From contig NZ_JYNS01000004.1 in assembly GCF_000934725.1 (NCBI RefSeq), forward strand, positions 62,001 through 126,000: DNA of 64,000 bases, written 5' to 3'. Shown piece by piece: positions 1 through 64,000 of the stretch. The notes under the pieces are model-generated. The model was not told the DNA's origin. It saw nothing but the letters and a program-made list of their open reading frames with translations, and made no database searches. The translations under genes were made by a program, and so were the position numbers. Source of the DNA: Methyloterricola oryzae (GTDB lineage: Bacteria; Pseudomonadota; Gammaproteobacteria; Methylococcales; Methylococcaceae). Every line of letters starts with the position of its first letter. Position 1 is the stretch's first letter.

Positions 1-2060
1 GTCCAGGGCTTGACATCGCCGCCGCGGTTGAAGGTGAAGGTACGTTCCTTGGCATTGGCCAGTTCCTGCTTGCTGAACCCCGGCAGCGGGATCATCGTCT
101 TCTTACCCTCGACATAGTCCGCCGGGTTCATGCTGACGTCCTGAGCCCCAGCCTGCATGGCCTGCACCCTGAATTCCATGAAGGAACCAACCACCGGATC
201 GCAACTGGCCGGGCAGCCGCTCTTGGAATACGCCCCGCTCAGCACCTGGGCAAGCGGAATCGCCTGCTTCGGACCCTTGCCGTCCTCGTGCTCCAGCAAG
301 TTCACGAAATACAGCTTGCTGCCGACGGGTACCTGACTGAAGTCCACCACGATGTCATAGCGCTCGGCGATACCCTGCGACGGCAGGCCCTCGGGGGATT
401 GCACATTGGGGAACGGCACCGCATGCTCGAGAATGTTGCCGTCGTTGGCGACCAGATGGAAAGGCACCTGATTGTAGGAGACGCCCGAACCGGATGGCCC
501 CGGATACTTTCCGCCGGAACCTGAAACCTGCTGCACCAGGGCCAGCTTCCAGTAGCGCGAGACACTCCCGTTCAGGATGCGGAAGCGATACCGGCGCGCC
601 CGCACGTCGAAATACGGCTTGTAGAGGAAATTGACCGTGGCCACATCGCCCAGGAAACCGTCGGTCTGGAAGGTGTTGAACCAGAGTTGCCCCTGAGAGT
701 CGAAAGCCTTGTCCGCCACCACCAGATTGATGTCGTAATCGCGGTTGCCCCAATCCAGCGCCGTGCCGCTGGGCAAACGCAGGTTGATGCCGTCATTCAG
801 CCCCTCGTTGCCGCGGTCGATGGCGCTGTAGTAATTCATCATCGCGGCATTGCCCTTGTAGACGTTCTGGGCGGTGTAATCGACCATGTGGTCGTGAAAC
901 CAGTGGGTGCTCATGGTCTCGTGCCAATTGCCCCGCACCTTCTTGACGCCGCCCCAGGTGGCACAATTGCCGGGACGCGGATCGAAACAGGCAGGGCTGC
1001 CCGCCTTGGAGTTCTTCTCCTGCAGAATGGGATCGCTGGAGTTGATGGGCACGCTGTCATGACCGGCGAGCACCATGGGCCAACGGTAGTCATAGAATTC
1101 GCCGGGGAAGAAATAGGCGCCGGCGTAACCATCGCTCTCGGCCGGGTTGTGGCCATTGTGCTCGTGGGTCGTAATGGTGTGCTTGCCGAATCCGTAGTTC
1201 GCCGAGTCGTCGATCGGCAATGCGTTGTAGTGGCGGAACAGTATTGTCCTGCCATAGGGCGCCATCAGCAGTTTTGGAGGCAAGGTGCCGTCGAAAGTCC
1301 AAAGTGCCTGCGGGTTTTGGATGGGCATCTTGGGATGGAAGCGGATTTCGATACCGGCGGTTGTGCCATCAAAGCCGGGGAGTCCGGTGGTGTTATGGTA
1401 GAGTCCGCCAGTACCAAACTCGCCGTACGTGTAACCGTGCGATTGCAGGTTATCGCGCAGGCCGCCGTTCTTGCGCGCCCCCGCCATCGCGGTCTGAAAA
1501 TAGACCGCGCCGGCATCGGACGTCGGCGGGAAATCGCTCCAGCGCTGGTGCGCAAAGTCTTCGCCCCCTGGACGCCCTTCGAGAACGCCCGTCATCGGAC
1601 GGCCGATGCAATCGCTGATCCGGGCGCTCCAAGGATTTGGAGAACTGGTATTGGCCAGGCGTTGGGTAGGCGGATATAAGGGTTCGCTGAGGAATTTATC
1701 CAGGTCGGCGGAATACGTGCTGGGATTCAGGGGGCCCTCGCACCCTCCCGGTTCCGGCAGGGAATGGGCGGATGCACTAGTCGGCAGCGGCTGCGGTCCA
1801 AACTCTTCGAACATCAGCATCTTCTGGGTGAACGGCGCGGCACCGAACAAGGGGCTGGACCCCGCGCCCGTAGGCACATCGAACTTGGCGTGGGCCGGAG
1901 CCGCCAGCCCGAGACCGATGACGGCGGCCACCGCGGCGGTCAGGACAGACCTGGAAATCCCCGATAGCGGCATGGCCATCGAAGCGGAATTGGAAACGCA
2001 ACCGGAAACGGACTTCTTCGGCCGCCTCCGATGAATTGATCTCTTGCTTATGGCGTGCAT
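1..2060 (-). CDS. Secreted multicopper oxidase, C-terminus cut by window edge
   Basis: The frame is open from an ATG at 2060 to the left edge, giving 686 residues with no stop; the C-terminus, including the second half of the copper sites, lies outside. GGGAGAGG just upstream supports the start. After a basic N-terminus a hydrophobic segment ending APAHA (about residues 37-59) looks like a signal peptide. Copper-ligand motifs are visible: THEHNGHNP near residue 297 and THWFHDHMVDYTAQNVYKG near residue 384, the latter typical of the bilirubin oxidase/MofA-like branch. Such enzymes oxidise metals or phenolics with O2 as acceptor; the substrate here cannot be read from sequence. It follows a diheme cytochrome gene on the same strand, with a hairpin between them. 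A role in metal (Cu, Mn or Fe) oxidation or copper handling is inference. Confidence 0.9.
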   Translation of the reverse strand, partial: MHAISKRSIHRRRPKKSVSGCVSNSASMAMPLSGISRSVLTAAVAAVIGLGLAAPAHAKFDVPTGAGSSPLFGAAPFTQKMLMFEEFGPQPLPTSASAHSLPEPGGCEGPLNPSTYSADLDKFLSEPLYPPTQRLANTSSPNPWSARISDCIGRPMTGVLEGRPGGEDFAHQRWSDFPPTSDAGAVYFQTAMAGARKNGGLRDNLQSHGYTYGEFGTGGLYHNTTGLPGFDGTTAGIEIRFHPKMPIQNPQALWTFDGTLPPKLLMAPYGRTILFRHYNALPIDDSANYGFGKHTITTHEHNGHNPAESDGYAGAYFFPGEFYDYRWPMVLAGHDSVPINSSDPILQEKNSKAGSPACFDPRPGNCATWGGVKKVRGNWHETMSTHWFHDHMVDYTAQNVYKGNAAMMNYYSAIDRGNEGLNDGINLRLPSGTALDWGNRDYDINLVVADKAFDSQGQLWFNTFQTDGFLGDVATVNFLYKPYFDVRARRYRFRILNGSVSRYWKLALVQQVSGSGGKYPGPSGSGVSYNQVPFHLVANDGNILEHAVPFPNVQSPEGLPSQGIAERYDIVVDFSQVPVGSKLYFVNLLEHEDGKGPKQAIPLAQVLSGAYSKSGCPASCDPVVGSFMEFRVQAMQAGAQDVSMNPADYVEGKKTMIPLPGFSKQELANAKERTFTFNRGGDVKPW

Positions 2061-2213
2061 AATGCCTCTCCCAATAGGATGGTTCGTACGATTCAAATGG
2101 AATTGGCTGACCTCGCGTGCCGGCAGCCGCCCCTTCAATTCCGTGTGCTGTTGTCACTGCGTTCTATGCCTGCCGGTGCTGCAACACCGAGGGCATACTT
2201 GGCCGTCAAGGCC

Positions 2214-2237
2214 GGGGGAGGCTCGTCGGCCTCCCCG
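2214..2237 (-). terminator. GC-rich hairpin after the diheme cytochrome gene
   Basis: An 8-bp perfect stem (2215-2222 with 2229-2236) and 6-nt loop begins about 20 nt after the stop codon of the diheme cytochrome gene, read on the minus strand. There is no clear U-tract, so it could instead be a processing or attenuation hairpin between this gene and the multicopper oxidase gene. Confidence 0.45.
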
Positions 2238-2255
2238 CTTTCAAGCCGCTACTTC

Positions 2256-4391
2256 CTACGGCTGCTGTGGGTCGAGATTCAGGAAAGTTCCGATCGGCTT
2301 GCCAGTGACTGCCGCCAGGCCGCCCGCACCTACTGCCGGTAATGTGGTCTTTGCGTCACAGGCCACTGCCGGCGTACCGCAAGCCTTGACCTGAGCCGTG
2401 TTACCCACGGCGCCGTTGGGCAGCGGCAGTTCCGGGTGGTCGAACGGCGCCTTTTCCCAACGAACCCGCTCATCAGTCAACGAAAGCAGGAAATCCACGA
2501 CCTGCTTTTTCGCTGCCGGATTCCCCGCCAGTCCGAAGATGAATCCGATGTCCGGGTCCAGGGTGGAAATGTTCGCCTCCGGGAAATCACCACCACGGGT
2601 GTAGAAGTCCACTACCTGGCGCAAGGTCGCCTGGCCGCCGTTGTGGAAATAAGGTCCAGTCAGCTCCACATTGCGCAGGGTTGGCACCTTGAATGAACCC
2701 TTGGTTGCCGAACGGATGGCGCTGGGACAGGTCGGGGGAAAGCCGGGCTGCGCGCAGGGCAGGAAGGGATTGAATACCGGCAGGTTCGGATCCGCGGACT
2801 GCAGGGACGGCAAATTGAAGTTGCCGCTGTTGAGCAACAAAGACCGGTCGGTGAAGGACAGCGGGTAACCATACGGGTCCGTGCCGCCGCGGCCCGGATC
2901 TTCATCAATGGGCCTGACGCCGATGTCGTAGTAACCGGCATCGTAGAAGGAACCCAACTGGTCGCCCATGGTCATCAGCTCAAGCAGCGCCTCGGGCAAG
3001 CTGGTGTCGAAATTGCTGAAGCCCAGGTGCATGACCGATGCGTTGGTGAAGGTGGACGTGCCATGGCAATTGATGCAACTGCCGCCGATACCGCCCTTGC
3101 TACCCTGCTCATTGTCGTCCAGGAAGATGTTGAGTCCCTGCTTTGCGCTCGCGCTCAAGGCGTTGTCATCGCAGCTCGGCAAGCCAGCGATGCAATCCTG
3201 GAAACGGTCGTAGGGGCTGTCGTCGGACACCAGGGTGGCTTCGTACAACTGGATCGCCAAGCCAAAGAACAGCGAGAAGTTGGCCTCCATCTGGGTATAG
3301 GTATCCGTGTCGAGGGTGACGGTCTTGCTGGAGTTCCAGTACTTGTCCTGGAATGCCGCCATGATCAGTGCCGAATAGGTTGTACGCAGTCCTGGCTTAA
3401 GCGAGACTTGCCCTTTTGAGATTGTCGAATTTGACAGCGAGCCAAATACGCTGTCTTGCGGATGCACTTTTTGACCACTCAGCGGCACCAGATTGCGCAG
3501 CTTGTTACCGGACTTTGCCATCAGTTTCCGGGCGATGGTGGAAAAGGTACGGCCGTGATAGGCCATTTCCACGTCGCTGCCGGGCGGCCCGACCGCCTGG
3601 GAGGCCAGGCTGGCCATGGGAATGCGCACCCGCACTTTGACTAGATTGCCGGTGGCCGGGTCTACCACGTAAACGCCGGCATCAGGGTCGGCGTCGCCAA
3701 AGGGGCTGGAGCCGTTGAAGATGTTGTTGGCGCGGCCGTCCCAGAAATTGGCGAAATTGAAGACCGCATTGATGGCCGAAGGCGCGTTTCGGCCCGTGAC
3801 GCGGCGCACGTCAAGACCGCCGACGTTGTACACGTCGTCATAAATTGGTGTCCCCACTTCCCCCTTTTTCGCCAGCTTGACGAAATCGGTCTTGTGAACG
3901 CCCTGCGAGCCGACGATGTCGTTTGCATCGGACACCACTGAAAAATGGTCGTCAGGGTTGCTCACCTTATGCAGGGGGAACATATTGGCCGTAAGCAGCC
4001 CATTGGGACCCGTCAGTCTGAAGCCGGAATCACCGGGAACGGCGGCGCCCGGATTCAAGTTGTTTTTCTCCCGGTTGTCGGCGCCGGCGTGGAAATGACA
4101 GGAGGCACAGGCTTGCACGCCGTCGCTGCCCACCTTGACATCCCAGAACAGCGCCTTGCCCAGTACGATGGCGGCCTGCTTGCTCTTGACGAACTCAGTC
4201 AGATTCGGCGGCTCCGGCACTTCCACGGTTTTCAAGGACGGCGGCGCCGCCAGATTGGCCGCTTGCGCCGGGACTGCTAGCGCGGCCAGCGCGCCAACAG
4301 TCAGGAAAAGGCCCAGCCAGCCGGGAGCGCTTTGCCGGCTCAAAGGCCAGCCGACTCGCTTGGACTGGCATTCAGAATTCGAAGATTTCAT
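2256..4391 (-). CDS. Secreted diheme cytochrome c peroxidase/MauG-like protein
   Basis: A 711-residue exported protein with two c-type heme motifs, CASCH at 95-99 and CINCH at 439-443. The signal peptide ends near PAQA (residue 44-45). FWDGRANN (about 217-224) and the repeated two-domain layout are typical of the bacterial cytochrome c peroxidase/MauG superfamily. It is about twice the usual 330-350 residues; the extra length lies between the hemes and at the C-terminus. This recalls the large surface-associated peroxidase-like cytochromes of methanotrophs (SACCP of Methylococcus, CorB of Methylomicrobium), which sit beside copper-responsive surface proteins. AAGAGG precedes the ATG. It lies between a PKD-like secreted protein and a multicopper oxidase. 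Peroxidase activity, protein modification or extracellular electron transfer are all possible. Confidence 0.9.
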   Translation of the reverse strand: MKSSNSECQSKRVGWPLSRQSAPGWLGLFLTVGALAALAVPAQAANLAAPPSLKTVEVPEPPNLTEFVKSKQAAIVLGKALFWDVKVGSDGVQACASCHFHAGADNREKNNLNPGAAVPGDSGFRLTGPNGLLTANMFPLHKVSNPDDHFSVVSDANDIVGSQGVHKTDFVKLAKKGEVGTPIYDDVYNVGGLDVRRVTGRNAPSAINAVFNFANFWDGRANNIFNGSSPFGDADPDAGVYVVDPATGNLVKVRVRIPMASLASQAVGPPGSDVEMAYHGRTFSTIARKLMAKSGNKLRNLVPLSGQKVHPQDSVFGSLSNSTISKGQVSLKPGLRTTYSALIMAAFQDKYWNSSKTVTLDTDTYTQMEANFSLFFGLAIQLYEATLVSDDSPYDRFQDCIAGLPSCDDNALSASAKQGLNIFLDDNEQGSKGGIGGSCINCHGTSTFTNASVMHLGFSNFDTSLPEALLELMTMGDQLGSFYDAGYYDIGVRPIDEDPGRGGTDPYGYPLSFTDRSLLLNSGNFNLPSLQSADPNLPVFNPFLPCAQPGFPPTCPSAIRSATKGSFKVPTLRNVELTGPYFHNGGQATLRQVVDFYTRGGDFPEANISTLDPDIGFIFGLAGNPAAKKQVVDFLLSLTDERVRWEKAPFDHPELPLPNGAVGNTAQVKACGTPAVACDAKTTLPAVGAGGLAAVTGKPIGTFLNLDPQQP

Positions 4392-4449
4392 CTTTAAACC
4401 TCTTTCACTTCAGTCGCCCCTTGGGCAGACACCGTTGAAAATGGAACTG

Positions 4450-4480
4450 GATAGGCGGGCCGGATTCGATCCCGCCTATC
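4450..4480 (-). terminator. Hairpin after the PKD-like gene
   Basis: A perfect 10-bp inverted repeat, GATAGGCGGG at 4450-4459 and CCCGCCTATC at 4471-4480, with an 11-nt loop. It starts 12 nt past the upstream gene's stop codon. On the minus strand it is followed by a short ATTTTC tract, so it probably terminates or attenuates transcription before the diheme cytochrome gene. Confidence 0.55.
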
Positions 4481-4491
4481 GGCACCGTCGT

Positions 4492-6708
4492 CTACTGGCA
4501 GAGCAAGGTCCCATTGCCGCTTTGCACATTGCAGTTAAGCGTGAGGGAACCGCCGGAGGTGGACGTAATCTTTAAGCTACGGGGCTGTGCAGCACCCTTG
4601 ATGGCCCACGTGGAAACCTGTGGTGCTGTTGTTGTCTTGGCTCCTGTACCCCAATTTGTGCTGCTCCCATCCAGAGCGATTTCCGTCAGTGTCAGCAATG
4701 CCGTGGAATCGCTGGTGGTAGCCGTCACGCTCAGCTTGCCAAAGGAGCCGCGCTTGCTGCTGGTGGTCAGCGTCCAACTTGCGCCACCCGCGGGAATGCT
4801 GAGGATGTCGCCGGCCGGAATGATGGTGACCGTTATCGAATCCGTGCTGGTGCCGAATTGATCCGTGGCTGTCAAGGTGAAGTGGTAGGTGCCCGGGACG
4901 GCAGCATAGAAGCTGGGCGTCAGCGTCGACGTGTTCAGCAGTGTCACCTTGGTGGAGTCTGTCGAATCTTGCGACCACAACTGAGTGCGCGGCCAAGCAA
5001 CATCATTGCTGTCCCAGCTCACATTGCCCGTCAGTTTCACTGTAGTCAGGGCCGTCGCGGTGAGATCAGCGCCAGCATTGACGACCGGCAAAGCACCGGT
5101 AGCGCTGCAATTGACCTTGGTTGGAGCTGGATTACCCGGCCACGGATCCAACTGAGCCAGCACCGCCGTACCGCTGCCAAAACCACCCACCGGCCCCGAA
5201 CCCTGCGCTAAAAATCCCAAATCCTGGAAGTTGAAGGGCACAAAGGGGTCGCCGAAGCTGTGGTTCTCCGGAAACACAAACTCGAAGTTGGGCAGCAGGA
5301 ACTGGCCGGCGGTGATGCCGTTGGCAGCCTTGATGCCCAGATCTCCGCCGGTTTGGCTTTTCATCACGTAATTGCGGGTCGGCGGCATGAAGGTGCCGCC
5401 CAGCACACGATAGACAAAGCGGCCCTTGACGGGCTGTGTAGACGGGTCGGTCGCCGCCAGCCAGCGGAGTTTGCCCTCGCCTGTGCAAGCGTTGACGTCC
5501 TGGGCATAGATGTCGATCAACCGGGTCGGGTCCGTGGTCGTGCCGACTACTGTCAGGCGTGTGGAAGCCTCCTGCAACAGGCCTTGTACGCCGGCGCCGC
5601 CGGTCCCGATAAGGATTTCCTCGACTGTCACATAGGCCGGCGGCACGCCCGGCGCGGTGAAGATGCCCAGGTTGTCCGAGAGCGTATGCGCGGAGATATA
5701 GAGATTGGCCGGCGTGTTGGCGCCGTTGGGGTCGATCTTGAAGAGCGTACCGGCATAGTCCACCTGATCGCCCACCATCATCGGCACCTGTTTGTAAGCG
5801 TCCGGCACGGCGGTATTGTTACCGTAGGCATCCAGCACCGGCGCGGGCATGGTGAAGCCGCGCAGGGGCGCATTGGAGGCCAGGAACGGGTCGGTGCCGA
5901 AGCTGGAGCCGTTCAACGGACGGTTGGTTAGCGGGCACTCCGTGTCCACCATAGGCGGCGCGACGCGCGGTATGCAGACCGGGATACCGGTCGCGGCGGA
6001 CACCGTTGAGTTCTCGTAGTCGCCGCTGAAGCGCGGATCTGGGCTGTGCACCAGGCCCCAGCGCCCCACCGGGTCGTTGACCTGGACCAGCGCCCCGCTG
6101 CACTTAGAAGACAGGATTCCCGAATTCGTGCAGTTCGAATCATTGAGCGTGCCGCCGATGCGGAGCGCGCCGATTTTGTAATCGATGTAATTGATGGTGC
6201 CGGACCCGGCATTGAGGCCCTGCTGGGTGACTGGTGAGATCAGGCCGACGATGTATCGTCCATTGACCACATTACCCTGGGCCCTGACCTCGAAGGACGG
6301 AAACGGTGCCGGCGCATCGGCCAGGGCAAGACCACTTTTTTCGTCCGGGTAAACCGGGTTGGCGGGAACGGGCGTGGTGACGCCAGGGGAACCAATGTAG
6401 CTGCCAACCGGCCGCGAATTTTCGGGATCGAAGAGGTCGGCCCAGGTCATGGTTGCCGCCGGCAATTGCAACAGCGTATTGCAAGGCACGATCAGCTTGT
6501 GTCCATTGACCGTCAGGGTGCCGCCCCGAAGACGCGGATCCGTTGCCTGACAGATCGTTCCAGCCGTATCCAAGCTGGCCTCCTGGATGAAGCCCAGAAT
6601 GTCAAATTGGGGCGTCGGCGCATCCTGGGCCTGCACACCCGTCGCCCCGAGCAGTCCCGCACCGAGGAGCAGCCTCGTCAGCCCAGTCATCGATTTCATG
6701 TTTTTCAC
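4492..6708 (-). CDS. Secreted Cys-rich protein with a PKD-like domain
   Basis: A 738-residue protein with a clear signal peptide ending GVQAQ (about residue 28) and a strong AAAGGTGA ribosome site. The mature part has ten cysteines, an even number consistent with disulfides outside the cytoplasm. About residues 540-630 form a PKD/Ig-like beta-sandwich, with VNAGADL at its start and FTLTATDQFG near its end. The last 100 residues are a Ser/Thr-rich beta domain ending in Cys. I do not recognise the first 530 residues. It is the first gene of a three-gene set with the diheme cytochrome and the multicopper oxidase, so a structural or metal-binding partner at the cell surface is plausible but unproven. 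No CXXCH heme motif is present. Confidence 0.8.
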   Translation of the reverse strand: MKNMKSMTGLTRLLLGAGLLGATGVQAQDAPTPQFDILGFIQEASLDTAGTICQATDPRLRGGTLTVNGHKLIVPCNTLLQLPAATMTWADLFDPENSRPVGSYIGSPGVTTPVPANPVYPDEKSGLALADAPAPFPSFEVRAQGNVVNGRYIVGLISPVTQQGLNAGSGTINYIDYKIGALRIGGTLNDSNCTNSGILSSKCSGALVQVNDPVGRWGLVHSPDPRFSGDYENSTVSAATGIPVCIPRVAPPMVDTECPLTNRPLNGSSFGTDPFLASNAPLRGFTMPAPVLDAYGNNTAVPDAYKQVPMMVGDQVDYAGTLFKIDPNGANTPANLYISAHTLSDNLGIFTAPGVPPAYVTVEEILIGTGGAGVQGLLQEASTRLTVVGTTTDPTRLIDIYAQDVNACTGEGKLRWLAATDPSTQPVKGRFVYRVLGGTFMPPTRNYVMKSQTGGDLGIKAANGITAGQFLLPNFEFVFPENHSFGDPFVPFNFQDLGFLAQGSGPVGGFGSGTAVLAQLDPWPGNPAPTKVNCSATGALPVVNAGADLTATALTTVKLTGNVSWDSNDVAWPRTQLWSQDSTDSTKVTLLNTSTLTPSFYAAVPGTYHFTLTATDQFGTSTDSITVTIIPAGDILSIPAGGASWTLTTSSKRGSFGKLSVTATTSDSTALLTLTEIALDGSSTNWGTGAKTTTAPQVSTWAIKGAAQPRSLKITSTSGGSLTLNCNVQSGNGTLLCQ

Positions 6709-7465
6709 CTTTAGCGAAATGTCGTAGTGCCAAAATCAACCGGCTTCGCGGCCCCGGGGCGGAACCGCTGGGATCGGAAGGCGCCGCCGCTGCGATCGTC
6801 GCGTCGCGTTTTCGAACCGGATTGAACCTTTTGCTTACAAGCAGGAACTCAGTCAATGAGAGCCAGAATGAACGCTCCAGAACCTGACAAGGAGCTGTCG
6901 TGCGATGCCGGCTGTCTCATACGCTTGTTAAGGTACAGGCAGCCGTGTCTCTATCGGATCGGGTAAGGAATGTAATTACTCTAGGGAAATACTGTAGTCA
7001 CGCCCCCTTTTTCACGGTACCCTAGGCTAGGGTTTCGTAGTGCGTTACGACGGTGGGAAGGCCACTAAACGTGCACAACTTCCTTGTCGTCGTGGCGAAG
7101 GGGCGGTTTGCGGTAGAGTCCCAGAGAAAGCCGCAATATCATGTGGCGCCCTACTCCCTGAAGATGCGTGTGAGTACGCTAGGCATGAGCCAGAATTCGG
7201 GATTAAGGTCCAAAACCAGATGCAAGTGCCGTAAGGTTGGCGCTCGTGTCGTTCCAGGCGCCACCGCCTAGTAGCAAGTGCCCGCGCTGAAAGTGGACCG
7301 ACTTTCGCACTACGGCGTTGTATAAAACGAAAAACTAAGAATGAGCATGGGCCGAAAGTTGTCCATGGGCACCGTGCCAAGGTCGCCCGTGTCGACTTGA
7401 CCCCAAGTACACTGCGCCACGCCACCGATCCGGCGCTTCCACTCTACCAAGAGAGAAGGCAAAAA
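6709..7465. other. Long intergenic region, no gene seen
   Basis: No frame here looks like a real gene. The stretch holds the promoters of two divergent units, the PKD-like gene (minus) and the sulfotransferase (plus). A perfect 15-bp palindrome, ACCCTAG-G-CTAGGGT, lies at 7019-7033, and a further CTAGGG copy occurs at 6981. Base composition is closer to AT/GC balance than in the flanking genes. Confidence 0.6.
7019..7033. promoter_or_regulatory. Perfect 15-bp palindrome, possible operator
   Basis: Two 7-bp arms, ACCCTAG and CTAGGGT, surround one central base. The half-site CTAGGG recurs 40 bp to the left at 6981. The site sits about 310 bp from the PKD-like start and 430 bp from the sulfotransferase start, so which gene it would serve is open. 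No known regulator is matched. Confidence 0.3.
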
Positions 7466-8395
7466 ATGAGTAACCAAAACCCGATTCTGGTTACGGGGTC
7501 CCATCGCTCCGGAACGACATGGGTAGGTCGAATGCTGGCCAGTTCTCCCAAAACCGTTTATTTCCACGAACCCTTCAATCTCTACCACGATCCAGGAACT
7601 TGCAAGGCACGCTTCGAAAACTGGTTTACCTATGTATGCCGGGAAAACGAGCATGAGTATGCCGACGGCATAAGAGATACCATCAACTTTCGGTATAACC
7701 TGACCGGAAAACTCAAGGCGGCCAAGCATCGCAGGCATGTCATTGGCAAGGAACTGAAAACCTATACCCGATATAAATGGTACGGGCTTTCTGGCAAAAG
7801 AGCTTTACTCAAAGATCCGATCGCACTATTCTCCGCGGAGTGGTTGTCCTCCCGTTTCAAGACCCGAAACGTAGTCCTCATTCGGCACCCGGCAGCATTC
7901 GCCGGCAGCCTCAAGGAGAAGAACTGGACGCATCCGTTTGAACATTTCCTCAATCAACCGCTATTGATTAAGCATCACCTGCATCCGTTCGAGAAGAAAA
8001 TAAGGGAATTTGCCAACGAAGAGAAGGACATCATCGACCAGGCCGCTCTCTTGTGGAACTTGATTCACTATATGATATTGAAGTTCAAAGAAAAGCATCC
8101 CGATTGGATTTATCTGCGTCACGAAGACCTTTCCCGCGATCCGGTCAACCAGTTCCGCGAACTGTTCGAGAGCTTGAATCTCCCTTTCTCCCAGAGTGCC
8201 GCGGATACCATCAACTCACATTCCTTCACCCCATCCACACCAGATACGCAGGGAACACAAGACGAACTGAAAAGGGATAGTCTTGCGAATATCCAAGCCT
8301 GGAAAACAAGGTTAACACCGCCGGAAATAGACCGTTTGTACTCTAAGGTCCATGAGATATCCAAAGCCTTCTATACAGACGATACGTGGTTATAG
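7466..8395 (+). CDS. Sulfotransferase family protein
   Basis: A 309-residue cytosolic protein of the P-loop sulfotransferase family, which moves a sulfuryl group from PAPS to an acceptor. The 5'-phosphosulfate loop TGSHRSGTTWVG is near residues 9-20, and the 3'-phosphate site is seen in VLIRHPAAFAGSLK. The ATG at 7466 is chosen over an upstream one because GAGAAGG precedes it by 6 nt and the P-loop then starts at the usual place. No polysaccharide gene adjoins it; it stands alone between long gene-poor stretches. Its base use is much more AT-rich than the neighbours (24 G or C in the 60 bases 8041-8100), suggesting horizontal gain. The acceptor is unknown. Confidence 0.85.
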   Translation: MSNQNPILVTGSHRSGTTWVGRMLASSPKTVYFHEPFNLYHDPGTCKARFENWFTYVCRENEHEYADGIRDTINFRYNLTGKLKAAKHRRHVIGKELKTYTRYKWYGLSGKRALLKDPIALFSAEWLSSRFKTRNVVLIRHPAAFAGSLKEKNWTHPFEHFLNQPLLIKHHLHPFEKKIREFANEEKDIIDQAALLWNLIHYMILKFKEKHPDWIYLRHEDLSRDPVNQFRELFESLNLPFSQSAADTINSHSFTPSTPDTQGTQDELKRDSLANIQAWKTRLTPPEIDRLYSKVHEISKAFYTDDTWL

Positions 8396-8645
8396 GTGGT
8401 CCCAAGGACCCGGATTCAAATACTGGTCGAGCACCGGCCGGCTTATGTTGGCAATTGGACAATCTGCACCGAGATGAGGAAATCGCGGGGTAAATCAGCA
8501 GTTCTCTCATTCCGGAAGACAAGCCGCTTGACCAAACCAAAGCAGGCCCAGGTATTTTTGCCATCTAGGACCCATTGGCCGGGCCAGCTTCGGAACCGGT
8601 ATTTCAGAATACGGATTTTCTCGTCCCGCCGTAGATTACGATGAC

Positions 8646-9173
8646 TCAATGGTTGATGCGCCGCGCGGTGCTGCTGCCCGGCTCCGCGACGGAGCCTTCG
8701 CTCAAAGCGGTGGGAACGGATGCGCTCGGTTCCCGCTCGGCGGCGTTGCGCTTGGCAGTGGCACCTCCTTCGACAACCGCGTGGCTTTCGACATTAATTA
8801 ATTGACGGGCCGCCACCACCGACGCGAGCAGTGCCGCAATCTTGTCGTCATCCAATTCGTCCTTGGGGATGAAGCTAGAGGCTCCCGCGGCTAAGGCGGC
8901 GAGGCGATAATCCTCATCGCTGTAACTTGTCAGGATCACGACGGGCAATTCCGGATAGGTCTGGTGGATGGACCGCGTCAATTGCAGCCCATTGACACCC
9001 GGCAGTTTGATATCCATAAAGACAATATGCGGAACGAATTCTTCGATCAGCGCCATGAGGTTGGAGCCTTCTCCGGTCGTTGCAATTATGATGTCGGGAT
9101 ACTGCTCGACCAGTAGCGAACACAACAGTTCGCGGTAAAGGTAACTGTCCTCGACAACCAGGGCTTTCAGCAT
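8646..9173 (-). CDS. Single-domain response regulator (CheY-like receiver)
   Basis: A 175-residue protein whose first 120 residues are a receiver domain: acidic pair E8/D9, phospho-acceptor D54 in VFMDIKLPG, Thr in VILTSYSDE, Lys in FIPKDEL. No output domain follows, only an Ala/Ser/Glu-rich tail of about 50 residues. The ATG at 9173 is preferred to an in-frame TTG at 9221: it gives the standard receiver N-terminus MLKALVVED, has GGAG upstream, and a plausible promoter (9193-9221) overlaps the TTG. It diverges from a NarL-type regulator, with a symmetric site between them. It may act by protein contact or as a phosphate sink for the nearby kinase. Confidence 0.85.
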   Translation of the reverse strand: MLKALVVEDSYLYRELLCSLLVEQYPDIIIATTGEGSNLMALIEEFVPHIVFMDIKLPGVNGLQLTRSIHQTYPELPVVILTSYSDEDYRLAALAAGASSFIPKDELDDDKIAALLASVVAARQLINVESHAVVEGGATAKRNAAEREPSASVPTALSEGSVAEPGSSTARRINH

Positions 9174-9192
9174 GACGCTGCTCCAGAGGGGA

Positions 9193-9221
9193 ATCATGGC
9201 CAATACGTCCTGTTTGGTCAA
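9193..9221 (-). promoter_or_regulatory. Candidate sigma-70 promoter of the receiver gene
   Basis: Read on the minus strand, TTGACC (9221-9216) is followed after 17 nt by CATGAT (9198-9193). The -35 matches five of six consensus bases and the -10 four. The predicted start is about 13 nt before the ATG at 9173. Confidence 0.35.
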
Positions 9222-9253
9222 TTTAATGAAAAGGGTGAGAGGCGAACAAACCG

Positions 9254-9272
9254 AATGTCACTGATTGACATT
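9254..9272. promoter_or_regulatory. 19-bp dyad between divergent response regulator genes
   Basis: AATGTCA-N5-TGACATT is a perfect 7-bp inverted repeat with a 5-bp spacer. It abuts the candidate -35 of the rightward NarL-type gene and lies 81 bp before the leftward start. NarL-family regulators often bind paired heptamers, so autoregulation by the adjacent regulator is a fair guess. Confidence 0.5.
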
Positions 9273-9298
9273 GAATACATAAGGTGCGTGCCTAAAAT
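9271..9298 (+). promoter_or_regulatory. Candidate sigma-70 promoter of the NarL-type regulator
   Basis: TTGAAT at 9271-9276 and TAAAAT at 9293-9298 are 16 nt apart; the -10 matches five of six consensus bases. The 19-bp dyad overlaps its -35 by two bases, the position expected of an activator or repressor site. Confidence 0.4.
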
Positions 9299-9360
9299 TA
9301 AGTTTCAAAATTGCGTGAAATAGTTCAACGTAATAAAAAAACTTTCATCGGACGAACCCC

Positions 9361-10008
9361 ATGCACCGCATCTGCATAGCCGAGGACCACACCATCCTTA
9401 GGGCTGGTTTGAAAGCCCTGCTCGACTCGGAACCTGGAATTGAAGTCGTCGGTGAGGCGCGCGACGGCATTGAGTTACTGGACGTCTTGCACCGATGCCG
9501 GCCAGATATGGTCCTGCTCGACCTCTCCATGCCGCGCCTGCGTGGACTGGAGGCTATACGCGAAGTGCGTCAGCGCTTTCCCGGCACCAAAATTCTCGTG
9601 CTGACAATGCACGACAGCGAGGATTACATCTTTGCCGCCTTGAACAACGGCGCGCAGGGTTATGCGTTAAAGGACGCCACACCCAACGAACTGGTTTTGG
9701 CAATCCAGTCGGTGCTAGCCGGCAAGATCTACCTGTCCCCGGAGATATCGGGAAAAGTGCTCAACGGGTATCTGGAGGGGAAGAAGGGCGGGGCAACGGG
9801 CTCGTCCTTCGACAGCCTGACCCACCGGGAGCGGGAAATTCTCAAGCTGATTGCCGAACAGAGGAAGAACAAGGAGATCGCAGAGTTTCTGCACATGAGC
9901 GTCAAAACCGTGGAGACGCACCGCAGCAATTTGATGAAGAAACTCGACCTGCACAGCGCCGGTGCTTTGACGGCCTACGCCCTGGAGAAGGGCTTGATCG
10001 TCAAATGA
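9361..10008 (+). CDS. NarL/FixJ-family response regulator
   Basis: A 215-residue two-domain regulator. The receiver (1-120) has E8/D9, phospho-acceptor D54 in VLLDLSMP, T82-region VLTMHDS and the Lys of YALKDAT. The C-terminal LuxR/NarL helix-turn-helix spans about 150-212 with LTHREREILKLIAE and the recognition helix MSVKTVETHRSNLMKKL. It ends 24 bp before the convergent gene for a NarX-type histidine kinase, its probable partner. It also diverges from a single-domain receiver gene. The signal and target genes are unknown. Confidence 0.93.
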   Translation: MHRICIAEDHTILRAGLKALLDSEPGIEVVGEARDGIELLDVLHRCRPDMVLLDLSMPRLRGLEAIREVRQRFPGTKILVLTMHDSEDYIFAALNNGAQGYALKDATPNELVLAIQSVLAGKIYLSPEISGKVLNGYLEGKKGGATGSSFDSLTHREREILKLIAEQRKNKEIAEFLHMSVKTVETHRSNLMKKLDLHSAGALTAYALEKGLIVK

Positions 10009-10032
10009 ACCAGCTTGATCCAGCCTGTCCGG

Positions 10033-11934
10033 TTAAAGGCAGGCCGACGGGGAGTCCTTTGCCGCGAGCAGCCAGCTTGCCTCGATACGGCTTCCTTTGC
10101 CGAGCACCGATTCGATGACCAGGCAGCCGCCGGAAAGCTTAACCCGTTCGCGCATACCGATGAGCCCGAAGCCACTCTCTCCGGGTTCCCCCCGCAATAC
10201 CGATTCCACGGCAAATCCGGTGCCATTGTCGCTGATCATCAGGACCAAACGATCATCCCGTTTCTTGAGTTCCAGCTCCACACGCTTCGAACCGGAGTAC
10301 TTCGCGGCGTTGCTAAGCGCCTCCTGCACCACCCGGAAGATATCGATCTTGATCGAATCGGGAATCTCGCTCTCGCAGATTTCAAACGACTTCGCAATCT
10401 CGATGGCGGAGTAGACGTTGCCATAGCGGCGGCAGAACCAGTTGATGGCGGCCAGCAGGCCAAGATCATCCAGGATCGGAGGCCGCAAGTCGGCGGAAAT
10501 GCGGCGTACCTCGTCGATGGCCTCCTGCAACAAGGAAACCACACTGGCGCAGACAGGCACATGTCCATTGCGCTCCTCCTGCTGAAAGCAGCTCGCCTGA
10601 GGCGCCTTCTGCAACCCGAACTTGAGCGCGTGCAAGTATTGCCCGACGCTGTCGTGGAGATCCGATGCCACGCGCTTGCGCTCTTTCTCGAGGGAAGCCA
10701 GCAACTGCTCCGACAAGGCCTGGAGTTGAGTGGCGGATAGCGAGAGTTCGGCCTGCAGGCGCCTTTCTTCCGTCACGTCCACGGCATTGCCCAAAATTGC
10801 CGGCCGCCCCTGGTAAACGATCGGGAGACAGCTGTTCTTGAAGCTGATGATCTCGCCTGTCTTTGCCACGGCCCGCAAGACAGCTCCCGCCCCGGCGGCC
10901 CCTTTGCCCAGCAGGGCCTGGCCGACCAACTCGACGTATTGAGCCCGATCCTCCGGATGGATCAGGGCTGAGAAGTCCTTGCCAACCAGCTCGTCGACGT
11001 CATAGCCCAGCCGGCTCGCGTGCTCGCGGTTGGAAAATGCAATCCTTCCGTCCTGCAGGATATAGATGCCCGTGAGCGAGTTTTCCACCAGCAGGCTGTA
11101 TTTCTCCTCGGACTCCAAGAGTCGCTGTTCGGCCAGCTTGCGGGGCGTGATGTCTTCGTGCAGGGAAACCAGGTAACGAATGCCGCCCTGCTCGTCCTTG
11201 ACGCTGAAGATCGTCACCTTCGCCCAATAGGTTTCTCCACTTTTTTTTCGGTCGCACAGCTCACCCCGCCACTCCTGGCCTGCCACCACCGCCTTCCAGA
11301 GAGCGTCATAAACCTCCGGCGGCGTCTCGCCGCTCTGCAGCACACGCGGGTTGCGCCCGAGCAATTCGGCGCCTTGGTAACCCGTGAGTTCCTCGAAACC
11401 GCGATTGGTATACTCGATGCGCCCATGCCTGTCGGTGATCATGATCCCCACCGGACTCTGCTCCACGGCGGCGGAAAGCTTGGCGATCTGCTCCTCGCGC
11501 TGGCGGCGCTCGGTGATGTCGGTGATGATGGCGAAGCTGCCACGCAGGCTGCCATCGCTTCCCAGGAGTGGACGCGGAGATATGTGGCCGACCATACGGC
11601 TGCCGTCTTTGCGACACCAGAGCAGTTCATAGGGCTCGAAATCGCCCTGCCGGTGCCCATCAAGGTGTTTGCGCAGCTTTGATTTGCTCTCCTTCGGAAA
11701 CAGCCCTGTCTCCATCAGCCTGCGACCCAACAGATCTTCCGCCGCAAACCCGGTCATTCGGCAGAATGCCGGGTTGACATAGCGTAGGTGCTCGGCGTCG
11801 TCCAGGATGCCCAGACCTTGGTCCATGGCTTCCACCAGAACGCGAAACCAGTCGTCGGCTTTGCGCCGGTTCTCCTGCCGGGCGCTACCATAGCTTGCTT
11901 CCCAGTCAGGCACTGGTTCGACCCGTGCTTTCAT
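10033..11934 (-). CDS. Three-PAS sensor histidine kinase, NarX/DegS type
   Basis: A 633-residue kinase without a transmembrane segment, so probably cytoplasmic. Three PAS domains lie at about 30-145, 150-268 and 278-393, each followed by the PAC signature ending (I/V)T(D/E/P). Next come a HisKA_3 dimerisation domain with phospho-accepting H427 in VASDLHDSVGQ and a HATPase_c domain with EALSNAAKYS (N box), SDNGTGFAV (G1) and GFGLIGMRERV. AAGGAGG lies three bases before the ATG. The NarL-type regulator converges with it from the left and the two form a likely two-component pair. No Cys or His ligand pattern clearly marks any PAS domain as heme- or iron-binding, so the stimulus is open. Confidence 0.93.
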   Translation of the reverse strand: MKARVEPVPDWEASYGSARQENRRKADDWFRVLVEAMDQGLGILDDAEHLRYVNPAFCRMTGFAAEDLLGRRLMETGLFPKESKSKLRKHLDGHRQGDFEPYELLWCRKDGSRMVGHISPRPLLGSDGSLRGSFAIITDITERRQREEQIAKLSAAVEQSPVGIMITDRHGRIEYTNRGFEELTGYQGAELLGRNPRVLQSGETPPEVYDALWKAVVAGQEWRGELCDRKKSGETYWAKVTIFSVKDEQGGIRYLVSLHEDITPRKLAEQRLLESEEKYSLLVENSLTGIYILQDGRIAFSNREHASRLGYDVDELVGKDFSALIHPEDRAQYVELVGQALLGKGAAGAGAVLRAVAKTGEIISFKNSCLPIVYQGRPAILGNAVDVTEERRLQAELSLSATQLQALSEQLLASLEKERKRVASDLHDSVGQYLHALKFGLQKAPQASCFQQEERNGHVPVCASVVSLLQEAIDEVRRISADLRPPILDDLGLLAAINWFCRRYGNVYSAIEIAKSFEICESEIPDSIKIDIFRVVQEALSNAAKYSGSKRVELELKKRDDRLVLMISDNGTGFAVESVLRGEPGESGFGLIGMRERVKLSGGCLVIESVLGKGSRIEASWLLAAKDSPSACL

Positions 11935-12209
11935 CGGCCTCCTTCATTTCTCACAAAAACCCTGGTCCCTTCGGCAAAAGCCATCGACACCGAGTGGCCG
12001 TTAACAGCTGGAACTGTGAGCGTTTAGCAAGGCCTACGCCAACCGCCAAGCCGGGCGGGATTCGGGGCACAACACGCGCCGCGGGGAAATAATCGTTTGG
12101 CCGGACAAGATAGCGCCGCCTCCAGTGGTTATAATGAACCACGCCCGTGGTGCATTTCGTCCATCCCATTGGGAATGCCGTCAGGGCGATTCCCACGGCC
12201 CGGGCACGT

Positions 12210-13841
12210 TCAGATAAGCTGCCCGAGGTGTTCCGCCAACCGCCGCATGGCTGGCGAGGGATCGTCCGGAGACAGGTGCACGTTGATCAGGCTCGGGGCG
12301 GATGTCTCGGCCAGCGCCCCGGCGAGAGCCGATTCGAACTCCAGCTCCGTGTGCACGGAATAGCCGCGTAATGGCCCGAACAGCTCGCCCAGGCGCTCGA
12401 AATGCCAGGTGCTGATGTCATTGAAGGGTCCGTCCAGAATGAAACGCTCGGTGCTGTAGCCACGGTTGTTGAACACGATGACGATGGGATTCAGGCCCAG
12501 TCGCGCCGCCGTGGACAGCTCGGTGCCGGTCATCTGGAACGCACCATCCCCCACGAGGACCAGGGCGCGATGATCCGGCGTGGCCACCTGCGCGCCGAGG
12601 GCCGCGGGAACCGCAAAGCCCATGGTGGTGTAGAAGGCGGCGGCCAGGAACTCGCTCTTGTCGTGCACCATCAGGTCGATGGCGGCAAACAGGCAGTCGC
12701 CGGTGTCGCAGACGACCAGCATATCGGGCTGGATAAAGCTGTTGAGGCGGGCGATCAGGCGCGCCACCGTCATGTGCGCGTCCTGCGCGACAAACGCGGG
12801 AGACGCTTCGACCGGCGCTCCGCCGGCACCGGGCCTGGTGCCCGTCAAGCGGGCATTGAGCGCCCCGACGAAATCGGCGAGCAGCACCTGCGGGTAGCGA
12901 TGGTGATGGATGATCACCTCGCCCTGACTGGCGCGCACCATGCGGTTAGCATCCAGCTTGGCGGTGTAGATGCCAAGATCCACGTCGTTGAGGGTGACGC
13001 CCAGCATCAGCAGCAGATCAGCCTGTTCCACGCGCTCCCGCGCCTTGGCTGAACCTAGGGCGCCCTCGTAAACCCCCAGGTAGTTGCGATGCCGCTCCCC
13101 CAGCACCGACTTTCCGGTCAAGGTCGAAGCCACTGCGAGATCGGCCCCTTCCACCAGTTTCAGCAGGGCTTCCTGCAGGCCGCGCCGATGCAGTTCCACG
13201 CCGGCCACCAGGACCGGTGCCCTGGCGGCTTCCAGCAGCGACAGGGTTTCCGCCACCGCCTCCTGCAGGGACGCCGGATCACTTTCCGCCCGGCTCGGCT
13301 CCTCGCCTGGAAACGGGTGTCCCGGCACGTCCACTCTGTCGCGCGGCAATTCGATGTAGACGGGTTTGCAATGTTCGCGGGCGGCGGCCAGGGCGCGATC
13401 GATCTGCCGGCAGCAGATCAGGGGGTCGTCCAGCACCGCCGTGAAGCAGGTGATGCGCTCGAAAATCTCGCGCTGCAGGCGGTAGGGCCCGAAGCGATGG
13501 TGCAACAGCGGGTCCAGCCGCTGTTCCTGGACCCCGGGCGCGCCGCTGATCACAACCACTGGCGATGACTCCGCATGTGCGCCTGCCACCGCATTGACGC
13601 AATTGAGCGCGCCCACCCCGTAGGTCACGGCCAGCGCGCCTATGCCGCGGCAGCGCGCATAGGCGTCCGCGGCAAAGGCGGCGGTGTCCTCGCGGGTGGT
13701 GCCCACATGCCGTATGGGGCTCTGCGACAACTCCTGATAGAAGCGCAAGATATAGTCGCCGGGCACGCCGAACATATCGTGCACTCCCGCCTCATGCAGC
13801 TTGGCGAGCAGGTATCGGCCAATGGCAACCGGTTCAGTCAT
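12210..13841 (-). CDS. Thiamine diphosphate 2-oxo acid decarboxylase (pyruvate/indolepyruvate decarboxylase family)
   Basis: A 543-residue cytosolic enzyme of the PDC/IPDC family. The catalytic glutamate E51 (TTREDTAAFAADAYAR), the H114-H115 pair (LLHHRFGPY) and the ThDP/Mg motif GDGAFQMTGTELS ending in NN all match active family members. This argues for a decarboxylase making an aldehyde from a 2-oxo acid rather than an acetolactate synthase. Pyruvate to acetaldehyde, indolepyruvate to indoleacetaldehyde or phenylpyruvate are all possible; sequence alone does not decide. AAAGGAG lies 9 nt before the ATG. It stands alone, divergent from the HDOD gene. The nearby nifJ operon would compete for pyruvate if pyruvate is the substrate. 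Confidence 0.88.
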   Translation of the reverse strand: MTEPVAIGRYLLAKLHEAGVHDMFGVPGDYILRFYQELSQSPIRHVGTTREDTAAFAADAYARCRGIGALAVTYGVGALNCVNAVAGAHAESSPVVVISGAPGVQEQRLDPLLHHRFGPYRLQREIFERITCFTAVLDDPLICCRQIDRALAAAREHCKPVYIELPRDRVDVPGHPFPGEEPSRAESDPASLQEAVAETLSLLEAARAPVLVAGVELHRRGLQEALLKLVEGADLAVASTLTGKSVLGERHRNYLGVYEGALGSAKARERVEQADLLLMLGVTLNDVDLGIYTAKLDANRMVRASQGEVIIHHHRYPQVLLADFVGALNARLTGTRPGAGGAPVEASPAFVAQDAHMTVARLIARLNSFIQPDMLVVCDTGDCLFAAIDLMVHDKSEFLAAAFYTTMGFAVPAALGAQVATPDHRALVLVGDGAFQMTGTELSTAARLGLNPIVIVFNNRGYSTERFILDGPFNDISTWHFERLGELFGPLRGYSVHTELEFESALAGALAETSAPSLINVHLSPDDPSPAMRRLAEHLGQLI

Positions 13842-14147
13842 GGCAGCTTACTCCTTTATGTGGCTGGCACGGATTCGGGCGGGGGCTTTACGTCCTGGCA
13901 TCCCGAGACTAAAACCCCGGCGAAACCGTCACGCGATTTCAAGCGAGCATCAAGACCCAAGTCGGGCGCGGTGGCCAGGCCGCCTGGACCCCCTTGATTT
14001 TCTCTATACTTGTGACACGCCGCGCGCGCCTTGGCGCGCGCGGGACAGCATTCGCGACGGCGCTCCGCCCGGCCTGGTACTTGGCCGAACGCGACAGGAT
14101 ACGTTTCCCCATACGTCAGGGTGACCCCATGAATTCAGCTTCCAGAC
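13842..14147. other. Divergent intergenic region, no gene
   Basis: No convincing frame is present. It carries a TATACT hexamer at 14005-14010 that could be a rightward -10 box, and directly after it an extreme GC hairpin (14020-14043) that would sit at the 5' end of the HDOD transcript. Confidence 0.5.
14020..14043. repeat. Near-perfect 24-bp CG-alternating palindrome
   Basis: Arms 14020-14030 and 14033-14043 are exact inverse complements of alternating C and G with only TT between them. It lies 10 bp after a TATACT box and 105 bp before the HDOD start. It could form a very stable cruciform, a 5' transcript hairpin, or Z-DNA; none can be shown from sequence. Confidence 0.5.
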
Positions 14148-15026
14148 ATGTCCATCATGATGGATGAAGCCATTGCCGACAAGGGCGACAATCCCTTGCT
14201 CGCCCACTGTTTGAAGGATCTGGAGGCGGATACGCTGCTGCTGCCCACCCTGCCCGACATCTCCGTCAAGATCCGCAAGGCCATCAATGACGTTAAGGCC
14301 AACAATGCCCGCATCGCCAAGGTGGTTCAGGTCGATCCCGCCATTACCGGGCGCCTCATCCATATCGCCAACAGCCCCTTGTACCTGGGACGCAAGAAGA
14401 TCGAAAGCTGTCCCGAAGCGCTTACGCGCATGGGATTGAAAGCCGCCCAGCACTTCATCACCAGCTTCGCCCTCAAGGGCGTGTTCATCGCCAAGTCGGT
14501 CTATATCCGCAAGCGCATGCAGGATCTATGGCAGCACAGCAGCTATGTGGCCGCCATCTGCGCCGTGCTCGCGCACAAAACCCACGGCTTCGACCCCGAC
14601 CGCGCCATGCTGGCCGGCCTGGTGCACGACATCGGCGTCGTCCCCATTTTGACTTACGCCGACCGTCATCCGGAGCTGATCACGGACCCGCGCCAGATCG
14701 AAGAGACCATCCAGGATCTGCGCACGCGCATCGGCATCATGATCATGCGTCGCTGGAATTTCCCGGCCGACTTCGACGACGTCGTCGGCGAGGCCGAGAA
14801 CTGGTGGCGCCAGGGCACCCAGGAGCCGGACTACTCCGACCTAGTGATCCTCTCCCAATTGCACAGCTTCGTCGGCACCCTACAGATTCACCGGTACCCA
14901 CGCATGGACGAGATCCCCGCCTACCGCAAGGTGCTGGCCGACGCCGCCGGCGCCGACATGAGCAAGGACGTGCTGGGGCTGGCGCGCGAGGAAATCGCGC
15001 AGATCCAGAAGATGCTCACCAACTGA
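14148..15026 (+). CDS. HDOD-domain signalling protein
   Basis: A 292-residue protein made almost wholly of one HDOD domain (about 25-230), a non-enzymatic relative of the HD phosphohydrolases found in signalling proteins. Typical features are LPTLPDISVKIRKAI, HIANSPLYLG and LAGLVHDIGVVPIL, which keeps an HD pair. HDOD proteins act as adaptors in motility, type IV pilus polarity and c-di-GMP output. The exact start is uncertain: ATGs at 14148, 14157 and 14160 are in frame and none has a strong ribosome site. The FliK-like gene follows after 16 nt, suggesting one operon. Confidence 0.88.
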   Translation: MSIMMDEAIADKGDNPLLAHCLKDLEADTLLLPTLPDISVKIRKAINDVKANNARIAKVVQVDPAITGRLIHIANSPLYLGRKKIESCPEALTRMGLKAAQHFITSFALKGVFIAKSVYIRKRMQDLWQHSSYVAAICAVLAHKTHGFDPDRAMLAGLVHDIGVVPILTYADRHPELITDPRQIEETIQDLRTRIGIMIMRRWNFPADFDDVVGEAENWWRQGTQEPDYSDLVILSQLHSFVGTLQIHRYPRMDEIPAYRKVLADAAGADMSKDVLGLAREEIAQIQKMLTN

Positions 15027-15042
15027 ACCGGGGGCCTCGCCC

Positions 15043-16914
15043 GTGGAAATCCGTCTCACCACCGCCCTTCAGCCCATACAGCCCTCCAAGGCGATCTCCA
15101 GCCTGCTGGAGCGCCTGCGCCCGGGCGAGAACATCAGCGCGGTGGTGGAAGCGCAACTGGCCGAGGACAGCTTTCTGCTCAAGCTGAGCGACGGCGGCGA
15201 GACCCTGCGCGCCCGTAGCCAGTTGAACCTCACGCCAGGCCAGACCCTGAAGCTGGAAGTGGTCAAACTGGGTACGACGCCGGAACTCAAGATCGTGCCG
15301 CAGGAGGCCGCACAGACTCAGGATTCCCCGGAGACAGTGGCCATCCAGCAGGCCTTCCGCCAGTTCCTGCCGAAACAGTTGCAATTGGCGGATCTGGCGT
15401 CCGGCCTGCGTGAAGCGCTCAAGCCGCCCGCCGCCGAAGCCGCCCCCCCGCTGCCCGAGCCCCTGCGCAACCTGGTCAAATCCGTGCTGGATGCCCTGCC
15501 GCAGAAAAGCGGGCTGGTGACACCGGATGGATTGAAGCAGGCGGCGGAAGATTCCGGCCTGTTTCTCGAGGCTCGCCTCGCCGCTCAGCCGGAAGCGGCC
15601 GCTCAGTTGAGCGGGCGTGATCTCAAAGGGAACCTGCTGGCCCTCAACGAGGCCTTGAAGGTGCTGATCAAATCGGCCGAGGGGAAGCCCGCGCCCGCGC
15701 CCACCGCCCCCACCGCCCCCCAGCCGACCGGCGCAGAGACGGGAGCGGATGCAAAGGTGACGGACCGCCCTTCATCCGCGCCGCAGCCTGCGGCAACGGC
15801 AAAACCAACTGCGCCGGGGACAGCGCTCTTGCCCCAGGCGGCGGCCGATGCAGGCAAAACCACGGCAGGCCCCGCGGCAAACACCCCAACTGGCGCGAGG
15901 CCGCTGCCGGCCGAACCGGAGGCGCGCGCGCCGATCAGTCCGGCGCTTGCGGCAAAGCCCGAGGAAATCACGCAGCGCGCCGAATCCGCAGCGCTTCCAG
16001 AGGTGGCCAAGCCCAGCGGGTCCAGCCCGCCCCCGATGACCGACGGGCAAGCTGCGGCCACCCCGGGCAAGACGGCCATCCTCCCGGAATCCGCTCACGC
16101 CGGCGCAGCGCCCAAGCCGGGCGAAACCGGCTCCGGCAAGCCACAGCCGGAGGCGCCCCCTGCCTCTAGCACGCCCCCTCCCAAGACCGCGCCGGAACTA
16201 CCCGCTGCGCTCAGGGATAACCGGGTCATCGTGCAACTCGCTAGCCAGCTGCCCCTGCCCGAGGCGCCCCAACCGGCTGCCGGCGAGCGGGCCCAAGCGG
16301 CGCCTCCTGCGGCCACGGCTCCGGAAGCGCAGGTCCCGCAGCGCCAGGAACCGACACCACGCGCCGAGCCCCCGTTTGGCAAGGACACAGCGGTCCGCAC
16401 TCAGGCCACGCTGCCGCCTCCGAACGAGAGTGCGTTGAACGAGGCCTTGACCATCAAATCCCTGCACCAGCGCACCGAGGGCGCCATCGCGCGCATCGTG
16501 CTGGACCAACTGGCCTCGCTGCCCCAAGCCGAGGGCAAGCCCATGGTCTGGCAGATGGAGATCCCATTCACAGACGACGGCCGCTCGGACACCGCCAAGC
16601 TAAAGGTCGTCCGCGAGAACCCCCACGAGGCTCAATCCGGCCAGGCCTTCTGGTCGGTCATACTGGAACTGTCACCACCGGGCCTGGGCACCATACACAG
16701 CCGCATCAACCTGTGCGGAGACTACGTGAACACCTATTTCTGGAGCGATGAGGGCAGCACGGCACACCTCATCCAGGACCATCTCGACCTGCTGGCCGCG
16801 CGCATGCAGCAGGCAGGCCTGAACGTGGGCGAAATCAACACGCTGCCCGGCGCGCCGGCGGAAGGCACGACGGCAAGCCCCCCCGCCACTACTTTGGTGG
16901 ACGAACGCGCATGA
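15043..16914 (+). CDS. FliK-like hook-length control family protein (orphan)
   Basis: A 623-residue protein with a GTG start preceded by GGGGG. Residues 1-100 form a conserved beta-rich N-terminal region. Residues 210-460 are a Pro/Ala-rich unfolded linker. The C-terminal 120 residues match the flagellar hook-length control (Flg_hook/FliK C) domain, with WQMEIPFTDDG, FWSVILELSPPGLGTIHSRI and AGLNVGEI. FliK measures hook length and switches export specificity by touching FlhB. No other flagellar gene is in the window, while the next gene encodes an FlhB-tail-like protein, with a 4-bp ATGA overlap. The pair may serve a distant flagellar or type III export system or have another regulatory role. 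Confidence 0.82.
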   Translation: MEIRLTTALQPIQPSKAISSLLERLRPGENISAVVEAQLAEDSFLLKLSDGGETLRARSQLNLTPGQTLKLEVVKLGTTPELKIVPQEAAQTQDSPETVAIQQAFRQFLPKQLQLADLASGLREALKPPAAEAAPPLPEPLRNLVKSVLDALPQKSGLVTPDGLKQAAEDSGLFLEARLAAQPEAAAQLSGRDLKGNLLALNEALKVLIKSAEGKPAPAPTAPTAPQPTGAETGADAKVTDRPSSAPQPAATAKPTAPGTALLPQAAADAGKTTAGPAANTPTGARPLPAEPEARAPISPALAAKPEEITQRAESAALPEVAKPSGSSPPPMTDGQAAATPGKTAILPESAHAGAAPKPGETGSGKPQPEAPPASSTPPPKTAPELPAALRDNRVIVQLASQLPLPEAPQPAAGERAQAAPPAATAPEAQVPQRQEPTPRAEPPFGKDTAVRTQATLPPPNESALNEALTIKSLHQRTEGAIARIVLDQLASLPQAEGKPMVWQMEIPFTDDGRSDTAKLKVVRENPHEAQSGQAFWSVILELSPPGLGTIHSRINLCGDYVNTYFWSDEGSTAHLIQDHLDLLAARMQQAGLNVGEINTLPGAPAEGTTASPPATTLVDERA

Positions 16915-17186
16915 ACAAGCTGATCAATCCGCCCGACATCGCCGTCGCCCTCTCCTACGATGGCAACCATGCACCCCGGGTCACCGCCAAGGGCAGCGGC
17001 ACGGTGGCCGAGCAGATCATCGAACTGGCGCGTGAGCATGACATCCCGCTGCACACCGACCCTGCCCTGGTCAAAGTACTGTCCAACGTGCCCTTGGGAG
17101 ATGAAATCCCGCGGGAACTGTATCTGGCCATTGCCGAGGTGATCGCGTTCGCCTATCTCTTGTCAGGAAAAACCCCCACAGACTGA
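16911..17186 (+). CDS. Stand-alone FlhB C-terminal domain-like protein
   Basis: A 91-residue protein resembling only the cytoplasmic C-terminal domain of FlhB/YscU, lacking the four membrane helices. PPDIAVALSYDG corresponds to the start of FlhBCC, and the helix I.ELAREHDIPLHTDPALVKVLSNVPLGDEIP is typical of the family. The auto-cleavage NPTH motif is replaced by NPPD, so self-cleavage is not expected. It is translationally coupled to the FliK-like gene. Such FlhX proteins can partly replace FlhB tail function in some bacteria, which fits a FliK/FlhB-type contact; its role here is inference. Confidence 0.85.
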   Translation: MNKLINPPDIAVALSYDGNHAPRVTAKGSGTVAEQIIELAREHDIPLHTDPALVKVLSNVPLGDEIPRELYLAIAEVIAFAYLLSGKTPTD

Positions 17187-17580
17187 AAGGTCGCCAGTGT
17201 CAGGCCATTTTACGAAATGCCGCTCCAGCCCTTATGCCGCCTTTTAGACCTCTGCCAAGCCATTGATCAGCGCAACTTTCTTACGCCAGGCCCGCGATTT
17301 GCTAGAGATACCGCGGGAGGGCGCCACCCTCGGCTCATAAGATTTTTATCTAGCAATGAACCTTTACCCTTGAATCCGGAACAAACGTAGCAAACCACCA
17401 GAAAAGCTGGCGATGGACGCGGACAGTAGGCGCCTGATGTTGTGCGACTTGAATTTCCGTAAGCATCCTATGTACTGGCGCGCTGTGTGGAATGCGTTCC
17501 CTTCGTGACCCTACGGAGTCCAAGGTCCCGAGCACGAGGACCTGCGAGCGAACTGAGAAATCACCCTTGAGGATTACACT
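17187..17580. other. Intergenic region with a large nested inverted repeat
   Basis: No gene seen in 394 bp. TTGCTAGA at 17299-17306 pairs with TCTAGCAA at 17349-17356, and a smaller hairpin GAGGG/CCCTC (17317-17331) sits inside. A run of five T lies between the two at 17343-17347, so the inner hairpin may serve as a weak terminator for the FliK/FlhB-like pair. GAGGATTACACT before 17581 is the ribosome site of the next gene. Confidence 0.5.
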
Positions 17581-18309
17581 ATGAAAAAAGCCGCCAATCT
17601 TGCCCTCATACTTGCCAGCTCCCTGGCCATCGCACAGCCTTTGCTCGCCGCCGGGGTGGACAATGGCAGTTCCGGTAGCTCCGGCGCCTCCTCTTCGGGC
17701 ACCGCAGGCACCTCCGGCACCGCGGGTACGTCTGGAACCGCCGGCACATCGGGCACGTCAGGGACATCTGGCACGACCGGTACGTCCGGCACATCGGGCG
17801 TCGACGACAGCTCGGGCACTTCAGGAACATCGGGTACTTCCGGCGACGACAGAAGCTCTGGCACCTCCGGTTCGTCCGGCGATGACAGCAGTTCCGGCAG
17901 TTCGGGCAAAGCGAGCACCCATAAGGGCACCCTGGACCCCACCGGAGAAGTTTCCGGCGTGACCGTGAAGTACAAGCATGTCCACAAGCCCAAGTCCGAC
18001 CGCGACGAACTGGAAATCACCGCGAAAGCCAAATACGGCGACATCCTGACGCGCGATAACGCGGCGGAAATCGATCTGAAAGCCACCTTCACCGATGGCA
18101 CCGTCTGCTTCTTCGAAATCGATGATGTAAAGCAGAACAAGGCCGAGTACAAGATCAAGCTGCTTCAGCGTGGCTCCAAGGCGATCAAGGAGAAAGCCGG
18201 GGACTGCGACTTTGGTTCCGACAGCCTGAGTACCGTAGTCGCCAGCCCCACCACCATCACCCTGGAAGACGGAACGACGACCCACACGATCGCTAACGGC
18301 GACCTTTAA
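17581..18309 (+). CDS. Secreted Gly-Thr-Ser repeat protein
   Basis: A 242-residue exported protein. A signal peptide (1-23, MKKAANLALILASSLAIA onwards, cut near LLAA) is followed by about 80 residues built of GTSG, GTAG and SSG units with a few DD pairs (29-109). A charged globular C-terminal domain (110-242), rich in beta-type sequence, has two Cys that could form a disulfide. I do not recognise the C-terminal domain. TTGAGGATT supports the start and a strong terminator ends the unit. The next gene encodes a TibC/AAH-type heptosyltransferase; that family modifies Ser/Thr in repeats of exported proteins, so this protein is its best local candidate substrate. It is not an autotransporter: no beta-barrel domain is present. 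Confidence 0.85.
   Translation: MKKAANLALILASSLAIAQPLLAAGVDNGSSGSSGASSSGTAGTSGTAGTSGTAGTSGTSGTSGTTGTSGTSGVDDSSGTSGTSGTSGDDRSSGTSGSSGDDSSSGSSGKASTHKGTLDPTGEVSGVTVKYKHVHKPKSDRDELEITAKAKYGDILTRDNAAEIDLKATFTDGTVCFFEIDDVKQNKAEYKIKLLQRGSKAIKEKAGDCDFGSDSLSTVVASPTTITLEDGTTTHTIANGDL
17665..17910 (+). repeat. Coding low-complexity T/S-G repeat tract
   Basis: About 80 codons alternate Gly with Thr, Ser or Ala. Serine is written variously as TCT, TCG, TCA and TCC and threonine as ACC, ACG and ACA in neighbouring units, so the protein repeat is kept while the DNA repeat is scrambled. This argues for selection on the amino acids rather than recent slippage. Confidence 0.85.
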
Positions 18310-18378
18310 TCCAGCGTCACCAGCCACCGGGCCACCAGGCTCAAGGCGGCTGGCATTCCCGCTGCACTCGTTTAAGAT

Positions 18379-18412
18379 AAAGGCGTCCGGCCCCAAGGCC
18401 GGGCGCCTTTTT
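18379..18412 (+). terminator. Strong intrinsic terminator
   Basis: A 14-bp stem (18379-18392 with 18397-18410, one G-U pair) with a 4-nt loop ends in five T. It lies 70 nt after the stop of the repeat protein gene and separates it from the heptosyltransferase gene. Confidence 0.9.
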
Positions 18413-18462
18413 AATGCCCTACATTTAGCGCTTCAAAATTCCAGACACCCTATCCCCCCGCC

Positions 18463-19638
18463 ATGAGCAAGAAACGCCAGCAGCACGGCCGGCGCAACCG
18501 CCCCCCGATTCCGGCCCGTCCCAGTGCCAACGTTTGTAAGGTCCACTTCGTCGACGGCGCATTCTTCGAGGTGCTCGGCGCCATTCAGGACCGCTACCAG
18601 GTGCAGTTCATCGACGCGGAAACTGGCCAGGTGGTACACCAGGATGTCATCGGCAACAACCACTGGGTGCGCACGGCGCGCAAGTTCTTTACCCGCTGGC
18701 ATATTCGCGTGACGCGGGCGGAAAATGACTTCCCGGTGTTCGAGCATCACTATGACTGCAGCGGTCAGCGCGTCTATGTGGCCATGGAGTCAAAATCCCT
18801 CGGCGATACCCTGGCCTGGCTGCCCGCAGTCGAGGAATTCCGCCTCGCGCACGGCTGCCGCATGATCTGCTCAACGTTCATGAACGGCTTGTTCCGCGAA
18901 GCCTACCCGGAAATCGAATTCGTCGAACCCGGAACCACGGTGCACAATCTCTATGCCATGTACCGCCTGGGCCTGTTTTATTTTCCGGATGGCCGTCCCG
19001 ATCTGGACCGCAATCTTGGCAATGTGCGGGAGCGACCTCTGGGCAAGGCGGCCTTCGATATCCTCGGTCTGGACTATCAGGAAATCCGCCCCAGGCTATA
19101 CGCGCCCGAGCAGCCCAGGCCCGTCCAAGGCAAATATGTGTGCATCGGCGTGCATTCCACGGCCCAGGCGAAATACTGGAACAACCCCACAGGATGGAAG
19201 GAACTCGTGGACTACCTGGACAACCACGGCTATCAGGTCCTGCTCCTCTCGAAGGAAGGCATAGAGCACATGGGAAACCGGGTGCCCGATGGCGTCACCC
19301 CGGTTCCGGCAGGCCCCATTGCCACCATCGTCAACTACCTGCGCCACGCGGACCTGTTCGTCGGCGTGGGCAGCGGGCTTTCCTGGCTGGCCTGGACAGT
19401 CGGCTGCCCCACCTGCCTGATCAGCGGGTTCTCCTACCCCTACTCGGAACCGGAGAGCCTGATCCGGGTGTTTCCGCAGGGCGAGGTTTGCACCGGATGC
19501 TTCAACCGCTACAAACTGGATCCTGGCGACTGGAACTGGTGTCCCGACCACAAGGGCAGCGAGCGCATGTTCGAATGTTCGCGCCGCATTACGTCTCGAG
19601 AGGTCATCGCAGCCATCACGCCCCATCTGCAACCGTGA
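18463..19638 (+). CDS. TibC/AAH-type protein O-heptosyltransferase
   Basis: A 391-residue cytosolic glycosyltransferase of the bacterial autotransporter heptosyltransferase (BAHT) family. The N-terminal beta domain (22-95) includes KVHFVDGAFFEVLG and WHIRVTRAENDFPVFEHHY. A GT-B fold follows, with the likely catalytic Asp D115 in SLGDTLAWLPAVEEF and a donor-site loop GVGSGLSWLAW. Four C-terminal cysteines, C343, C346, C360 and C372, match the iron-binding finger of TibC. Family members add heptose from ADP-heptose to Ser/Thr of autotransporter adhesins such as TibA and AIDA-I. No autotransporter gene is near; the upstream gene encodes a secreted Thr/Ser repeat protein instead. A terminator separates them, so the link is by adjacency, not co-transcription. 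Confidence 0.85.
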   Translation: MSKKRQQHGRRNRPPIPARPSANVCKVHFVDGAFFEVLGAIQDRYQVQFIDAETGQVVHQDVIGNNHWVRTARKFFTRWHIRVTRAENDFPVFEHHYDCSGQRVYVAMESKSLGDTLAWLPAVEEFRLAHGCRMICSTFMNGLFREAYPEIEFVEPGTTVHNLYAMYRLGLFYFPDGRPDLDRNLGNVRERPLGKAAFDILGLDYQEIRPRLYAPEQPRPVQGKYVCIGVHSTAQAKYWNNPTGWKELVDYLDNHGYQVLLLSKEGIEHMGNRVPDGVTPVPAGPIATIVNYLRHADLFVGVGSGLSWLAWTVGCPTCLISGFSYPYSEPESLIRVFPQGEVCTGCFNRYKLDPGDWNWCPDHKGSERMFECSRRITSREVIAAITPHLQP

Positions 19639-19736
19639 CGGCATCGCCTCTGGGAGCGGATTTGCGTCATACTATGCGCGCTCCCGGAAGCCGCCCGCCA
19701 GACGGCGCCCTGTTCCACGCCTCTTAAGGAAAAGTC

Positions 19737-20285
19737 ATGAGCGAAGTTTGCCACCCGCTGCGCCGACCACTGGCCGCCGTGCTAACAGCATGCCTGCTGC
19801 TGCTGGGCTGCGCCACCGAAACACCCCCGCCCCAGGATGACGATCCGGAAATCCGGGCCCTGGAACAGGAGCAGAGCCGCTTCAGCGAAAAGAAGCGGGA
19901 ACTGGTCAGCCGCGCGATCAAGCTGGAACCGAGTCAGCAAAATGCTTTCTGGCAGGAATACGAGCAGTACGAAGCGGAGTTGAAAACCTATTACGATGAA
20001 AAGTACCGGCTGATCCGCGACTACGCCAAGAACTACGAGATCATGACCGACGAGACGGCGGAAAGCCTCGCCGAACGCTCCTTCAAGTTGCAGCAGCGAC
20101 GGCTGGACCTGACCCGGAAGTACTTCAATAGCATCCGCAAGGCGGTTTCGGCCACCATCGCCGTGCGTTTCCTGCAGTTGGAAAACCGCATCAACCTGCT
20201 CTCCGACCTGAAGATTGCGAGCGAGATGCCTCTGATCGGCTTGCCGGAGGAACCGGATGACGACATGGACGAGAGCCAGCCCTGA
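19737..20285 (+). CDS. Predicted lipoprotein, coiled-coil
   Basis: A 182-residue protein with a lipobox LLGC at about residue 25 (Cys followed by Ala-Thr, so outer-membrane sorting is expected). The mature part is highly charged and helical (about 40-160), with regular spacing of Glu/Arg/Leu typical of a coiled coil, and an acidic tail. AAGGAA precedes the ATG. No family is recognised with certainty; it resembles periplasmic helical lipoproteins of stress-sensor type only in general form. It is followed by a second lipoprotein gene and a DUF4105 gene on the same strand, and may share their function. Confidence 0.8.
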   Translation: MSEVCHPLRRPLAAVLTACLLLLGCATETPPPQDDDPEIRALEQEQSRFSEKKRELVSRAIKLEPSQQNAFWQEYEQYEAELKTYYDEKYRLIRDYAKNYEIMTDETAESLAERSFKLQQRRLDLTRKYFNSIRKAVSATIAVRFLQLENRINLLSDLKIASEMPLIGLPEEPDDDMDESQP

Positions 20286-20352
20286 CGGCCACGTACCGCG
20301 GACCCTATCAAACCAGATTGATTTGGCGACATCGACCTCACAGGGAAAAACC

Positions 20353-20778
20353 ATGACCCGACCCTTGCATTGGCTTGCGCTGGCCTTGCCGCTGGCTCTG
20401 TACGGCTGTTCCTTTTCCGATAGCTCGAAAAGTTCTTCGGACTCGGGCTCCAGTCTGTCCGACTCGGCATCCAGTCCGTCCGGTTGGCTCTCCGACTCGT
20501 CCAAGACCGACAAGCAACGCTACCAGACCGACGTACGCGATTACACCGCCGAGTACACCCAGGCATCCTCGGGCAGCCTCGCTGGATATCGCGCCAAGGT
20601 CGCCACGCTGGCCGAAAAATACGGCATCATCGACTGGGAAAACGATCAGGAGACCTACGTGGCCATCGGCCAGGGCTTGAGAAAAGCGGGTCTCAAGGGA
20701 CCACAGTACGATGCCTTCAAGAATTCCCTGGGCGGCACGCCGGAGCGCATGCAGGCCATCGACCGCGGCTACCGTTAA
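20353..20778 (+). CDS. Small Ser-rich predicted lipoprotein
   Basis: A 141-residue lipoprotein with lipobox LYGC at about residue 18. A Ser/Asp-rich linker follows, then a helical domain of about 85 residues. The ATG with AGGGA upstream is chosen over a farther one because it alone places a signal peptide at the N-terminus. Its 3' end overlaps the apparent start of the DUF4105 gene by 68 bp, implying coupled translation or that the DUF4105 protein starts later at a rarer codon. I do not know the function. Confidence 0.8.
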   Translation: MTRPLHWLALALPLALYGCSFSDSSKSSSDSGSSLSDSASSPSGWLSDSSKTDKQRYQTDVRDYTAEYTQASSGSLAGYRAKVATLAEKYGIIDWENDQETYVAIGQGLRKAGLKGPQYDAFKNSLGGTPERMQAIDRGYR

Positions 20779-22660
20779 GCCCACGGCCCTCAGCTTCCTG
20801 AAGCTCCTTCCCCTGACCGGGTTATTGGCCTGCGCTCTGGCGCAGGCCGAGCCTCATCGGCTGGAGTTCCTGTACATCAACGCCAACGAGGGCACTGCCA
20901 GCGGCGGTCATGCCGCCCTACGCTTCGACCGCGACGTCTATCACTTTCAACACGTACCCCCAGGCCTCTTGCGTATAACGCGGGACGACTTCCCGCGTTT
21001 CCGCACCCTCTATGGCGACGCCGAGAACCGCAGCATCTTCGTGCACCGCATCGCGGTTTCCGAGGACACTTGGCAGTTCCTGCGCGACGGCTTCAATCGC
21101 CGGCTATTGATCGAGGACGAGCATTTCGGCCAGTTGGAAGGCCTGGAACGGGACATGGCGCTGTTGCGCCAGCAACTTGAACAGACCGGCAAACCTCAGC
21201 GGACTGTGGAAGTCAGCCTCAAGGGCGCCGGCTTGTACGCCCCGCCGCAAGCTGGCCATCCCGGTCCCGCGGATACCGCCAACACCGCCAGCGCGGGCCT
21301 GCGTGAGCGCATACGGGCCAACCTGGGCCAGGCAGCTTTCGACGGCCTGGGCGCCCGGTTGCGCGACGAGCTTGCCCAACTGCAGGCGCTGGACGAACTC
21401 CCTGACCCTGCCTCCCTCGATATGCGGCGTTTCCAGCCGGCCCGCTACGGCTATGCCGAACGCTTTCTGGACAGGCTGGGCACCCTGCACGCCTGGCAGG
21501 TACTCGCGCGCGCCGCCCCCCTGCAGCCCGGCGTGTTGCTAAGACCGCGCGGTCCGGAGTTTGCCCTGTCGCCGGCACGCCGGGCCGGCTTGCTGGCATT
21601 CCGAAATCGCCTGGAAAACTCCCTGGCGGCCCTTCCGTCTTCGCCCCACAGACAATGGGGCTACGCCCTGCTGGTGGGCATGGCGCGACTGGCCGCCATC
21701 GATGCCGCCCTGGCCGAAGGCCGCCTGATGGTGCTGAATCTGGCCGCCGAAGGAAGTCCGCAGGGACTTCGGCGCGAGGATGTCCTCCAGCGGGCGCAGA
21801 AGGAGTTCGCCAGCGCCCTCGCGGGCCTGGAAACCCCCTCGGAGGTGGATGAGCGCGCCTATGGGCGCCTGGAGCGCAGCGCCAATCTGCTGATACACGC
21901 CGGAAATCCGACACTCAGCGCCAACGACAGGCTGCCGCTGCTCAGTCTGCTCCCGCAAAGACCGGCCCCCGTCAGCGCCGTCGCCCCGCACATGCCCGCG
22001 CCACAACTCGCGGGTCAGTTGGCAAGGCTGGAATCGGCCGCCAAGGCTTATCGGGACAGGCTGGCCGAGCTCTATCCTTACCATCTCATCACCGCCAACT
22101 GCGTCAGCGAATTGTTCCGCAGCGTCGACGCGATTCTGGCATCGGAACGCGCGGCGGGCGGCTCCAAGATCACAGCGGCGGAATCCCGCCGGCGGCTGGG
22201 CGGCCACGTGGACCCCGGCTTTCCCAACAGCATACCCTTCGTCGCCTTTCGCGCGGTGGCGGCCCACTGGAACGTAGCAGAAACCTACGAACTGCCGTCC
22301 TGGCGTCATCGAAAACTACAGGACGCGCGCAACGAAAGCGGCTGGCTGGCAGATGTCCGCGAGTCCAATGTGCTTAGCGCCAGTCTATACCGCTGGCACC
22401 CGGAGGATGCGGCCTTCCTGGTCTTCACCGATGCCCAGCCTTGGCTTGGCCTGCTCGGCGGCCCGGTCAACGCCGCCATCGGCCTCGGCCAGGGCGTGGC
22501 CGGTCTCGCCACCCTGCCCTGGGACGCTGGCCGCAATCTACGCCAGGGCGCCAAGGGTTTTCTGATCAGTTTGCCGGAGACGGTGTTTATGGGTATCCGC
22601 AAGGGCTCGTACCCGGAACACCGGTCCGGGATTGCCGATCTTTCCGCCACCTCCGACTGA
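20711..22660 (+). CDS. DUF4105 family exported protein
   Basis: Up to 649 residues. A hydrophobic signal-like segment ends ALAQAEP, then RLEFLYINANEGTASGGHAALRF and, near the C-terminal third, PYHLITANCVSELF match the DUF4105 family, whose His and Cys-Asn residues suggest a papain-like or NlpC/P60-like fold. The start is uncertain: the ATG at 20711 gives a long basic leader, but the only later options before the signal segment are rare codons such as CTG at 20804. It forms a unit with the two lipoprotein genes just upstream. A cell-envelope hydrolase or acyltransferase is possible, not shown. Confidence 0.82.
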   Translation: MPSRIPWAARRSACRPSTAATVKPTALSFLKLLPLTGLLACALAQAEPHRLEFLYINANEGTASGGHAALRFDRDVYHFQHVPPGLLRITRDDFPRFRTLYGDAENRSIFVHRIAVSEDTWQFLRDGFNRRLLIEDEHFGQLEGLERDMALLRQQLEQTGKPQRTVEVSLKGAGLYAPPQAGHPGPADTANTASAGLRERIRANLGQAAFDGLGARLRDELAQLQALDELPDPASLDMRRFQPARYGYAERFLDRLGTLHAWQVLARAAPLQPGVLLRPRGPEFALSPARRAGLLAFRNRLENSLAALPSSPHRQWGYALLVGMARLAAIDAALAEGRLMVLNLAAEGSPQGLRREDVLQRAQKEFASALAGLETPSEVDERAYGRLERSANLLIHAGNPTLSANDRLPLLSLLPQRPAPVSAVAPHMPAPQLAGQLARLESAAKAYRDRLAELYPYHLITANCVSELFRSVDAILASERAAGGSKITAAESRRRLGGHVDPGFPNSIPFVAFRAVAAHWNVAETYELPSWRHRKLQDARNESGWLADVRESNVLSASLYRWHPEDAAFLVFTDAQPWLGLLGGPVNAAIGLGQGVAGLATLPWDAGRNLRQGAKGFLISLPETVFMGIRKGSYPEHRSGIADLSATSD

Positions 22661-22717
22661 TCCGGCAAAGCCCGCTCGCGCGCCGACGAAAATCCGGCAA
22701 TTTCTTGCCTGCGGATT

Positions 22718-22747
22718 TTGCCAATACAAGCTATTAAATTGAATAAT
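22718..22747 (+). promoter_or_regulatory. Candidate sigma-70 promoter of the diguanylate cyclase gene
   Basis: TTGCCA (22718-22723) and AATAAT (22742-22747) are 18 nt apart and each matches five of six consensus bases. The surrounding DNA is clearly AT-rich. Confidence 0.45.
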
Positions 22748-22761
22748 CTACGATATTTTTC

Positions 22762-22778
22762 TTGGCATGGAATTGGCT
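22762..22778 (+). promoter_or_regulatory. Candidate sigma-54 (-24/-12) promoter
   Basis: TTGGCATGGAATTGGCT fits the sigma-54 consensus at 15 of 17 scored positions, with the essential GG and GC exactly 10 bases apart. Predicted start is about 22789, 36 nt before the ATG at 22825. The AT-rich stretch upstream would suit IHF bending. Confidence 0.35.
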
Positions 22779-22824
22779 TGATAGTCCACAGATTCAAATT
22801 GGGACTGATCTGAGCGAGGCAGCG

Positions 22825-23724
22825 ATGTACACCGAAACCGGCAATCTGGCGATTCTCTCGAGCGTGAGGACAAACAGGAAAAGTGTGCTGGCGGACCAGC
22901 CTTTTCACGAAATGACGCTGGCCCTGCAAACCACGCTGGAACTGGAGCAATTGCTAGCAATCTTCAGCAGTCATCTGCAGGAGGTCGTCAAGCACGAGGG
23001 CTACACCTACGCCATGGAGAAAGATGGCATCGAAGTTTCCAGCAGCAAGAGCGGGCGCCATGCCTGCAGCTACGATCTGCTGCTGCACGACTTGGACCTG
23101 GGGCAGCTGCGTCTCACGCGGAACAAGCGCTTCAGCGAACTGGAACTGGCTACCGTCGAAGCCTATCTCTGCCGCCTGTTGTTTCCCCTGCGCAATGCCC
23201 TGCAGTATCGCGAGGCCATGGAATCCGCCTACCTGGATTCATTGACCCGGACCCGTAACCGGGGCGCCCTGGCCTCGGTATTCCAGCGGGAATGGGAACT
23301 GGCGCGCCGCCACCAGAACCCGCTCTCGGTGATCCTAGTGGATGTGGATCATTTCAAGCGCATCAACGATTTGTTCGGACACCAGCAGGGCGACCGCGTG
23401 CTGCAAAAAGTGGCCGACTGTCTGAAACAGACGGTGCGCGGGTCGGATATCGTGTTTCGCTATGGCGGCGAGGAATTCATCATCCTCCTCAGCAGTACCC
23501 CGGAAGACGGCGCATTCCAACTGGCGGAACGCATACGCCACACCCTGGAATCCATGGTTCCGGTAACCGACGGCGACGGCCCGCAGCGGGTCACCGCCAG
23601 CTTTGGCGTGGCGACCCTGGACGCCAGCGAAAGCAAGGAGGGTCTGCTGCACCGCGCCGACCTGGCCATGTACGAGGCCAAGGAGCGTGGCCGCAACCAG
23701 GTTTGCCTGGCCCGCGGAGCCTGA
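22825..23724 (+). CDS. Diguanylate cyclase, soluble, GGEEF with I-site
   Basis: A 299-residue protein that should make c-di-GMP from two GTP. The N-terminal 120 residues look like a degenerate GAF-type sensor; no membrane segment is present. The GGDEF domain spans about 130-298 with LDSLTRTRNRGAL, DVDHFKRINDLFGHQQGD and the active-site YGGEEF. The inhibitory site RGSD lies five residues before it, so product inhibition is expected. The ATG at 22825 follows GAGCGAGG; an in-frame TTG at 22762 would lie on top of a candidate sigma-54 promoter. The gene ends 3 bp from convergent rluB. MshE in this window is a possible effector. Confidence 0.9.
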   Translation: MYTETGNLAILSSVRTNRKSVLADQPFHEMTLALQTTLELEQLLAIFSSHLQEVVKHEGYTYAMEKDGIEVSSSKSGRHACSYDLLLHDLDLGQLRLTRNKRFSELELATVEAYLCRLLFPLRNALQYREAMESAYLDSLTRTRNRGALASVFQREWELARRHQNPLSVILVDVDHFKRINDLFGHQQGDRVLQKVADCLKQTVRGSDIVFRYGGEEFIILLSSTPEDGAFQLAERIRHTLESMVPVTDGDGPQRVTASFGVATLDASESKEGLLHRADLAMYEAKERGRNQVCLARGA

Positions 23725-23727
23725 TCG

Positions 23728-24600
23728 TCAGCGGCGCTGCCGGCGCCCGCCGGGCACGGCTCGCCGCTCCCGTTCCGGCTTTGGCGGAACCGGCAATCCC
23801 GCCGCCCGGAGCATCTCCTCCAGTTCCTTGGCGTTCAACTCGTAGAAGGTCCGTGCCTTGAGTCGCGGCGGCAGCCGGATGTCGCCAAAGCGGATGCGGA
23901 TCAGGCGGCTCACCGCCACCTGCTGAGACTCCCACAAGCGGCGCACGATCCGGTTGCGCCCTTCCTTCAAGACCACGTGATACCAGTGGTTGGCGCCTTC
24001 GCCGCCAGCCTCTTCGATGGATTCGAAATGGGCCGGGCCATCTTCCAGTTCCACACCCGTCCTCAGGCGTTCCAAAGTCGCCTCGCTGATCTGGCCGAGC
24101 ACGCGCACCGCGTATTCCCGCTCGATCTGCTGAGAAGGGTGCATCAAGCGGTTGGCCAGTTCGCCGTTATTGGTCACCAGCAGCAGCCCCTGGGTGTTGA
24201 TGTCCAAGCGTCCGATGGCGATCCAGCGGCCGGTCTCCAGGCGGGGCAGTTGGGTGAACACCACTGGGCGCCCTTCCGGATCGCGCCGGGTAACCAGCTC
24301 ACCGGTGGGCTTGTGGTAGACCAAGACCCGCGTGGGGGCCATCACGCGCCGCTCCAGCTTGACGACGCGGCCGCGCAGGGTGACGTGGTCACCCACCCGC
24401 CAGCGTTCGCCAAGCTTGGCCACCTGGCCGTTCACCTGAAGCTCGCCGTTGCGTATCCATTCCTCGATCTCGCGGCGTGAACCCAGCCCCGCATGGGCCA
24501 GCACTTTCTGCAAGCGCTCGCCGTCCTCCGAAGGGATCAGCGCCGGGGGTTCAGACGGATGTGTCGGTTTCTTGGCTTTCGGCCGTCTCGGCTGGGACAT
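23728..24600 (-). CDS. rluB: 23S rRNA pseudouridine synthase RluB
   Basis: A 290-residue enzyme that should convert U2605 (E. coli numbering) of 23S rRNA to pseudouridine. An S4 RNA-binding domain (about 27-75, GERLQKVLAHAGLGSRREIE) is followed by the RsuA/RluB catalytic domain with the nucleophile Asp in GRLDINTQGLLLVTNNGELA. The C-terminus is a basic Arg/Pro tail. Its start lies 50 bp inside the 3' end of scpB. The scpA-scpB-rluB order is common in proteobacteria and Gram-positives. Confidence 0.93.
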   Translation of the reverse strand: MSQPRRPKAKKPTHPSEPPALIPSEDGERLQKVLAHAGLGSRREIEEWIRNGELQVNGQVAKLGERWRVGDHVTLRGRVVKLERRVMAPTRVLVYHKPTGELVTRRDPEGRPVVFTQLPRLETGRWIAIGRLDINTQGLLLVTNNGELANRLMHPSQQIEREYAVRVLGQISEATLERLRTGVELEDGPAHFESIEEAGGEGANHWYHVVLKEGRNRIVRRLWESQQVAVSRLIRIRFGDIRLPPRLKARTFYELNAKELEEMLRAAGLPVPPKPERERRAVPGGRRQRR

Positions 24601-25165
24601 GGTCGTGCGGAAGTTCGCTGGCTAGGGGCGGATCGGCGGCGGGAGCCAGCTGATCCAGAAAGGTTTGTAAGGGCGGCAAATCGTTGAGGGTACGCAGGTT
24701 GAAATAATCGAGGAACTGCCGGGTGGTGGCATACAGTGCGGGCCGCCCAGGGACTTCCTTGTGCCCGACCACCTGCACCCACTCGCGCTCCAGCAGACCC
24801 CTGATGATGAGGGTCGAGACGCTCACGCCTCGTATGTCCTCGATCTCGCCACGGGTCACCGGCTGGCGGTAGGCGATGATGGCCAGGGTCTCCAGGAATG
24901 CCTTGGAATAACGCGCGGGCCGCTCCTCGAACAGGCGAGAGATCCAGGGCGACAGGGCCTCGCGCACCTGGAAGCGGAATCCGGAGGCCACCTCCTTCAG
25001 CTCCAGCGGACGCCCCGCGAACTCCTGCCCGAGTTCGGCCAAGGCGGCGCGTACCTCGGCCGCCTCCGGCTGCTCGCCCTCGGCGAACAAGTTCTGCAAA
25101 TCGCCGACGCTCAGCGGGCGCTGAGCCGTGAACAGGGCGGCCTCGATGATGGTCTTAAGTTCCAT
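24551..25165 (-). CDS. scpB: Segregation and condensation protein B
   Basis: A 204-residue ScpB with its two winged-helix domains (about 1-75 and 85-160). Signatures are MELKTIIEAALFTAQRPLS, FLETLAIIAYRQPVTRGEIEDIRGV and EVPGRPALYATT. ScpB dimers bind ScpA and link it to SMC to compact and segregate the chromosome. An acidic, poorly conserved tail overlaps the start of rluB. The gap to scpA upstream is 113 bp, longer than usual. Confidence 0.95.
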   Translation of the reverse strand: MELKTIIEAALFTAQRPLSVGDLQNLFAEGEQPEAAEVRAALAELGQEFAGRPLELKEVASGFRFQVREALSPWISRLFEERPARYSKAFLETLAIIAYRQPVTRGEIEDIRGVSVSTLIIRGLLEREWVQVVGHKEVPGRPALYATTRQFLDYFNLRTLNDLPPLQTFLDQLAPAADPPLASELPHDHVPAETAESQETDTSV

Positions 25166-25278
25166 GGCCGCGGCTCACACCAGGCAGGGTGAGGAACAAG
25201 GGCTTCGGCAGGCCGCTTCCGCCGAAACCGGCCGCCCCATGAACGCGCTGTGCCTCGGCTCCGGACATCTCAACGGCA

Positions 25279-26154
25279 TCACCCGGCCGCCACCGCAAGT
25301 TCCACATCCGCTTCCGCTGGCGCCTGGGTCCTGCACCTGACCTGCAAGGGTCCCAGCGGCTCCTCCTGGATGATTTCCAGCAGCCTCTCCTTGGACAATT
25401 CCAGGATGGCGAGCAGGGAGACTACGGCGCCGGAGCGACCCTCGTGGCGCGGGAACAGCTCGTGGAACGCCAGGGTACCGCCGTCCTTGACCCGCTCCAG
25501 GATACCGGACATGCGCTCGCGCACGGACAAGGGTTCCTTCAGGATACGGTGGTGGGTGGCACGGTCGGCCCGCATCAGCACCTCACGGAAGGCCTTGAGC
25601 ACCTCGTCCAGCGCCACTTCCGGGTAGAGCTTGCGCACCTTGACGGTGCTGGTGTCCACGCCGCCCAGTTCGAACACGTCGCGCTCGCAGCGCGGCAGCC
25701 GGTCCAGATCCTCCGCGGCGGCCTTGAAGCGCTCGTACTCCTGCAGGCGCCGCACAAGTTCGGCACGCGGGTCATCTTCCTCGACTTCTGCGCTGGCCGG
25801 GCGCGGCAGCAGCATGCGCGACTTGATCTCCGCCAGGATCGCCGCCATCAGCAGATATTCCGCCGCCAGTTCCATACGCATCTCCGCCATCATGTCGATG
25901 TAGGCGATGTACTGACGGGTGATGGCCGCGATGGGAATGTCGAGAATATCCAGGTTCTGCTTGCGGATCAGGTAGAGCAGAAGGTCTAGCGGGCCTTCGA
26001 AGGTCTCCAGGAAGACTTCCAGAGCGTCTGGCGGGATGTAAAGATCCTCTGGCCATTCGGTGATGGGCGCGCCCCTGACCAGCGCCAGAGGTTCCGGCCG
26101 CGGCGCGGCTTCCACGGCATCCTCGGCTTCCGCCTCGATCACCGCCGAATTCAT
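25279..26154 (-). CDS. scpA: Segregation and condensation protein A
   Basis: A 291-residue kleisin subunit that bridges the heads of the SMC dimer. After an acidic N-terminal extension of about 40 residues comes the conserved FEGPLDLLLYLIRKQNLDI, then EYLLMAAILAEIKSRMLLP, and a C-terminal winged helix with VSLLAILELSKERLLEI. The gene lies directly before scpB and 51 bp after the M50 protease gene, all read leftward. Confidence 0.95.
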   Translation of the reverse strand: MNSAVIEAEAEDAVEAAPRPEPLALVRGAPITEWPEDLYIPPDALEVFLETFEGPLDLLLYLIRKQNLDILDIPIAAITRQYIAYIDMMAEMRMELAAEYLLMAAILAEIKSRMLLPRPASAEVEEDDPRAELVRRLQEYERFKAAAEDLDRLPRCERDVFELGGVDTSTVKVRKLYPEVALDEVLKAFREVLMRADRATHHRILKEPLSVRERMSGILERVKDGGTLAFHELFPRHEGRSGAVVSLLAILELSKERLLEIIQEEPLGPLQVRCRTQAPAEADVELAVAAG

Positions 26155-26205
26155 GCCGTGACGGCCAGCGCGAGCATCAGGCTCCCGTGCCTCCCTTGCA
26201 CCCCG

Positions 26206-26895
26206 TCAGCCACCACCCTGCCCGAACAGGTGATACAGGATGCCCGGTGGAATTCCGCCCAGTTGCAGGGCCAGGCCGAGCATCATGTTGAGGGGCGCGC
26301 TCAGGATCATGGACAGCACATTGGTCATGATCAGCACCAGCAGGATGATGAAACCATAGGGCTCGATCAGCGCATATTTCATGGCCATGCGCGGGGAGAG
26401 CAGGCTGCTCAGGATGCGCCCGCCGTCCAGGGGAGGCAACGGCAGCAAATTGAGCAACATCAAGGCGATGTTGATGAAGACGCCCGCCGCCGCCATGAAG
26501 ATCATGGGCCGCGACACCACGGCGCTGTTGAGGTAGATGGCCAGCTTGGCGATGAGTATCCAGAACACGGTCATCGCCAGGTTCGCCGCCGGACCCGCGG
26601 CCGCCACCCAGCCCACATCGCGCCGGGGATTGCGCAAGCGGCCCCAATCCACCGGCACCGGCTTGGCCCAACCAAAGATGAACTGGCTGAACACCAGCAG
26701 CAGTCCCGGCACCAGCAAGGTTCCCACCGGGTCGATGTGCTTCAAGGGGTTGAGGGAGAGCCGCCCCTGCTGCTCGGCGGTGCGGTCGCCCAGCAGTTTG
26801 GCCACCCAGCCGTGGGCAACTTCGTGGAGGGTGATGGCAAACAATACGGGCAGGGCCCAGATGGCGAAACGCCCGACGGTGGTTAATTCTTCCAT
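26206..26895 (-). CDS. Site-2 protease family membrane metalloprotease (M50)
   Basis: A 229-residue polytopic membrane protein. The zinc motif HEVAH (within ITLHEVAHGWVAKLLGD, about residues 22-40) and the second site PLPPLDGGRIL mark an intramembrane zinc protease of the M50/SpoIVFB-like group. There is no PDZ domain, so it is not the RseP type. About five hydrophobic stretches are visible. It sits between a YciO/TsaC-like gene and scpA, a neighbourhood often kept in gammaproteobacteria. The substrate is unknown. Confidence 0.9.
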   Translation of the reverse strand: MEELTTVGRFAIWALPVLFAITLHEVAHGWVAKLLGDRTAEQQGRLSLNPLKHIDPVGTLLVPGLLLVFSQFIFGWAKPVPVDWGRLRNPRRDVGWVAAAGPAANLAMTVFWILIAKLAIYLNSAVVSRPMIFMAAAGVFINIALMLLNLLPLPPLDGGRILSSLLSPRMAMKYALIEPYGFIILLVLIMTNVLSMILSAPLNMMLGLALQLGGIPPGILYHLFGQGGG

Positions 26896-26912
26896 CTCTT
26901 GCGATCGGTGGT

Positions 26913-27533
26913 TTAACGAAGGTTACTGACGGCTCCCGCACCCTGGCGGATGATTTCCGGCGTTTCCTCCATGAAGCCGATGATGGTGGTGGGCGCGTAG
27001 GCTACGGCCCCGGCGTCGATGATCAAATCGACCTCCTTCTCCAGGCGCTCGCGGATATCCTCCGGGTCGGTCATGGCATCCTCCTCCCCTGGCAGAATCA
27101 GTGTCGCACTGAACATGGGTTCCGCCAACTCGGCGACCAGCGCCTTGGAAATTACGTTGTCGGGCAAGCGAATGCCGATGCTCTTGCGCTTGGGATGCTG
27201 CAGGCGCCTGGGAACTTCCCGTGTGGCCTTGAGGATAAAGGTATAGGGCCCGGGCGTCAGTTGCTTCATCATGCGGAAGGCCTCGTTGCCGATCTTGGCA
27301 AAGATGGCGATCTGCGAAAGATCTTCACAAACCAGGGTGAAATTGTGGTCCTCGCTCAGTTGCCGGATGCGGCGGATGCGGTCGAGGGCTGCCTTCTCGT
27401 CCATGCGGCACCCCAGGGCATAGGAGGAATCCGTCGGATAGACGATCACGCCGCCCGCCTTGACGATCTCCACGGCGCGGCGAATCAGCCGGGGCTGCGG
27501 GTTGAGCGGGTGAATCTGGAAGAACTGGGCCAT
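26913..27533 (-). CDS. YciO/TsaC family protein (threonylcarbamoyl-AMP synthase-like)
   Basis: A 206-residue single-domain protein of the Sua5/YciO/YrdC family. PTDSSYALGCRM and KRKSIGIRLPDN match the nucleotide/threonine site region, with TPGPYTFILKAT typical of the YciO branch. TsaC/Sua5 enzymes make threonylcarbamoyl-AMP for the t6A base of tRNA; YciO itself is a less active paralogue of unsettled role. Which applies depends on whether another tsaC exists elsewhere in the genome. It precedes the M50 protease by 17 bp. Confidence 0.88.
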   Translation of the reverse strand: MAQFFQIHPLNPQPRLIRRAVEIVKAGGVIVYPTDSSYALGCRMDEKAALDRIRRIRQLSEDHNFTLVCEDLSQIAIFAKIGNEAFRMMKQLTPGPYTFILKATREVPRRLQHPKRKSIGIRLPDNVISKALVAELAEPMFSATLILPGEEDAMTDPEDIRERLEKEVDLIIDAGAVAYAPTTIIGFMEETPEIIRQGAGAVSNLR

Positions 27534-27748
27534 AAGCTGGGTAGTTTACTACAGAGCGCCGGCCAACACCTCACGCGTTTTGAGCGACAAATTAGGCCAT
27601 AGCCCTGCGATGGGATATACTGCATTCCGGTGGACAAAAGGTCTGCCCGCGATACCGATCATCGCCCTTCCCTTCACAGTTCCCCTTCCCGCCTGGATCG
27701 GCCCGGTTCATTCCGGCAGGTTTCCTTTTGTTTTCCGAGAGATTTTTC

Positions 27749-29023
27749 ATGTCATTCCAACAGCTCGGCCTGAGTGCCGAACTTCTGCGCGCCGTCGGCG
27801 AACAGGGTTACGAACGTCCCACCCCGGTCCAGAAACAGGCCATTCCGGCCATCCTCGAAGGCAGGGACATGCTGGCCGGCGCCCAGACCGGAACCGGCAA
27901 GACCGCAGGCTTCACCCTGCCCCTGCTGCAATTGCTGAACGAAACGCCCAATGCCAAGGGCCAGCCACGCTTCGTCAGGGCCCTGATCCTGACCCCCACC
28001 CGCGAACTAGCGGCCCAGGTGCACGAGAGCGTGACCACCTATGGCAAATACCTGCCGCTGCGCGCCAGCGCGATCTTCGGCGGCGTCGGCATGGGCCCGC
28101 AGGTGGACCGCTTGCGCCGGGGCGTCGATATCCTGGTGGCCACGCCCGGCCGCCTGCTGGACCACGTGCAGCAGAAAACCCTGGATCTGTCCCGGGTGGA
28201 GATCTTCGTGCTGGACGAGGCCGACCGCATGCTGGACATGGGCTTCATCCATGACGTGCGCCGCATCATCAAGCTGCTGCCGCCGCGCCGCCAGAACCTC
28301 CTGTTCTCCGCCACCTTCTCCGAGGAGATCCGCACGCTCTCCGCCCAGATCCTGCACCAGCCCGCCGAGGTGGAAGTGGCCCGGCGCAATGCGGCGGCGG
28401 AAACCGTCAGCCAGCGCGTATTTCCCATCGAAAAGGATCGCAAGCGCGAACTGCTCTCCTATCTGGTGGGCAGCGGCAACTGGCAGCAGGTGCTGGTGTT
28501 CGTGCGCACCAAGCACGGCGCCGACCGCCTGGGCCGGCAACTGGAGCGGGACGGCATCCGCGCCGCCGTGCTGCACGGCGACAAGAGCCAGGGCGCGAGG
28601 ACCCGCGCTCTGGCCGACTTCAAGAGCGGTGGCGTGGCGGTGCTGGTGGCCACGGACATCGCCGCGCGCGGCCTGGACATCGACCAACTGCCCCATGTGG
28701 TGAATTTCGAGCTTCCCAACGTGCCCGAGGATTATGTGCACCGCATCGGCCGCACCGGCCGCGCCGGAGCCAGCGGCGAAGCGCTTTCCCTGGTCTGCGC
28801 CGAGGAGGTCAAGCAACTCGCCGCCATCGAGCGCCTGCTCAAGCGCGAAATCCCGAGGGTCACCATGCCGGGCTTCGAAGCCACCTTCAGTCTCAAGGTG
28901 CAAGCCGCCCCCAAGGGGGGACATGCGCCCCGTCCCAACCTGCCGCCGACACACCGGCCCAACGCGCCCCGCAAGCGCCGGGAGCAAGCCGGGTCGGGCC
29001 GCGCGAGCGGACGCCGCGCCTGA
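27749..29023 (+). CDS. rhlE: ATP-dependent RNA helicase RhlE
   Basis: A 424-residue DEAD-box helicase for RNA duplex remodelling in ribosome assembly and RNA decay. It carries the Q motif ([13 protein letters not shown]), AQTGTGKT (I), PTRELA (Ia), DEAD (II), SAT (III), [12 protein letters not shown] (V) and [10 protein letters not shown] (VI). A basic, Pro/Arg-rich tail after residue 375 is normal for the family. The ATG at 27749 follows CCGAGAG; an upstream TTG is less likely. A TATACT box at 27616-27621 may be its -10. Confidence 0.94.
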
Positions 29024-29190
29024 AGCGTGCGGCCGCCTCGACCTCCGCGCACCAATGTCAACCCGGACTCAACTATCTTTCTACCGCGAGACGGCATCGG
29101 CCGGGAGCCTGATTCTGTAAGATGCCGGCAGGCGCGAGGTCAATGCGCCGCTGGCATTGCGTACTGTCCAACTACCACGAGAGGCTTGCT

Positions 29191-30162
29191 ATGGAACTGG
29201 GAATGATCGGATTGGGCCGCATGGGCGCCAACATGGCCAAGCGCCTGATGCGCGGGGGCCATCGCGTGGTCGCCTACGACCGCGACGCGGCGGCCGTGGC
29301 CAAACATGAGAGCAACGGCGGCGTGGGAGCCACCAGCGTCGAGGACATGATCGCCAAGATGACCCCGCCGCGCGCCGTGTGGTGCATGCTGCCCCACGGC
29401 CAGATCACCGAGGATGCTATCGCCCAGTTGGGCGAGCTGCTGAGCCCCGGCGACGTGGTCATCGACGGCGGCAACACCTATTTCAAGGATGACGTGCGGC
29501 GCGCCCAGGAACTGGCCAAGAACGGCGTCGATTACATGGACGTCGGCACCAGCGGCGGCGTCTGGGGCGCCGAGCGTGGCTACTGCCTGATGGTGGGCGG
29601 ACCCAAGGAAGCCTTTGCCCGGCTCGAGCCCATCTTCGTCAGCCTGGCGCCCGGCATCGAGGCCGCGCCGCGCACTCCGGGACGCACCGGCGCCGAAACC
29701 AGCGCAGAGCACGGCTATCTGCACTGCGGCCCGGCCGGCGCCGGCCATTTCGTGAAGATGGTCCACAACGGCATCGAATACGGCATCATGGAAGCCTACG
29801 CCGAGGGCCTGGACTTGATGAACAGCCAGGAGCAGCATCCCGAAGAGTCCGGAATGCGCTACGATCTGGACCTCAGGGAGATCTCCGAGCTTTGGCGGCG
29901 CGGCAGCGTCATCGGCTCCTGGCTGCTGGATCTGACCGCCTCCGCCCTGTTCGAGGAACCGGACCTGGAGCGCTTCACCGGTCAGGTGCCCGACTCCGGC
30001 GAAGGCCGCTGGACGGTGATGACGGCGGTCGAAAACGCTGTCTCCACTCCGGTGCTCACCGCCGCCCTGTACCGCCGTTTCCGCTCGCGCCGCACCGCCA
30101 CCTTCGCCGACCGCAGCCTCTCCGCCATGCGCGAGAAGTTCGGCGGGCACTCCGAAAAGTAA
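29191..30162 (+). CDS. gnd: 6-phosphogluconate dehydrogenase, decarboxylating (short form)
   Basis: A 323-residue enzyme of the short GndA/YqeC class, which oxidises 6-phosphogluconate to ribulose 5-phosphate and CO2. The Rossmann motif GLGRMGANM opens the protein, followed by the substrate loop GTSGGVWGAERGYC and the catalytic segment HNGIEYGIMEAYAEG. The ATG at 29191 places the nucleotide motif at residue 7 and has GAGAGG upstream. The short form often prefers NAD. It could run the oxidative pentose phosphate path or formaldehyde dissimilation; no partner gene adjoins it. Confidence 0.92.
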   Translation: MELGMIGLGRMGANMAKRLMRGGHRVVAYDRDAAAVAKHESNGGVGATSVEDMIAKMTPPRAVWCMLPHGQITEDAIAQLGELLSPGDVVIDGGNTYFKDDVRRAQELAKNGVDYMDVGTSGGVWGAERGYCLMVGGPKEAFARLEPIFVSLAPGIEAAPRTPGRTGAETSAEHGYLHCGPAGAGHFVKMVHNGIEYGIMEAYAEGLDLMNSQEQHPEESGMRYDLDLREISELWRRGSVIGSWLLDLTASALFEEPDLERFTGQVPDSGEGRWTVMTAVENAVSTPVLTAALYRRFRSRRTATFADRSLSAMREKFGGHSEK

Positions 30163-30174
30163 GCGGCCCCGCAT

Positions 30175-30207
30175 CCTGGAAAGCCTGGCCCGGCCAGGCC
30201 TTCCAGG
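30175..30207. terminator. Bidirectional hairpin between convergent gnd and mshQ
   Basis: Arms 30175-30190 and 30192-30207 are complementary over 16 bp with one mismatch. It fills most of the 54-bp gap between two convergent stop codons. There is no T-tract on either strand, so it is a likely but not canonical terminator. Confidence 0.55.
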
Positions 30208-30216
30208 GGCCACCCA

Positions 30217-33200
30217 TCAAGGCGATTCGCGCCAGTCGATCACGCCGGATCGGTAGATTCCGAACACCTCCTGCGCCACCGGATCGATGGCGGCCCCGCC
30301 GCCCCAGCCATAACGCAGCCAGGCCTGTGAGGCCGCCCCTGCGGTCCCGCCGGCACCGCCCACGGTGGTGCACCGGGTTCCCGTGCCGCTACTCCCCAGA
30401 TTCGCCGTCACCGAGGCGAAGCCATCGTTCCCCGCCCCCGGCGCCGAGAAGCGCAGGAAAAAGTCAGGGCTGGCTCCGCTGAGGCTGACTGCCGTCTCGC
30501 AGGCCGCCAGGTGATTGCTGCTGGAGGCCGGAAAGCTGAACCCGAACTGGCTAGCCGCCAGCACCGTGCAATGGTCCGCGCTGTTCGCCGCCCAACCGGT
30601 GGTGGCGTCGGCGTAATACTGCACTTGCGCCGGCAGGGACAGGTCCAGCAACTCCGAGCCATAGCCATTACCCAGCCACAGCCGGCCGCTGCGAAACTCG
30701 CTGCCGCCCTCGGCGAAACCTGAGGAACTGACGCCGTCGCTGTCCGTCGCCCGCACGTGCACCGTGGCAGGTGCGATGGCCGCGCTTGCGAAGGTGTAGG
30801 TGGGCGTCGTCAGGGTGGCGCTGCCGCTGTCGAAAACCGTCGCCGCGAAAGCAGTGGGCGAGAGGCTTCCGCCACTGCCGCCCACCGCGCTGAGGGTCAG
30901 GTCCTTGGCGTAATTGGGGCTGGTGTCGGCCGTGCCGTCGTAGTTCTGGGTGAGGACCGGGGACACGGCGCCGTTGTAGGCGCGCACGATCACCGTCATG
31001 GGCTGCGCGGAATAGGTGAAGCTGCCGCAGCCCGGCGTTACCGTGGTGACGAAATGGTCCGGGCGGAAACGCCCCACCGCTCCGCCGCTGGTGCTCCCCG
31101 TGACATTCAGGCCCGACCCCAAATAATTGCCGTCGCTCAGGCTGGCCGTCAGGTCGATGGTGCCCACCTCGCTCCAGGTCAGATTGCTGGCGCTGGCGGA
31201 ACCGCTGCTGAAACTGCCCAGGCTCCCGGAAAAGGCCCCGTCCACCGCGCCACTGCCGGTGGGGCGGTAGCGGCTGGCGGAGAGTGTCACCGCTTCCGGG
31301 CTGCTCTCACGCCCGAAATTCGGCGTGGCATTGCCGGACGCATTGAGGGCTGTCACCGTCGTCGAAAAGGTTTTCCCGGCGATGATGGGCCCCGCCGTGG
31401 TACCGCTGAAACTGAATGAAGACGGCGCCGCTACGAAGCTGTCGCTGCCGGTCATGCTCAGCCCCGCGCTGCTACCGCTGGCGGAGGCATAGCTGGCGCT
31501 GAGTGTAAGGGCGCCGGCATCGGCGTATTGCACTGTCGTGCTGGCCACGCCGCTGGCATTGAAGCTCAGGCTCACCGCATGTCCACTGCCGTCGCAGGCC
31601 GAAGCCACGTTGTTCGAGGCGTTCAGGGCGCTCCCGCCCACCCGCACCGGCAGGCTGCCGGTGGCTGGGTTCTGATAAGCGCAGATGAAAGTCACCGACT
31701 TGCTCACGCTGGCGAAAGCCGGCGTGCAGGCGAGACTGCCATCGGATTTCTTGACCGCGCTGATGTTGACGGTCTGCGCCGCCTCCGAGCGGTGGTCGGG
31801 CACGTCGAACAAAAAGCCGGCGTCGGCGGCGGTAAACGTGCAGGGGGGCGAACCGAAGTTGCAACTGGCGCCGGCGCTGGTCGGAGTGGCCGAGGCCACG
31901 CCGAACACCACGCTGCCAGCGGTGGTCACCTGCACGTCGAGGGTCGTGCTGCTGCTCGACGCCGGAATGGTGAAGCTGTTGCCACTCACCCAATTCACCG
32001 TCGGCGTGCCGGTGGCGCTCAGGGTGCCGGTGACGCCGGCTGTGTAGGCCGTCGCGCAGGCGGCATCGCTGCAGCTTTTGACCGTCAAAGTGCTCGGAGT
32101 GCAAGTCAGACCCGCACCCGAGCCGTGCTGGATCTGCAGGTAATAACTGGCGGTGGTGGAAGGGCAGGAACGCACCCGGGGCAGAGCCGTCTCGATGTCG
32201 GCCTGCGACAAGGCGCCGCGATAGACCCGCACCTCATCGATATTCCCCAGGAAATGCCACGTATCCGAGGCGCCTTCCCCGCCGGCAGGCGTCTCCCCGC
32301 CGATGGCGGTGGCGCCGGTGCCGGGTGAGAACGTGCCGGTGTAGGTGCCCACCATCTTCGCCCTCTGCGTCCCACTGGTGTCGTACACATAGACCGTCAC
32401 CTGCTTGCCGTCCAGGTGGGCCGAAACCGCCACGAAATACCAGGTATTGCTGCTGAGGTGGAAATCGGTGTCCATGCTGATGCTGCCGCCGGTGCCGCCG
32501 GTCACCGAAGTGAAATTGACGCTGCGGTCGAAGAAGCGCAGTAGCCCCGTACCGCTGCCGTCCGCCAGGCTCAGGGCCCAACCGTCCTGGTTGTCGTCGC
32601 GCACGAAAATACGCTGATGCTGGCTACCAGCGCTAGTGGAGCGCACCCAGGCCATGGCGGTGAAATTGTCGGTGGCGGAGGGAAAACTGCTGGGCAATTC
32701 AACATAGGTCTGGGTCGTGCCCGTGCGGTCGAAAAGCCCGTAACTGCAGGTGGAACTGCCGCTGCTGCTGTAGGCCGGCGTCGCCGAGGTGGTCGTGGCG
32801 CCGTCATGGGCCGTGGCGTTATACGCGTTGCCCGAACTGTCGACCACCTCGCCGCTGACGCCCGACCAGGTCGATTCGTCGAAATGGTAATCCGCCTTCA
32901 GTGTGTTGGTTCCCGCCGGCCACAGGGCCAGCATGTGCGCCACCGACGCACCCAGCGCGGTGGCTGTTGCGGTTTTGGATCCAGTGGCACTGGTGCCACC
33001 GGAATAGGACTGATAGTTTGCTGAAGCGCCCACTCCGGCAGAGCTTCCAGCCTTGCGGTCTTCCCTTTCGGTCATACCGGAAGGCTCGCTAAACCCGGCC
33101 GATCCGTTAGCGACAGCGTAAAAAGCCGCCAGATACGTGCCGCTGACCGTGGGCGTGAGCGAGGGGGCCGTAACGCTGGTGCTGGAACCCAAGAGCGGCG

Positions 33201-33648
33201 CGAGCGCCGTGGCCTGCGAGTGCACATTGACGGGCACGACCGGGTCGACGCCCCGGAACACCATGTAGCTCAGGATCGCGACGCTGCTAACGCTGAAGCT
33301 CCAGGTCGAGGTTCCCAGGCCACTATTCCCCACCGCCTTCCAATAGATCGCCTGGGTCAGGGAAAAAAAGCCATCGCTCCGGCTGTCAACGAGGGTCCAT
33401 CCGCTGGGCGCGTTGATGGTAGGCGTGCCGCGGACAACAATCTGGGCAATAACGATGTCGTTGACCGCCAGGCCGGATGGCGACGAAAAGCTCAGGCTGC
33501 CGGAGCCGCTTCCCCCGGTGTCCGTCGATGATGAGCGCTGGAAGCTGATCGCCGCGTGCACCGGGCTGCAGGCCAATAGCACCAGGCAGGCGAGCAGGCA
33601 GCGCGCAATTGCTGCAAGCAACCCGCCAAGAGAGGACTGGCGTTTCAT
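30217..33648 (-). CDS. mshQ: MSHA biogenesis protein MshQ, LamG plus DUF6701
   Basis: A 1143-residue exported protein. After a signal peptide ending SPVHA (about residue 32) there is a Ser/Gly-rich beta domain (33-250). A LamG/concanavalin-like domain follows (about 255-480) with WYFVAVSAHLDGKQVTVY and IDEVRVYRGALS. The rest, to the end, is the DUF6701 region that defines MshQ. The ATG at 33648 follows AAGGTGAG and overlaps mshP by 4 bp; the frame is open farther upstream but lacks a signal peptide there. MshQ closes the MSHA locus and is thought to sit at the surface or pilus tip. The LamG fold suggests a carbohydrate-binding adhesin role here, which is inference. Confidence 0.88.
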   Translation of the reverse strand: MKRQSSLGGLLAAIARCLLACLVLLACSPVHAAISFQRSSSTDTGGSGSGSLSFSSPSGLAVNDIVIAQIVVRGTPTINAPSGWTLVDSRSDGFFSLTQAIYWKAVGNSGLGTSTWSFSVSSVAILSYMVFRGVDPVVPVNVHSQATALAPLLGSSTSVTAPSLTPTVSGTYLAAFYAVANGSAGFSEPSGMTEREDRKAGSSAGVGASANYQSYSGGTSATGSKTATATALGASVAHMLALWPAGTNTLKADYHFDESTWSGVSGEVVDSSGNAYNATAHDGATTTSATPAYSSSGSSTCSYGLFDRTGTTQTYVELPSSFPSATDNFTAMAWVRSTSAGSQHQRIFVRDDNQDGWALSLADGSGTGLLRFFDRSVNFTSVTGGTGGSISMDTDFHLSSNTWYFVAVSAHLDGKQVTVYVYDTSGTQRAKMVGTYTGTFSPGTGATAIGGETPAGGEGASDTWHFLGNIDEVRVYRGALSQADIETALPRVRSCPSTTASYYLQIQHGSGAGLTCTPSTLTVKSCSDAACATAYTAGVTGTLSATGTPTVNWVSGNSFTIPASSSSTTLDVQVTTAGSVVFGVASATPTSAGASCNFGSPPCTFTAADAGFLFDVPDHRSEAAQTVNISAVKKSDGSLACTPAFASVSKSVTFICAYQNPATGSLPVRVGGSALNASNNVASACDGSGHAVSLSFNASGVASTTVQYADAGALTLSASYASASGSSAGLSMTGSDSFVAAPSSFSFSGTTAGPIIAGKTFSTTVTALNASGNATPNFGRESSPEAVTLSASRYRPTGSGAVDGAFSGSLGSFSSGSASASNLTWSEVGTIDLTASLSDGNYLGSGLNVTGSTSGGAVGRFRPDHFVTTVTPGCGSFTYSAQPMTVIVRAYNGAVSPVLTQNYDGTADTSPNYAKDLTLSAVGGSGGSLSPTAFAATVFDSGSATLTTPTYTFASAAIAPATVHVRATDSDGVSSSGFAEGGSEFRSGRLWLGNGYGSELLDLSLPAQVQYYADATTGWAANSADHCTVLAASQFGFSFPASSSNHLAACETAVSLSGASPDFFLRFSAPGAGNDGFASVTANLGSSGTGTRCTTVGGAGGTAGAASQAWLRYGWGGGAAIDPVAQEVFGIYRSGVIDWRESP

Positions 33649-34070
33649 CGGCTCACCTTGGCCCGCAGTTGCCGTTCCACATAGCCCAGCCCACCCGCCG
33701 CGCCCGGGCAGGCGCCGGCGGCCGGCTGGTTGCAGGCGGTGGCGGTGATTCCATAGACGGTCACCGTCACCCCGCCCTCGCTGGCCGAACCCAGGGTCGC
33801 GCAGCTCACCGTGACGGTCAGGCGGGCCGCTCCGGCGCCGGCCGGGACCGAGAGGTGGGTGGTCGCGGGACAGGAAGATACCGCGACCACCTGATACAAC
33901 CCCCACTCGATGCCACTGCGCGCCGCCTGATAAGCACGGCTACCCTGCACATCCAGCGCTGCGCCGGCCTGCTGAAGGGAACTGAAGGTCAGGGCAAAGG
34001 TGCCCAGAGCGGCCAGCACCACCAGCAGGAAGATCGCAGTGATCAGGGAAAAGCCGCGGTCAGGGCGCAT
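33645..34070 (-). CDS. mshP: MSHA minor pilin MshP
   Basis: A 141-residue prepilin-like protein with a short leader MRPDRG cut before FSLITAIFLLVVLAALGTFA. It lacks Glu at mature position 5, as PilX/MshP-type minor pilins often do. The rest carries RAYQAARSGIEWGLYQV, typical of PilX-like proteins, and several Cys. An in-frame ATG at 34088 would give a 12-residue leader; 34070 fits normal leader length. It overlaps mshO by 11 bp and mshQ by 4 bp, indicating tight coupling. Confidence 0.88.
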   Translation of the reverse strand: MRPDRGFSLITAIFLLVVLAALGTFALTFSSLQQAGAALDVQGSRAYQAARSGIEWGLYQVVAVSSCPATTHLSVPAGAGAARLTVTVSCATLGSASEGGVTVTVYGITATACNQPAAGACPGAAGGLGYVERQLRAKVSR

Positions 34071-34890
34071 TGTCCACGTGGACCTCATGGTAAAGGGTCA
34101 CACTCTCCCCGGCCTCGCTCAGGGTCAGCCGCAGGCTCACCAGCCCAAGGCGCGCCAGCACCCCCGGCTGGTAAGCGAATGCGCAGCCGCTCACCGCGTC
34201 CGCCAGGGTCACGCCGCCCGTGGTGGTAGGCTGGGCCGCCACGAAGCCGTAGCCAGTTCGCCGTGTCAGCAGCCCGGAACCCGGGTCGCAGACATAGCTC
34301 ACCGGCGCCTGGACGACCTGAAAGCGACGGCCAGGCGACCCACCGGGCGGCTGGAAGCGCGTGGAGGCGAAGCTCAGAACATCGGCGGTCCCGGCCTCGG
34401 TGGAGCCGGTGATCAGCGCCCGGTTCTGCCCGCAATAAGCGCTAGGCAGGGCCGTTCCGCAGTCGTTGCCGGCATTGTTGTAGTAGTTGAAGATCACCAG
34501 CCAGTCATCCTTATAGGTGTCGTCGGCGGTGATCAGGCTGCCGACACTAGTGAGGCTGGTGCAACCGGCGATGAAACAGCTCCCGCCGGCGGTGTCCAGC
34601 CGGTAACGCCCGCCGTCCACGGCGGGAATGAATTCCAGGAACTGCACGCCTCCACTGGAAGTGACGCGCAGGCTGTTGGGCAGTGCCCCGCGCAAATCCC
34701 GCCCGATGCGGCGCAGCGCGGTATCGGCCTCGTCACTCAATTCGGCCCGCCGCGCCGCGTCGAAATAGCCACGCACCGGTCCCTGGATGAACACCGCCAC
34801 CATGCCGGCCACCACCCCGGTGATGACTATCACCATGATGGACTCCACCAGGGTGAAGCCGCGCTGAAACCGCGTATATCGGGGAATCAT
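34060..34890 (-). CDS. mshO: MSHA minor pilin MshO
   Basis: A 276-residue minor pilin with type IV leader MIPRYTRFQRG before FTLVESIMVIVITGVVAG, with Glu at mature position 5. The length and Cys-containing C-terminal half match MshO/PilW-type pseudopilins, which help prime pilus assembly. The gene sits between mshD (6 bp gap) and mshP (overlap). Confidence 0.9.
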   Translation of the reverse strand: MIPRYTRFQRGFTLVESIMVIVITGVVAGMVAVFIQGPVRGYFDAARRAELSDEADTALRRIGRDLRGALPNSLRVTSSGGVQFLEFIPAVDGGRYRLDTAGGSCFIAGCTSLTSVGSLITADDTYKDDWLVIFNYYNNAGNDCGTALPSAYCGQNRALITGSTEAGTADVLSFASTRFQPPGGSPGRRFQVVQAPVSYVCDPGSGLLTRRTGYGFVAAQPTTTGGVTLADAVSGCAFAYQPGVLARLGLVSLRLTLSEAGESVTLYHEVHVDNAP

Positions 34891-34896
34891 GGCGGC

Positions 34897-35400
34897 TCAG
34901 TAGTGCAGGCGGAAACCGCTGAGGGAGACACTTTCGCCAGCCGAAGTGACCGTGACCGTCACCCGCAGGCTGTCGGCCGCCGCCACGCCGCCCAAGGCCT
35001 CCCCGGCCACGGCGACACTGGCTGAATAGGCATTCAGCCCGGCGATGGCTGTCCCGGTTATATCCCTGATACCCGTCATGCTGAAGCCCGCGTAATCGCC
35101 CACGTCGTCGAACAGGGCCCTGGATGCTTCCGGCTCCACGCCGTCGGGATCGCTGAAATCATGGGCGAGGACCTCTTCCAGCAAGGATTCCGCCACGGCC
35201 AGGGCCTGCTTGCGCACGATGGGGTCGCCGCTGTGGGCGGCGGTGATGTTGAGGACCGAGAGGATGCCGGAGACACCGACGCCGACGATGACGATGAACA
35301 GGATCAGTTCGATGAGGGTGAAGCCGCCGCAGGCAGACCTAGTGGCGGTTCGGCGAGATTTCCTGAGCGAATGGCTGATCTGGGCAGTGTAAGGTTCCAT
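34897..35400 (-). CDS. mshD: MSHA minor pilin MshD
   Basis: A 167-residue prepilin. The processing site CGG before FTLIELILFIVIVGVGVSG is preceded by a 26-residue leader, much longer than the usual 5-10; no closer ATG exists, so either the leader is truly long or a rarer start codon is used. The mature part, with RKQALAVAESLLEEVLAHDF, is typical of PilV/MshD minor pilins. It lies between mshC and mshO. Confidence 0.88.
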   Translation of the reverse strand: MEPYTAQISHSLRKSRRTATRSACGGFTLIELILFIVIVGVGVSGILSVLNITAAHSGDPIVRKQALAVAESLLEEVLAHDFSDPDGVEPEASRALFDDVGDYAGFSMTGIRDITGTAIAGLNAYSASVAVAGEALGGVAAADSLRVTVTVTSAGESVSLSGFRLHY

Positions 35401-35425
35401 GGCGTCCGGCCGTCTGCGCGCCGAT

Positions 35426-35878
35426 CTAGCGGTGTACCAGTCCCGTCGCCGCCTCGACCACGATGGGCTCGTTCACCCCGTGCACCTGGATGGTCTGGCC
35501 GCTGCTCGCCCGCCCCCAGGAATCAAAACTGAAGTCGCTGGGCGTGGAGCTATACGCAATCCCGCCGGGCGCGTGAAGGCTGTATGGCGCGGTTCCGTCC
35601 GGTCCCGCCAGGTTAAGGTCGCAGGTAGCCGAACCGGCGGCGGAAGCAATGCCCAAGCTGGCGCTGGAGGCGCCGAAACTCACGCAAACCGTGCGTCGCT
35701 GCGCGATGGCGGCCTTCTGGGCATAACGCAAGAGACCCAGGGTGCCGTCATGGAAGCCCCGGGCCTCGAACATCTGCCGGTCGAAGAAGCGCGGCAGGGC
35801 AGTGATGGCCAGCACCCCCAGGATGACGATCACCACCACCAGTTCGATCACGGTGAATCCACCGCTCCGCCGATGCAC
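35426..35878 (-). CDS. mshC: MSHA minor pilin MshC
   Basis: A 150-residue prepilin with leader MHRRSGG before [20 protein letters not shown], Glu at mature position 5. It continues with ALPRFFDRQMFEARGFHDG and a GspH/FimT-like body, the usual form of MshC. Two Cys lie in the mature part. Gaps of 12 bp to the pilin gene upstream and 25 bp to mshD suggest one transcript. Confidence 0.88.
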   Translation of the reverse strand: MHRRSGGFTVIELVVVIVILGVLAITALPRFFDRQMFEARGFHDGTLGLLRYAQKAAIAQRRTVCVSFGASSASLGIASAAGSATCDLNLAGPDGTAPYSLHAPGGIAYSSTPSDFSFDSWGRASSGQTIQVHGVNEPIVVEAATGLVHR

Positions 35879-35890
35879 AGAGAAGCCGCA

Positions 35891-36310
35891 TCAGTTGGCG
35901 GCGCCTATGGCGGAATACGTGGCCGTGTAGATGGTGGATCCAGTGCCCTTCTTTACCGTGCAGGTCACGGCGGTGCCATTCGTAGCGCTGGCAGTATCCG
36001 CCTGAAGGTAATAGTCGGTCGCACTGGCCGTCGTGCCAAGGCTTAGAGCCGGCACCAATAGATTGCCCACATCAGAGCACTTGGCTACTTGCGCGCACTT
36101 GCCCGTGGTCACAACATTATTGGTCACCGCGCAACCCCCGTAATTGACCGACGAGGCAGAGCTCAGCCCCCCCGCCACGCCGTCGATAGCGGCCTGTTCT
36201 GCGTCGCCGCGCAGATCAACGAACTTGGGCAGGGCGGTGGCCGCCAGGATGCCTAGGATCACGATCACCACCACCAGCTCAATTAGAGTGAAGCCCTGTT
36301 GCCGTTGCAT
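35891..36310 (-). CDS. mshA: MSHA-type pilin, mshA position
   Basis: A 139-residue prepilin. The leader MQRQQG precedes [20 protein letters not shown] with Glu at position 5; the body has a Cys-rich middle (CAVTNN, CAQVAKC) and a late Cys. The ATG at 36310 follows AAGGAG and gives a six-residue leader, so it is preferred to an upstream codon. By its place second after mshG it corresponds to mshA, the major pilin. Its paralogue directly upstream could equally be the major subunit; expression level would decide. Confidence 0.82.
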
Positions 36311-36342
36311 CGTTATAACTCCTTGATTGAAGAAATCCGGTT

Positions 36343-36849
36343 TCACTGGCAACTCGCCAATGATGCGTTGAGCGTATAGATGGGTTGCGCTGCCACTGCA
36401 GCCTCAGTATAGACGAGCGTGCATATCGGGTTGCTGCCGCTGCCGTCGTGGCCACTGTCGGCGGCAATCACCTGCGCACCGGAAGCAGCCGGCGGCAGAA
36501 AGTAATCCGGCGCCGTGATGCCGGCGATTTCGGCGATCTGCCCGGCCGCGGGATAACCGTTGACGAAACCCACCGTGGTGCCTTCCACCACGATGCGCTT
36601 GTCCGCCGGCATCGCCAGCATGTCTGCCTGCGAGATGGTCTGCGTAGCGCTGTAGCCTCGCGCGATGAGCTGGGCGTGGGCCATGGCTGCCGCGCCTTTC
36701 ACGGAAGCCAGCGCCCCGTTCATCTTGGCCAGGCGTGCGTCTGCCTGGAGCGAAGCGAATTTGGGCAGCGCCACCGCCGCCAGGATGGCGAGGATGGTGA
36801 TCACGATCACCAGTTCGATCAGGGTGAAACCTTCATGTCTGTCTTTCAT
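36343..36849 (-). CDS. mshB: MSHA-type pilin, mshB position
   Basis: A 168-residue prepilin with leader MKDRHEG before [39 protein letters not shown] followed by a run of Ala-rich helix is the classic MshA/MshB pattern. Two Cys near the C-terminus can close a disulfide loop. GGGAGG lies 4 nt before the ATG. A hairpin separates it from mshG, so it probably heads a pilin transcript of its own, as the structural genes do in Vibrio. It could be the major pilin. Confidence 0.85.
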
Positions 36850-36900
36850 TGCGCCTCCCGGTGCGCGTCACATCTTTCCTCAGATTAGCCGTTCTTGGTA

Positions 36901-36924
36901 AAACCCGTTGCGGGAACCGGGTTT
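36901..36924 (-). terminator. Hairpin between mshG and the pilin genes
   Basis: AAACCCG (36901-36907) pairs with CGGGTTT (36918-36924) around a 10-nt loop. Read on the minus strand it ends in GGGTTTT, a short U-tract, 34 nt past the mshG stop. It would end the assembly-gene transcript before the structural pilin genes. Confidence 0.55.
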
Positions 36925-36957
36925 CCGACCGCATCGCGTAGCGACAGAGAAGACCCA

Positions 36958-38187
36958 TTAGTGCTTAATCGCCGCACGCCCCAAATCCCACATGGGCAAG
37001 AACACCCCCAGCGCCAAAACCAGCACCATGGCGCCCACGATCAACAGCAAGATGGGCTCTATGGCGGTGCTCAGGTTCTTCAGGTCCAGGTCCACCTCGC
37101 GGTCATAGAAGTTGGCCACTTCTTCCATCATGTTGTCCAGTTGTCCCGACTCTTCGCCTACGTCGATCATCTGCAGCACCAGGGGCGGAAACACCCCCAA
37201 GGCGGCGGCGGTGCGCCCCACCGACTCGCCGCGCTCGATGCCGCGCCGCATCTCGCCCACCTGCCCAGCCACGTGGGCATTGTCCACCGCGCCTGCAATC
37301 AACCCCAGGCCCTGCACGATGGGCACGCCGGACTTCATCACCATGGCGAAGGAGCGGGCGAAGCGCGCCAGCATGCTCTTGTTGACGATGGCGCCCACCA
37401 CCGGCAGCCTCAGCTTGAATCCGTCCCACCACAGCCGCCCCTTGGGGGTTCGGATGAAGCGCAGCCACAACCAGCCAAGGCCGATGAGTCCCGCCAGCAC
37501 CGCCGGCCAGTAGCGCACCGAAAATTCTGATGTGGCCAACAGGATTTTGGTGGCCCAGGGCAGTTCGGCATTGAAGCCGGCAAACACGCGGGCAAAGGCC
37601 GGGATAACAAACAGGTTGATGACCAGCATGGCGGCGCCGATGGCCGCCAGCACCATGACGGGATAGCGCATGGCCGCCTGCACGCGGCTGCGGGTGTCGC
37701 GCTCGCGCTCCAGATAACCGGCCAAGTGCAGAAAGGCCTCGTCCACCCGGCCACTGCTCTCGCCCACCTTGAGGATGCCGATGATCATGGGCGAGAAGAT
37801 GGCGGGATGCTGGTTAAAGGCCTGACTAAGCCCATAACCGCCTTCCAGGTCGCCGACCACCTCGCGCAGGGCGACCGCCAGCACGCCACTGCGGGTGGTG
37901 TCCGCAAGACCGTTAAGGCCCCGCACGAGCGGCACCCCCGAGCGCGCCAGGGTGTGCATCTGACGGCAGAAGAACATCATGTCGTCCAGGTCCGGCTTGC
38001 GCCGGTTGGTCCGTGTGACGGCGCCCGGCGTCTCGGCGCGGGCGTCCTGCTTCAGCTCGGCGATGTTCACCGGCACCAGGGCACGGGACTGCAGGATACG
38101 CGCGACGCCGGCGGGCGAATCGCTGTCCAACACCCCCTCCACCAGCGCGCCCTGGGAGTCGCGGCCCTTGTAGCTGAACTTGGCCAC
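36958..38187 (-). CDS. mshG: MSHA inner-membrane platform protein MshG
   Basis: A 409-residue PilC/GspF-family platform protein. Two GspF domains (about 75-195 and 275-400) each carry a RGESVGRTAAALGVFPPL-like or GYGLSQAFNQHPAIFSPM motif, and three hydrophobic segments are visible. The start is taken as GTG at 38187, two bases past the mshE stop and giving the family N-terminus VAKFSYKGRDSQG; the frame is open farther upstream but inside mshE. MshG couples motor force from MshE to pilin extraction. Confidence 0.92.
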   Translation of the reverse strand: MAKFSYKGRDSQGALVEGVLDSDSPAGVARILQSRALVPVNIAELKQDARAETPGAVTRTNRRKPDLDDMMFFCRQMHTLARSGVPLVRGLNGLADTTRSGVLAVALREVVGDLEGGYGLSQAFNQHPAIFSPMIIGILKVGESSGRVDEAFLHLAGYLERERDTRSRVQAAMRYPVMVLAAIGAAMLVINLFVIPAFARVFAGFNAELPWATKILLATSEFSVRYWPAVLAGLIGLGWLWLRFIRTPKGRLWWDGFKLRLPVVGAIVNKSMLARFARSFAMVMKSGVPIVQGLGLIAGAVDNAHVAGQVGEMRRGIERGESVGRTAAALGVFPPLVLQMIDVGEESGQLDNMMEEVANFYDREVDLDLKNLSTAIEPILLLIVGAMVLVLALGVFLPMWDLGRAAIKH

Positions 38188-38189
38188 GG

Positions 38190-39887
38190 CTAGGCATTCT
38201 CCCCGGAAATACGCATCACCTCTTCCAGCGAAGTGACACCCTGGGCGGCATAATCCAGGGCGCACTGGGTGAAGGGCCTGAAACCCTCAGCGCCTGCCGC
38301 CGCAACGGTGAAAGCCGCGCTGTCGTTGCGGCGCAGGGCATCCAGCATGGCGGGGTTGGTTTCCAGCAATTCGTAGACACCGATGCGGCCGCGGTACCCG
38401 GTGTTATTGCAGTTCTGGCAGCCCACGCCGCGGCGGAACGCAATGCCTTCCAGCGAGACGCCCAATTCGGCCTCCAACCCCACGCGGCCATGAAAATCCG
38501 GCTCATCGGGCAGGGAGCAGTGATCGCAGATCTTCCTCACCAGGCGCTGAGCCACGATGGCGCGCAGCGCCGCCGCCACCAGGAAGCCTTCCGCCCCCAT
38601 GTCCAGCAAGCGGCTGGCGGTGGCGATGGCGCCGTTGGTGTGCAGGGTGGAGAGCACCAGGTGCCCCGTGAGCGAGGCGCGCAGGGCGATCTCGGCGGTC
38701 TCGCGGTCGCGCATCTCGCCCACCAGCACGATGTCCGGGTCCTGCCGCAGGGCTGCCCGTAAAACGCTGGCGAAGGTCAGGCCGATCTGGGTATGCACCT
38801 GGACCTGGTTGATGCGCGACAGGGTGTATTCCACCGGGTCCTCGGCGGTGATGATCTTTTTCTCCGGCGAATTGAGTTCGCTGAGGGCGGCATACAAGGT
38901 GGTGGTCTTGCCGCTGCCGGTGGGCCCGGTTACCAGCACCATGCCGTGGGGCAGGCGGATGTTGCGGCGGAAACGGCGCAGCAGCTCGGCAGGCATGCCC
39001 ACCTGCTCCAGATTGAGCATGCCGGCGGAGCGGTCCAAAAGGCGCATAACCACCGACTCGCCGTGCTGCACCGGCATGGTGGACAGGCGCACATCGATGT
39101 TGCGCTCGCGCACGCGGATGGAAAAACGCCCGTCCTGGGGCACGCGCCGCTCGGAGATATTCAGGCCCGACATGAGCTTGAGGCGCGAAACCAGGGCGGC
39201 GGCGGCGCGCTTTTCCTGGATCACGTGTTCCTGCAATACGCCGTCCACCCTCTGGCGGATGCGCAGCAGGCCTTCGTCCGGTTCGATGTGGATGTCCGAG
39301 GCGCGCACCTGCACCGCGTCCTGAAACAGGGACTGCAGCAGCTTCACCACCGGCGCGTCCGCCACGTCCACGCTGCCCGCCAGGGAGGCCAGGTCGAAGT
39401 CGTTCTGCGCCAGTTCCTCGCCAATCTGCCCGGCGAGATTGGTGATCTCCTCGGTGCGCCGGTAAAGCTGGTCGATCATGTGCAGCAGATCGGACTCGCG
39501 CACCAGGGCCGCCTGCACCGGCATGTGCAGGATGCGGCCGATCTCGTCGAACGCGACAATGTCGGTGGGATCGGCCATGCCCACGATGGCCTCGTGGCCG
39601 CTGCGGCTCAGCACCATGGCGCGGAAACGCCGCGCCTGGGCTTCCGGCAACAGCTTCACCGCCTCCGGGTCGATCTTGTACTGCCGCAGATTCAACAGCG
39701 GGATCTGCAACTGGCGGGAGAGAAACTCCAGCAACTCCGGCTCGCGCACGAAGCCCAGTTCCACCAGGGCCTTGCCCAGCTTGCGCCCGGTCTCCCTCTG
39801 GCTGGCCAACGCCTGCTCCAATTGCGTCTGGGTGATGATGCCGCCCTGCACCAGGAGGTCGCCGATACGGATCTTCTTCAGGGCCAT
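38190..39887 (-). CDS. mshE: MSHA pilus extension ATPase MshE with c-di-GMP receptor domain
   Basis: A 565-residue GspE/PilB-type hexameric ATPase. The N-terminal 70 residues show both MshEN motifs (RIGDLLVQGGIITQTQLEQA and RKLGKALVELGFVREPELLE), an established c-di-GMP binding fold. The motor part has GPTGSGKTTTLYAAL (Walker A), the Asp box, VLVGEMRDRETAE (Walker B) and HLVLSTLHTNGA. A CX2C pair (CDHC and CQNC) forms the zinc site. It powers pilus extension in response to c-di-GMP. Two diguanylate cyclase genes lie in the same window. Confidence 0.95.
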   Translation of the reverse strand: MALKKIRIGDLLVQGGIITQTQLEQALASQRETGRKLGKALVELGFVREPELLEFLSRQLQIPLLNLRQYKIDPEAVKLLPEAQARRFRAMVLSRSGHEAIVGMADPTDIVAFDEIGRILHMPVQAALVRESDLLHMIDQLYRRTEEITNLAGQIGEELAQNDFDLASLAGSVDVADAPVVKLLQSLFQDAVQVRASDIHIEPDEGLLRIRQRVDGVLQEHVIQEKRAAAALVSRLKLMSGLNISERRVPQDGRFSIRVRERNIDVRLSTMPVQHGESVVMRLLDRSAGMLNLEQVGMPAELLRRFRRNIRLPHGMVLVTGPTGSGKTTTLYAALSELNSPEKKIITAEDPVEYTLSRINQVQVHTQIGLTFASVLRAALRQDPDIVLVGEMRDRETAEIALRASLTGHLVLSTLHTNGAIATASRLLDMGAEGFLVAAALRAIVAQRLVRKICDHCSLPDEPDFHGRVGLEAELGVSLEGIAFRRGVGCQNCNNTGYRGRIGVYELLETNPAMLDALRRNDSAAFTVAAAGAEGFRPFTQCALDYAAQGVTSLEEVMRISGENA

Positions 39888-39902
39888 GTCAGTCTCCCGG
39901 AC

Positions 39903-41012
39903 TCAGCGCCGGCCCCGCAACGCATCGATGCGCTGCGCCACGTAGGCCTGCACGTCCCGCGACACGCCACCCAAGGCTGCCGTCCTGACATAGGCTTCCA
40001 GGGCCTCCTGATAGCGCTCCCCGCCATCCAGGGAAACCGCCAGTCCCAGCCACCAGCGCGACTGTCCGGATTGCGCCCGGATGGCCTGGCCATAATGGGA
40101 GGCGGCCTCATCGTACCGCCCCTGTTTCTGATACAAGGCCCCTAGAAGCCCCTGCACCTCGGGATCGCCGCCATCCAGTGCCGCCGCCGTGCGCAATTCC
40201 TGTTCCGCCTGGCGGGTGCGGCCGAGCTTCAGCAGCAATTGCGCCCGGAGTTTCACCGCGTCCACATCGGAGCGTGGCGAGCCTTCCAGCATGCTCAAGG
40301 CTTGTTCCTCATCGCCCAGGGCCGCATAGCGGCGCGCCCGGCGCAGGCGCTCGGTGGGGCTGTCGGGGTGCGCTTCCGCCGAGTCCCGCGCCTCTTCGTC
40401 CACGCCGCGCCTATGGTCTCCGCCGTAAATGTTTGTGCCGCTGCGGCGGCGCGGGGGAGTGGACGTTTTGGCGGATGGCAGGTCAGGCCCGCCGGCTGTG
40501 CCAGCCTGTTTGACGCGCGTGACGGCGGTGCTGGGGAGCATAGGGCGCGGGGCAACCGCCGGAGGCGTTTCGCTGCTGGCCCGGGATGGTGCCGGTTCTC
40601 CGTTCGAGCCACTCGCAGCGGCTGGAGCCTGGCCGCCAGTCGATTCATCAGCTTTAAAGGCCTGGGCCGGAACTTCGGGAGTGCGCTCAGCCGCCACCTG
40701 CGCCGGCATTTCCGGCGCCATCGGCGCGGCCGCAACGGCGGTAGGCGAAGGCTGGGGCAGTACGACCGCCGGAGCCAGTTCCGGGGTACCCACGGCGGGG
40801 GCGGATGGGCTGGCATCCAGGGTCGGCCGCAAAAAGAACCAGGCCACCGCAAAAACCAGGCCGCCCAGGACGGCCAGGACCAGCAGCCATATCAACGAGG
40901 AGCGCGGCGCGTCCTGTTCCACCACGCGCACGCTGCCGGGGAGATCGGCCAGCCCCTTGTCACCCGATTCGCGCGCCTCCAGGTCCTTGAGCATCTGGTT
41001 GATCAGGCTCAT
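39903..41012 (-). CDS. mshN: MSHA biogenesis protein MshN, TPR
   Basis: A 369-residue protein with a cytoplasmic start MSLINQMLKDLEAR, one membrane helix (about 38-60), a Pro/Ala-rich linker, and a C-terminal set of TPR-like repeats (about 230-365, including EVQGLLGALYQKQGRYDEAA). The ATG at 41012 overlaps the mshM stop by 4 bp and matches the family start. MshN is thought to help assemble the inner-membrane complex. Confidence 0.88.
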   Translation of the reverse strand: MSLINQMLKDLEARESGDKGLADLPGSVRVVEQDAPRSSLIWLLVLAVLGGLVFAVAWFFLRPTLDASPSAPAVGTPELAPAVVLPQPSPTAVAAAPMAPEMPAQVAAERTPEVPAQAFKADESTGGQAPAAASGSNGEPAPSRASSETPPAVAPRPMLPSTAVTRVKQAGTAGGPDLPSAKTSTPPRRRSGTNIYGGDHRRGVDEEARDSAEAHPDSPTERLRRARRYAALGDEEQALSMLEGSPRSDVDAVKLRAQLLLKLGRTRQAEQELRTAAALDGGDPEVQGLLGALYQKQGRYDEAASHYGQAIRAQSGQSRWWLGLAVSLDGGERYQEALEAYVRTAALGGVSRDVQAYVAQRIDALRGRR

Positions 41013-41917
41013 GGCAGCGCCCCGTGGGCGGCGTTGAGCGCGGCCCAACCGGCGCTTGCCAGTAGCAGGGCCACCAGCCACAGGCGCGGCAGGCGCGCGG
41101 GGCGCGCGCTGAGGGCTTCGGTGTCGGCGGCGGCCAGACGCACATGGGACCAGCGCACCCGCCTGGCGCCCTTGCCATAGGCCACCATCAAGGCCTTGTT
41201 GGCCAGGATGTTGAGCAGGCGCGGCGTACCTCGCGTCAGGGAGTGAATCAGCCAGCAGGCGGGGCCGGTCAGCAGATCGCCGCGCTCCAGGCCCGCGGTA
41301 CGCAGGCGGCTGGTCAGATAGCGTCGCGTCTCGCTACGCCGCAAGGGCCTCAAGTGGTAGGAGAACGTAATGCGCTGGCGCAGTTGCCGAAACTCGGGCC
41401 GCGCCAGCAGCCGGTCCAGTTCCGGCTGGCCGAACAGCACGATCTGCAGCAGCTTGCGCCGCTCGGTCTCCAGGTTGGTGAGCAGCCGCAGCAGTTCCAG
41501 GCTGTCCGGCGGGATCGCCTGGGCTTCATCCAGCACCAGCACCAGGCGCTTGCCTGAGGCGGCCACGCCCAGAAGGTGCGCATATATCAGCTTGAGCAGA
41601 TGGCCGGGCCGGATCACCTTCTCGAAGGGAATGCCCAGTTCTTCGGCGAAGGTCGCCAGAAGCTCGGCCTGTGACAGGGCCGGGTTGGGGATGTAGGCGG
41701 TGACGAAGCCCGAGTCCAGTTCGTTGAGCAGCTTACGGCAGAGCATGGTCTTGCCCGTGCCCACCTCGCCGCTGATCTTGATGAAGCCTTCGCCGCCGTG
41801 CAGGGCGATCATCAGGACGTTGAGGGCCTCCTGATAGCCGGGCAGCGCACAGAAGAACTGGGTGTTGGGGGTCAGCCCGAAGGGATATTCCGTGAGGCCG
41901 AAGTGCTGCAAATACAT
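41009..41917 (-). CDS. mshM: MSHA biogenesis protein MshM, ExeA-like ATPase
   Basis: A 302-residue AAA+ ATPase of the ExeA/GspA class. MYLQHFGLTEYPFGLTPN is the family N-terminus; GEVGTGKT is Walker A and VLVLDEAQAI Walker B. A hydrophobic segment ends the protein (about 275-295) and could anchor it. GspA-type proteins help insert the secretin ring through peptidoglycan, consistent with mshL just upstream (10 bp gap). The ATG at 41917 is preferred to upstream codons lying inside mshL. Confidence 0.92.
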   Translation of the reverse strand: MYLQHFGLTEYPFGLTPNTQFFCALPGYQEALNVLMIALHGGEGFIKISGEVGTGKTMLCRKLLNELDSGFVTAYIPNPALSQAELLATFAEELGIPFEKVIRPGHLLKLIYAHLLGVAASGKRLVLVLDEAQAIPPDSLELLRLLTNLETERRKLLQIVLFGQPELDRLLARPEFRQLRQRITFSYHLRPLRRSETRRYLTSRLRTAGLERGDLLTGPACWLIHSLTRGTPRLLNILANKALMVAYGKGARRVRWSHVRLAAADTEALSARPARLPRLWLVALLLASAGWAALNAAHGALP

Positions 41918-41927
41918 GCCCGGTCTC

Positions 41928-43769
41928 TTATGGCAAGGGATCCCGCCGCGATTCGCCATCCAGTCTGCGGTAGCGCTCGGCCATTTCGTCACGCAGCGGC
42001 TTCCAGTCCGCGGCGGACTGGATCACCGTGGGCTTGAGCAGTATCACCAGCTCGCTCTTGACGAAGGTGCCGGTGCCGCGCCGGAACAGCGAGCCCACCC
42101 AGGGCAATCGGCTCAGCCAGGCGATGCCTTCGCGGCTGTTCTGCTCGGTGTTCTGCATCAGACCGCCGATCACCACTATCTGGCCGGTCTGTGCGTGCAC
42201 CACGCTGTCGGACTCGCGCACCTGGCTCAAGGCGAGGGGGATTTCCTGCTCGCCATCGCCGAAGTTCAGCCGGGTCACCTGGTCACTGACCTGGGTCACC
42301 GCCGGGTGGACGTGCAGGGTGACCATGCCCTTGTCGTCGATCTGAGGTGTCACGTCGAGGGAAATACCGGAGAAGAAGGGGCTGAGCACCGGTGAGGGCG
42401 AGAACCCGCCCGCACCGATGGTGTTGGCGAAGGAGCCGGGATTGACGTTGGACACATGCAGCTCGTCCTTGCCCACCTTGATCACCGCCTTCTGGTTGTT
42501 CAGGGTCGAGATCCGTGGGCTGGAGAGGGTATTGACGTTTCCCTGAGTCTCCAGCAATTCGATGAAGGCCTTGAAGTCGCCCATGTTGACGCTGACGGTG
42601 AAGGCCTGACCCACATTCAAGGTCTGCGTGGCCAGGGCCGAGAGCGGACCGATAGGCCCGGTGAGGCTGGTCAGCATGGAATTCTGGCCGTCACGGATGA
42701 CGCTGGCCCAGTCCACGCCGGCCTGATAGCCATCCTTGAGTTCCACCTCCAGGATCTTGGCCTCCAATACCACCTGCCGCTCCACCTCACGGCGCATGGC
42801 CTCGAGGAACTGCTCGACCTCGCGCAACTGCCGGGGATAGGCGCGCACCACCACCACGCCGCTCTGCTGATTGACCACGAAATTGGCGTCCGCCGCATCG
42901 CAGACGATGACCCCCAGGGCCTGCTTGAGCTCGCGCCAGAACTGGGAGCTGGATGTGGTGGAAACCACGCTGCCGGGAAGCGAGGGCACGCCGCGGGATG
43001 GCACGGCGATGGCTTGGTTGTGGCTGTCATCGCGGTTTTCGCTGTTCTTGGCGAAATTGCGGCAATCGATGGACTCCTCGTACTCCTGGCTGGCGCCGCC
43101 CGAACCACTGCCGCCTTGTCCGCCCGAGTAGCCGGCCTGCCCGCCGCCGTATGCGCCCTGGCCATAGTTCTGGCCCAGCGCACCGCCCTGCAGGGCGGCA
43201 TTGGCGTAGAAGGATTGCGAGCTGGGCCCCGAACTGACGCGGGTTTCCGAACGGCCGTTGCGCACGAAATTGATGTAATCCACATGATAGATGCGCGACA
43301 TCAACTCCGAGGGGAAGATCAGGTAGCCCGCGCCGGTTTTCTTGTAGTCGTACCCGTAAACCTCCCGCACCGCCTCCAGCACCTCGGGCAGGGTCACGTT
43401 CTTCAGGTCGATGGTGACCGCGCCTTTCAGATCCGGGTGCACCACCACGTTTTGCTCGCTGTCCGCCACCAGACCCATGAAGAACTCGCGCGCATCCACC
43501 TGCATCACCGAGACGTCGAAGCGCCGCTCACGCCCATGGCGAGGCGCACTCTCCCCCGGGGCAGACAAGTCGGGCAGCAGCGCGTCGGAAACCGCCGCCG
43601 GCGGCTGAAAACGCGTGGACTGGGGCGGCCTGACCGGCTTGGGGTCTTCCTGGGCCTTCATGAATTCGGAGGGCGCGCTGCGATCGGGCCGCAGGTCCAG
43701 GTAAGAGCAGGAATTCATCCCCAAGGCCAGGGCCAGGGCTATCAGTGGTCGAAGCAGGCGGAACGGCAT
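41928..43769 (-). CDS. mshL: MSHA outer-membrane secretin MshL
   Basis: A 613-residue secretin forming the outer-membrane channel for the pilus. The N-terminal segment ends GMNSCSYL, an imperfect lipobox, so lipidation is possible. An STN-type domain (about 95-165) is followed by a Gly/Ser-rich insert, an N1-like domain (VVVRAYPRQLREVEQFLEAM) and the secretin domain (about 355-600) with SSPRISTLNNQKAVIKVG and VVIGGLMQNTEQNSREGIAW. It lies between mshK and mshM with gaps of 2 and 10 bp. Confidence 0.94.
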   Translation of the reverse strand: MPFRLLRPLIALALALGMNSCSYLDLRPDRSAPSEFMKAQEDPKPVRPPQSTRFQPPAAVSDALLPDLSAPGESAPRHGRERRFDVSVMQVDAREFFMGLVADSEQNVVVHPDLKGAVTIDLKNVTLPEVLEAVREVYGYDYKKTGAGYLIFPSELMSRIYHVDYINFVRNGRSETRVSSGPSSQSFYANAALQGGALGQNYGQGAYGGGQAGYSGGQGGSGSGGASQEYEESIDCRNFAKNSENRDDSHNQAIAVPSRGVPSLPGSVVSTTSSSQFWRELKQALGVIVCDAADANFVVNQQSGVVVVRAYPRQLREVEQFLEAMRREVERQVVLEAKILEVELKDGYQAGVDWASVIRDGQNSMLTSLTGPIGPLSALATQTLNVGQAFTVSVNMGDFKAFIELLETQGNVNTLSSPRISTLNNQKAVIKVGKDELHVSNVNPGSFANTIGAGGFSPSPVLSPFFSGISLDVTPQIDDKGMVTLHVHPAVTQVSDQVTRLNFGDGEQEIPLALSQVRESDSVVHAQTGQIVVIGGLMQNTEQNSREGIAWLSRLPWVGSLFRRGTGTFVKSELVILLKPTVIQSAADWKPLRDEMAERYRRLDGESRRDPLP

Positions 43770-43771
43770 GT

Positions 43772-44104
43772 TCAGTGGTCTTTCCTTCGGGTTTTCTTAA
43801 CCTGTGACACCAAGGGCAGGTCGATGACCTGATCGTCCTTGCGCACCCGGACCCGGCCGGGCTCGATGGCCAGCACTTCCAGGCCCTGCCAGCGCTGGCC
43901 CACGCGTACGGTCACCGTGCCGTCCAGCAGCGCGTGCCGGCCGCGGGGCTGGATCACGATGCCGGACACCTTCGGCAGCTCGGCGCTTGGCAGCTCTGCC
44001 GCAGACTGGTTCAACGCGGGACGGGTCGGATCGGCCATTTCGGCCACCGTTCCCAAGGATATGCCCGCCAGGCCCAAGGCAATCCACACGCGCCACTCAG
44101 GCAC
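43772..44104 (-). CDS. mshK: MSHA biogenesis protein MshK
   Basis: A 110-residue exported protein with a hydrophobic N-terminal segment, MADPTRPALNQSA, and a beta-rich domain with LDGTVTVRVGQRWQGLEVLAIEPGRVRV. This is the PilP-like layout of MshK, a periplasmic link between the inner-membrane complex and the secretin. It overlaps mshJ by 8 bp. Confidence 0.88.
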   Translation of the reverse strand: MPEWRVWIALGLAGISLGTVAEMADPTRPALNQSAAELPSAELPKVSGIVIQPRGRHALLDGTVTVRVGQRWQGLEVLAIEPGRVRVRKDDQVIDLPLVSQVKKTRRKDH

Positions 44105-44792
44105 TGAGCCACTCCTTGTGAAAGCTGAGGGTATATACCTTCAGCCGCACCCGCGCCAAGGGGTAGGCCTTCACTTCGTAATCCACGGAGTCCCAGAACA
44201 GGGCCTGCGGCTCCAGTGCGCGCAGATAATCGAGCACATCGAAATAGCGGCCCTCGATTTCCAGAGTCATTTCGTGCCGGTAGATGGCGGGCGTCTCGTC
44301 ATCTTCCTTCGCCTTCCCTGTCCCGCTATCCTCGGCGGCGCCGAGCCGGCGCGCCGGTTCGGTTTGCAGGGAGATCAGGCGCAGGCCCTGCTGGCGGGCG
44401 AGTATCTCGCGGAGCAGCCCCGCCATGGCCTCGGGCGTGATGAATTCATGGCCGAGACGATCGCGGCGGGCCTCCGTCTCTTCCAATCGGGCCTGCAAGC
44501 CTTCGATTCGCTCGCGCACCGCGCGGTTGGGATCGATTCCAGCCCGCGCCGACAGGGCACTGGCCGCTGCCGAAAGCGCCTGACTGCGGGTCTGAGCCTG
44601 CTGCAACTGCTGCTCAAGCGCCTTGTGCCGGGCGGCCATGGGTTCATCCAGCAGGTTGTTCCAGAGGGCGAACAACACCGACAGCACTGCCAGCCCCACC
44701 AGGACGCGCTCCCGCAGGCTCAAGGCGTCGACGCGCGCCGCCAGCTGCTGCCATTGCCCCGCCAGATCCGCCTGCATGGTTCCTAGTTCCAT
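44097..44792 (-). CDS. mshJ: MSHA biogenesis protein MshJ
   Basis: A 231-residue single-pass inner-membrane protein (membrane helix about 29-46). A coiled coil follows (about 55-115), then a PilO/GspM-like ferredoxin-fold domain with IYRHEMTLEIEGRYFDVLDYLRALE. It would pair with the PilN-like protein next door to form the periplasmic alignment scaffold. Confidence 0.88.
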   Translation of the reverse strand: MELGTMQADLAGQWQQLAARVDALSLRERVLVGLAVLSVLFALWNNLLDEPMAARHKALEQQLQQAQTRSQALSAAASALSARAGIDPNRAVRERIEGLQARLEETEARRDRLGHEFITPEAMAGLLREILARQQGLRLISLQTEPARRLGAAEDSGTGKAKEDDETPAIYRHEMTLEIEGRYFDVLDYLRALEPQALFWDSVDYEVKAYPLARVRLKVYTLSFHKEWLSA

Positions 44793-44805
44793 CCTGAGGC
44801 CCGCC

Positions 44806-45420
44806 CTACCCTTTGCTCACATCCTTGGGCACCTGGGTCCGCAGGATGAAATCCACCTGACCCGGCTGCTGCTCCGGCCGCCGGATGCTGAGCGTCGAGA
44901 AGCTGCGAGACTTGAATGCGGCCTCCTGACCCAGGGCCTGCAGCATGTGCGGTATCTGCTCGGCTTTGAGCGCCCTGCCTTGCAGTTCCAGCTGCGCGCC
45001 CCCGGCGCTGAAACGGATTCCGGTGAGCCAGACGTCAGTGACGGTCTGCCGCGCCAGTGCTTGAAAATAGCCCGAGAAACCGCCTCGGTTCACCAATTGC
45101 CCGCCTTCCACGCGCTGCAGCAGGCTGTCCAGTTGCCCCACCTGCCGCTGCAGGCGCTCGGCCTGCGCCACCAGGGCCGCATCCGGCCGGGGCTCGGGGT
45201 AGCGCGCGCGCAGGGCGTCCACTTGAGCCTGTAGGGTAGTGGCTTGCTTGTTGGCCACCGCCACTTCGGACGCCAGGCGCTGGTTGAAGACAAACCGCGC
45301 CAGACTGAGCGCTGCCAATAGGACCACCGTAGAAAGGGCCGCCCGGATCAGCCAGCGCGCGCCGAAAGGAGGAAGCGGCGGGTGGGTGCCGCCACGGTAG
45401 AAATTGATTTCCTGTCTCAT
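44806..45420 (-). CDS. MSHA PilN-like protein (second MshI)
   Basis: A 204-residue protein with the PilN signature INFYRG near the N-terminus, a membrane helix (about 25-45), a coiled coil and a C-terminal fold with VTDVWLTGIRFSAGGAQLELQG. It corresponds to the second mshI reading frame (MshI2) in Vibrio and Shewanella. The N-terminal motif docks onto the PilM-like MshI, whose gene overlaps by 4 bp. Confidence 0.88.
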   Translation of the reverse strand: MRQEINFYRGGTHPPLPPFGARWLIRAALSTVVLLAALSLARFVFNQRLASEVAVANKQATTLQAQVDALRARYPEPRPDAALVAQAERLQRQVGQLDSLLQRVEGGQLVNRGGFSGYFQALARQTVTDVWLTGIRFSAGGAQLELQGRALKAEQIPHMLQALGQEAAFKSRSFSTLSIRRPEQQPGQVDFILRTQVPKDVSKG

Positions 45421-46385
45421 GCCCCCGCCTCTTGCCGCAGCGCGGCGCCTACGGCGGGCAGGCAGGCCTGCTGCAAGGCGTCGTCCATGCGCTCCAGGGA
45501 CAATAGCGCGCTCAGGTCCATGGCGCGCGAGATCAACCCCAAGGAACGGTTGAGACCATCCACCAGTTGCTGCGTGCCGCTGGCAATCGGCGTCACCACC
45601 AGCCCAGCCACCGGGGACTGGCCGTAGTAACTCTCGTAGTAATCCAGCGACCGCTGCACCTCCAGGGCCAGTCGCTCCAAAGCGCTCTCCCGATCGTGGC
45701 TACCCATGCCGGCGCGATCTGTTTCGAACGGGACCGACCCGACATTCAACTCGCGGGAAATATAGATATCGCCGCCCCGCTGCAATTGCAGCATGCCCCG
45801 TTCGCGCTGCAGGGACAGCAGGGCGACGCCGCGGGCATTTTCCGGGAGGCGTGTTCCCAGATTGCGCAGGGCCATTTCCGGTATGTCGATGACGCCGAGT
45901 TGCAAGCCTGCGGCCTCGCACAACTCGCTGTATTCGCGGATCAGATCGGTGCGGCAGGCCAGGACCGTGAGCAGTTCGCCAGATGCGGCCTGACGGGGAG
46001 ACGGCATGGGAAAGTACTCGATCTCCGCCTCGGTGACGGCAAAATCCAGCATGTCCTGGATGCGCCAACGTAGCGCCTCGCGTAACTCGTCCTCGGGAAC
46101 TTCCGGCCGACTGGTCTGCAGCATGCGGAAATCGCCGGCTGCCAGCACCAGCCGGGCGTCGGCCCCAGAGGCGCCCAGTTCGGCTATCGCCTGCGCCAGC
46201 AGGCGCGGCCGGTCGAGGGCAGTGCAGGGATGATGAGCGATGTGCGGAAGGCCACTCCCGCTGGTGGATTCCGCCCCTCGATACTGAGCAATCGCGAACC
46301 CGTCGCCAAGCATCGCCACGGCGACACCGCCCGCACGGTTCGGTCTATCGTAGCGAAACAAGCGAGCCCATGTGAATAGAGGCAA
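45417..46385 (-). CDS. mshI: MSHA biogenesis protein MshI, PilM-like
   Basis: A 322-residue cytosolic protein with the actin-like PilM fold. VLAAGDFRMLQTSRPEVPEDELREALRW-type sequence (shown in part), a FPMPSPR loop and ALERLALEVQRSLDYYESYYG are family hallmarks. As first gene of the locus it likely follows the promoter in the 200-bp gap before the divergent J-domain gene. Usual MSHA genes mshH (CsrD-like) upstream and mshF after mshG are not found here. Confidence 0.88.
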   Translation of the reverse strand: MPLFTWARLFRYDRPNRAGGVAVAMLGDGFAIAQYRGAESTSGSGLPHIAHHPCTALDRPRLLAQAIAELGASGADARLVLAAGDFRMLQTSRPEVPEDELREALRWRIQDMLDFAVTEAEIEYFPMPSPRQAASGELLTVLACRTDLIREYSELCEAAGLQLGVIDIPEMALRNLGTRLPENARGVALLSLQRERGMLQLQRGGDIYISRELNVGSVPFETDRAGMGSHDRESALERLALEVQRSLDYYESYYGQSPVAGLVVTPIASGTQQLVDGLNRSLGLISRAMDLSALLSLERMDDALQQACLPAVGAALRQEAGA

Positions 46386-46585
46386 GGATCTCTTCCTTTG
46401 AAGAACGGTCCGATCGTTCGACCCCGGCCGCCGCTGCAGCGGCGCGAGTTATGCATTGAGTGTAATCGACCGGCGCGAGTAAGCAAGAATTCTAGGAAGT
46501 TTTGATCAAGCCGCCTCGCGCGCCTGGCCTGGCCAGGAGGTAGAATGCGAGGCCTGAAGTCGTTTCGCGCCCGGCGGTCACAGCC

Positions 46586-47074
46586 TTGATACAGATCGTT
46601 TTGCTTGTCATCCTCCTGCTCCTCGCCTTCTACGGGCTCCATAGCCTGTTGGGCGACGCACGGCAGCTTTCCCGGCAGAGGCTGCGCACGGCCCTGGTGT
46701 GGGCGGCCGTCGGCGTGATCCTGGTCCTCCTGGCCACCGGCCGGGTGAACTGGCTGGTGGCCCTGGTGGGCGGACTTGCCGCCCTCCTGTCCCGGGCCCT
46801 GCCCCTGCTGGTGCAATTGGCTCCTATTTTCCTGCGCGCGCGCCGCGCCGGCGCACAACAGGGGCCGCGCGAGTCCGGCCCGCGAGCCTCGGCAAACTCA
46901 CGCATGACCCGCGAGGAAGCCCTGGAGATCCTGGGACTGGAACCCGGCGCGAGCGAGGCGCAGATCGTCGAGGCGCACCGCCGCCTGATGCAGAAGATTC
47001 ATCCGGACCGGGGCGGCTCGGCCTACCTGGCCGCGCAGTTGAACAAAGCCCGCGACGTGCTTCTGGGCCGCTGA
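46586..47074 (+). CDS. Membrane-anchored J-domain protein
   Basis: A 162-residue protein with two N-terminal hydrophobic helices (about 3-20 and 37-70) and a C-terminal J-domain (about 110-160). IHPDRGG contains the HPD tripeptide needed to stimulate DnaK ATPase. The layout matches small inner-membrane J proteins related to eukaryotic Pam18/DNAJC19. Only TTG at 46586 fits as a start, since no in-frame ATG lies near. It is divergent from mshI. The client of the DnaK it recruits is unknown. Confidence 0.85.
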
Positions 47075-47118
47075 CGAAGGACCCCGCCAAAGTCACAGGA
47101 AAGTTGCGGGAATTGCGG

Positions 47119-47146
47119 TTGATTCCGCCACTCAAGCCTCTAAACT
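47119..47146 (+). promoter_or_regulatory. Candidate promoter of the nifJ operon
   Basis: TTGATT (47119-47124) and TAAACT (47141-47146) are 16 nt apart, each matching four of six sigma-70 consensus bases. A start near 47153 would give a leader of about 90 nt. Confidence 0.3.
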
Positions 47147-47161
47147 AAGGGGCGACCGCGA

Positions 47162-47200
47162 CGGTTCGAGGCGCGCGAACCGCGACCGGGCATGACCCGG
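47162..47200 (+). promoter_or_regulatory. Tandem hairpins in the nifJ operon leader
   Basis: Hairpin one has a 7-bp stem (47162-47168 with 47176-47182), hairpin two a 5-bp stem (CCGGG/CCCGG, 47186-47190 with 47196-47200). They end 44 nt before the first start codon. No known riboswitch class is matched; they might stabilise the messenger. Confidence 0.4.
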
Positions 47201-47244
47201 CTAAGCGTGGACCCCACAAGCGCCGCCTATTGGAGAAAAGGACC

Positions 47245-48887
47245 ATGATCAGCTCCAAGCCCAAAGACCTGACCCGCCCCGCCGACCTGCTCAAGCACGG
47301 CAAGGGAACGGGGCCGGTGAGAAGCCAACGTCCGATCTACCTGGACCTGCTGCCCCCCTGCAACAACGCCTGTCCCGCCGGCGAGAACATCCAGGCCTGG
47401 CTCGCCCAGGTGCAGGCCGGCCGCTACGAGCAGGCCTGGCAGACCCTCATGCGGGACAATCCCATGCCCGCCACCCATGGCCGCGTCTGCTACCACCCCT
47501 GCGAGAGCCAGTGCAATCGCACCCAGGTGGACAGTGCGGTGAGCATCCACGCCGTCGAACGCTTCTTGGGTGACATGGCCCTCAAGGAGGGCTGGAAAAT
47601 CGTGCCCGACCAGCCTCTCAGCGGCAAACGCGTCCTGGTGGTGGGCGGCGGACCCAGCGGACTGTCGGCGGCCTATCATCTGGCGCGACTGGGCCACAGC
47701 GTGGAAATCCACGAGGCAGGCCCAGTGCCCGGCGGCATGATGAATTTCGGCATCCCCGCCTACCGCCTGCCGCGCCATGAACTGATGGGCGAGATACGCC
47801 GCATCGAGGACCTGGGCGTCAGGATCGTTCTCAACCACAAGGTTCAGGACCTACTGCTGGAAAAGCAGGCGGGCGGCTTCGATGCCGTTTTCGTCGCCGT
47901 GGGCGCCCACCTCAGCAAGCGCGTGGACATCCCCGCCCGCGACGCCGGCAAAATCCTCGACGCCGTGTCCTATCTACGCGATGCCGCCAGCGGCGATGCC
48001 CCGAGCCTGGGCCGCCGGGTGGCCATCTACGGCGGCGGCAACACCGCCATGGACGCCGCCCGCACCGCCAAGCGCCTGGGTGCGGAAGAAGCCCTGATCA
48101 TCTACCGGCGCGACCGCGAGCACATGCCGGCCCATCCCTTCGAGGCCGACGAGGCCATGGAGGAAGGCGTCAAGATCAACTGGCTACGCACCATCAAGGA
48201 GATCGACCAGACCCACATCACCGTCGAGGTGATGAAGATCAACGAGCAGGGCTATCCGGAGCCCACGGGGGAATTCGAGACCCTGGAGGCCGACGCCCTG
48301 ATCCTGGCCCTGGGCCAGGACACGGACACCGGATTCATGAAGGCCGTGCCCGAGATTCAGTTCCAGCGAGATGGCACCGTCATCGTCGACGCCAATATGA
48401 TGACCGGCCACCCCGGCATCTTCGCCGGCGGCGACATGGTGCCCAGCGAGCGCACCGTCACCGTGGCCGTGGGTCACGGAAAAAAGGCGGCGCGCCACAT
48501 CGACGCCTTCCTGCGCGGCGAGGTCTACGTCAAGCCGCCTAAGCACGAACTGGCAGGCTTCGAGAAGCTGCACATCTGGTATCTCACCGAGGCGGAACAG
48601 CGCCATCAGGAAACCCTGGACGCCGAGCGCCGGCGTTACGGCTTCGACGAAGTGGTGAAGGGCCTGGCCGAGACGGAGGCGGTGTTCGAGGCGCGCCGCT
48701 GCTTCTCCTGCGGCAACTGCTTCGAATGTGACGGCTGCTACGGCGCCTGCCCGGAGCAGGCCATCATCAAGCTGGGCCCCGGCGCCCGCTACCGCTATGC
48801 CTACGACCGCTGCACCGGCTGCGCCGTGTGCTATGAGCAGTGCCCCTGCCACGCCATCGAGATGACTCCGGAAACCGGAGAACAACC

Positions 48888-48891
<4 letters not shown>
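47245..48891 (+). CDS. GltD-like NADPH-dependent oxidoreductase fused to 2[4Fe-4S] ferredoxin domain
   Basis: A 548-residue flavoprotein. The N-terminal cysteine cluster (CNNACPAG, CYHPCESQC) is the GltD Fe-S region, VVGGGPSGLSAAYHLARLG binds FAD and IYGGGNTAMDAARTAKRLG binds NADPH. A ferredoxin tail after residue 490 has two full CX2CX2CX3CP sets (CFECDGCYGACP and CTGCAVCYEQCP). No GltB partner is present. With nifJ following by a 4-bp ATGA overlap, it most likely moves electrons between ferredoxin and NADP(H). The ATG at 47245 follows AAAGGA; an upstream TTG is less likely. Confidence 0.92.
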
Positions 48892-52478
<3,587 letters not shown>

Positions 52479-52497
52479 GCCTTCGGAGGAAACCGTG

Positions 52498-53502
52498 ATG
52501 GATTTGACCACCACCTACATGGGCCTTGAGCTCAAACACCCGATCATCGCCTCGGCCTCGCCGCTGTCCGAATCCGTGGACGGCATCCGCCGCCTGGAGG
52601 ACTCCGGCGCCGCCGCCATCGTGATGTTCTCCCTGTTCGAGGAGCAGATACACCACGAGAACGAGGCCTTCAGCCATTTCATGGAGGCGGGGACGCAGAG
52701 CTTTGCCGAGTCGCTGAGCTATTTTCCGGCGGTGGACGCCTTCCCCGCCGGGCCCGACAATTACCTGGAACTGATCCGGACCGCCAGCGAAACCATCGAG
52801 ATCCCGCTGATCGCCAGCCTCAACTGCGCCACCGCCCATGGCTGGGTGGAATACGCCAAGCAGATGGAGCAGGCGGGCGCCAAGGGGCTGGAGCTGAACA
52901 TCTACGCGGTGGAGCCGAATCTGGAGATTTCCAGCCTGGAGGTGGAACAGCGGTATCTGGACATCCTCAAGACCGTGAAATCCGCCGTGGGCATTCCCGT
53001 CGCCCTCAAGCTGAGCCCCTTCTTCAGCGCCTTCGGCCACATGGCCAAGCAGTTGGACGACGCCGGAGCCGACGCGCTGGTGCTGTTCAACCGCTTCTAC
53101 CAGCCGGATATCGACACCGAGCACTTGGAGGTGAATTCCACCCTGCACCTCAGCAACGCCGACGAAATCCGCCTGCCCCTGCTGTGGATCGCCCTGCTGC
53201 ACGGCCAGATCAAGGCCTCCATCGGCGCCACCCGCGGCGTGCAGACGGCGGACGAGATCGTCAAATACCTGCTGGCGGGGGCCGACACGGTGATGACCGC
53301 CTCGGCCCTGCTGCGCAACGGCCCCGCCTACCTGGGCGAGTTGCTGGCGGGCCTGACCCGCTGGATGGAAAGCCGGCAGTTCGAATCCGTCGCGCGCCTG
53401 CGCGGCGTCATGAGCCACAGCCGCGTGGCCAACCCCAAGGCCTTCGAGCGCGCCAACTACATCAAGATGCTGGAGAGCTACCAGCCCAACTACCGGCAAT
53501 AA
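52498..53502 (+). CDS. Dihydroorotate dehydrogenase-like flavoprotein
   Basis: A 334-residue TIM-barrel protein of the DHOD class 1 superfamily. LTTTYMGLELKHPIIASASPLS is the usual opening of this subgroup; ELNIYAVEPN and VALKLSPFFS line the FMN region. The usual catalytic Cys or Ser loop of PyrD is not obvious, and the subgroup is found linked to nifJ rather than pyrimidine genes. It follows nifJ by 19 bp with GGAGGA before the ATG. A role in ferredoxin or quinone redox coupling is possible; orotate synthesis is less likely. Confidence 0.88.
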   Translation: MDLTTTYMGLELKHPIIASASPLSESVDGIRRLEDSGAAAIVMFSLFEEQIHHENEAFSHFMEAGTQSFAESLSYFPAVDAFPAGPDNYLELIRTASETIEIPLIASLNCATAHGWVEYAKQMEQAGAKGLELNIYAVEPNLEISSLEVEQRYLDILKTVKSAVGIPVALKLSPFFSAFGHMAKQLDDAGADALVLFNRFYQPDIDTEHLEVNSTLHLSNADEIRLPLLWIALLHGQIKASIGATRGVQTADEIVKYLLAGADTVMTASALLRNGPAYLGELLAGLTRWMESRQFESVARLRGVMSHSRVANPKAFERANYIKMLESYQPNYRQ

Positions 53503-53511
53503 CCGGGAGCT

Positions 53512-54348
53512 TCAGTCCCGGTCCCCGGTCGACCTGAGCACGTCCAGCATGGCCTGATGGATCAGGCCGTTGCTGGCGACAATGCGTCCCGAGGCGAGCA
53601 TCGCGTCGCCGCCGTCGAAATCCGTCACCGTCCCGCCCGCTTCCCGCACCAGCAGGACGCCGGCGGCAATGTCATAGGGCTTCACCTTCATTTCCCAATG
53701 GCCGTCCATCTGTCCCGCCGCCGTGAAGCACAGATTAAGGGCGGCGGACCCGATGCGCCTTGTGGCCTGGGCGGTGTGCTGGAATGCGAGGAAATTGCCC
53801 AAGTTGCTGTCGCTCACATGGGTGTCATAGGCGAATCCGGTGATGAGCAAGGCTCGCCGCAGGTCGGGCGTAGCCGATACACGCATCGGCCTGCCGTTGC
53901 AGGTGGCGCCCAAGCCCCGCGCCGCCGCGTACATCTGGCCCAATGCCGGGTTGTAGACCACCGCCACAGCCGGTTGACCCTCGATGTAAAGCCCCAGGGA
54001 GACGCAGAACAGGGGAAAGCCATGGGCGAAATTCACCGTGCCGTCCAGCGGGTCCACATGCCAGACATGGCCGGCTCCATCGGGCTGCGCCGGTTGCTCA
54101 TAGGCTCCGCCTTCCTCGCCCACGATCCGGTGCCCCGGATAAAGCCGGCGCAATTCGCCGACGATGAACTGTTCGCTGCGAAGATCGTATTCCGTCACCG
54201 GGTCGATGTCCGTGCTCTTGAATTCCACTGCCATGGCTCGGGAGGCCTCCAGGGCGGTCCAGCCTTCCAGCAGGATCTCCCCGGCGCCACGGGCGATGGC
54301 GATGGCGTCTTCGAGAATGGTCTTGAGAGTTTGGGTGTCCGTTGGCAT
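53512..54348 (-). CDS. Inositol monophosphatase family protein (SuhB-like)
   Basis: A 278-residue Mg-dependent sugar phosphatase. VGEEGG holds the first metal-site Glu, WHVDPLDGTVNFAHGFP the DPLDGT metal loop, and KVKPYDIAAGVLLVREAGG the third motif. The start is uncertain: ATG at 54369 would add seven residues; neither has a strong ribosome site. It converges with the nifJ operon at a 9-bp gap. It may cleave inositol-1-phosphate or act, like SuhB, in transcription antitermination. Confidence 0.88.
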   Translation of the reverse strand: MPTDTQTLKTILEDAIAIARGAGEILLEGWTALEASRAMAVEFKSTDIDPVTEYDLRSEQFIVGELRRLYPGHRIVGEEGGAYEQPAQPDGAGHVWHVDPLDGTVNFAHGFPLFCVSLGLYIEGQPAVAVVYNPALGQMYAAARGLGATCNGRPMRVSATPDLRRALLITGFAYDTHVSDSNLGNFLAFQHTAQATRRIGSAALNLCFTAAGQMDGHWEMKVKPYDIAAGVLLVREAGGTVTDFDGGDAMLASGRIVASNGLIHQAMLDVLRSTGDRD

Positions 54349-54443
54349 CGGGGCTCGGCTCGCAGGCATCAAGGGCGGGCCGGCATTTTAACGCGGGAAG
54401 CGGGGGAAGGCATCGGCCACTGCCGATGAGAACTGAGAACTTG

Positions 54444-54472
54444 AAAAAAGCGTCCCGGCTCGAGGCCGGGAC
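54444..54472 (-). terminator. Intrinsic terminator of the small membrane protein gene
   Basis: GTCCCGGC (54452-54459) pairs with GCCGGGAC (54465-54472) and, read on the minus strand, is followed by GCTTTTTTC. It lies 30 nt past the stop of the 128-aa gene, supporting that gene as real. Confidence 0.85.
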
Positions 54473-54501
54473 TCAGGGGGAAAGTGCGGTTATCGTTCTG
54501 C

Positions 54502-54888
54502 TCAGACCTGCTCGCATGGAACGCCCCGCTTCGTACCCAGATTGACAAGGTAGTGGCGGAGGACACCGATACCCAGCACAGCCAGCAGGGCCAGCGGGAA
54601 CTGGATGAAGAACGACATGATCACGGTCAGACCGAATAGGCTCAGCCCCGCAAACAGAACCGCAAAGGGAACGACCACAATAAGCAACAAAATATGCATT
54701 TCAGCCTCCATAAGCTTCGTTTCGGAAACAATCATAACGAATCCTGAGAAAAATACACCTAAATTGATTGTTGCCGTATAAAAAATAATTTCAAACTTAT
54801 GACGTTCGTAATTTCTTATTTGGATCCAAGCCTCTTCAAGCACTCTGCGGATGAGATCGGCGCTTTTGCCCCACTCTTTAGTCAGCAA
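54502..54888 (-). CDS. Small membrane protein, unknown
   Basis: A 128-residue protein with about three hydrophobic segments (about 38-55, 63-85, 88-112) and a charged N-terminus. No family is recognised. The apparent start is TTG with no good ribosome site, so the N-terminus is uncertain. A clean terminator follows it and it is divergent from the 560-aa orphan gene. Its base composition is lower in GC than the neighbours. Confidence 0.55.
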   Translation of the reverse strand: MLTKEWGKSADLIRRVLEEAWIQIRNYERHKFEIIFYTATINLGVFFSGFVMIVSETKLMEAEMHILLLIVVVPFAVLFAGLSLFGLTVIMSFFIQFPLALLAVLGIGVLRHYLVNLGTKRGVPCEQV

Positions 54889-54973
54889 AATTCGGCCGGA
54901 TCACAAAACCGGCCTGAGACAGCCAAGGGAAAGCATCCTTTCTTGACGCGAGTGCGAATGGCGCTCCAGCCGC

Positions 54974-55002
54974 TTGACATTTGACCACCTTGCGCGTAGA
55001 CA
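54974..55002 (+). promoter_or_regulatory. Candidate promoter of the 560-aa orphan gene
   Basis: A perfect TTGACA (54974-54979) is followed after 17 nt by TAGACA (54997-55002), a weak -10. Predicted start is about 70 nt before the ATG at 55081. Confidence 0.4.
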
Positions 55003-55080
55003 GTATTCCTCACTTGGGGTAAGGGAACTCCCAACCCCGGCGCAGGCGTGTACATTCATTTCTCGAGGGAGCCACACCCT

Positions 55081-56763
55081 ATGGAAAGGCATACGAACAA
55101 GTACCGCATCTCCGCTCTGCGCACCCTGACTTACCGCATGATCGGGCTTCTGCCCCCCGCGTGGCGCGAACCGGCGGCCGAGAAGCTCTTGCGCCGGCGC
55201 GGCTCCCCCGGCCCCGCCGCCGAGCACGCCTTCCAGTACATTCTCAGCGTGCACAAAGCCAAACGTAGCAACGGGCACCTCCCTGAGGCCAAAGTGGCCA
55301 TGGGAGCCGATACCTTCTACGAAAAGCAGTATCGTCAGTTTTTGAACCCGACCATGGGGGCCTTTGCAGCCACCGCGCCCCAGGCCGTGTTGGCCGCGGG
55401 AGGCGAGCCGCGTGGCCACTTCTGGGGACGCCGGCGCAAGACCTGCGCCGCTGTGCTGGAGAATCCGCAAGGACCACCCCCCCTGATCGTATTGAATCCG
55501 GGCACGGTGGCGGTGGCATTGTGCCTGCCTCGTTTGAAGCGCCGCGGCGAAGCCGAGCAGGCGGCACGCTGGCTGTATGGGCTCGCGCCGATGCCCGACT
55601 ATTTCAGGGAAGTGATCGACGGCGAGAGTACGAGCGGCCCATCAGCTCGAGTCAGCGCGCGCCAGAGCCCAGCAGCGGGACAGGTTCTGGAAACCCTAGA
55701 CGCGGCGCTCTCGCAGCGCCACTTGGCGGTGCTTGCCCTGCACCCCCATGATCCAGATGCCATGGGCCTGCATATCACCCTGTTCGGCATCGAAGCCATG
55801 TGGCCGGCCGAACTGGCCCACCGTTTCGGGCTGTCCGAGAGCCTCATGGATCCCTACCGCGATTTCGCCCGGAACACGGATTGCTCGCTCGCGTTCTGTG
55901 TCGGCGCGACAGAGGAGGCTTTCACCCAGTGTTCACAGAACCTGTTCATCAAGCGTCCCACGCCCTTGACCAACCGGCACCCACCCGACCTGACCGAACT
56001 GGATTTCGAAGATTTCGTCAGCCGCCAGTTTGAAGCGATTCAAATCACGGTTTCCAGTAGCGGGCTTCCGGGGGCCTCGCCTCGCAACGGCGATCTCGGA
56101 CATGCCGCCTTCGCGGTGCGCAGTTCCGGCCGTCTCTTGCTGCTGATTCCCTATCACCCCGGCAATGCGGTGCACGGACATGCGGCCAAGTTGTGGTCCA
56201 ATCCCTATGGCAGCGTCATCCTTTCCGACGACCATGACACGTTACGGCGCATCACGGTATCCGGCCAGGCCCACCTCGCTTCCCACTCCGCGGTGGAGAA
56301 GAAGTTTCCGCAGGTCGCAGCGGAAGTCATGCTGCAGCAATCGCGCAAGGCAAAAGGCCCGGCGCCGCCGGACTACTGGTTCATACAGGAGGTGGCCGAA
56401 CTGGTGCTGCAGCGCGAACCCCTGGCGCCCAATCGGCTCGACGCCAGCCGGCCGTCCTGCAGCATTAGTGCGGGAGGACAGGCATTGCACGGAAAAAAGC
56501 CCGAATATTTCCAAGCCGAAACCCTCCCGCCTTACGATAGCTGGCTGCAGCACCAGCGCGAAGCGGCAGGCCTGCTCGATGACCCCAGCGGCGCGCGCCA
56601 CCGTCTGTGGCAGGTGGAAGTTGCCACCGCATTAAGCCAGCGGCGGGAACATCTGGATGCTCTGGCGAGAGAAATTCCCGGGCGGGACACCACCAGTCCG
56701 TCCCGAAATCAGCCTTCCGCGGCGATCCCAACGGACCCGAGCGCGACAGGCGCCGCCGTTTAG
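55081..56763 (+). CDS. 560-aa protein of unknown function
   Basis: No signal peptide or membrane helix is evident, so probably cytosolic. GAGGGAG lies 9 nt before the ATG. I do not recognise the family. The first 300 residues have no clear motif. About residues 320-430 include HAAFAVRSSGRLLLLIPYHP, AKLWSNPYGSVILSDD and RRITVSGQAHLAS, a pattern reminiscent of FMN-binding split-barrel (pyridoxamine oxidase-like) folds, but this is a weak likeness. The C-terminal 40 residues look unfolded. It overlaps the convergent uracil-DNA glycosylase-like gene by 4 bp. Confidence 0.75.
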   Translation: MERHTNKYRISALRTLTYRMIGLLPPAWREPAAEKLLRRRGSPGPAAEHAFQYILSVHKAKRSNGHLPEAKVAMGADTFYEKQYRQFLNPTMGAFAATAPQAVLAAGGEPRGHFWGRRRKTCAAVLENPQGPPPLIVLNPGTVAVALCLPRLKRRGEAEQAARWLYGLAPMPDYFREVIDGESTSGPSARVSARQSPAAGQVLETLDAALSQRHLAVLALHPHDPDAMGLHITLFGIEAMWPAELAHRFGLSESLMDPYRDFARNTDCSLAFCVGATEEAFTQCSQNLFIKRPTPLTNRHPPDLTELDFEDFVSRQFEAIQITVSSSGLPGASPRNGDLGHAAFAVRSSGRLLLLIPYHPGNAVHGHAAKLWSNPYGSVILSDDHDTLRRITVSGQAHLASHSAVEKKFPQVAAEVMLQQSRKAKGPAPPDYWFIQEVAELVLQREPLAPNRLDASRPSCSISAGGQALHGKKPEYFQAETLPPYDSWLQHQREAAGLLDDPSGARHRLWQVEVATALSQRREHLDALAREIPGRDTTSPSRNQPSAAIPTDPSATGAAV

Positions 56764-57419
56764 CTGCGCAACCCGGCGCCCGCAAGCTGCGAGAGCCCCT
56801 GAAAAAAAGCTGTCGCGCCACCGTTAGCGGGATGGCGCACCGCTCCGTCGCATTGCAAGCCGAGGCGTTGCAGCGATGCTTCGGCCTTCCTGCCCACCGC
56901 CACGATCACCGCTTCGGCAAAGGCCTGGCGCAGCAGCTTGAGAGCCTCGGCACCCACAGCCAGTTCGACATCGGTCGGCGTGCGATTGCTCCAGGGTGTT
57001 TCGACACGGTGAGGGTGCAGCGGCAGCGCATTCCAGAGGATGGTATCGCCAGCCAGACCCAGCCTATAGAGTGATTTCCAGACGATGGTGGCCGAGGGCT
57101 CTGAGAAAGGCTTCGCACGCAGGGAAAGCCGCGCCTTCACCGGCGCCATGCGCGGGATGGCGCCTTCCAGCAACAAGCGCTCGCTGGTAAAAGGGATGCC
57201 ACTGTAGCGGCAGCCTTGATAGCCGCAGGCCTCGCCTACCAGGATCAATCGCGGTTCGCAGTCCAGGTGACTCGCCAGCCGCGCAATACGTCCATCGGGC
57301 CCTGAGCCTTCGGCATCAAAGGGGCACTGCTCCCGCCAGGGATGAAACAGTCCTGCCCCGCCTACCGGCAGCTTTGCCGTCAATTTCTCTGCAAGTTGCA
57401 ACGCCCTTTCAGCGGGCAT
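56760..57419 (-). CDS. Uracil-DNA glycosylase superfamily protein
   Basis: A 219-residue protein with the UDG fold: LILVGEACGYQGCRYSGIPFTSE corresponds to motif 1 and the substrate pocket, LWNALPLHPH to the central strand, and VRHPANGGA to motif 2 with His. It differs from families 1 (Ung) and 4 by lacking their Cys-cluster or DP residues, so it may remove uracil or another damaged base, or be a divergent member. The ATG at 57419 gives a normal N-terminus; the frame is open farther upstream. Confidence 0.8.
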   Translation of the reverse strand: MPAERALQLAEKLTAKLPVGGAGLFHPWREQCPFDAEGSGPDGRIARLASHLDCEPRLILVGEACGYQGCRYSGIPFTSERLLLEGAIPRMAPVKARLSLRAKPFSEPSATIVWKSLYRLGLAGDTILWNALPLHPHRVETPWSNRTPTDVELAVGAEALKLLRQAFAEAVIVAVGRKAEASLQRLGLQCDGAVRHPANGGATAFFQGLSQLAGAGLRS

Positions 57420-57621
57420 GAGGCCATCTCCGTCTTTTCGCGTGGTTGGGATCGGGTATTGTGTCCGGTCGCGGCCCCAAGCCCGCTTGACAAGAACGGG
57501 CGCTGCATGCAAATGTCTGGATCACCATTGCTTGAATCCGGACCCGGGGCATGCGGCTCCAGGGTACCGAAGGCACGACGCGATTGCGCTGATTTTCCTT
57601 GTCATGAGGGGAGTGAACCCG

Positions 57622-57870
57622 ATGCGGCCTTACAAGCCCGGCACCATCGTCAACGCCATTTTCAACGGCTGCCATTGTTACGCCCGGATCATCGATGAAG
57701 GCATGAAATGGGGCGAGCCTTTCTACGATGTGGTCCTGCTGTCCCCCTGCGTCACCGAGCGCGGCACCATACCCGAGGGTACCAAGACCTGGGTCTGGCC
57801 AGAGATGATATCGCCCGTCTCGACCATCAATCAGCTCAATCCGGAGTCACAGGCCTCATACCTGCACTGA
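57622..57870 (+). CDS. Small conserved-looking protein, unknown
   Basis: An 82-residue soluble protein with a beta-rich look (PGTIVNAIFNGCHCYARIIDEG, FYDVVLLSP) and three Cys. GGGGAG lies 8 nt before the ATG at 57622; another ATG at 57604 is in frame. No family is recognised. It lies between two minus-strand genes and converges with a diguanylate cyclase gene. Confidence 0.6.
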   Translation: MRPYKPGTIVNAIFNGCHCYARIIDEGMKWGEPFYDVVLLSPCVTERGTIPEGTKTWVWPEMISPVSTINQLNPESQASYLH

Positions 57871-57905
57871 GCGGTTGTGAGAAAATTGACTGCGCGGCCC
57901 GATCG

Positions 57906-58766
57906 CTACGATTTTTCAAAGCCTCTGAGCCCGCCCGCCGCGGCCACATGGGCCTCGGCCGCACTCTGCGGGGCGTACAGGCGTGTGCGGTTGCGCCCTT
58001 CCTGCTTGGCGAGGTAAAGAGCGCAGTCCGCCTGGTCGACGAGGACGGGCCACATGTCACCATGGCTCTGCCGCTCCGGACGATACGCGGTAACGCCTAT
58101 GCTCACGGTGATCTTGACCTCGTCCTTCATTTCGTCGCCAATATCCCGCCGCACACGCTCGGCCACGCGCATGGCGCCTTCCGCATCCACATCCGGCAAC
58201 AGCGCCACGAATTCCTCGCCGCCCCAGCGTCCGATATGATCCACATTGCGCAGGCTGTTCCTTAACTTTTCGGCCACCCGCACTAGCACCGCATCGCCGG
58301 CGGAATGCCCGTAACGATCGTTGACCTGCTTGAAATAGTCGAGATCGATCATGAGGACCGACAAGGTCTTCCCGGTACGTTGGCTCAATCGCATTTCGCG
58401 CTGCGCACAGTCGTTGAGGGCACGACGATTGGCCAGCCCGGTCAGGGGATCGGTGGCGGCCAGTTGCTTGAGCAGTTCATCCTGCTGCCGCAAGGTCCGG
58501 AACAGGCTGCGCAGGCCAAACACGCCGGCGGCCATCAAGGTGGAAATCAACAGGCCGGTGACATTATTGACCCAACGCGGATCCGGATCCGCCCGCAGCA
58601 TCAGGAGCGGCTCCACCCGCCGTTCGACCATCAGCAGCAGCGCCAGGGACACGCACACCCAGGCGAAGCGGAAACGGCTCGCGTGGCCGACCTGCAGCAT
58701 GGCGGCCACAGCGGCCGCAATCTGCAGTGCGATGGACGCGATGAGGATACCGGCGACCCACGCCAT
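57906..58766 (-). CDS. Membrane-bound diguanylate cyclase
   Basis: A 286-residue protein with about three N-terminal membrane helices (about 2-22, 32-46, 70-90) and a GGDEF domain (about 105-270). DPLTGLANRRAL, DLDYFKQVNDRYGHSAGD and the active site WGGEEF are intact, and the inhibitory site RNVD lies five residues before it. It should make c-di-GMP. GGAG lies before a GTG-ATG pair; the ATG is taken. A possible partner of the MshE receptor domain. Confidence 0.9.
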   Translation of the reverse strand: MAWVAGILIASIALQIAAAVAAMLQVGHASRFRFAWVCVSLALLLMVERRVEPLLMLRADPDPRWVNNVTGLLISTLMAAGVFGLRSLFRTLRQQDELLKQLAATDPLTGLANRRALNDCAQREMRLSQRTGKTLSVLMIDLDYFKQVNDRYGHSAGDAVLVRVAEKLRNSLRNVDHIGRWGGEEFVALLPDVDAEGAMRVAERVRRDIGDEMKDEVKITVSIGVTAYRPERQSHGDMWPVLVDQADCALYLAKQEGRNRTRLYAPQSAAEAHVAAAGGLRGFEKS

Positions 58767-58859
58767 CACGGCGGTCTCCGTGTGCGGTACCGCGACATGG
58801 CAGCGTCCCGACCCGGCCCCCGCGGACTCGAAAGCCGCTCCGGCATACGGGCCGCGGAA

Positions 58860-60305
58860 CTAGACGCTGGTTCCGCCCACCGTCAGGCCATCGACCCGCA
58901 AGGTGGGCTGCCCCACGCCCACGGGGACGCTCTGGCCCTCCTTGCCGCAACTGCCCACGCCCGAATCCAGTTCCAGATCGTTTCCCACCATGGAAACGCG
59001 CGTCAGGACGTCGGGACCGTTGCCGATGAGGGTGGCGCCCTTGACTGGACGGGTGATGCGGCCGTTCTCGATCAGATAGGCCTCGCTGGCGGAAAACACG
59101 AACTTGCCGGAGGTGATGTCCACCTGCCCGCCGCCGAAATTCTTGGCGTACAGGCCCGACTGCACCGAGCCGATGATCTCCTGCGGATCGTGGGGGCCCG
59201 CCAGCATGTAGGTATTGGTCATGCGCGGCATGGGCAGGTGGGAATAGGACTCGCGGCGGCCGTTGCCGGTGGGAGCAACGCCCATGAGGCGCGCGTTGAG
59301 CTTGTCCTGCATGTAACCCTTGAGGATGCCGTTCTCGATCAGCGTGGTGCACTGGGTCGGCGTGCCTTCGTCATCGATGTTGAGCGAGCCGCGCCGGCCC
59401 GGCAGGGTGCCGTCGTCCACCACGGTGCACAAGGGCGAAGCCACCCGCTCGCCCAGACGGCCGCTGAAAGCCGAGGTGCCCTTGCGATTGAAATCCCCCT
59501 CCAGGCCATGGCCCACGGCCTCATGCAGCAGCACGCCCGGCCAGCCGGGGCCGAGCACGACGGTCATGTTTCCGGCGGGCGCCGCCACGGCCTCCAGGTT
59601 CACCAGGGCCTGGCGCACCGCCTCGCGGGCGTAGCCGGAAGCCCGTCCGCCTTCCAGGAAATAGCGGTAATCGGCACGCCCGCCCCCGCCGCTGCTGCCC
59701 TGCTCGCGGCGACCGCCCTGCTGCACGATCACCGAGACATTCAGTCGCACCAAGGGGCGGACATCGCCGTGCATCACGCCGTCCTGACCCAGTACCAGGA
59801 CCACATCGTGGGCGCCGATCAGGCTCACCATCACCTGCTCCACCCGGGGGTCCAGGCTGCGCGCTTCCTCGTCCAGACGCCGCAGCAGCTCGATTTTCTC
59901 TTCCTCAGCCAGGGACTGCAGCGGGTCGATGGGCGGATACAGCTGCGATAGCGCGTTCCTGCCCTGTATCGCCACGCTGCCCGACTGTCCGCCGCTGGCG
60001 ATGGCGCGGGCATTTCGTGCGGCATCCAGCAGGGCCGGGAGCGCCACTTCGTCGCTGTAGGCAAACCCGGTCTTTTCACCAGACACGGCGCGCACGCCGA
60101 CGCCCTGCTCGATGTTATGGCTGGCCTCCTTGACGATGCCGTCTTCCAGGGCCCAGGACTCGTAGCGGCTGGTCTGCATGTATATGTCGGCCGCATCCAC
60201 GGACGCGCCCAGCAGCTGCCCCATCACGTGGTCGATCTCGTTGTTGCCGAGGCCCGCCGGCTCCAGTAAGGATTGCCGGGCAATCGCCAAAGAATCACTT
60301 GCCAT
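58860..60305 (-). CDS. tldD: Metalloprotease TldD
   Basis: A 481-residue subunit of the TldD/E (PmbA) protease, which degrades unfolded peptides and matures microcin B17 in E. coli. The zinc motif [12 protein letters not shown] (near residue 260) is intact, as is the usual [12 protein letters not shown] stretch before the C-terminal beta domain. The partner tldE/pmbA is not in the window. The yhdP-nit-tldD order on the same strand is typical of gammaproteobacteria (E. coli keeps yhdP next to tldD). Confidence 0.95.
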
Positions 60306-60329
60306 GGGAATCTCGTTGTTCTCGCTCGT

Positions 60330-61151
60330 TCAAATACAACGCAACCGGCGGTGTTCCAAGGCCGGAAACGCTACTCTAACCCGCTCCAGGCGTTCGCGGT
60401 CCATTTCCGCGCACACCACCCCCGATCCCGACGCCAGGCTGTCCATGATCTTGCCCCAGGGATCGACGATCATGCTATGGCCGAAGGTTTCGCGTCCGTT
60501 CACATGAAACCCGCCCTGGTTGGCGGCCACGGTGAAGCACAGATTTTCCACACTGCGCGCCCGAACCAGGAGTTCCCAATGGGCCGCGCCGGTCTGGGCG
60601 GTGAAAGCGGAGGGCACGGCGAGGAAATCCATGCCCGATTCCGCCATCTGTCGGAACAGCTCCGGAAAACGCAGGTCGTAGCAGATGGCCACGCCCAGCC
60701 GCCCGAAGGGCGTATCCATGACCAGGGGGGAAACGCCGGCCTCGATGGTGTTGGACTCCTGGTAACGTTCCTCGGTGCCCGGCACGTTGACATCGAACAG
60801 ATGGATCTTGTCGTAACGGCCGACGCGACGCCCGCCGGCGTCGTAAAGCAGGCAGGCCGCCCGCACCCGGCCGGCGCTGGCGCGGATGGGCATGGTGCCG
60901 CCGACGATCCAGACCTTATGCTTGTCCGCCATGCGCGCCAAGGCCTCCTGGATGGGGCCTTTGCCCTCGTCCTCGGCGACTTCCAGCTTGTCGGCCTCGC
61001 CCATGCCCATGATGGCGAAGTTCTCCGGCAGCACCACCAAGCGGGCTCCCCGGGCAGCGGCCTGCGCCACGAGCCGTTCGGCTTCGATCAGATTGGCGCT
61101 GACATTGGGGCTGGACGCCATCTGCACTGCCGCAAAAACCGGTTTATTCAT
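60330..61151 (-). CDS. Nitrilase-family amidohydrolase, likely deaminated glutathione amidase
   Basis: A 273-residue carbon-nitrogen hydrolase. The catalytic triad is visible: Glu in VVLPENFA, Lys in RYDKIHLFDV and Cys in AICYDLRFPELF. The latter two strings match the Nit1/NitC branch that repairs deaminated glutathione made by transaminases. The ATG at 61151 overlaps the yhdP end by 8 bp and starts the family sequence; upstream in-frame codons lie inside yhdP. Confidence 0.9.
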   Translation of the reverse strand: MNKPVFAAVQMASSPNVSANLIEAERLVAQAAARGARLVVLPENFAIMGMGEADKLEVAEDEGKGPIQEALARMADKHKVWIVGGTMPIRASAGRVRAACLLYDAGGRRVGRYDKIHLFDVNVPGTEERYQESNTIEAGVSPLVMDTPFGRLGVAICYDLRFPELFRQMAESGMDFLAVPSAFTAQTGAAHWELLVRARSVENLCFTVAANQGGFHVNGRETFGHSMIVDPWGKIMDSLASGSGVVCAEMDRERLERVRVAFPALEHRRLRCI

Positions 61152-64000
61152 TAACGCCTTCCTCACCTTTGCTGCCAAAACCCGAAAAATTCTTCAGCCC
61201 CGACCACGCCCGATTCAGCACGTCCAAAGGCATGTTGCCCTCGCTGCGGCTGACTTGAGGGTTATCCCAACTGCCCTTGATCGCATAGCGGTTGCTGGCG
61301 ATGCTTACGCTATCCTGCCCCACCAGCTTGCCTGCCACGGAAAGCGCAGCCCCCACCGCGGCGCTGCCCAGCATCACTCCGCTCATGGGCAGGCTGGCCA
61401 GGGTATGGGGAATCACCGTCACGGTTTCGTCCAGGTCCCTGGCCACCAACCCGACGCGGCCGCTGATCAGGATCGTGCCAGCCACCGCGTCGATGAGAAA
61501 ACCGCTGTTACGTGCCTGCCCACCACCCAGTTCAAAATGGCCGCGCATGCTGTCGTAGCTCAGCCCCTTGCCGAACATGTCGCTGAAATCCAGAAGCAGC
61601 AACCGTTTCAAAGAGTCCAAGTTTAACACGGCCAATGCCCGTCCCAGACCCGGCTCCATCTTCAACACGCTGCCACGCCCCAGTTTCAGCTCGACACTCC
61701 CGCGCACCCCGGCGGCACTCAGCTCCTGAGGTGCCCCTGGCCACGCCAGGGCGAACTGGGCCTGGGTCGGCGTATCGCGAATCTCCTTACCAAACCCCAG
61801 CCCGGTCAGGAACACACCCATATCCCGGATGTCCAGCTTGCCCTCCAGCCGCGTTTCACCGGCTCCGGCCAGCCCCAACCAACTGCCCTTGAGTTGCAGG
61901 CGGTGGTTCTCGTGCACCAGGCTCAGCTCCTTGACATTAAGGCCCTGGGCCCAGCGCTCCGCCAGCAGGTTGAGCGCCCCGAGATTCGAGCCCCGCCACT
62001 GGGTGCGCCCGGACCGTACCTGCAAGGCCGGCATCGAATCCGCCGCCAAGCTCTCCGCGGCAGTCGGCCTGGGCGCCCCGGTCGTATCGGTATCCGGCAA
62101 GCTGAGCTGCTTCAGGTCCAACTTGAGCAAGGGGTAGCCGAATTGTGGCGCCTTCAGCAGGATATCGCCCTGCGCCATGGCGCCGTCGACCGAGCCTTTC
62201 CAGTCGCTGCCCTCTTGCGTCATCTCCAGGCTCAAGGGGCCCAGCCGCCTGCCGTCCCAGCGCAGGTCATCGGTCTGCACGCTGACGCTCTTGAGCAAAC
62301 CGGTGGGAGGGCCGCGGCGGCTGATTCGAGCCAAGGCATCCTTCCAGGCCGCAGCGTCCAACTCCCCCAAGCGGGCACGCAGCCGAAGGCCGGCGGAACG
62401 GGAAGGCTTACCCGTGACCCGACCTACCAGGATGTCGCCCCCGCCGAAGTCATAACGGCCGTCATGTTCGTCGAACCACAGATCCGCCAGGCCCTCGGCG
62501 CCATAAACGATCCGCATCGGCAGATCTTCGCCGCTGGGAAAAGCCAGTTCCAGCCGCAGGCTGCGCTGCAATGCGCCAGGCTTGCCGATGGGTGCCGGCA
62601 ACAACACCGCCAGGCCGTCCAACCCAGATTCCAGCGCTATCCGCATGGGCTCGCCGGCAGGCGCCAGTTCCTTGGGAATATCCGCCACCAGCCTGTAGGC
62701 GCTCGCACCCTTCAGGTAGTCCTCGACATGAGCGGCAGGTGCCAGCCGGTCGAGTTCTTCGACCCCGGCTTTCCCCTTTAATTCCACGCGGATGGCATCA
62801 CCCGCCTCACCGACCCCCAGGCTGACCGGACTCCCGAGTAGCGCGCCCTTTACCCCATCCGCAGACAATCCCGTTTCGCTGAACTTTAGAGCACCGCTCA
62901 TCTGGCGTATGCCGATGTTCAGATCCGGGAATTCCATCAAGGCATTTTTGAATGCCGCCTTGCCGTCCACCCGGACCTCGTCCCGGTCGCTGGGCAGATA
63001 GACGCTCAGTTTCAGATCGATGTCGGTCGGGCCACTCGGCTCCGTGTACTTGAATACCCGATGCGGAATCTGCCGCAATGGGGTCTTTTCCAGGAACTCC
63101 AAGGACTTGCGCACATCGGTCTGGATGTCACCGGAGATGAGCAGCCAGGGGTCCAGGTCGAAATCCCCGGCATGGGCTCGGGCGTTTTGCACCTGGACGC
63201 CGCCGACCTCGACAGCGCGGGCGGTGATATCCATTCCGGCTCGCTGGAAATCAAGCTGGCCGCTCAGTCCTTGCGCCGGCGGCCAGTCTGGGTGGAACAT
63301 CAGCTCAACGTTCTCCAACTGGGCCCGGGCCTGAAACACACCTTCCCCGCCTCGAAACGGAAAAGCCGCGAGGGGCCCCCGCAGCAGCACGTCCGCCGTT
63401 TCGATACGGCCGCTGGAGAAAGCGCCCCGCAGCCAGCGCGCGGTATTATCCGGCATGGCGGACAAGGGCAGATAGTCGCGCAAGCGACGGGCATCCACGT
63501 CGTAAAGCCGCGCCTGCAAATCCACGAAAGGCGGTCCGCCTACTGACGGTATTTGCACCTGACCCGATGCGGTCCCATGCAGCCCTGGCGCCTTCAGCCC
63601 AAACACGGGGAGGTCCAGGCGCAGGCCATCTTCCTCGCGCTCCCACCGCCAGCGGGCTTCCAGTGTCTCCAGGGCGACAGGATGCGGCCATAGGCGGGGC
63701 GCACCGACCTCTCCGAAAGCCAGGGCGATGCTGCCCAGACCGCGCCGATCGCTGCCGCAGACCCGACCCCGCAGGGGGCCAGCACCGGGCAACGCCCCCC
63801 GGGGGTGAACCATCAGATCCCGGAAGCCGCCGCAAAATCCGAAGCGTCCGCCGCCATTCAGGCCGACCACGAGCTCAGGCTGGGTGATGACGCCGGCAGG
63901 CTGCATATCGTCGAGGGCCTTGCGCAACGCACCAGGCGGCAGGGCTTTGCCGAAAAGAAGCACGTCCTCCAGCCTCAGATCCGAAGCCGCGGCGCGCAGG
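61144..64000 (-). CDS. yhdP: YhdP/AsmA-like envelope protein, N-terminus cut by window edge
   Basis: The frame is open to the right edge, giving 951 C-terminal residues of a protein normally about 1,270 long. Features of the YhdP family are the repeated AsmA-like beta-strand segments, the C-terminal DUF3971/AsmA2 region with SYDSMRGHFELGGGQARNSG and VTVIPHTLASLPMSGVMLGSAAVGAAL, and the ending GSWDNPQV. YhdP bridges inner and outer membranes and helps carry phospholipid to the outer membrane. The N-terminal membrane anchor lies outside the window. It leads the nit and tldD genes. Confidence 0.93.
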   Translation of the reverse strand, partial: LRAAASDLRLEDVLLFGKALPPGALRKALDDMQPAGVITQPELVVGLNGGGRFGFCGGFRDLMVHPRGALPGAGPLRGRVCGSDRRGLGSIALAFGEVGAPRLWPHPVALETLEARWRWEREEDGLRLDLPVFGLKAPGLHGTASGQVQIPSVGGPPFVDLQARLYDVDARRLRDYLPLSAMPDNTARWLRGAFSSGRIETADVLLRGPLAAFPFRGGEGVFQARAQLENVELMFHPDWPPAQGLSGQLDFQRAGMDITARAVEVGGVQVQNARAHAGDFDLDPWLLISGDIQTDVRKSLEFLEKTPLRQIPHRVFKYTEPSGPTDIDLKLSVYLPSDRDEVRVDGKAAFKNALMEFPDLNIGIRQMSGALKFSETGLSADGVKGALLGSPVSLGVGEAGDAIRVELKGKAGVEELDRLAPAAHVEDYLKGASAYRLVADIPKELAPAGEPMRIALESGLDGLAVLLPAPIGKPGALQRSLRLELAFPSGEDLPMRIVYGAEGLADLWFDEHDGRYDFGGGDILVGRVTGKPSRSAGLRLRARLGELDAAAWKDALARISRRGPPTGLLKSVSVQTDDLRWDGRRLGPLSLEMTQEGSDWKGSVDGAMAQGDILLKAPQFGYPLLKLDLKQLSLPDTDTTGAPRPTAAESLAADSMPALQVRSGRTQWRGSNLGALNLLAERWAQGLNVKELSLVHENHRLQLKGSWLGLAGAGETRLEGKLDIRDMGVFLTGLGFGKEIRDTPTQAQFALAWPGAPQELSAAGVRGSVELKLGRGSVLKMEPGLGRALAVLNLDSLKRLLLLDFSDMFGKGLSYDSMRGHFELGGGQARNSGFLIDAVAGTILISGRVGLVARDLDETVTVIPHTLASLPMSGVMLGSAAVGAALSVAGKLVGQDSVSIASNRYAIKGSWDNPQVSRSEGNMPLDVLNRAWSGLKNFSGFGSKGEEGVNE

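Follow-up and report, generated by a model that had tools for sequence, protein, structure and literature searches.

A glycosyltransferase of the TibC type encoded beside an exported Ser/Thr-rich repeat protein raises the question of what such an enzyme modifies when its neighbor is not an autotransporter, given that the characterized members of the family are thought to recognize a β-helix, not a simple repeat (PMC8151025). The pair lies in a 64,000-nucleotide stretch of Methyloterricola oryzae (assembly GCF_000934725.1, contig NZ_JYNS01000004.1, positions 62,001 to 126,000 of the forward strand), hereafter, the window, whose own numbering is used throughout. Both genes are on the plus strand.

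The gene at 18463–19638 encodes a 391-residue protein that an earlier note, made from the letters of the window, had read as a TibC/AAH-type heptosyltransferase; family models, a PDB match, and a predicted structure bear out the TibC type. The protein scores 307.8 bits against TIGR04414, the AAH/TibC equivalog model (cut-off 200), and matches TibC in the PDB at 1e-62. The N-terminal β domain claimed in the note falls under the Pfam TibC_1st cut-off (21.4 bits vs 27), but its strands are present in the AlphaFold model (pLDDT 90.8, from 27 sequences), which matches TibC (4rap) with a TM of 0.86. The catalytic-type Asp115 (18805–18807) aligns with TibC Asp110, and C343, C346, C360, and C372 (19489–19578), a putative Cys4 iron finger, align with TibC C339, C342, C358, and C370, as the note had proposed; in TibC, Asp110 is the catalytic base, Cys339, Cys342, Cys358, and Cys370 hold iron, and Thr226, Lys230, Arg286, and Trp305 bind ADP-heptose (PMC4358343). 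Three of these four donor-site residues are retained (T233, K237, and W308). Together, the comparisons establish the family, fold, and active-site residues of the enzyme, which is present as one copy in its own genome. A Glyco_transf_9 domain match (Pfam) would also suit an LPS core heptosyltransferase, but that identity is barely credible and we rejected it: LPS heptosyltransferase models (RfaC, RfaQ) reach 11–24 bits (24.4, 21.6, 19.7) against cut-offs of 185–467, WaaC structures match the fold of the enzyme model far more poorly than TibC does, and the open reading frames and Pfam matches of the window show no LPS cluster near the gene.

The fourth donor-site residue differs. TibC Arg286 touches the adenine, is termed highly conserved within the family, and when mutated abolishes or largely reduces activity (PMC4358343), and its position is occupied by Ile289 (19327–19329) in the window enzyme. 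The enzyme is a member of the TibC-fold family, yet it lacks two features of bacterial autotransporter heptosyltransferases (BAHT) in the strict sense, the donor-site Arg and an autotransporter partner.

The partner, and presumed glycosylation substrate, is a 242-residue protein encoded by the open reading frame at 17581–18309. A Sec-type signal peptide, MKKAANLALILASSLAIAQPLLAA (residues 1–24; 17581–17652), was recognized by eye, and related proteins begin alike. Beyond it lie 82 residues (17668–17913) that include 29 Ser, 23 Gly, and 16 Thr, with eleven GTS, three GTA, and three GSS triplets in a Gly-X-Y phase; 91% of the Gly fall in a single triplet phase, a value that none of 10,000 shuffles matches. 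Because the codons are varied (six for Ser, four for Gly, and four for Thr are in use), the repeat is maintained as protein, and we ruled out recent DNA slippage as its origin. The C-terminal domain (17917–18306), delineated by alignment, an order-wide search, and homologue sequences, has two conserved Cys and is predicted, at low confidence, to be mostly strand (pLDDT 58, from two sequences); a PDB search with this weak model returned nothing significant. Collagen (PF01391) is the sole Pfam match in the protein, at 29.8 bits barely over its cut-off of 27.2, and may reflect composition. Like bacterial and phage collagen-like proteins, the repeat has Gly at every third position, but it contains no Pro, so a triple helix is doubtful without modification. 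No barrel domain was found in the Pfam search, and the description in the earlier note of an exported non-autotransporter protein with about 80 residues of repeat and no β-barrel fits what was found.

A 14-bp hairpin followed by a T run (18379–18410, plus strand; −28.1 kcal/mol, z −4.4) separates the two genes and is likely an intrinsic terminator, although it is absent from the list of a consensus terminator scan. The two genes are therefore probably not one simple operon, and the hairpin suggests separate transcription or attenuation.

Co-occurrence in relatives had been set beforehand as the test of the pairing. In a scan of genome contigs and a search across the same bacterial order (301 genomes), with records found twice (under L and G handles) counted once, we recovered ten distinct close loci, whose enzymes form one clade (hereafter, clade A) and are, outside the window, 56–61% identical to the window enzyme. 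These are the window, Methylobacter BlB1, Methylobacter luteus, G493, two Methylococcaceae MAGs, Methylomicrobium RS1, G508, G564, and a Polaromonas-labelled MAG; a further match, G551, was left out as a truncated copy close to the end of its contig. An exported or lipid-anchored Ser/Thr-repeat protein adjoins the enzyme in all ten, of the GTSG type in nine and of poly-Ser in one. Gene orientation varies (six same-strand, four convergent), and so do the C-terminal domains of the partners, which belong to two sequence types without visible similarity or are missing, as in the Polaromonas-labelled MAG, where a 102-residue partner carries a lipobox-like Cys. Outside the order, a more distant enzyme (G337, 38% identical) adjoins a 112-residue GTSG protein, also with a lipobox-like Cys. 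Across the order, 8 of 9 clade-A genomes contain the GTSG DNA pattern, vs 9 of 292 others (p = 1.4e-10, or 7e-10 with the truncated G551 counted against the association). We reject chance adjacency on the strength of the ten loci, which differ in orientation, of the pattern test across the order, and of the pair in G337, and the association predicted for relatives was borne out. The clade-A counts are not independent events if a single cassette was inherited, but the orientation changes, the domain swaps, and G337 speak against such a cassette as the whole explanation of the pairing.

Some of these loci depart from the common pattern. In G492 and G493 the pattern matches stem from a second, unlinked GTSG protein, and the enzyme-adjacent repeats are interrupted; this second exported GTSG-repeat protein, encoded far from the enzyme in both Methylobacter genomes (L163 and L164, respectively), is a possible further substrate. 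In the poly-Ser case, G564 (L193), the neighbor (reverse strand, ~6200–7000) has poly-Ser where the others have GTSG, and its C-terminal domain is interrupted by an in-frame stop; it represents either a decaying gene or a sequencing error. In genomes that lack the enzyme, several pattern matches do not correspond to exported GTSG proteins; one such genome (G013, L158) encodes an exported protein with a PEP-CTERM-like tail and a short GTTG repeat. Near the enzyme, both the window (20257–22660) and G564 (L193:387–2741) encode a putative lipoprotein rich in Ser (NF033171) and a large exported protein of no assigned family.

The C-terminal domain behaves differently from the repeat. Homologues of the window domain among the 301 genomes carry a Ser/Thr repeat in G504, G508, and G564, whereas clear homologues in G005 and G480 have neither a Ser/Thr repeat nor an enzyme in their genomes. 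Over the whole domain family, the repeat is present in 4/4 enzyme-positive vs 0/8 enzyme-free genomes (p = 0.002; six of the eight enzyme-free matches are weak, and p = 0.07 on the six clear genomes only). The co-occurrence test that the earlier note proposed for the C-terminal domain is not the most telling one: the domain is interchangeable and, in G005 and G480, occurs without the enzyme. Because the enzyme-free homologues lack the Ser/Thr repeat, it is the repeat, as judged from these sequences, that tracks the enzyme, and the head domain does not. These distributions establish that enzyme and repeat are linked and vary together.

The same distributions bear on whether the enzyme instead modifies another protein, such as flagellin or the autotransporter of its own genome, with the repeat protein a mere linked neighbor or an unglycosylated stalk. 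The genome does encode one protein with an autotransporter barrel, the flagellin of ETEC is heptosylated (PMC5000012), the clade-A loci could be one inherited cassette, and a terminator-like hairpin stands between the genes. However, that autotransporter is without strand-loop-strand repeats, as is the whole genome in a TIGR04415 search, in which a substrate of this type was sought elsewhere in the genome and discarded; adjacency to a Ser/Thr repeat persists despite changes in orientation and C-terminal domain; and homologues in enzyme-free genomes are without the repeat. We regard another main target as improbable. A pattern scan found no other GTSG protein in the genome; the only other match (C1:604773) was discarded as an alternative frame opposite an acyltransferase-like open reading frame.

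A second enzyme clade exists in the same order, at 35–39% identity, and its readable neighbors are mostly AIDA-type strand-loop-strand proteins, four of which score 96–429 bits against TIGR04415 (cut-off 30). The nearest relatives of clade A are phage genes. A scan of IMG/VR returned 412 contigs with enzyme relatives, and the best 80 of these share 45–53% identity with the window enzyme, more than TibC does. The resulting tree places the methanotroph clade as one group (100/100) inside the phage enzymes and the strand-loop-strand enzymes with TibC in a separate group (100/100); G337 (L204) sits on a long branch of unsure placement. The isolated Microcystis phage Mel-JY01 carries the enzyme near its terminase, and PHROGs contain no family for it.

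The position of TibC Arg286 follows these divisions: it is Ile, Val, or Met in 10/10 clade-A enzymes that reach it, Arg in 17/17 enzymes of the strand-loop-strand clade, and other than Arg in 79/80 phage enzymes (best 80 of 412 contigs). As this Arg, whose mutation impairs TibC, is replaced, the donor of the clade is not directly transferable from TibC, and one may ask whether the same repeat receives another nucleotide sugar, so that the loss of the adenine contact would mark a glycan that is not heptose. Further in line with this, the TibC Pro300 position, a stereoselectivity position, is Gly in clade A, and adenylyltransferase-like genes of the phages also resemble glycerol-3-phosphate cytidylyltransferases and stay under the HldE cut-off. 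Against it, the counterparts of Thr226, Lys230, and Trp305 are kept. The genome also makes the substrate pathway of HldE: the search for hldE/gmhB-type genes called for in the earlier note, carried out for HldE, yielded an HldE kinase domain at 401.8 bits (cut-off 345), a sign of ADP-heptose supply. In the phage loci, in turn, there are genes for a kinase and a nucleotidyltransferase, and the models that match them best, in PHROG too, are those of the two HldE domains. Both HldE-like genes, kinase and adenylyltransferase, lie within 6 kb of the enzyme in 34/80 phage loci (best 80 of 412), as if the phages brought their own heptose activation, to judge from gene content. Such viral loci lie between L065 and L138, for example L079:7086–8211 and L110:7498–8630. 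In two examples the HldE heptose-kinase and heptose-adenylyltransferase models are the best matches but under cut-off. On balance we consider another sugar unlikely and heptose likely.

Phage relatives of the enzyme also bear on the repeat. GTSG/GSSG arrays lie within 6 kb of the enzyme in 7/80 loci (best 80 of 412) and occur anywhere in 18/50 larger phage contigs vs 0/50 for the reversed pattern; arrays near the phage enzymes are thus not general. In the reverse direction, when phage stretches were picked solely by the GTSG pattern, 5/80 contained the enzyme, against a base rate of roughly ≤0.1% of phage contigs, a rough estimate without a length-matched control. Only one of these five carries a search peptide of the IMG/VR scan, so the scan may have captured about a fifth of the enzymes. 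Where the two adjoin, tail-fibre-like proteins of up to ~2000 residues consist largely of GTSG/GSSG arrays (for example L087:3247–9205, L088:7192–11058, L110:8682–12053, L294, and L268) that match tail-fibre and collagen-like families, and the TibC-like enzyme beside them often forms part of a fusion with other glycosyltransferase or methyltransferase domains. The literature searched yielded nothing relevant on ADP-heptose genes of phages or on heptosylation of proteins in methanotrophs. A broader reading, which we put forward tentatively and hold at somewhat under even odds, is that a second branch of the TibC fold, common to methanotrophs and many phages, O-glycosylates Gly-Thr-Ser collagen-like repeats in bacterial secreted stalks and phage tail fibres, that the phages do so with heptose-activation genes of their own, and that the bacterial members have moved between phages and bacteria.

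With TibC/AAH BAHT enzymes (TIGR04414), a family that forms a dodecameric ring, the window enzyme shares the fold, the N-terminal β domain, the catalytic Asp, the Lys, Thr, and Trp of the donor site, the Cys4 finger, and linkage to a repeat-rich exported protein; it differs in the adenine-contact Arg, which is Ile, in a partner that is a short Gly-Thr-Ser repeat protein without β-helix or barrel, and in belonging to a separate clade most closely related to phage genes. The partners resemble AIDA-I/TibA/Ag43 passengers (TIGR04415) in being exported, repetitive, Ser/Thr-rich, and encoded beside the transferase, but have a 3-residue Gly-X-Y unit in place of the 38-residue strand-loop-strand unit, lack the barrel, and are free or lipid-anchored. 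In Gram-positive serine-rich adhesin systems, a surface protein likewise has a low-complexity, Ser-rich repeat that is coated by a dedicated glycosyltransferase, although enzyme family and repeat are unrelated to those of the window.

We infer from this genomic evidence, with a probability of roughly two in three, that the window enzyme is a cytoplasmic TibC-fold O-glycosyltransferase that acts mainly on the Ser/Thr of the adjacent repeat. The modification, its sugar, its location, and its biological role would be as follows. The enzyme would act in the cytoplasm on the repeat of its neighbor before Sec export, adding single sugars to many Ser, and perhaps Thr, residues. The sugar would most likely be D-glycero-D-manno-heptose, drawn from the ADP-heptose made for LPS. 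The resulting protein, secreted or attached to the surface, would form a densely glycosylated stalk of collagen-like or mucin-like character that ends in an interchangeable C-terminal head. Against this reading stand the replaced donor-site Arg, the recognition of a β-helix proposed for the characterized members (PMC8151025), and the possibility of one inherited cassette. TibC sites, moreover, have been mapped to Ser (PMC4358343), which suits GTSG and poly-Ser, whereas GTAG units would not be used. The general idea is not without precedent, since the flagellin of ETEC, a non-autotransporter, is reported to be heptosylated, by an enzyme not assigned there (PMC5000012). The view in the earlier note that substrates had been autotransporters only is relaxed by that report, while its observation that the partner here is a non-autotransporter stands.

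TibC-type enzymes probably have a second, uncharacterized class of target, which some phages may share. The existence of a clade that goes with a simple Gly-Thr-Ser repeat would extend the acceptors of the family to unstructured or collagen-like ones, and the BAHT substrate range, asked for β-helix passengers in PMC8151025, becomes testable in a two-gene construct. The phages, for their part, appear to carry genes for both sugar activation and transfer, in some cases beside tail-fibre genes. If the proposed modification is real, heptosylated proteins could be made with the repeat as a minimal substrate defined by its sequence.
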